This document shows, one piece after another, positions 1 to 20,863 of a DNA stretch of 20,863 nucleotides. Each line of letters starts with the position of its first letter. Position 1 is the stretch's first letter. The stretch comes from a virus, in the IMG/VR virus record IMGVR_UViG_3300037146_000035, positions 1 through 20,863 of that record; one strand, given 5' to 3'. The position numbers and the translations under genes are program-made. A model generated the notes under the pieces. The model was not told the DNA's origin, searched no databases, and worked only from the letters and a program-made list of their open reading frames with translations.

Positions 1-63
1 GCCAGCCAGCCACATGTAGAAGATGTAGCGCCGAAGCCCGCGCCGTTTGAGCAGCCGTCTCAC
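1..63 (-). CDS. 5' end of an unidentified gene (partial, runs off left edge)
   Basis: Only the first 21 codons are in the window. The GTG start overlaps the stop of the SGNH hydrolase gene in a GTGA arrangement, the same coupling seen throughout this operon, which is why I take it as a real start. The visible peptide begins MRRLLKRRGLRRYIFYMWLAG: a strongly basic stretch followed by an aromatic, hydrophobic one. That could be the start of a membrane anchor or of a basic soluble protein. Too little is visible to assign a function. It is the next member of the sugar-related gene run. Confidence 0.5.
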   Translation of the reverse strand, partial: MRRLLKRRGLRRYIFYMWLAG

Positions 64-581
64 AGCGCCCCCGCCACCAGCTCCGCATACCGCTCATGCA
101 TCGCTACGTCGGGGTGGACGCCGTAGCCGTCGTCGAGGAGCGTGGCGCCCGTTCCGATCGCTCGGCTTCCGAGTGCCTTGCGGTAGTCGCCGATCCGCCA
201 GTCGTAGTTCTCCTCCGTGGGCGTGAAGCGTCTAATCGTGGGGTGCGGCGCGAGAATGATCGGCCTAGCCTGGATGGCCTCGCAGCGCGCGACCAGATCG
301 TTCACGTTCGCCACGTAGGCGTGGATGCCGACTCGCTCAGTGCCGAAGTCCGTTTCCCAGCGGTTCGCATCGTTGTGCCCGAACTGGATCACGACCACAT
401 CGGGCCGGTGCATCCCCACGTCCCGGAAGAACCGCTCCAACCCCAACCGCGTCGTGTCTCCACACACTCCGGCGTTGCGTACGTCGTGGCCTGTGAGGCG
501 TTCGAGGACTGCGGGCCATGCCTCGGAGGAGCGGACGCCTTGGCCGTAGGTGCAGGAGTCGCCGATGCAGATGATTTTCAC
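60..581 (-). CDS. SGNH/GDSL-family hydrolase
   Basis: A 173-aa protein with the SGNH hydrolase blocks: GDS at residues 7-9 (nucleophile Ser9) just after a short beta strand, an N-A-G at 36-38 (block II glycine region), GHND at 68-71 (block III Asn), and a C-terminal HP at 156-157. In most family members an Asp sits three residues before this His; here it is Tyr153, with Asp150/Asp151 further upstream, so the catalytic acid spacing is atypical. Family members are esterases, often acting on acetylated sugars or lipids. It lacks a signal peptide, so it should be cytoplasmic unless carried on the virion. Its ATG overlaps the stop of the epimerase gene by 4 bp, so the two are probably translated together. 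An inferred role is removing or adding acyl groups on the glycan made by the neighbours. Length is short but normal for the minimal fold. Confidence 0.85.
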   Translation of the reverse strand: MKIICIGDSCTYGQGVRSSEAWPAVLERLTGHDVRNAGVCGDTTRLGLERFFRDVGMHRPDVVVIQFGHNDANRWETDFGTERVGIHAYVANVNDLVARCEAIQARPIILAPHPTIRRFTPTEENYDWRIGDYRKALGSRAIGTGATLLDDGYGVHPDVAMHERYAELVAGAL

Positions 582-1522
582 GGTTCAACCACCGGGACTC
601 GGTGAAGGCGTCCCGAGCCGCCTTCGGCAAAGACCTGGGGGAAGGGGCCGCGCCCCTCCGCATCAAACCGCCGCACCCACTCCAACACCTGCGGCAACCC
701 CTCCTCAAGCTCCACCGTAGGCTCCCACCCGAGCAGTTGCAGCTTCGTCGTGGACAGCCGCTTGACGACGGTCTGGCGCTCGGGGGCGGGCACGACCTCG
801 ATCAGATCGGGGCTCGCGCCCGCCAGAGCGCAGCAACTCCCTGCGAGGTCAAGCATCGAGATCGGGCAGTCGTCTCGCCCGATGTTCCACACGCCCTGGT
901 AGCCGTCCTCAATCACCGCACGAATCCCCGCCACCGTGTCCCCGATCCAGCACCACGACCGCTCAGCACCCTCGTGGACCGTGATCGCCTTTCCGTGGAC
1001 CGCCTGCCACAGGAACGTGTCCAGCGCGCGCCGGCCGATGCCAGGGGGAGCGCCCGGGCCATACGGCATCGACAGCCGCACGACCTTCCAGCCCTCGGGC
1101 GCGTCCAGCCGACAGAACTCCTCGCCCTGCCACTTGCTCAATCCGTAGGCGTTGTGCGGGAGCTTGACCGGCCCCTCCTCCCAGCAGCACTCCTCGCCTT
1201 GATCCCCGTAGACCTCGCTCGAGGAGGCATACAGCACCGGCACGCCCCGCTCCCCGCACGCCTTCGCCACGAGGGCCGTCATCGTGACGTTGGACTCGAT
1301 GGTGTGGGCCAAGTCCTGCTCGCCGAACAGACGGCCTACCTGTGCTGCAAGGTGGATCACGAGGTCGGGTTCTGCGGCGTCCAGGTGTGCGGAGAACACG
1401 CCGGGGTGCGTCAGGTCCCCGTCGGCCTTGTCGTGGCCCTCGATCGAGTAGCCGTGGTCTGAGAGCTCGCGCCGTAGGTGGGAGCCGATGAAGCCTTTGT
1501 CTCCGGTGATGAGCGCCTTCAT
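578..1522 (-). CDS. NAD-dependent epimerase/dehydratase (extended SDR), nucleotide-sugar type
   Basis: A 314-aa extended short-chain dehydrogenase/reductase. The NAD(P)-binding glycine motif TGDKGFIG is at residues 7-14, an acidic residue after the second strand (D31) suggests NAD, HLAAQ is at 57-61, SSSEVYG at 100-106, and the catalytic YxxxK is Y126/K130. RLSMPYGPG around 148-156 is the usual substrate-side strand. Family members act on UDP-, dTDP- or GDP-sugars as 4-epimerases, 4,6-dehydratases or decarboxylases; the sequence does not tell me which. Length matches the family. It lies between a small gene upstream (4-bp ATGA overlap) and the SGNH hydrolase downstream (4-bp overlap). With three glycosyltransferase-like genes in the same operon, it probably supplies or converts an activated sugar for a phage-encoded glycan. 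Confidence 0.9.
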   Translation of the reverse strand: MKALITGDKGFIGSHLRRELSDHGYSIEGHDKADGDLTHPGVFSAHLDAAEPDLVIHLAAQVGRLFGEQDLAHTIESNVTMTALVAKACGERGVPVLYASSSEVYGDQGEECCWEEGPVKLPHNAYGLSKWQGEEFCRLDAPEGWKVVRLSMPYGPGAPPGIGRRALDTFLWQAVHGKAITVHEGAERSWCWIGDTVAGIRAVIEDGYQGVWNIGRDDCPISMLDLAGSCCALAGASPDLIEVVPAPERQTVVKRLSTTKLQLLGWEPTVELEEGLPQVLEWVRRFDAEGRGPFPQVFAEGGSGRLHRVPVVEP

Positions 1523-1713
1523 AGGCCCATACCCTCCCAGACGGCATCGTCGGGCGGCTCGGCTTTCAGCTCACGACCGAACCCGAACGCGGCGTTCGGC
1601 TCGCGGCGCTCGGATGCCTTGGCGGGCTCAATGACGCTGATCGTCAGCCCCGAGTGCGGATGCTCCCAGCGCTGCAACCGCTCGACCCATCGCCAGTCGC
1701 TCGGATGCTCCAC
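1519..1713 (-). CDS. Hypothetical 64-aa protein
   Basis: Family not recognised. It has a GTG start that shares one base with the TAG stop of the upstream 61-aa gene, and its stop overlaps the epimerase ATG by 4 bp. Both junctions support it as a real member of the operon. The sequence starts MEHPSDWRWVERLQRWEHPH and has a tryptophan-rich first third, followed by a polar region with Glu, Lys and Pro. There is no membrane segment and no metal-binding Cys/His cluster. It is probably a small accessory protein; no function is claimed. Confidence 0.6.
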   Translation of the reverse strand: MEHPSDWRWVERLQRWEHPHSGLTISVIEPAKASERREPNAAFGFGRELKAEPPDDAVWEGMGL

Positions 1714-1898
1714 TAGATCGACCCTTCCGACACCCGCCGCAGCGCACGCTTGGCCGCCTCGAACTGCGCCTCCGCCCGTGCCGCCGCCTCATGCGCGTCG
1801 GCGAGGAGTGAGCGGGCGTGCTCGACGTTCCGTGCCGCCTCTTGGAAGTCGCGGAGGATCTGGGCTTGGTGAACCGCTCGCGGGTCCTTGCGCCTCAT
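1713..1898 (-). CDS. Hypothetical 61-aa helical protein
   Basis: This small gene starts at ATG 1896-1898, which overlaps the stop of the EHD glycosyltransferase-like gene in an ATGA arrangement. It ends at TAG 1713-1715, sharing one base with the next GTG start. A longer frame extends upstream but would run antiphase through the glycosyltransferase gene, so the short start is preferred. The protein is rich in Ala, Glu, Arg and Gln, with heptad-like spacing from about residue 10 to 55 (for example RDFQEAARNVEHARSLL), suggesting one long amphipathic helix or coiled coil. It has no catalytic motif. It could be an oligomerisation or partner peptide for a neighbour. Confidence 0.6.
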   Translation of the reverse strand: MRRKDPRAVHQAQILRDFQEAARNVEHARSLLADAHEAAARAEAQFEAAKRALRRVSEGSI

Positions 1899-2422
1899 CG
1901 CCAACACCCGTGCACCGGCCCGACCTTCCACGGGCTCTCGGGCTCTGACCCGTCTCTCAGGTGCTCGAGCGGTGGCCCGTGAACATGCATGATCTCGCCT
2001 CCGGGGTTCAGGACGTGGGCTTGCAGGTGGGAGTCTATTCTGCACCAATGGCGGGGAGGGTGGTCTTCGTCTTCGATCTCGCCCACTCGCTCCATCGCGT
2101 CGGGGTAGCGCGCGATCAGTCCGGCGGAGAACTTCGCACACGAGAGGCCGGCGGTGACTTTGCCGACGTAGGGCACCTGGCATGAGCACCACGGGCGGTG
2201 GCAGGCGACCAGCTCGTCCAGGGTGTCGGGGAGGACGATTACGTCGTGCTCGATCACGATGAAGGTCTGGCCTGCGCTCCACAGGCTTGCCAGCAGCTCC
2301 CAATAGGCCTCATCCGACCCGGAGACATCTACGAAGGCCACATCCCAACCCGCCAGCGCCTGCACTGCCTCGGGGCGAAGCCGGGTGTAGGGCATCGCCA
2401 CGGTGGTTTCGTGGCCTCTCAC
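1895..2422 (-). CDS. Putative GT-A-like glycosyltransferase, EHD motif (paralogue A)
   Basis: A 175-aa protein. A predicted beta strand, TFIVIEHDVIV, places EHD at residues 58-60, where GT-A enzymes carry their metal-binding DxD. Further motifs are YW at 40-41, a PWCSC segment near 78, CAKF at 95-98, an Asp at 130 and HVHGPPLEH at 146-154. It shares this motif order with the protein at 3814-4302, so the two are paralogues. Glycosyltransferase function is inferred from the strand-EHD pattern and from the neighbouring sugar genes; it was not shown by database match. At 175 aa it is shorter than most GT-A enzymes. Start ATG overlaps the 95-aa gene's frame by 4 bp. No signal peptide or membrane segment is visible, so it should act in the cytoplasm. 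Confidence 0.6.
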   Translation of the reverse strand: MRGHETTVAMPYTRLRPEAVQALAGWDVAFVDVSGSDEAYWELLASLWSAGQTFIVIEHDVIVLPDTLDELVACHRPWCSCQVPYVGKVTAGLSCAKFSAGLIARYPDAMERVGEIEDEDHPPRHWCRIDSHLQAHVLNPGGEIMHVHGPPLEHLRDGSEPESPWKVGPVHGCWR

Positions 2423-2706
2423 GCCGATGAAGGACCGCCGTGCGCGATGAGAAGGGCCTCGGCATCCTTCAATGCTTCTCCTGCGCCATCATGGTCCTGC
2501 CAGCAGCCTCGGCCGTCGCAGCACCGATCGGCGTAAGCTGCGCAAACGACCCGCGCCAGCAGATCCAAGACCGGGGCCTTCTCGATGACCTCAACCCAGC
2601 CTGTGACTACATGCGTGGGCGGCGGCGCGTGGACGATCCACGACATTGTGCGGCGCGTCCCGACCCTGTCTTCTCGTGTTCCGAGCTTCCAAACCCTCAC
2701 CCGCAC
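2419..2706 (-). CDS. Hypothetical 95-aa protein
   Basis: Family not recognised. The GTG start at 2704-2706 lies three bases after the stop of the upstream glycosyltransferase-like gene, and the stop overlaps the next ATG by 4 bp. An internal ATG giving a start at MSWIVHAPPP (residue 21) is an alternative and would remove a basic leader. The protein has a cluster of Cys (CAAYADRCC and GRGCW) with nearby His and Asp, which might bind metal, though the spacing matches no family I know. The central part, VEVIEKAPVLDLLARVV, looks like a helix. It sits between two glycosyltransferase-like genes and is probably co-translated with them. Confidence 0.55.
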   Translation of the reverse strand: MRVRVWKLGTREDRVGTRRTMSWIVHAPPPTHVVTGWVEVIEKAPVLDLLARVVCAAYADRCCDGRGCWQDHDGAGEALKDAEALLIAHGGPSSA

Positions 2707-2709
2707 AGC

Positions 2710-3339
2710 CTACTCATACACTTCCGTGCGCAGGATCTTGAACAGGTTCTCGTTCGGCCAGCCGGGGAGCAGGTCGAGCGCTCGCGGTTTCGCCAACCCG
2801 ATCCACAGCTCCGCGTTCATGCGGTCGCCGGGCCCGCATCCGGGGAGCTTGCGCAGGTAGTCGCAGCGGGCCATCCAGTAGTTGCCGCCGAAGAACGGGG
2901 TATGGATCGCGCCGGGGAACTCCTCGGGGGTCAGCCAGTGGCAGCCAACGGCGTCGTGATCCTCCAACGCTTCAAGGTTCGCCCGCCAGTCGGAGACGAC
3001 CCGCCGGCACATCGACCGCCGCCAGTCCGCCCGGAACTTCGTCACGTCTGAGCTTCCCTTGGTGTGCGCATACATCACCGCGCCGTCGTTGCGCTGGACC
3101 CACTCACGCAGGGCGTTGATCGTGACCTGCTCGTAGCCCTCGTCAGCTTCGGCTGCGACTTTCACGTCGGGGAGCGGGCTGAAGGCATCGACTGCTGCTG
3201 CTCGCCAGAAGGGCTGACCCACGAGTCCGAGGTAGACGGGGCCGGTGAAGTCGGCTTTCAGGAGAGCGTCAACCTGTTCGGAGACGGGCTCGGTCCAGTC
3301 GCCTGCTGCGTAGACGTGGTACCAGTGGGCGAGGTTCAC
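2710..3339 (-). CDS. Putative glycosyltransferase-like protein (YAHTKG/FFGGNYW type)
   Basis: A 209-aa protein from the GTG start at 3337-3339, which overlaps the upstream stop as GTGA. A start 18 codons further upstream (3393) is open but lies inside the preceding gene, so I prefer the coupled one. Visible motifs are YHVYAAGDW near the N terminus, YAHTKG at 90-95, WRRSM at 106-110, GCHW at 132-135, FFGGNYWMA at 149-157 and AELWIG at 176-181. From memory, this motif set recurs in glycosyltransferase-like proteins of actinobacteria and their phages, where HTKG and the FGGNxW segment are the hallmark. The exact donor and acceptor are unknown. It lies in a run with two EHD proteins and an epimerase, which supports a glycan role. 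Confidence 0.6.
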   Translation of the reverse strand: MNLAHWYHVYAAGDWTEPVSEQVDALLKADFTGPVYLGLVGQPFWRAAAVDAFSPLPDVKVAAEADEGYEQVTINALREWVQRNDGAVMYAHTKGSSDVTKFRADWRRSMCRRVVSDWRANLEALEDHDAVGCHWLTPEEFPGAIHTPFFGGNYWMARCDYLRKLPGCGPGDRMNAELWIGLAKPRALDLLPGWPNENLFKILRTEVYE

Positions 3340-3803
3340 TCGGGGCGCTTGACCGGCCACGCCCCTGGATAGGCGCGCTGTACGATGCGCCATCCGAGCT
3401 GGTGCTGGCAGGCGTGGATGCCGTCCACGAACTCGCGCAGTTCGTCGGGGTGTCGGCGGTCAAGCTGGCCGAAGGCGTTGACTGCGGCGACAAGATACTC
3501 GCTGACCTCGCGCTCGACGTCGGTCAGGCCGTCCGCTGCGCCCACGACCTCGCCGAATGGCTCGGCCGACTCGGCGAAGAACGCGCGGTCGGAGTCGCGC
3601 TGGGCTGCCGCATCGCGCTCCGAGTAGTCGGGCTCGGCGGCGCCCACGTTGACCGTGTTCACGTAGTCCCTCGCCTGCACGGGGGTCTGGAAGTACGGCA
3701 TCAGCCGAGAGGCAAGCTCCGTCGCTCGCTCCAACTTCTCGATCAGCGCATCGACCTCCGTCGAGTCGATCCCGATCTTGATCGTTGAGGTCGTGCGCGC
3801 CAC
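3336..3803 (-). CDS. Hypothetical 155-aa helical protein
   Basis: Family not recognised. I chose the GTG start at 3801-3803, eleven bases after the upstream stop; an ATG at 3849-3851 is in frame but would overlap the upstream gene by 38 bp. The first 50 residues (STIKIGIDSTEVDALIEKLE onward) resemble an N-terminal strand followed by an amphipathic helix, a look common in phage structural accessory proteins. The middle is acidic, and the C terminal half has DGIHACQHQLGWRIVQRAY, which is probably helical. There is no membrane segment and no catalytic motif. It lies between two glycosyltransferase-like genes and is translationally coupled to the downstream one through a GTGA overlap. Confidence 0.65.
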   Translation of the reverse strand: MARTTSTIKIGIDSTEVDALIEKLERATELASRLMPYFQTPVQARDYVNTVNVGAAEPDYSERDAAAQRDSDRAFFAESAEPFGEVVGAADGLTDVEREVSEYLVAAVNAFGQLDRRHPDELREFVDGIHACQHQLGWRIVQRAYPGAWPVKRPE

Positions 3804-3813
3804 GCCTTGCAGC

Positions 3814-4302
3814 TTACTGGTGCCGGTGCTCGATCGCGGGCCAATGCACATGCACCTGCCGCTGCACCGAGGCGAACACCGCGATGTCCACGAACTGCCA
3901 CGTCTGCTCTCCCAACTCCCTCACCCGCACGCTCGGCTCAATCTTGCAGAACCCGATCCCCCCGAAGTCCGCCCACTCATCACCCTCCTCGATCCACACT
4001 CCTCCACACGGAGGCTGTCTGCCGGTGCGGTGCGCCCAGTGGGGGCCGCCGGAGGGCTTGCCTAGAAAATAGGCCCAGGTGCAGAAGGGCTCGGGGCAGT
4101 CGAGCAGGGTCTGGATCAGGTCGTCTGAGCACTCCATGTCGTGCTCGACGTTGACGATCGTGCGGCGGGACTGCCACCACACCTCGACGCCCCGCCAGTA
4201 GTCGAGCGGGTCAATGCAGCGTATGGGCACAACCGCGAACCGCTCCGACGCGACGTAATCCTCGCCTGGCAGGCATGAGGCCAGAACCAGCGGCCTAGCC
4301 AC
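3814..4302 (-). CDS. Putative GT-A-like glycosyltransferase, EHD motif (paralogue B)
   Basis: A 162-aa protein paralogous to the gene at 1895-2422. Shared landmarks in the same order are YW (35-36), a beta strand ending in VEHD with EHD at 53-55, a Cys-Pro-containing segment followed by FCTW (73-76), FLGK (79-82), a GFCK segment (117-120), Asp139, and HVHWPAIEH (151-159). The repeated His/Glu signature at the C terminus suggests a conserved metal or substrate site. A short Gly/Cys insertion around residues 84-112 is not in paralogue A. GT activity is inferred from the EHD motif and context. The gene overlaps the small Cys-containing gene upstream by 8 bp. It could modify a different acceptor, or add a second sugar to the one added by its paralogue. 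Confidence 0.6.
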   Translation of the reverse strand: MARPLVLASCLPGEDYVASERFAVVPIRCIDPLDYWRGVEVWWQSRRTIVNVEHDMECSDDLIQTLLDCPEPFCTWAYFLGKPSGGPHWAHRTGRQPPCGGVWIEEGDEWADFGGIGFCKIEPSVRVRELGEQTWQFVDIAVFASVQRQVHVHWPAIEHRHQ

Positions 4303-4594
4303 GCGTCTCCCTCACGACCGACTCGACCTCCACCAGCTCCCCGCCCCGATTGACGAAGTGGCGCAGGACCCTCGGCCCAACGGGGCACCGTTCGCCTCGC
4401 CCGTGCGCCGGCGCCTCACGTCGGCAGTTCAAGCAGTGGCCCGTGCCGTCGTCCGTCCAGCGCCCCCGCTTGTTGCTGAAGGCTCCGTCGTACAGGTACT
4501 CGGCCTCGGCCTTCCGCGCCCCGCCCTCTCCCTCATTGATCCCGATACCTCGCGGGGTCTTGATCTGCTCGGGCGGTAGGGGCTGCGGGGTCAT
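4295..4594 (-). CDS. Hypothetical 99-aa protein with possible zinc-binding site
   Basis: This gene begins at the base just after the stop of the 440-aa capsid gene and overlaps the next gene by 8 bp, so it belongs to the same transcript. The N-terminal half is polar with Gly and Glu. The middle holds CLNCRREAPAHGRGERC: a CxxC followed by a His and a third Cys, a plausible small zinc site. The C-terminal quarter (VNRGGELVEVESVVRE) looks like a beta hairpin. The family is not recognised. Its position directly after a capsid gene would fit a decoration or head-completion protein, but nothing in the sequence proves that. Confidence 0.6.
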   Translation of the reverse strand: MTPQPLPPEQIKTPRGIGINEGEGGARKAEAEYLYDGAFSNKRGRWTDDGTGHCLNCRREAPAHGRGERCPVGPRVLRHFVNRGGELVEVESVVRETRG

Positions 4595-5917
4595 CTACTT
4601 CTTGCTGGTCGCGTATCCGGCGCTCGTGGTCGCGGAGGTTCCGGCCGCGTGCCGCGTGATCGCCGCAGTGTACTGGCGGAGGTTCAGGAGCACCTGCAGC
4701 GTGTCCGCTTTCGTTTCCACGAAGGGCGTGAGGATCGGCTCGTCCTCCATCAGCACAATCGCATCCGCTGGCGCTGAAATCAGGAACTGTGTCTGCGAGG
4801 TCGTGCCGAAGGCCGGGATGTTGTCGTCCTCGAACCACAACACGCCGCCGGGCAGCACGTTGCCGGTAAACCGGGACCACTTCGGGAGCCGGTTTGACCC
4901 GCCGTCGTAATCGTCGGCGCCAGTCGTGATCGGGAAGCCTGGCACGTACTGCGGGATCATAAGCGGGCGTTTGTTCGTGGTGTCCACTTGGCGGGAGACA
5001 TAGCTGTAGAAATCCGAGGTCGAGAAGGCATGGGTCGGGCGCAGACGGGTTCCCGCAGTGTCGGTAATTTCCTCGCGACCGATCGCGAGGTCTTCCCAGA
5101 ACTTTTCGGCTTCCCATGTGCCGGTGAGTTTCCCGGTGATCGCCGTGCCCTTCGTAATCGCCCGCCCCAGCACGTACTTATCCACGGCTTCGTCGAGCTG
5201 CTGCTGGATCTGTAGCCCGAGCACGACATCAAGCGAGCCGCCGCCGGTCATGCCGCGGTCGCGGAGCTGGAGCGACAGAGTGATCTCCCCCGTGATTGTC
5301 TCCACTTCGGCGCCTTCCAGCGCTGACACCGGAGCCGTTTCCGTGACTGAGCCGCCCTCGGACTGTTCGGTCGCTTTCGCGCCCGTGGAGTAGAAGGGCA
5401 GATAGATGTGCATCCCGAAGGGCGGCAGCGGGAGCCCGTGGCACTGGTCGGCGAACGAGCGTGCGGCCCCACGGTATGGAGCCCACTGGTCGAGCAGGAA
5501 GAACGGGGACACGAACGCGGCGGCTTCACCGGGCGACGTGGCGCTGATTCCGCCGTCGGTGCCCGTTGCGCGCAGCTCGGAGAGGAGCTTCGTCATCCGC
5601 TTGCGGTGCTCGGCTTCGTCGAACACGCGGGTCCGCGCTCGGAAGATGCGCTCCGCCCGACGCCCCTCGACGCTCCGCTGGTCGATCTCATAGGCGAGCT
5701 CGCGGCCGTAGTCTGAGAGCCGCTGGAGTGCTGCGTGGCGAGTCGGTGCCTGCATGTCGGCCAGCGCGATCCTGTCGGCGTAGTAGGAGTGGTGGGAGTG
5801 CAGGTGGTAGGTGCGCGGCTCGCTCACGACGCGGGTCTGCCGGTCGCGCGCCAGGCGTTCGCCGATGATTCGGTCTATCTCCGTCTGCTGTTCGGGCGTG
5901 AAGGCCACCTTGGACAT
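4595..5917 (-). CDS. Major capsid protein, HK97 fold (paralogue 1)
   Basis: A 440-aa protein. I chose ATG 5915-5917 because AAAGGTGAG lies at a good distance upstream; an in-frame start further upstream (6025) has no such site. Residues 1-110 are charged and helical (EIDRIIGERLARDRQ and onward), fitting the delta/scaffold domain that the prohead protease removes. The rest shares order and motifs with the 554-aa protein at 6583-8247: SPGEAAAFVSPFF, the FADQC..LP..GMHIYLP region, a G-rich TE..SVTETAP segment, the IQQQLDEAVDKYVLG helix and a C-terminal TKADTLQVLLNLRQY. This is the usual HK97 major capsid architecture (pfam05065 type). It would form hexons or pentons of the icosahedral shell. It is the second capsid gene in transcription order, with a homing endonuclease gene between it and its paralogue. 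Confidence 0.85.
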   Translation of the reverse strand: MSKVAFTPEQQTEIDRIIGERLARDRQTRVVSEPRTYHLHSHHSYYADRIALADMQAPTRHAALQRLSDYGRELAYEIDQRSVEGRRAERIFRARTRVFDEAEHRKRMTKLLSELRATGTDGGISATSPGEAAAFVSPFFLLDQWAPYRGAARSFADQCHGLPLPPFGMHIYLPFYSTGAKATEQSEGGSVTETAPVSALEGAEVETITGEITLSLQLRDRGMTGGGSLDVVLGLQIQQQLDEAVDKYVLGRAITKGTAITGKLTGTWEAEKFWEDLAIGREEITDTAGTRLRPTHAFSTSDFYSYVSRQVDTTNKRPLMIPQYVPGFPITTGADDYDGGSNRLPKWSRFTGNVLPGGVLWFEDDNIPAFGTTSQTQFLISAPADAIVLMEDEPILTPFVETKADTLQVLLNLRQYTAAITRHAAGTSATTSAGYATSKK

Positions 5918-6006
5918 CTCGCTCACCTTTCGTTCGAGTCCGACGCATTGGGCCGCCGCGTCGTCAGGCGGTAAGCGGGAGTCCGGCGAGGCCGGTAGGT
6001 TTCCGT

Positions 6007-6047
6007 AGGCGCCCGGGGACCGCATGCCCTGGGCGCCTTACATGCGG
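6007..6047. repeat. Overlapping inverted repeats upstream of the 440-aa capsid gene
   Basis: AGGCGCCC (6007-6014) is a perfect inverted match of GGGCGCCT (6031-6038), with an inner GGG/CCC pair. CCGCATG (6020-6026) is a perfect inverted match of CATGCGG (6041-6047). The two hairpins share bases, so only one can form at a time. The site lies in the leader between the endonuclease gene and the capsid start. It could be an attenuator, an RNase processing site or a terminator; there is no T-tract. Confidence 0.6.
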
Positions 6048-6080
6048 AACCCGGATGCGGCCGGGGAAGGGAGCAGCACC

Positions 6081-6527
6081 ATGACGGCGGGAGGCGATCC
6101 CTTCGGGTATTGGCTCGCTGGCTTCATTGATGGCGAGGGCAGCTTTGCGATCACGCATAAACCCGTGCCGGGCAGCGGCAAGTGGGGGTGTTCGCTGACG
6201 ATCGGGCTGCGCGACGATGACGCGCCCATCCTGCGCGAGATCATGGAGTGGACGGGCGTGGGGCGGCTGTACCACCGGCCCCGAGGACCCCGCGGGCATC
6301 CCGCGACACTCTGGCTCGTTCAGTCGCGCCCCGGCTGCGAACGCATGGTCATCTTGCTAGACCAGCATCCGCTGAGGGCTAAGAAGCGCCGCGACTATGA
6401 GATCTGGCGCGAGGCGGTACGGGCGTGGGCCAATGTGCGGAGAGGCCCCGGTTCGCATTCGCTCTCCACGTGGGCGCGGATGGCTGCGCTTGAGAAGGAG
6501 TTGCGCGCGTCGCGCGCCTATGAGTGA
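6081..6527 (+). CDS. LAGLIDADG homing endonuclease
   Basis: A 148-aa protein on the strand opposite to the capsid genes on both sides. The start at ATG 6081 follows a GGGGAAGGGAG ribosome site by eight bases, which decides it over a longer frame. The core motif is YWLAGFIDGEGSF near residues 10-22, the classic LAGLIDADG helix with its catalytic acidic residue. A later LRDDDAPILREIMEWTG helix and GRLYH strand fit the alpha-beta-beta fold. There is one motif only, so the enzyme would act as a homodimer on a near-palindromic target. No self-splicing intron or intein is apparent, so it is free-standing. Homing endonucleases of phages cut alleles lacking the gene and spread by repair copying. The gene ends two bases before the tRNA-like hairpin at 6529. 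Confidence 0.9.
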   Translation: MTAGGDPFGYWLAGFIDGEGSFAITHKPVPGSGKWGCSLTIGLRDDDAPILREIMEWTGVGRLYHRPRGPRGHPATLWLVQSRPGCERMVILLDQHPLRAKKRRDYEIWREAVRAWANVRRGPGSHSLSTWARMAALEKELRASRAYE

Positions 6528-6528
6528 A

Positions 6529-6574
6529 GGCTGGCGGGCGGAATCGAACCGCCCTTCATACCAAGTTGCCAGCC
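6529..6574 (-). other. tRNA acceptor/T-arm-like mini-helix (truncated tRNA or mimic)
   Basis: Read on the minus strand, GGCTGGC at the 5' end pairs perfectly with GCCAGCC at the 3' end (7 bp). Inside is GGCGG-TTCGATT-CCGCC, a perfect five-pair T-stem with a canonical TTCGATT loop. Only about 13 nt separate the 5' acceptor strand from the T-arm, so there is no room for a D-arm or anticodon arm. It starts nine bases after the stop of the 554-aa capsid gene. It could be a tRNA remnant, an old attachment site, a tRNA mimic that stabilises mRNA, or a two-way terminator. Confidence 0.65.
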
Positions 6575-6582
6575 GTGGTCAC

Positions 6583-8247
6583 CTAGTTGGTGTAGGAGAC
6601 CGCTTTCATGCCTTCGCCGTTGATCGCGACCACGCCTTCGGCGTAGCGCTTGATGACGGTGGCATAACTGTACTGTTGGAGAATTACCTGCAAAGTGTTC
6701 GCTTTCGTCTGTGGAATCGTCCGCGGGGTGATTGCCCCCTCGAACACGAACACCTCGTCCAGGCATCCGACGAGCGCCTGGTCGTTGGTCGTGGTTCCCT
6801 GATCGGGCAGGTTCTCGTCGGTGAACACCGGCAGGCCGGCGAGTTTGTACCCGGTCGCCCCCTCGATGCCCACGTCGCCCGATGCCGACCCGGCCGCTGC
6901 CGCATTGAACGGCCCGGCGTAGTCCGGCACGATGACGGGACGCATCGTTGTGTCACCTATCGCCTCGAGGAAGTCCCACCGCGTCGGACGCACGAACAGG
7001 TGCGTCGGGTTCAGCACCGTACCCTCGAGGGTGCGGATGTCCGACTTCGCTTTCGCGACCTGTCCGTAGAAGCCACCTGCGAGGGATTCTTTCGCCGCTG
7101 AGGCTTCGATGAGGACGAACTTCCCGGCGTTGCCTTTCCAGTTGTTCACTTTCGCTTCGGTCAGCGCCACTTCGAGCACGTAGGTGTCGAAGTTCTGCAC
7201 GTAGTTGCGCATCAGCTGGTCGAAGATGAGCCGGTCGAAGGCAAAGCCCGGACCGGCCCTGTCGAGCAGCTGCTGTGAAACGACGACCTGCCCGGAGAAC
7301 GTTTTCAACGCTCCGGAGAGGTAGCCCGCCGTCGGTGCCAGATCGGCGACCGTCGTGGAGCCCGCGGACTCCGTTCCGGCCGTGACTTCTGCACCGCCGG
7401 TTACATGGGGTATATACACATACATACCCCAGGCCGGGAGCTGTTCTTTCCGACAGGCGTCGGCGAACGCCCGCCCGTATTCGCGCCAGGGCGCGTAGTC
7501 GCCGACTTTGAAGACCGGCGTGACAAACGCCGAGCCTTCACCTGGGGCCGTGGCCGAGGCACCACCGTCGGTGCCGATCGCGGTTGCACGGAGCTCGGCC
7601 TTGTCCTCCAACGCCATGCGCCCGCGCGCCTCGAAGTCGGCCATCAGCTTCTCGGTGACCACTGGGTCATCGCTGCGGACCGTTTCCCGCAGCTGCTTCG
7701 CTGCGGCGCGGCCAAATGCCGAGCGCTCCGCATACTCCTTCTCGACCTGGTGCGAGTACTCCGTCAGGCGCTTGATCGCCCCCTGGTCGTACTCACCCGC
7801 CCACATGGCCTTCGCGCGGAGCACGAGGTCCTTGTAGTAGGAGTTGGGTGAGCCCTCTCCATCCGGGCGCACCCCGTAGACCATCCCTTCGGACTGCTCG
7901 ACCTGCACGTCGGCGATCGAGTCGATCGACTGGATGCGCTCGCGTGCCTCGGCGACCAGCTTCTGGTCGTCGATGTCCTGCTTGACTTCCTTGATCCGCT
8001 TGCGGATCGCCTTGCGTTCCTTGCGGACCTCGGACAGCGTCTCGTCGGCGCTGTCGATCTCTCCGCGCAGCTCCTCACAGCGAGCTGCCTCTTTCGTGTC
8101 TGGGTCGCGATCCTCGCCGCTCTCGCTGCGAAGGCCGTCGACGATGGTGCGGAACTCCGCCTCCGCCTTGTCGCGCCGCGTGATGAGCTCCTCGCGGCGT
8201 TTCTGGGCGGCCTCGGCGTTCTCCACGAGCTCTGCTAGAGCGCTCAT
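6583..8247 (-). CDS. Major capsid protein, HK97 fold, with long N-terminal scaffold domain (paralogue 2)
   Basis: A 554-aa protein; ATG 8245-8247 is preceded by AAAGGACAAGG. Residues 1-110 are almost all charged heptads (ENAEAAQKRREELITRRDKA, then RKERKAIRKRIKEVKQD), a coiled-coil delta domain that acts as scaffold and is normally cut off by the prohead protease. The mature part begins near TDGGASATAPGEGSAFVTPVF. Then come WREYGRAFADAC, GMYVYIPHVTGG, the VVVSQQLLDRAGPGFAFDRL region (spine helix side) and a C-terminal TKANTLQVILQQYSYATVIKRY. It follows the protease gene in the order typical of HK97-like phages, so it is the likelier principal capsid protein. The 440-aa gene downstream is a clear paralogue. 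A low-GC patch with rare codons lies inside it (7407-7430). Confidence 0.9.
   Translation of the reverse strand: MSALAELVENAEAAQKRREELITRRDKAEAEFRTIVDGLRSESGEDRDPDTKEAARCEELRGEIDSADETLSEVRKERKAIRKRIKEVKQDIDDQKLVAEARERIQSIDSIADVQVEQSEGMVYGVRPDGEGSPNSYYKDLVLRAKAMWAGEYDQGAIKRLTEYSHQVEKEYAERSAFGRAAAKQLRETVRSDDPVVTEKLMADFEARGRMALEDKAELRATAIGTDGGASATAPGEGSAFVTPVFKVGDYAPWREYGRAFADACRKEQLPAWGMYVYIPHVTGGAEVTAGTESAGSTTVADLAPTAGYLSGALKTFSGQVVVSQQLLDRAGPGFAFDRLIFDQLMRNYVQNFDTYVLEVALTEAKVNNWKGNAGKFVLIEASAAKESLAGGFYGQVAKAKSDIRTLEGTVLNPTHLFVRPTRWDFLEAIGDTTMRPVIVPDYAGPFNAAAAGSASGDVGIEGATGYKLAGLPVFTDENLPDQGTTTNDQALVGCLDEVFVFEGAITPRTIPQTKANTLQVILQQYSYATVIKRYAEGVVAINGEGMKAVSYTN
7407..7430. repeat. Low-GC inverted repeat inside the 554-aa capsid gene
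   Basis: GGGGTAT (7407-7413) and ATACCCC (7424-7430) form a perfect 7-bp inverted repeat around a ten-base AT-rich centre. On the coding strand the patch uses TAT, ATA and GTA codons, which look out of place in this GC-rich gene. The encoded segment is WGMYVYIPHV, conserved in kind with the other capsid protein, where the codons are GC-rich. Confidence 0.55.
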
Positions 8248-8465
8248 GTGCCTTGTCCTTTCGTGTGGGTTTGCTGTGACCCACGGGTCCCTGACCTGCG
8301 AGCCCCAGTACTGGCCCCGAGAGGCGGTCCTAGACGGGCTCGTCAGCGGTACTGCGTGAAGATGGGTTCGCGCCCGACCCCGTGCGAGGTAGGTCGTGAC
8401 AGTTCGGCTAGCTCGGCGGCATACGATCCGCTGTCAGCGCGTGCCGGCCACACGGGCGCGAAGGG
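8248..8465. other. 218-bp leader between protease and 554-aa capsid gene
   Basis: The longest non-coding gap in the head-gene block. It holds the capsid ribosome site at its left end. There are two palindromes, GACCC-AC-GGGTC near 8278-8290 and CCAGTACTGG near 8307. No open frame with a believable start fills it. A strongly expressed capsid gene often has its own promoter in such a leader, but I cannot pick out a convincing -35/-10 pair here. Confidence 0.4.
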
Positions 8466-9719
8466 TTAGGCGGCGATCTTCTGCCGCTTACGTTTGCGTG
8501 CGCGCGCCTCCAGTTGGAGTCGCAGCGTCGAAGCCTTGGTCGTGATCGGCTCGCCGTCTTCGCGGGTGCCGTCCTGGGCGAGCGCGGTTTCGTTCGACTC
8601 GGACTCGCCGTCGTCGATCAGGTCCGCCGGGTTGCCACCGCCCGCTTCATACAGCGCGTGCAGGGCTTCGATCGCGGAGACGACCTTGCCGCTGTTGGCT
8701 CCTGAGAGCGTCTTGCCGGCGCGCTCCTCGTGACCCTGGAAGATCGCCAGCCCTTCCGCGAGCTCGTCGGCGCTGATTCGGCCTGAGCGTAGCTCGACCT
8801 CGAGCTGGCGGAGTCGCGCAAAGGACTCGATAGGGACCTGCAGAGCCGCGCGCTGCGCGATCTCGATGGCCGTTGTAGGTGACGCCGGGTAAGTTACGCC
8901 GCTCACGTCGAGCAAATCGTCGAGGCCGTACACATCGCGCGTTTCGCCGCTTTCCGATTCGCCCCACTCGTCGCGGCCGACGATCATGCCGACGCTCATC
9001 TGGGTCAGATCTTTTCGCTCAATCGCGATAGCCAGATCATTGGCTAGCTGTTGGCGGGCGTCGAGCCTGGCCTCGAAGTTCAGGGCCTCATTCGTGTCCC
9101 ACAGGCGGAGCGTGCCTGCGGTCGTGCGCGCCAACGGCAGGCCCTCGTGATTGATGAGCAGTCGGCAGTCGACGCCCCGTTCGAGGACGGGCGTCGCGCA
9201 GCCGGGGTGCATCCGCTCCTGGAAGTAGCCGGTCTGACCGCGTCCGTCGTAGACCTCGTAGGGCTGGTTGTAGACGATGGGCTGGCCGGTGATGACGATC
9301 TCGTCGGTGTCGGCCTGCTCGCGAATCTCAACTCTGTCAAAGCCGAACCGACGGTACTCGCGACCGAGTGGCACCGCGCGCCGACGCTCCTTCCTGCGCC
9401 CCGCAGCAGCATTGGTCTGCTTCTTTGATCCGTCGGCGTTCCATGAGTCGGGGATCTTCGACGAGAGGCCGAGCGCTTGGGCGCGAGCAATGATGTGTTT
9501 GCGGATTGCACTGTCTGGGGCGTTGCCGAGTCCCACCGTGCTGATCGCATTGTCTAGGTCCTCTGCATCTTTGATCGGGTAGGCCCCGTCCGGCATCGCC
9601 AGTCCGGCCTTCGCCATTTCATCTCGCTGCTTCTGCGTGTACTTGTCCCGCAGTTCGGCCTCCAAGGCCGCAAGGCGCAGCTCCGCCTCGCCGTCCGTCG
9701 GCGTGTGCTGATCTTCCAT
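8466..9719 (-). CDS. HK97-family prohead protease (S78) with N-terminal DUF6582-like domain
   Basis: A 417-aa protein. Residues 35-93 (GLAMPDGAYPIKDAEDLDNA through the LGLSSKIPDSW segment) match the small domain often fused to or beside phage proteases (DUF6582-like, from memory). The protease domain spans about 125-290. It has INHEG with the catalytic His at 191 followed by PLARTTAGTLRL, QMSVGM with the nucleophile Ser at 242, and LLDVSGVTYPASPTTAIEIA near 269-288, the usual family C-terminal strand. The remaining 125 residues are acidic and helical and end in a basic RARKRKRQK tail; such tails are commonly removed on maturation or contact the scaffold. It processes the capsid delta domain during head assembly. 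It sits between the HNH gene and the capsid gene, in conventional order. Confidence 0.9.
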   Translation of the reverse strand: MEDQHTPTDGEAELRLAALEAELRDKYTQKQRDEMAKAGLAMPDGAYPIKDAEDLDNAISTVGLGNAPDSAIRKHIIARAQALGLSSKIPDSWNADGSKKQTNAAAGRRKERRRAVPLGREYRRFGFDRVEIREQADTDEIVITGQPIVYNQPYEVYDGRGQTGYFQERMHPGCATPVLERGVDCRLLINHEGLPLARTTAGTLRLWDTNEALNFEARLDARQQLANDLAIAIERKDLTQMSVGMIVGRDEWGESESGETRDVYGLDDLLDVSGVTYPASPTTAIEIAQRAALQVPIESFARLRQLEVELRSGRISADELAEGLAIFQGHEERAGKTLSGANSGKVVSAIEALHALYEAGGGNPADLIDDGESESNETALAQDGTREDGEPITTKASTLRLQLEARARKRKRQKIAA

Positions 9720-9745
9720 TGCCGCCTCCTTGAAGGCTCGGGGGA

Positions 9746-10414
9746 TTACTTCAGAGCCGCGCGCACAAGCTCTGGATACTGCTCAACGATCCATGCCACG
9801 AGATCCTCCGGGCGCTGCCCCGGTACTTGGGGCTTGACCCACAGCTCTAGATTCTCGGGCCGGTTATCGTGCCGGATGCCGTTCTTGTGGTGGACGGACT
9901 CGCCTTGACGCAACGGGCGGCCAAGAATCTCTGCCATCACGATGCGGTGTGAGCGTCGGACGCGCTGTCCCTTGGTCCGAACCTCCAGATAGCCCTGTCC
10001 GTTGATCGAGCCCGAGCCCGCAGAGCGCTTCTTGTGCCCCGCCGGTCCGGGTCTGCCGGTAAGCCTCACGCGCGCGTAATGCAGCGCACAGTAGCCCTTG
10101 GCGAGTGTCTTCTCTCCGCATCCGGCCACCGCGCATATCGGCTGCGTGCTGGCCCATCGGGCATGGATCATCGCGGCTGAACCTGCGCTGCCCGTCCGCA
10201 GGACGCGCTGATTGTGCATACCGCAGAGTCCCTTGGCCGACTGCTCGCGCTCGCAGCCCACGATCGTGCAGATTTGTCCAGTGCGCACGGGGCGCGTCTT
10301 GGCGAATGACCCGAGTGTGCCGGCCGCTTTGGCTCGCTGGTAGTGCTTACCGCAGAGCCCGCGCGCAACCGGCTGCCTCTCACATCCGTCGACGCCGCAT
10401 GTACGCTCTGGCAT
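9746..10414 (-). CDS. HNH homing endonuclease with three N-terminal zinc-finger-like repeats
   Basis: A 222-aa protein. Three evenly built repeats lie at the N terminus: C6-C11-C21-H24, C49-C54-C64-H67 and C94-C99-C109-H112, each C-x4-C-x9-C-x2-H and each with a GLC/GYC..H end. A Gly/Ser linker follows, then an HNH_3-type nuclease core: [16 protein letters not shown] (about 153-168), [20 protein letters not shown] (about 172-191). This core occurs in free-standing phage homing endonucleases. The repeats probably bind zinc and give sequence-specific DNA contact. Start ATG 10412-10414 has GGAGCG ten bases upstream. The gene sits between the HAD gene and the protease gene, an ordinary head-gene junction, as expected for an invading selfish gene. 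Confidence 0.88.
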
Positions 10415-10499
10415 ATCGGCACGCTCCGTTCGTGTCGGTCGCGGCCCCGGCGGCGAGCACCGCGCGGGGTCGATTACTGCTCAGAGAATACTTGACGTG

Positions 10500-10955
10500 T
10501 CAGGCGTCCTTCAGGGCCTTGGCGGCCTTCTGTGCGTCTTTCTTCGGATGCGAGTCGCCAGGCGGCTCCACGTATTGCAGAGCCAGCGGGCAGACCTTGA
10601 TGATTTCCGGACCGAAGGCGATTTCGTTGTCGAACAGCATGAACGCGCCGAGCGCCTTTAGAGCCTTGGCCTTGCCTTCGCCGAACTCGCCCGGGTCCAC
10701 GATGATGATCTCGTCGTACTGGAAGCCGAGCGCTTCGAGCAGGTGTTCGCGGGTTTCCTTCGGGCCGTGGCCTGTGACGACCACTACCTTGTCGCCGATC
10801 GCTTTCAGCGCTTCGCTCAGCCGACTGTATCTCTGCGGGGCCGAGGTGATCGTGTCGTCCACGTCGAAGGCCCAGATGTAGGGTGGGCCGAGCTTGTCCG
10901 GGTGCTTGCGCTCCTCGGCTCGGTCGCGGTAGCGGAAGGCGGGGAAGGTCATCAC
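10500..10955 (-). CDS. HAD-superfamily phosphatase-like protein
   Basis: A 151-aa protein. Motif I is DVDDT at residues 31-35 (nucleophile Asp31, acid/base Asp33), followed by a predicted strand VVVVTGHG with motif II Thr61. Lys95/Lys97 in EGKAKALKAL could supply motif III, and FMLFDNE holds motif IV Asp109. All four HAD motifs are present, with no large cap domain. The substrate is unknown; phage HAD proteins include polynucleotide 3'-phosphatases and sugar or nucleotide phosphatases. The GTG start at 10953-10955 (or ATG at 10950-10952) overlaps the portal stop. Its place between portal and protease is unusual and suggests an inserted accessory gene. A link to the sugar genes downstream is only a guess. 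Confidence 0.82.
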   Translation of the reverse strand: MMTFPAFRYRDRAEERKHPDKLGPPYIWAFDVDDTITSAPQRYSRLSEALKAIGDKVVVVTGHGPKETREHLLEALGFQYDEIIIVDPGEFGEGKAKALKALGAFMLFDNEIAFGPEIIKVCPLALQYVEPPGDSHPKKDAQKAAKALKDA

Positions 10956-12310
10956 TTGCCCTTCGGTTCGTCGCCGTCATCGTCTTCGTCCGGTTCGGAT
11001 GCCTTCCCGGGCTTGCCTTCGGTCTGCTCGGGGCTGACGTTCGAGGCGAGCGGCGCGATGAGTTCGTCTGCCGCCGGGTCGGCGCTCGGTGCCCAGCCGA
11101 GCTTGCGCACTCGGATTTCGTTCGCCGTGGCGACCTGCGTGTTGCGGAGCGTTTCGATCTCCTGCGCGAGGAACTGCGGGTCCGGGGTGAGCAGCAGGTG
11201 CTCCTCGACGCCCGCCTTCTGTTCGCCGGGGAGCAGGTCTGAGTGGACCTCCTCAAGCGGGACCGTCAGGCCCGAGAGGGTGAGCGTCGTGAACCGCTGC
11301 ATTTTCTCCTGAGCGGTGTGGGCCGGAGCTGGGGTCTGGCGCAGCAGGGCGTCGGGGATCAGCTCATCGGTGCCGAACCATGCCGCCACGACGCTCCGGG
11401 CATATTGGAGGGTCTGCAGGAACTGGGCTTCATCGGGGGAGACGAGCGCCTTCTCGGGCTTGATGCCCGAGTCGAGCACGAGCGGGTGGTGCGCCTTCTC
11501 AAGGCCCGAGTTGTTGACCATGAACTTGTCGGCGATGCGCTCGACCTCCGCCTGCCCGAGCTTCTGGTCGGTCGTGAGGAGCCATGAGGGCGAGGAGCCC
11601 TGCGAGAACCACGTCGAGCCGAACTCGTAGGCGGCCAGAGCAAGGGCACCTGAGATGCCCGCGTACTCCACCGTCGAGAGGCCCCGCCTGCCCTGCGGCA
11701 TCGTCATAAACGGGATATGCACCACGTCGCCCGGGTCGAGCAGTTTCTTGTCGTTCGCCGCGCCGTAGATGTACATGGATTCGCCGACGTTGCTCGCGCG
11801 CCCCGCGGCCACGTCGTTGGGCGAGGCGACCTTGACTTCCATGAAGGCCGGGTGCAGAACCTCGACCGCCGAGGCGTAGGCTTCCGGCTTCGAGCGCATG
11901 AGGATGTACCAGAACGCCTCGCCGAACAGCAGCATGCTCATCAGCGTTTTGCGCCGGCCGTCGTACTGGTAGACCTTGCCGTTCGCGCCGAGGAAGGTTC
12001 TGCTCAGCAGTTCGGGCTGCTTCTTCAGGTACTTGCGGTAGGGGTAGTTGTCCTTGTCGAGCTTGTCTTCGTAGGCCCGGAGGTTGCCCGTGCGCAGGAT
12101 GGCGGTGGTGATGAGGCGCAGCGAGGTGAACACCACGTCGAGCTGCAGGAGGGTGTGGGGGGTGACGAGCACGCCCGCGCGTTGCATGTCTCCGAGCCCG
12201 GGCGGTGGTATTGCCGAGAAGTCGGTATATCCATAGCCGTTGGGCCAGGACCCGCCGATGCTTGAGCGGGTCTCGACTGCCTTGTTCCCGCGGGTGGTGG
12301 CGAGGATCAC
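10952..12310 (-). CDS. Phage portal protein, HK97 type
   Basis: A 452-aa protein. The order LDVVFTSLRLITTAILRTGN near the N terminus, GKVYQYDGRRKTLMSMLLFG, AFWYILMR, the VLHPAFMEVKV strand, DVVHIPFMTMPQGRRGLSTVEYA and the long helix region ending GTDELIPDALLR follow the phage portal pattern (pfam04860 type). Twelve copies would form the DNA entry channel at one capsid vertex, contacting the terminase and later the tail. Residues from about 425 onward are highly acidic and probably disordered. The GTG start overlaps the stop of the 80-aa gene as GTGA. Its place between the terminase side and the protease is the standard head order. Confidence 0.9.
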   Translation of the reverse strand: MILATTRGNKAVETRSSIGGSWPNGYGYTDFSAIPPPGLGDMQRAGVLVTPHTLLQLDVVFTSLRLITTAILRTGNLRAYEDKLDKDNYPYRKYLKKQPELLSRTFLGANGKVYQYDGRRKTLMSMLLFGEAFWYILMRSKPEAYASAVEVLHPAFMEVKVASPNDVAAGRASNVGESMYIYGAANDKKLLDPGDVVHIPFMTMPQGRRGLSTVEYAGISGALALAAYEFGSTWFSQGSSPSWLLTTDQKLGQAEVERIADKFMVNNSGLEKAHHPLVLDSGIKPEKALVSPDEAQFLQTLQYARSVVAAWFGTDELIPDALLRQTPAPAHTAQEKMQRFTTLTLSGLTVPLEEVHSDLLPGEQKAGVEEHLLLTPDPQFLAQEIETLRNTQVATANEIRVRKLGWAPSADPAADELIAPLASNVSPEQTEGKPGKASEPDEDDDGDEPKGK

Positions 12311-12549
12311 TGACTCAGCACCTGATAGAACGCGACGTTCTCGCGCGGCACCTCGACATGCCCCAACAGGTCAGCCGGGCGCCCGTCCGTCTCAGTGATC
12401 GCTTGAGGTGCCCACAAGACGTAGACCGGGCGGGACTTGATGAGCAGGCCCTCGATGGTGGGGCCGTCCTTGAGGTGGACTCGGACCTTCCGCTTCTTCT
12501 TGAACACGGCGCGCGCCTCCCGGTCTAGACTTTCGGCGATGAGGCTCAC
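12307..12549 (-). CDS. Small beta-barrel-like (Sm/SH3-like) phage protein
   Basis: An 80-aa protein with a GTG start at 12547-12549. After a short basic helix (REARAVFKKKRK) it has strand-like segments VRVHLKDGPTIEGLLIKS, PVYVLWAPQAIT, GHVEVPRENVAFYQVL. This looks like a five-strand barrel of Sm or SH3 type. The rightward gene product at 17083-17328 has a similar pattern (VVRLKNGHTFVGEAVYDG). Similar small proteins are frequent between terminase and portal in actinobacteriophages; function unknown. Its N-terminal coding DNA also holds the promoter of the rightward gene on the other strand. Confidence 0.65.
   Translation of the reverse strand: MSLIAESLDREARAVFKKKRKVRVHLKDGPTIEGLLIKSRPVYVLWAPQAITETDGRPADLLGHVEVPRENVAFYQVLSQ
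12500..12538 (+). promoter_or_regulatory. Probable leaderless promoter P1
   Basis: TTGAAC (12500-12505) and TAGACT (12526-12531) are separated by 20 bases, and the ATG at 12539 comes seven bases after the -10 box. That spacing, with no ribosome site, is typical of leaderless actinobacterial mRNA. It shares the 13-base block GCCTCCCGGTCTA with P2. Confidence 0.5.
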
Positions 12550-12749
12550 GCTGCCGCGGCGTATCTACTGCTCGGCGTGCGGCAAGCGACACGGCCCCGA
12601 AGAAGTCTGCCCTCCGCGCTCACAGGTTCTCGTCTGTCCCTGCAACGGTGACACGTCCCCGAAAGGCTCTCCGATGTGCAGCCCTAACTGCCCTTGTCCG
12701 TACGCGATGGGGGCGGATCGAAGACCTCTGGCACGTCGCCAAGCACTAG
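12539..12749 (+). CDS. Cysteine-rich small protein, possibly frameshifted at a G5 run
   Basis: From ATG 12539 a rightward frame encodes a peptide with eight Cys: C11, C14, C24, C33, C35, C47, C51, C53, in CxxC and CxC pairs, which suggests bound zinc. The gene follows promoter P1. In its own frame there is no stop at the 12747 TAG; it reads on into the 149-aa gene to give a 242-aa fusion ending at 13267. If one G is skipped or removed in the GGGGG run near 12710, it instead ends ...GRIEDLWHVAKH at the TAG 12747-12749, inside repeat copy 1. The stop of the next rightward gene falls at the same place in repeat copy 2, which favours this reading. A sequencing error, a mutation or programmed frameshifting are all possible. 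I recognise no family. Confidence 0.35.
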
Positions 12750-12792
12750 CGCCGCCTCGGCATATCCTCCAACCGGATGAACCCCGGCGGGT
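12746..12792. repeat. Direct repeat copy 1 (47 bp) flanking the inserted rightward gene
   Basis: It matches 13264-13311 with one substitution and one missing base, followed by 31 identical bases. It starts with CTAG, a stop codon on both strands. On the minus strand, the frame matching the terminase gives PPGFIRLEDMPRRR and then stop. Confidence 0.85.
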
Positions 12793-12817
12793 GCCTCCCG
12801 GTCTATGCTCGTTGGCG
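12777..12817 (+). promoter_or_regulatory. Probable leaderless promoter P2
   Basis: TATGCT (12804-12809) lies eight bases before ATG 12818, with ATGAAC at 12777-12782 as a weak -35 at the same relative place as TTGAAC in P1. No ribosome site is present. The upstream half of P2 lies inside direct repeat copy 1. Repeat copy 2 lacks the CCTCCCGGTCTA block, so only copy 1 is followed by a promoter. Confidence 0.5.
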
Positions 12818-13267
12818 ATGCTCGACGCTTGGAAGGAACAGCGCGCCGCCGAGCGCAACCGGAGGCTCGCCGAGCTGCAGAACCGCTACGCGTGGTTCGG
12901 CGTCGAGCTACAGCGAGCACGCCGCGACGGCAAGATCGACTCGGAGGCCGTCCGATTCTTCATCGCCTCAGTGCAGCCGCTCCTGTATGACGCGGACGGC
13001 GAGCTGGTGCTCAACCCTGAGGGCGAGCCGCAGTATGACTGGGACGCCGAGCCCATTTATTACGGGCGGGCGCAGGCGTACAGCTACGTCGGCCAGACGA
13101 GTTCCGACCATCCCCGGCCGGAACGCACCGTGGCGGGCCAGGTGGACGTGTCGCTCCAACTGCTCGAACGCGCGTCCCCTAGCACGATCCTCGCCGTTCT
13201 CTGCCAGGACCTCGACGCGGCGCACGCTCGCGAGATGGACCGCGAGCGGGACCGCGAAAACGGCTAG
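12818..13267 (+). CDS. Hypothetical 149-aa protein of an inserted cassette
   Basis: Family not recognised. The protein opens MLDAWKEQRAAERNRRLAEL, a charged helix. Then come a mixed region with YAWFGVELQRARRDGKIDSE, a strand-like LLYDADGELVLNPEGEPQY, an acidic aromatic segment (DWDAEPIYYGRAQAYSYVG), and a helical end rich in Asp/Arg. It has no membrane segment and no nuclease or DNA-binding motif that I recognise. Its composition looks like a folded protein, whereas the antisense frame on the terminase strand has the low-complexity Ala/Val/Arg look of a shadow. The gene has its own leaderless promoter and ends in direct repeat copy 2. It runs opposite to all its neighbours, so it resembles a phage 'moron', perhaps expressed from the prophage. 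Confidence 0.65.
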   Translation: MLDAWKEQRAAERNRRLAELQNRYAWFGVELQRARRDGKIDSEAVRFFIASVQPLLYDADGELVLNPEGEPQYDWDAEPIYYGRAQAYSYVGQTSSDHPRPERTVAGQVDVSLQLLERASPSTILAVLCQDLDAAHAREMDRERDRENG

Positions 13268-14812
13268 CGCCGCCGCGGCCATATCCTCCAACCGGATGAA
13301 CCCCGGCGGGTCGGCTGAGCGGTCGGGCTCTGACTGCTCGGGCTCCTCGCCCGCGCGTTCGCGCTGCAGGCGTTCCACGATCTCGTTCAGGTCGTAGACC
13401 TCGGGGACGTCGTGCCGCTGGGTCTGCAGGCCCCACAGGGCGAGCGTGACCGCCACCAGCGGGCTGATGTCGATGCTTGAGCTCCTGCGCGACCACGCCC
13501 ATGAGTCGACGAGCGGGCGCTTGACCGCGCCGTCCAGGGCGACGGCGAGCTCGGGGGTGCCGAGGTGCTTCAGGCCCTGCTGGGCCACGGTGTCGAACAG
13601 CAGGCTGCACGCCTGGGCGTGCTCGCGCGCCGAGGTAGTGGTGATGTCCAGCTCGCCGAGCTTGGGGAGCACGCCACCGGCCGTGCCGGCGGGATCGCAC
13701 ACCAGCGCGACGGGCTTGTGCTTCTCGATCAGCTCCGCGAGCCGGTCCGGCAGCCAGCCGGTGCCCGCGCCGGTCTCGATGACCTCAACGTGGAACAGCC
13801 CGTCGGGGCGGTGCCCGGCGGCGGCGATGGAGCTGGACGCACCGTCCGGGGTGACGTCGAACGCCAGGCACACCGGGTCGAGCATCTCCGAGCCCGCGTC
13901 CTTCAGGGCGTTCCAGTCGGCGAGCGGGATCACCGGGTCGCTGGTCGCGTTCTTCCAGCGGTTCAGGTAGGCGCGCTCGAACTCGTTGAGCGCCATCCCC
14001 TGGAACTCGCTTTCGATCGCCTCGACCGTCTGGGTATGCCCGAGCGCCGGCATGCACGTCGCCCACGTCGCGGGGTCTGCGGGGTCGAGCTCGTCGGCAG
14101 CGGACCACTCGAAGTAGCAGACGGAGTGTGTGAGGGCGGCCTCGACGACCTGCCGGTACTTCTCGACCTTGTCCCACAGGTAGGGGCTGTCCTCGGGGGT
14201 GCCGGCGGTGCTCACGACCCACAGCTGAGAGCCGGGGTGGGTGCGGGTGATCATCGCCGGGCGCAGCGCCTGCTCGAGCCTCGCGTCGGGGTGGGCAAAC
14301 GCCTCATCGAGGAAGACCATGTCCAGCGTGCCGCCGTGGCCCGCCTTCTTCGTGGTCGCGACTAGGCCGACGTGTGAGCCGTTGCGGAACCTCAGCGCCT
14401 CGTGCCCGTTCGTCAGCCTCGTGCGGAACAGGCCACGCTTGTCGAACGGTGTGTGCTCGATCGCCGGGAGCCAGTCGTCGATCAGCTTCTTGCGGGCGTC
14501 GGCGCCGGTCTGGGCGGTGTAGCGGATGTTCTGCCGGCGCTCGGCGAGCGCCCGGGCGAAGACCACCGACAGGATCAGCGTCGTCTTGCCGCTCTGGCGC
14601 GGGACCGTCAGCCCGACCTCGCGGTAGATGAACTTGCCGCTCACTGGGTCTAGCTCGAGCGCGACGTCGGCGACCTGCTGCTGCCAGGGCATCAGCGGGG
14701 TGCCGAGCTCGCGGGCAATCGAGCCCGCCGCCGCGCCGAGCGTCTTGCGGCTATGTACTCGCGGAGTCGCCCACCGGGGCAAACAGACCGGAGACGAACT
14801 CGCTTGAGTCAT
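12968..14812 (-). CDS. terL: Terminase large subunit, with a read-through C-terminal extension
   Basis: The open frame is 614 aa. Walker A is PRQSGKT at 71-77, Walker B MVFLDE at 165-170, and the coupling motif STAGT at 201-205; together these form the packaging ATPase. The nuclease half has D319 in AFDVTPD, D373 in CDPAG and D449 in SSSIDISPLV, the usual acidic triad places. The enzyme cuts and pumps DNA into the head through the portal. Residues up to about 511 (RLEDM) look native, and a length near 515 aa is usual. From there the frame runs 103 codons through the inserted rightward gene in antisense, giving a low-complexity tail that I consider a by-product. In repeat copy 1 the same sequence ends at once (RLEDMPRRR-stop). 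The ATG at 14810-14812 lies inside the small-subunit gene by 62 bp. Confidence 0.93.
   Translation of the reverse strand: MTQASSSPVCLPRWATPRVHSRKTLGAAAGSIARELGTPLMPWQQQVADVALELDPVSGKFIYREVGLTVPRQSGKTTLILSVVFARALAERRQNIRYTAQTGADARKKLIDDWLPAIEHTPFDKRGLFRTRLTNGHEALRFRNGSHVGLVATTKKAGHGGTLDMVFLDEAFAHPDARLEQALRPAMITRTHPGSQLWVVSTAGTPEDSPYLWDKVEKYRQVVEAALTHSVCYFEWSAADELDPADPATWATCMPALGHTQTVEAIESEFQGMALNEFERAYLNRWKNATSDPVIPLADWNALKDAGSEMLDPVCLAFDVTPDGASSSIAAAGHRPDGLFHVEVIETGAGTGWLPDRLAELIEKHKPVALVCDPAGTAGGVLPKLGELDITTTSAREHAQACSLLFDTVAQQGLKHLGTPELAVALDGAVKRPLVDSWAWSRRSSSIDISPLVAVTLALWGLQTQRHDVPEVYDLNEIVERLQRERAGEEPEQSEPDRSADPPGFIRLEDMAAAALAVFAVPLAVHLASVRRVEVLAENGEDRARGRAFEQLERHVHLARHGAFRPGMVGTRLADVAVRLRPPVINGLGVPVILRLALRVEHQLAVRVIQERLH
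13264..13311. repeat. Direct repeat copy 2 (48 bp), within the 3' end of the terminase gene
   Basis: Partner of 12746-12792. Here the minus strand reads DPPGFIRLEDMAAAALA in the terminase frame. An extra C relative to copy 1 shifts the frame so that the CTAG stop is missed. The rightward 149-aa gene stops at the TAG in the first four bases. Confidence 0.85.
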
Positions 14813-15077
14813 CGCTGGCCTCCTGGAAAGCGTCGATGAGCTCGCGCAGCTCCTTCGCGGTGCCGGGCTCCGCCGCCTTGTCGAACTTCGTGGCGAGCGT
14901 CCGTGCGATTGCCGCGCGCGCCTGCCCGAAGTCGTCGAGCTCGATCGAGTCGATCAGCTTCTCGACAGCGGCTAGGACGCTGGGCTTCGGCGGCCGGCGC
15001 GGGGCTCTGGGTTTGGCTTTCGCGCGTTTCGCCGCAGGTTTGGCCGGCGCCTTGGGTTTGGCTTTCGCGCGTGGCAT
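14751..15077 (-). CDS. terS: Probable terminase small subunit
   Basis: A 108-aa protein immediately before the large subunit gene, which it overlaps. Residues 1-32 are almost only Lys, Ala, Pro and Arg, with the stretch AKAKPKAPAKPA echoed as AKRAKAKPRAP. The basic tail would bind DNA. The rest is helical: LAAVEKLIDSIELDDFGQAR, ARTLATKFDKAAEPGTAKEL, RELIDAFQEA. Small subunits recognise the packaging site and regulate the large subunit. Assignment rests on position, size and the helical core, as the family diverges quickly. ATG 15075-15077 follows GAGGAG closely and lies six bases after the HNH stop. Confidence 0.7.
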   Translation of the reverse strand: MPRAKAKPKAPAKPAAKRAKAKPRAPRRPPKPSVLAAVEKLIDSIELDDFGQARAAIARTLATKFDKAAEPGTAKELRELIDAFQEASDDSSEFVSGLFAPVGDSAST

Positions 15078-15083
15078 CGCTCC

Positions 15084-15386
15084 TCACCATTCCCTCGAAG
15101 TCGCCCGCGCGCGCTTCGGCTTCCGCGCCCCGCGCGCGCTGTTGCAGCCATAGTGGACCGCCCGGAGCAGGGCCGGGTCGAGCGCCATCGAGCGCTGAGA
15201 CTGCGCATCCAGAGCGCGGGTCGCCTTGAGCGGGATCATGTGGTCGACCGATGGCGCCTTCGGATGGCGCGGGTGGACATCGCGCCGAAGCGCGCCGCCG
15301 CAGATCGCGCAGACCGTCGCGTCTTTGAGCACGAGCGCGCGCACGCGCCGCCACGCCGCGCCGCCACGTCCAGGGTGCCTGCGCAT
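15084..15386 (-). CDS. HNH endonuclease (terminase-associated)
   Basis: A 100-aa protein with a compact HNH fold: CAIC at 26-29, SVDHMIPL with the catalytic His at 49, and HYGCN at 78-82 completing the zinc Cys and HNH Asn. Small HNH proteins next to the terminase genes are common in HK97-like phages, and some are needed with the terminase for DNA packaging cuts. No clear ribosome site precedes the ATG at 15384-15386; an internal GTG start around residue 15 or 19 would still keep the whole motif. It starts the packaging set on the leftward strand and lies six bases before the small-subunit gene. Confidence 0.88.
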   Translation of the reverse strand: MRRHPGRGGAAWRRVRALVLKDATVCAICGGALRRDVHPRHPKAPSVDHMIPLKATRALDAQSQRSMALDPALLRAVHYGCNSARGARKPKRARATSREW

Positions 15387-15448
15387 CGCGCGCTACGCGA
15401 ATCGGGGAGAGAAATAAACGGCGACTGCGACGGTCGCTGATGTAGACC

Positions 15449-15468
15449 GGGGGAACGCGATGGCCCCC
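15449..15468. terminator. GGGGG/CCCCC hairpin after a small-gene stop
   Basis: GGGGG (15449-15453) pairs with CCCCC (15464-15468) around a ten-base loop. It sits directly after the stop of the 62-aa gene, in the 85-bp gap before the HNH gene. There is no T-tract, so termination is possible but not certain. It may separate the small-gene transcript from the packaging genes. Confidence 0.4.
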
Positions 15469-15471
15469 CCA

Positions 15472-15660
15472 CTAAGAGGCATAGCGCGTCTGCATCTCAA
15501 CGACTAGCGAGTCATCGGCGGGCGACGCCTTCGCCTCGATGCGGCTGTACGGTGCGGGTGCGGTGAGTGGCTGCCAGTCCTTGAACTGCTCAAGTAGCTG
15601 GTCTGTGACGATGATGGCCTTGCAGCCATCGGGCACGGTGATGGTCCTTGACTGACTCAC
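15472..15660 (-). CDS. Hypothetical 62-aa protein
   Basis: Family not recognised. The GTG start overlaps the stop of the 96-aa gene (GTGA), so it is translated with it. The N terminal half (SRTITVPDGCKAIIVTDQLL) is strand-like and ends in a helix with DWQPL. The C-terminal half is polar, with PYSRIEAKASPADDSLVVE. It has no metal site and no membrane segment. It is the last gene of the small-protein run before a strong hairpin. Confidence 0.6.
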   Translation of the reverse strand: MSQSRTITVPDGCKAIIVTDQLLEQFKDWQPLTAPAPYSRIEAKASPADDSLVVEMQTRYAS

Positions 15661-15947
15661 TGTCGTGCTGCCCTCGCTCGTATCGTCTCAGCGATCACCT
15701 GCTGCTCACACGAGCACACGTACATCTGCCATCCACTCTGTGTGTCCCTGAACATGATCTGGACTGGCTCTGACCACTGATCGAGACGTTCGGCGAGTGG
15801 ACGTGCGACCTCGACCTGCACCGTGGCCTGCTTGGCATTGACGATGCGCGTGAGCGTCTTGGCCACGAGCAGCATGTACTCGGTGTCAAGCCTTGTGGCT
15901 GTGCGCCAGAGTGCAAAGGCGAGCTGACGTGTGATTGCTTTACGCAT
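15657..15947 (-). CDS. Hypothetical 96-aa protein
   Basis: Family not recognised. The start is firm: GAGGAGACTCA precedes ATG 15945-15947. The protein opens with a helix, MRKAITRQLAFALWRTATRL, continues with TLTRIVNAKQATVQVEVARP, and has a strand pair around EPVQIMFRDT and MYVCSCEQQVIAE. The two Cys in CSC might coordinate a metal, but no partner residues are evident. It overlaps the upstream gene by 8 bp and the downstream gene by 4 bp, so it is part of a polycistronic message. Confidence 0.65.
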   Translation of the reverse strand: MRKAITRQLAFALWRTATRLDTEYMLLVAKTLTRIVNAKQATVQVEVARPLAERLDQWSEPVQIMFRDTQSGWQMYVCSCEQQVIAETIRARAARQ

Positions 15948-16269
15948 TGAGTCTCCTCAGCATCGCCGTTGCTGCGAGTTCGGGTGTCCAGCCTGATGCC
16001 TCAGCGAGCTTGTTGCCACCATAAGGGTAAGCGGCTGTGGCGCCGAGCTCGGTGTAGATCGTGATGCGGTGCGGCAGGAACGGTGGCCCGTGTTCTGACT
16101 CGTGGCCGCCTAGATGGTGCTCTGTGCAGTAGCGATCCAGCTCCACGGTCGGTGGTGTGTAGCCGGGTAGGACGAGCGCGCTCGGCTTCGGTGCGCTATT
16201 CGTCGAAGGCGGGTTTGACCGGGATCTGCGCCGGCTGCGAGGCTTGGTACGGGCTCGTCGTTTGGACAC
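15940..16269 (-). CDS. Hypothetical 109-aa protein with basic N terminus
   Basis: Family not recognised. From a GTG start (16267-16269), with GGAAGG just upstream, the first 20 residues are dominated by Arg, Lys, Ser and Pro (SKRRARTKPRSRRRSRS), a nucleic-acid-binding or disordered tail. The second half, LDRYCTEHHLGGHESEHGPP, is rich in His, and the last part ends in a helix (NKLAEASGWTPELAATAMLR). It overlaps the Ig-like gene by 74 bp in another frame. Because of that large overlap the real start may be the internal GTG at VELDRY, giving 68 aa. Confidence 0.5.
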   Translation of the reverse strand: MSKRRARTKPRSRRRSRSNPPSTNSAPKPSALVLPGYTPPTVELDRYCTEHHLGGHESEHGPPFLPHRITIYTELGATAAYPYGGNKLAEASGWTPELAATAMLRRLNA

Positions 16270-16480
16270 TGACCTTCCATATCCCCGCTTCGGTGAGTTC
16301 GATGCTCGACTTCCACACGCCGACTGAGACTTTAGTGGCTGAGCCTATGGTCTTGACGCCCTTGGTTGACTCGAACGTGAACGTCACCGAGCCAGGTTCG
16401 ACAGGCGTCGTCGGCGTTTCAGATTCGGGATTCGTGATCGTCGCCTTCGGCGTCCAGACATCGCCAACGTGGAAAGCCAT
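16196..16480 (-). CDS. Ig-like domain phage protein
   Basis: A 94-aa protein built of alternating strands: FHVGDVWTPKATITNP, SVTFTFESTKG, ATKVSVGVWKSSIEL, GIWKVSVQTTS. This matches the single-domain Ig-like or BppU-like proteins often found in phage structural clusters, with the GxW(K/Y)V strand near the end. Such proteins can sit on the virion surface and bind weakly to carbohydrate or host material. Its ATG follows the stop of the repeat protein by three bases. The assignment is by pattern, and the exact family is not certain. Confidence 0.6.
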   Translation of the reverse strand: MAFHVGDVWTPKATITNPESETPTTPVEPGSVTFTFESTKGVKTIGSATKVSVGVWKSSIELTEAGIWKVSVQTTSPYQASQPAQIPVKPAFDE

Positions 16481-16483
16481 CGC

Positions 16484-16732
16484 TCACTCGCTCTCGATCG
16501 TGATGAGTGCCTGCCGGCTGTCTGTGATCGCAATCGCCGCGGCAGCCTCGCTGGTGATGGTGATGCGCGCAAACGGGTTTTCTCCGCCGATGGTGAACGG
16601 GATCAGCAGCTCGGCGCCGATCAACGGCGCTGAGCCGCTGGTGTTCGTGATCGCGATCTGAGCCTGTGAGCTGTTCTCGATCGCGATGCGTGCCTGTGGG
16701 CGGCTTTCGATCGTGACGTGACCCTTCGCCAC
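16484..16732 (-). CDS. Ten-residue beta-repeat protein
   Basis: An 82-aa protein with a regular repeat of ten residues: HVTIESRPQA, RIAIENSSQA, QIAITNTSGS, then after an interruption (ELLIPFTIGGENPF) RITITSEAAA, AIAITDSRQA and LITIESE. Each unit holds an [IV]x[IV] strand followed by Ser/Asn and an Ala. This could form stacked strands as in a beta solenoid or beta-helix fibre. The central break divides it into two blocks of three. No family is recognised. It lies next to the Ig-like gene, so both may belong to an exposed virion part. Confidence 0.65.
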   Translation of the reverse strand: MAKGHVTIESRPQARIAIENSSQAQIAITNTSGSAPLIGAELLIPFTIGGENPFARITITSEAAAAIAITDSRQALITIESE

Positions 16733-16744
16733 TTGGCGGCCCTC

Positions 16745-17038
16745 CTACTTGAGCAAGCTCAGCGAGCGACTCGGCTCGGTGCGCTTCTGGAACTGCGAGA
16801 GCTTCTCACCGAGGAACTCCCGGACCTTGGCTTGGTCGAGCACGAGTTTTGAGGCTCCGAGGGTGAGCGCGATGCGGTCGCGGTAGGTGGAGCGACCTGT
16901 TCGCTCGAAGTGCTTGAGCAGGACGGGTGCGGCCTCCTCGAGCAAAGGCTTCAAGCGGTCGATCTCTCGCTTGGCGTGCTCCCACTGCTCGGCGGCCTCG
17001 GCGAGGGTCAGCTTGCGCTTTACGACGCGATCGGGCAT
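16745..17038 (-). CDS. Hypothetical 97-aa helical protein; probable leaderless start
   Basis: Family not recognised. ATG 17036-17038 lies six bases after a TAGACT box (minus strand, 17045-17050) and has no ribosome site, so the mRNA is probably leaderless. The protein is helical and basic: LTLAEAAEQWEHAKREIDRL, LEEAAPVLLKHFERTGRSTY, then strand-like DRIALTLGASKLVLD and a helix ending in KLSQFQKR. It resembles small phage DNA-associated proteins in style only. It is the first gene of the leftward block. Confidence 0.65.
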   Translation of the reverse strand: MPDRVVKRKLTLAEAAEQWEHAKREIDRLKPLLEEAAPVLLKHFERTGRSTYRDRIALTLGASKLVLDQAKVREFLGEKLSQFQKRTEPSRSLSLLK

Positions 17039-17044
17039 GTCTAC

Positions 17045-17054
17045 AGTCTAGACT
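17045..17054. promoter_or_regulatory. Palindromic overlapping divergent -10 boxes (AGTCTAGACT)
   Basis: The 10-bp perfect palindrome contains TAGACT on both strands (plus 17049-17054; minus 17045-17050), overlapping by two bases. Leftward it is six bases before the ATG of the 97-aa gene; rightward it is 28 bases before ATG 17083, which has GAGGTCGAGGG in its leader. No good -35 boxes are visible. RNA polymerase cannot occupy both at once. Confidence 0.5.
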
Positions 17055-17082
17055 CTCAATCAGAGGTCGAGGGTTGACAACC

Positions 17083-17328
17083 ATGAGCCGAACGACGAGC
17101 TATCCACGTTCGATCACCGGCCATGCAGTCGTGCGCTTGAAGAACGGCCACACGTTCGTCGGCGAGGCTGTGTACGACGGGCGAGTCGTGACGATCGACG
17201 GCAGCCTGCGCGTCAGCGAGCTGGTAGGCGACACGCGCATCTTCAGCTATCGCCCGCGGCGCAAGCGCACCGTGCCGCTGCACATCGTGCGGGAGATCGT
17301 GTGGGATGACGACCGCTGCGAGTGCTAG
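17083..17328 (+). CDS. Small beta-barrel-like (Sm/SH3-like) protein
   Basis: An 81-aa protein; ATG 17083 has a purine-rich stretch (GAGGTCGAGGG) upstream. It is strand-rich: HAVVRLKNGHTFVGEAVYDG, RVVTIDGSLRV, DTRIFSYRPRRKRTVPLHIV, REIVWDDD. The layout resembles the 80-aa protein at 12307-12549, and both suggest a compact barrel. The basic RPRRKR stretch might contact nucleic acid. It is the first gene of the rightward block and diverges from the leftward one at the palindromic promoter. No known family is claimed. Confidence 0.6.
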   Translation: MSRTTSYPRSITGHAVVRLKNGHTFVGEAVYDGRVVTIDGSLRVSELVGDTRIFSYRPRRKRTVPLHIVREIVWDDDRCEC

Positions 17329-17366
17329 AAGGTGTAAACACGTTCTCTCGACGAAAGGCGAAGACG

Positions 17367-17594
17367 ATGACCACCACAGAGCGCGCCATCGAGAACGATG
17401 CCACTCTCAAGAAGCTCCTGAAGGGCCCAAAGACGCGACAGCAGCTCGGCGTCACGCGCTACCGGCTACAGAAGCTCATGGCGGACAAGCTCGTCAAGCG
17501 CTCGGGCGAAGCCAAAAACCCGAAGTCCGGTGCTCGCAAGGCGGTCACGTATGAGCTGATGGCGAAGGGCAGGAAGCGGGCCGAGCGGCTATGA
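17367..17594 (+). CDS. Probable winged-helix DNA-binding protein
   Basis: A 75-aa protein. ATG 17367 is chosen since GAAAGGCGAAG precedes it; an upstream start at 17322 would overlap the previous gene. The order is a helix (ATLKKLLKG), a helix-turn-helix unit (KTRQQLGVTRYRLQKLMADK) and a wing-like pair (LVKRSG...KAVTYELMAKG), a compact winged helix. It is highly basic. Such a protein could be a repressor, activator or excisionase-type factor. It is the only clear DNA-binding regulator candidate in the window and lies close to the divergent promoters. Its 36-bp upstream region contains GGTGTAAAC, also present upstream of the membrane peptide gene at 19448. Confidence 0.65.
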   Translation: MTTTERAIENDATLKKLLKGPKTRQQLGVTRYRLQKLMADKLVKRSGEAKNPKSGARKAVTYELMAKGRKRAERL

Positions 17595-17755
17595 GCGAAG
17601 TCGCCGCCATCGTCTGGTTCGGCTGCTTCCTCGTGATGCTCGGTGCGGGGCTTTGCTTGCCGACACAGCAGCCGCGTCGCCCGTGGGCCTACATCGCAGT
17701 AGGGCTCGTCGCGACGGCGGCCGTAGTTGTCCTCGCAGTGGAAGCCGTGACCTGA
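17591..17755 (+). CDS. Two-helix membrane peptide, 54 aa
   Basis: The ATG at 17591 overlaps the preceding stop (ATGA), and its TGA shares one base with the next ATG. It encodes MSEVAAIVWFGCFLVMLGAG, a first hydrophobic helix, a short loop (PTQQPRRPW) with positive charges and a second hydrophobic helix, IAVGLVATAAVVVLAVEAV. It is probably in the cytoplasmic membrane with the positive loop inside. Small two-helix phage proteins can be holins, superinfection-exclusion factors or other membrane effectors. No lysin gene is in view, so a holin role is not supported by neighbours. Confidence 0.65.
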   Translation: MSEVAAIVWFGCFLVMLGAGLCLPTQQPRRPWAYIAVGLVATAAVVVLAVEAVT

Positions 17756-18195
17756 TGCGACGCGTAGCGGCTGGCCAGCTCAGCTTCGACGCGGCTCCGA
17801 GGGCTGGCAAGCGGCGAGTGGACGCGTCGTCGCTGAAGCTGTCCGGCGCGTTCCCTGCTCGCGCACTCATGGACGACGAGGGCCAGTACCCGCAGCTCGG
17901 TCACGGCGAGCAGGTCATCGTGCGAGTGATCGAGCTGGGATCAGGTGAGGTGATCGCCGAGGGCGTCGGCGCCGTGAAGGTCGGGTTCGAGGACAAGGCG
18001 CTCGACGGCGAGCCGTACACCATCCGCGTCCACACGGTCAAGATGGGCGACGATGACATCCCGACGCAGAACGGCGTTGCGAGAGCGGCGCAGGCGCTGA
18101 AGGACACGCTCGACGAGCACGGCATGACGATGAGCGTCGAGACTGACGTTCCTCTCAGACCTGGCAGCGGCAAGTCCGGCCGTGCCAAGCGCTGA
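17755..18195 (+). CDS. Hypothetical 146-aa protein
   Basis: Family not recognised. The ATG shares a base with the preceding stop, so translation is coupled. The N terminus has QLSFDAAPRAGKRRVDASSL, a polar and basic arm. The middle (HGEQVIVRVIELGSGEVIAE followed by GVGAVKVGFEDK) is a run of predicted strands, followed by YTIRVHTVKMGDD and a helix (NGVARAAQALKDTLDEHGM). A basic tail closes it. The beta-rich core followed by a helix is common in phage early proteins of unknown role. It overlaps the next gene by 14 bp. Confidence 0.65.
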   Translation: MRRVAAGQLSFDAAPRAGKRRVDASSLKLSGAFPARALMDDEGQYPQLGHGEQVIVRVIELGSGEVIAEGVGAVKVGFEDKALDGEPYTIRVHTVKMGDDDIPTQNGVARAAQALKDTLDEHGMTMSVETDVPLRPGSGKSGRAKR

Positions 18196-18370
18196 GCAGC
18201 CGTCGCTTGATGACGACGCGCGCGCCCGCCGAGACGAACGGATCGTGCAGCGCCTAGAGCAGCTGCGCAACCTCGTGGCCGACCTAGAGGCTCGGCTTCC
18301 GGGGTGGCGACGGGAGATCGAGGGACTGCTTGCTGAGCTGCGGGACGGTGCCGGTTCGTCGCGCGGTTAG
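18182..18370 (+). CDS. Hypothetical 62-aa coiled-coil protein
   Basis: The GTG start at 18182 lies within the last codons of the previous gene. Residues 12-55 are an unbroken amphipathic helix (RRDERIVQRLEQLRNLVADL, then EARLPGWRREIEGLLAELRD) with Leu/Ile at heptad spacing, so it probably dimerises. It has no other recognisable feature. It is the last gene of the rightward block and ends before a hairpin shared with the leftward genes opposite. Confidence 0.55.
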   Translation: MPSAEQPSLDDDARARRDERIVQRLEQLRNLVADLEARLPGWRREIEGLLAELRDGAGSSRG

Positions 18371-18458
18371 CCGGTCGCCTCAGCGGCACCGCCCGCGGGA
18401 GTAGGATACGCGGCCTTGTAGCGTCCCGGTCGCGTTCGGCGTGAATGGACGCCTTGGG

Positions 18459-18480
18459 CGCCACGTTTAGCGGCGTGGCG
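18459..18480. terminator. Hairpin between convergent genes
   Basis: CGCCACG (18459-18465) pairs perfectly with CGTGGCG (18474-18480) around an eight-base loop. It lies in the 158-bp gap between the ends of the rightward gene at 18370 and the leftward gene at 18529. That position fits a two-way terminator. No T-tract follows. I see no other feature in this gap. Confidence 0.45.
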
Positions 18481-18528
18481 TCGGCTGGGCCGAGCCGATT
18501 GGCTGCGATGAGAGGCCTCGCCCCAAGC

Positions 18529-19299
18529 CTACTCGCCGAGCTGCGCGGGTGAGACCACGTCCGAAGGGCCTTGCGATGGTGGCGAGTCCGAATCCACGTC
18601 CGGCTCATCACGGGCAAGGCTCGCCTCCGAATCTAGCACGCGGAGCGCGAGGTCGAGATGCGCCAGGTCGTGAGCGATGCGCCGAGCCCTGTTGCGCAGC
18701 TTCATGTCGGTCATTTCCCGCTGCAGTTCGCCGGCCTGCGCCTGCATCATGCTCACGCGCTCGCGCTGGGGGCTCTGGCGTTTCTGGCGTGCTGCCTCTC
18801 GTGCTCGAGCGAGATCCTTGGCGAATGGCGGCAGGTACTCGGGATCACCTGGGACGGCTTGGCGGGCGGCGACCGTCGTGAAGCCGCCGTCGGGTGCTAG
18901 GTAGACAGGTGCATCGCTCAGCGCTTCGGCCGCTTCCACCGCTTCGTCCTCGGCGTCGTCACCTCGCAGGAGCAGGAACCACACCCGCCACGTCTTGCCT
19001 GAGCGTTCAACATCGCGCACGGTGATCGTCACGGGTTTAGGGTCCCACCGCTGCACGCGGCCCATGAGCCATACCACCGAGCGTTTGCGTGGCTGGATCG
19101 CTTCGGCCCGCAGCAGGAACCGCTCGAACGGAAGCGGGGGATAGAGGTGGTAGACGCCCCCGGCTCGCACCGGGCATTTCTTGCGAGCCCTCTTTGCATC
19201 CGGTCCGAGTTTCGGGCCGTAGCGGACCGGGAGCTCAAGCACGCGTTTCCTGACCTTTCGGTCCAAGATCGCATCGAGCTCCGCCTGGGGGACGATCAA
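18529..19299 (-). CDS. Hypothetical 256-aa protein, possible PUA/ASCH-like domain and coiled-coil tail
   Basis: I take TTG 19297-19299 as the start because it overlaps the stop of the membrane peptide gene as TTGA; the frame is open further upstream but would cover that gene antiphase. Residues 1-30 are a charged helix. Residues 40-120 (KKCPVRAGGVYHLYPPLP, AIQPRKRSVVWLMGRVQRWD, PVTITVRDVERSGKTWRVWF) are a beta barrel-like set that recalls the PUA/ASCH fold, which binds RNA or modified bases; this is a weak match by eye. Residues 150-230 are helical and coiled (AREAARQKRQSPQRERVSMM), and the tail is acidic and serine-rich. Role unknown. Confidence 0.5.
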   Translation of the reverse strand: MIVPQAELDAILDRKVRKRVLELPVRYGPKLGPDAKRARKKCPVRAGGVYHLYPPLPFERFLLRAEAIQPRKRSVVWLMGRVQRWDPKPVTITVRDVERSGKTWRVWFLLLRGDDAEDEAVEAAEALSDAPVYLAPDGGFTTVAARQAVPGDPEYLPPFAKDLARAREAARQKRQSPQRERVSMMQAQAGELQREMTDMKLRNRARRIAHDLAHLDLALRVLDSEASLARDEPDVDSDSPPSQGPSDVVSPAQLGE

Positions 19300-19448
19300 C
19301 GTTCCGCCCAGACCGCGAGGACCCAGACCACGCAGAAGCCGGTGGCGATGATCGCTGCCCCGAGAGCCACCCATCCGACTGACGTGCCCCAGTAGTAGAT
19401 GGCACCGGGCCACTCGATTGCTGCGATCACGACCATCAGTCCGATCAT
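19296..19448 (-). CDS. Two-helix membrane peptide, 50 aa
   Basis: A short gene on the leftward strand. MIGLMVVIAAIEWPGAIYYW is a first hydrophobic helix and VGWVALGAAIIATGFCVVWV a second, ending in WAER. The stop TGA overlaps the TTG start of the next gene. Upstream there is no strong ribosome site, but GATACT lies ten bases before the ATG and GGTGTAAAC lies 38 bases before it. It probably spans the membrane twice. It resembles the rightward peptide at 17591 in layout but not in sequence. Confidence 0.6.
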   Translation of the reverse strand: MIGLMVVIAAIEWPGAIYYWGTSVGWVALGAAIIATGFCVVWVLAVWAER

Positions 19449-19512
19449 CCGACCGTCCAGTATCGCCCGATGGCGGGGTTTACACCATCAGTGCATGAGT
19501 GCGGCGAATGTC

Positions 19513-19671
19513 TTACGCGGGCGCGATCACGGTCTGCTTGCCGCCAATCTTGATTGCGCACGCGCCGCAGTAGGGCAGTTTGCGACCGTCGAGGAAGGTG
19601 ATGACTTTGCGGGCCTCGCGGTCGCAGTTTCCCGTTGAGCAGGCTGGTCGAGATGGGCCGATAGAGTCCAT
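19513..19671 (-). CDS. Small zinc-ribbon-like protein, 52 aa
   Basis: ATG 19669-19671 is preceded by GAGGG at five bases. The protein contains C11-x4-C16 and C35-x2-C38 (CSTGNC and YCGAC), four Cys that could hold one zinc, separated by a strand pair (KVITFLDGRKLPYC). A similar arrangement is found in many tiny zinc ribbons of actinobacteria and their phages. It starts about 20 bases after a TATCGT box and diverges from the integrase gene. Its role is unknown; a DNA- or RNA-binding helper is plausible. Confidence 0.65.
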   Translation of the reverse strand: MDSIGPSRPACSTGNCDREARKVITFLDGRKLPYCGACAIKIGGKQTVIAPA

Positions 19672-19689
19672 TCTACCCTCAGCGCACGG

Positions 19690-19733
19690 TACGATAGCCC
19701 CATGTAGTGCGACTAATCCGTCTTTGCCGCACT
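19690..19733. promoter_or_regulatory. Divergent -10 boxes and leader hairpin before the integrase gene
   Basis: TACGATA (19690-19696) gives TACGAT rightward and TATCGT leftward, both of the TANNNT type. Rightward, an ATG-TAG pair follows six bases later, so a start-stop would lie at the very 5' end of the transcript. Then AGTGCG (19706-19711) pairs with CGCACT (19728-19733) around 16 bases. The integrase ATG is 26 bases further on. Confidence 0.4.
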
Positions 19734-19759
19734 CCATGATCGAGCCGAAAGGGCGTCTC

Positions 19760-20425
19760 ATGGCTTCGAGCAAAGTCGCACTCAGTAAGGCGCCTCGGAA
19801 GGCGCGTCGGCTGCCCAAGGTGCTAACTCCCGCCGAGGTCAAAGCACTCATGGCCACGCCGAACCTCAACGCGCCGACGGGCTTCCGCGACCGCTGCATC
19901 ATGCAGCTGATGCACCGCTGCGGGCTGCGCATCCGGGAGGCGTGCGGCATCCGGCTCGGCGACGTGGACTGGGAGACGGGCAGTATCCGGGTGATCGCCG
20001 AGACGGCCAAGGGCAAGCGCGAGCGCACGGTCTACGCGGACCCCGCGACGCTTGCGCTGCTCACGCGCTGGCGCGAGACGCGCGGGCGCTACTCGCGCAC
20101 CCGGAAGGATGATGCGCCGCTGTTCATCTCGATCCGCCGTGGCGCATGCAACGAAGCCGGGGACGTGCCGAACCTCCAAGTGACCACCGACTCGGTCTAC
20201 AAGAGCATCCGCCGGCGCATGCTGAAGGCGGGGATCGCGGACGAGACCGCGCACCCGCATACGCTGCGCCACACGTTCGCCACCGACAGCCTCGGCCACG
20301 GCGTCTCGATCGTCAAGCTACAGCAGCTCATGGGCCACGCCTCAATCCAGACGACCTCGATCTACCTGCATGTCAATGATCCCGAGCTCGCCGCCGAGAT
20401 GCGGGCGATCGACTGGGGGTACTGA
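19760..20425 (+). CDS. int: Tyrosine recombinase/integrase lacking the N-terminal core-binding domain
   Basis: A 221-aa protein. ATG 19760 has GAAAGGGCG upstream, which decides against a longer frame. The catalytic residues of tyrosine recombinases are present: R57 (CGLRIRE), K84 (AKGKRER), H167-x2-R170 followed by H171 (HTLRH), H193 (MGHASIQTT) and nucleophile Y202. Residues 1-25 are a basic arm; then the catalytic domain begins at LTPAEVKALM. The usual SAM-like core-binding domain of about 100 residues is missing. It would form covalent 3'-phosphotyrosine links during site-specific strand exchange, for phage integration or resolution of multimers. Its closest style is XerC/D-like. Whether it works alone or needs a partner is not evident. 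Confidence 0.92.
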   Translation: MASSKVALSKAPRKARRLPKVLTPAEVKALMATPNLNAPTGFRDRCIMQLMHRCGLRIREACGIRLGDVDWETGSIRVIAETAKGKRERTVYADPATLALLTRWRETRGRYSRTRKDDAPLFISIRRGACNEAGDVPNLQVTTDSVYKSIRRRMLKAGIADETAHPHTLRHTFATDSLGHGVSIVKLQQLMGHASIQTTSIYLHVNDPELAAEMRAIDWGY

Positions 20426-20427
20426 GC

Positions 20428-20446
20428 GCCGCCGCGCTCGGGCGGC
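20428..20446 (+). terminator. Hairpin after the integrase gene
   Basis: GCCGCC (20428-20433) pairs with GGCGGC (20441-20446) around seven bases, three bases after the integrase stop. It is GC-rich and lacks a T-tract. It probably acts as an intrinsic terminator for the rightward integrase transcript. Confidence 0.45.
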
Positions 20447-20512
20447 CAACGCATGCGTCGGGTCTATTCAGCGGCGGCGGGTGACGCTGGCATCTCGGCG
20501 GTTTGCAGGCTC

Positions 20513-20584
20513 TCATCGCCCCAGTAGTCCCAGCCGAAACGGGCTGCCCGCGTAGCTCAAGGCGGTGATGATGCGTTCCCTCAT
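20513..20584 (-). CDS. Possible 23-aa coupled peptide
   Basis: A very short frame, MRERIITALSYAGSPFRLGL plus three residues, whose ATG overlaps the stop of the 78-aa gene as ATGA. That coupling matches the style of this genome, but the length leaves it doubtful. It has one short hydrophobic helix. A further frame starts in the same coupled way at 20516 and would run into the antisense of the integrase gene; I do not list that one. Confidence 0.25.
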   Translation of the reverse strand: MRERIITALSYAGSPFRLGLLGR

Positions 20585-20817
20585 TGCGGCCAGCTCCACC
20601 CAGGGCCATACGCTCCCGTTGCCTGCCTCACCTTGGTCCGTATTTCGGGCAGACCGTTGCCGCACTGCGGTGGCGGGAACGCGATCAGCGCCACCTCCCA
20701 CAGGTCCGGTGTTCCCTGCGGCAAGACATCCGTGACGATCGCCGCCACAGGTGCGTCGTACATCTCCGGCTCGTGGAAGTAGATGGCATCGCCCCTGCGC
20801 GGTTCACGGTCAGTCAT
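20581..20817 (-). CDS. Hypothetical 78-aa protein
   Basis: ATG 20815-20817 has a strong AGGAGG site seven bases upstream. The protein starts MTDREPRRGDAIYFHEPEMY, then strands (APVAAIVTDVL) and a turn, then LWEVALIAFPPPQ and a polar Gly-rich end. This layout (RGDxVxF...PVAAIVTxV...VxLxVF) is common in small phage proteins of unknown role that look like SH3-like barrels. Its start overlaps the stop of the partial gene at the right edge (ATGA). Confidence 0.65.
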   Translation of the reverse strand: MTDREPRRGDAIYFHEPEMYDAPVAAIVTDVLPQGTPDLWEVALIAFPPPQCGNGLPEIRTKVRQATGAYGPGWSWPQ

Positions 20818-20863
20818 TGGTCATCCTCCTGTGGTAGGTAGTAGTCGGGACGTCCCTTCAGTG
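20814..20863 (-). CDS. 3' end of an unidentified gene (partial, runs off right edge)
   Basis: Only the last 15 codons and the stop are visible, encoding LKGRPDYYLPQEDDQ. The stop TGA overlaps the next ATG as ATGA, and the downstream ribosome site lies within this gene. The acidic tail is typical of small phage proteins. It shows that the leftward unit ending near 20.5 kb begins outside the window. No function can be given. Confidence 0.5.
   Translation of the reverse strand, partial: LKGRPDYYLPQEDDQ

Follow-up and report, generated by a model that had tools for sequence, protein, structure and literature searches.

The window, by which we mean the whole 20,863-nt stretch of IMG/VR virus record IMGVR_UViG_3300037146_000035, carries the terminase gene terL, the small conserved gene p80 and a portal gene, and between terL and p80 it holds two short rightward genes, A and B, together with two copies of the terL 3′ end and two copies of a promoter-like leader (Table 1). 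The window also encodes an integrase, so the phage is probably temperate. Elsewhere in the window, an antisense homing-endonuclease-like ORF (6024-6524, + strand; 167 aa; motif WLAGFIDGEGSF; phrog_5046, 3.6e-6) lies between two tandem major head protein genes belonging to the same family (phrog_2263; 4598-6025 and 6586-8247, both − strand), and two HNH endonuclease genes are found at 9749-10414 and 15087-15386 (both − strand), the second adjoining the terminase genes.

Table 1. Features of the terL–p80 border and the integrase gene, in window coordinates
Feature	Position	Strand	Description
p80	12307-12507	−	66 aa; small and conserved, encoded between terL and the portal gene; PHROG_6750
Leader 1, promoter-like	12508-12538	+	TAGACT at 12526-12531, 7 nt upstream of ATG
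Gene A	12539-12749	+	about 69-70 aa, Cys-rich; from frame and GC3 analysis
Repeat copy 1	12746-12792	−	duplicate of the terL 3′ end, detached from any terL body; compared with L002
Leader 2, second promoter-like copy	12793-12817	+	TATGCT at 12804-12809, 8 nt upstream of ATG
Gene B	12818-13267	+	149 aa; antisense cargo; homologues in L025, L026, L027, L028 and L057
Repeat copy 2	13264-13311	−	terL 3′ end, joined to the terL body; 36 nt identical to the L025 terL end
terL ORF	12968-14812	−	614 aa as read; phrog_9, 6.3e-71; 92% identity to L002 over residues 1-510
Integrase	19580-20422	+	phrog_1, 9e-42

The two direct repeats measure 47 nt (copy 1) and 48 nt (copy 2). Over their full length a single substitution (T/G) and one additional base in copy 2 set them apart, and they have in common a 32-nt core without differences (12761-12792 and 13280-13311), for which shuffled sequences give an expectation of 0.00 chance matches even when 3 mismatches are allowed; this bears out the near-identical repeats of about 47 bp described in an earlier sequence-only reading of the window. 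The tail-coding frame of copy 1 reads PGFIRLEDMPRRR and then keeps its in-frame stop (LEDMPRRR, stop), in agreement with the earlier view that this copy duplicates the 3′ end of terL. Copy 2, which had been taken as the terL 3′ end itself, is that in substance, but its in-frame stop is lost: the additional base at 13279 takes the stop out of the TerL frame, the tail frame is broken after LEDM, and the TerL frame continues beyond the repeat, antisense through gene B, to 12968. By comparison with the closest TerL relative, L002 (92% identity), which ends ...PPGFIPLEDMPRGRF-stop, the normal TerL product would end inside the repeat. Gene A also appears to be frameshifted near its 3′ end, where the coding signal shifts to the frame ending with TAG at 12747-12749, within a CTAG. 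The adjacent head genes, unlike copy 2 and gene A, have open reading frames, and the apparent frameshifts suggest that the A/B locus may be decaying or may carry sequencing errors.

The leader region is doubled as well (12507-12527 vs 12785-12805, 21 nt at 90%). Leader 1 overlaps the p80 ribosome-binding site on the opposite strand, and leader 2 is fused directly to copy 1, with a recombination junction at about 12792/12793. Since the leader is doubled and gene A lies ahead of copy 1, the arrangement consists of two units in series, leader-A-repeat and then leader-B-repeat. The sequence-only reading had described a 149-aa gene between the repeats, which we recover as gene B with homologues in five relatives; the doubled leader and the second small rightward gene go beyond it. 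The gene B stop overlaps a CTAG at 13264, and this tetranucleotide had been proposed as the ancestral point at which terL and a rightward gene met tail to tail, a proposal that does not hold generally, as the convergent gene ends vary among relatives.

A portal search gave relatives L025-L030, with portals 83-91% identical, and a homologue of gene B was found at the same site in L057, which has a more distant portal. In six more distant relatives (L044, L058, L059, L062, L063 and L064; portals at about 49-62% identity) the site is empty, the TerL stop falling 14-20 nt ahead of p80 with no intervening gene. This is the empty site that the sequence-only reading had suggested seeking in related phages, and it places the genes that flank the cargo directly next to each other in all six, as in the surroundings of a moron. 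The occupied sites hold different genes: a 144-aa gene in L002, gene D preceding gene B as a D+B pair in L026, L028 and L057, and in L029 a C-terminal fragment of an AAA ATPase (Pfam AAA, 1.8e-5). Gene B occupies the site in five relatives that have no doubled repeat. The empty site, the varied occupants and the conserved leader emerge from the comparison itself, which identifies the region as an antisense cargo site for small genes between the terL stop and the p80 ribosome-binding site, with p80 as its downstream border. Two of these contigs have irregularities of their own: L029 has an odd gene order, with the portal at one end of its 5.8 kb and TerL at the other, and is a possible chimera that also contains a second leader-like site at 1930 (− strand), and the L028 portal appears as two separate matches.

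The leader, roughly CCTCCCGGTCTATGCTTTnGGCGATG, is conserved upstream of unrelated cargo genes in L002, L025, L026, L027, L028 and L057, and it contains CCTCCC, which on the opposite strand reads as the p80 ribosome-binding site. It contains a −10-like hexamer 5-8 nt upstream of the start codon and no Shine-Dalgarno sequence, a combination that fits the leaderless translation known from mycobacteria, where genes of this kind are preceded by a −10 hexamer and lack a Shine-Dalgarno sequence (PMC4633059); the cargo genes are probably translated from leaderless mRNA. The cargo genes thus resemble, in hexamer spacing (5-8 nt before ATG or GTG) and in having no Shine-Dalgarno sequence, the leaderless genes of Actinobacteria (PMC4633059); a tentative hint of the phage's host, and the only one, is a related portal on a 6.8-kb contig in an Acidimicrobiaceae MAG (the only match in 395 genomes of that class). 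A consensus promoter scan gave no sigma-70 match, and a terminator scan downstream of gene B gave no terminator-like site, GC-rich terminators without T-runs being outside that scan's scope. The earlier description of a moron-like cassette with its own promoter stands as far as a conserved upstream region of its own and a tail-to-tail position with terL are concerned, while promoter activity of the leader is something we infer. Matches to the motif TATGCT..ATG elsewhere in these genomes are near chance level and so give no evidence of a genome-wide regulon.

Judged by its conservation, gene B is a genuine gene, with homologues at 48-58% identity in five related phages, always antisense behind the TerL tail, and pairwise dN/dS values of 0.41-0.60 point to purifying selection of moderate strength. 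The search with the 149-aa protein that had been proposed earlier returned homologues only in L025, L026, L027, L028 and L057, all at this site, and we detected none outside the cargo site in 2.9 million IMG/VR viral contigs, the species-genome collection or the INPHARED phages; the collection scans used short peptide patterns, one of which missed L057, so that homologues elsewhere may have escaped detection. The predicted model of the B protein is confident (pLDDT 90), and comparisons with PHROGs, Pfam, PADLOC, PDB sequences, PDB and BFVD by Foldseek, and VIA-align yielded no convincing known family. The best VIA match (Z 5.1 over 81 residues at 4.5 Å) was rejected as within the noise range. 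No relatives of gene A were found, and the cargo proteins A, D and the 144-aa protein of L002 were without relatives among 50,697 phage records. We suppose that the B protein is expressed on its own, for instance in the lysogen, and serves as an accessory (moron) protein.

The start of p80 was placed by alignment with L002, L027 and L057 and by the Shine-Dalgarno complement at 12516-12521. Its model (pLDDT 85) is predicted to have an Sm/LSm fold, with a Foldseek TM of 0.77 to Sm proteins at probability 1.00, a VIA Z of 9.6, and Sm/LSm proteins in nearly all top rows of the structure search; the Pfam LSM match was below threshold. A literature search on phage Sm-like proteins found no papers.

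The repeat encodes a TerL C-terminal tail, FIxLEDMPRG-FR, and it is probably on this account that its sequence is conserved. The TerL of L025 is 33% identical to that of the window, yet 36 nt of its 3′ end are the same as in copy 2. Across TerL types 31-92% identical the tail is kept with the portal, and window-type TerLs that are paired with other portals are without it where the C-terminus is visible (L003-L023). The type-3 TerLs of L026, L027, L060 and L061 are also without the tail, and there the adjoining small protein has the tail or a related ending. A degenerate DNA pattern for the tail matched only six of 2.9 million contigs, all from this phage group. In these comparisons the tail goes with the portal and not with the TerL body, and it constitutes a conserved TerL C-terminal segment that varies with the portal, as a portal-docking element would. 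Beside the type-3 TerLs, we observed 112-126-aa proteins (L026:3273-3611 and L060:2742-3119) that end in the tail motif that TerL lacks, and in both L026 and L027 the separate tail protein is parted from TerL by an HNH-like gene. The TerLs of L065 and L067 end ...TFVPLT and ...RHVPI, which are possible tail remnants.

In known phages, contact of the TerL C-terminal segment with the portal or prohead has been either proposed or demonstrated (PMC5727402), and prohead/portal contact by the lambda segment is the subject of lambda work cited in PMC4669245. Given these contacts and a tail that follows the portal, its most likely function would be to dock the packaging motor on this group's portal. 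Like the C-terminal prohead- or portal-binding segments of lambda gpA and T4 gp17 and the C-terminal arm of D6E (PMC5727402 and, for the work it cites, PMC4669245), the tail is short and lies at the extreme C-terminus of TerL, here varying with the portal and not with the TerL body; it differs from them in sequence, in being common to diverged TerL types and in occurring also on a separate 112-126-aa protein, and its docking role is putative. For an essential docking peptide, a frame broken as in copy 2 would be surprising, unless the break reflects a sequencing error or a defective phage. As a tentative extension, well short of even odds, the tail may be an exchangeable module that stays with the portal when the TerL body is swapped and that in type-3 phages acts in trans, from a small adaptor protein through which a foreign motor could dock; frequent recombination at this border would then be the reason for the antisense cargo site beside it. 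A less probable reading, to which we give about one chance in four, is that the tail encodes no docking peptide and is kept merely as a tract of DNA homology for recombination at the border, picked up passively by the proteins that carry it. Its position exactly at the module border would suit this reading, as would the 36 identical nucleotides that L025 and the window have beside strongly diverged TerL bodies, but in the wider group the DNA changes are synonymous ones that leave the peptide intact, proteins of several kinds have it in frame, and the tail recurs in the empty-site relatives, whose portals are more distant.

The junction itself points to how the two units were joined. At 12792/12793 terL sequence (TGAACCCCGGCGGGT) passes into p80-leader sequence (GCCTCCCGG); the native p80 leader is TGAACACGGCGCGCGCCTCCCGG, and both partners have TGAAC..CGGCG in common, a tract short enough that it could be of chance origin. 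We propose that gene B was the old occupant of the site and that unequal recombination, perhaps with its crossover at this tract, fused the 3′ end of terL from one copy with the p80 leader from another, the outcome being leader-A-terL end followed by leader-B-terL end. Genes A and B are unrelated, which makes a simple duplication inside one genome insufficient, and the recombining partners would probably have been two phages with different cargo; no genome matching the second parent was seen, and both parents are hypothetical. The occurrence of B at the site in relatives without a doubled repeat makes it probably the older resident; the new piece would then most simply, and probably, consist of copy 1, gene A and one leader. 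The relatives would, in turn, have retained the tail through replacement of the TerL body or have it on a separate protein. We put the probability of this account as a whole (a cargo site with B as its old occupant, unequal recombination giving two units, and the tail as a likely portal dock) at roughly two in three.

Of the mechanisms that the sequence-only reading had offered, unequal crossing over is the best explanation of the duplication, the leader being doubled as well, whereas insertion of the 149-aa cassette with target duplication is not supported, since five relatives carry B and have no doubled repeat. A mobile element would leave gene B flanked by direct repeats, as it is, but 47-48 nt is long for a target-site duplication, the cassette has no terminal inverted repeats (6-11 of 25 end positions match) and no transposase recognised among its genes, B occurs in relatives without flanking repeats, and a doubled leader is not expected from such an event; we regard this origin as very improbable. 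Somewhat less remote, at about one chance in ten, is an assembly or amplification artefact in which the tandem joins two strains. The record is metagenomic and has two apparent frameshifts at the locus, but the repeat copies differ from each other, the leaders likewise, and the overlap through which a false join could form at the copy 1/leader 2 junction is short. It is also conceivable, if unlikely, that B is the newcomer and that a phage carrying only A took the leader 2-B-copy 2 unit from a B-carrying relative. The nearest TerL relative, L002, is without B and holds another cargo gene, and the relative age of two adjacent units is not readable from sequence alone; against this, five relatives, the more distant L057 among them, have B next to the TerL tail, and gene A has no relative that we could find. 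We therefore favor B as the older resident, which would invert the polarity assumed in the sequence-only reading: its observation is confirmed and its interpretation right in part, but it probably took the resident for the newcomer.

The site resembles the morons of temperate phages in that an extra gene with its own upstream region lies between genes adjacent in relatives, with variable content and, here, in an integrase-bearing phage. Unlike morons, the cargo is antisense to the head operon and forms two units in tandem, there is no recognisable terminator and no shift in base composition, and the promoter-like leader overlaps the ribosome-binding site of its neighbor.

Taken at the level of the compared genomes, small genes are repeatedly placed backwards between two DNA-packaging genes in this little-known temperate phage group, and in the window genome a recombination slip appears to have left two cargo genes adjacent, the tail-coding end of terL being present once for each. 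The locus is a concrete, testable case of accessory genes gathering at one head-operon border, two of them ending in tandem. Of broader interest is the portable TerL tail, which suggests that compatibility between motor and portal can be carried by about a dozen residues moving between diverged terminases and which, if true, would help account for the exchange of terminases between phages.
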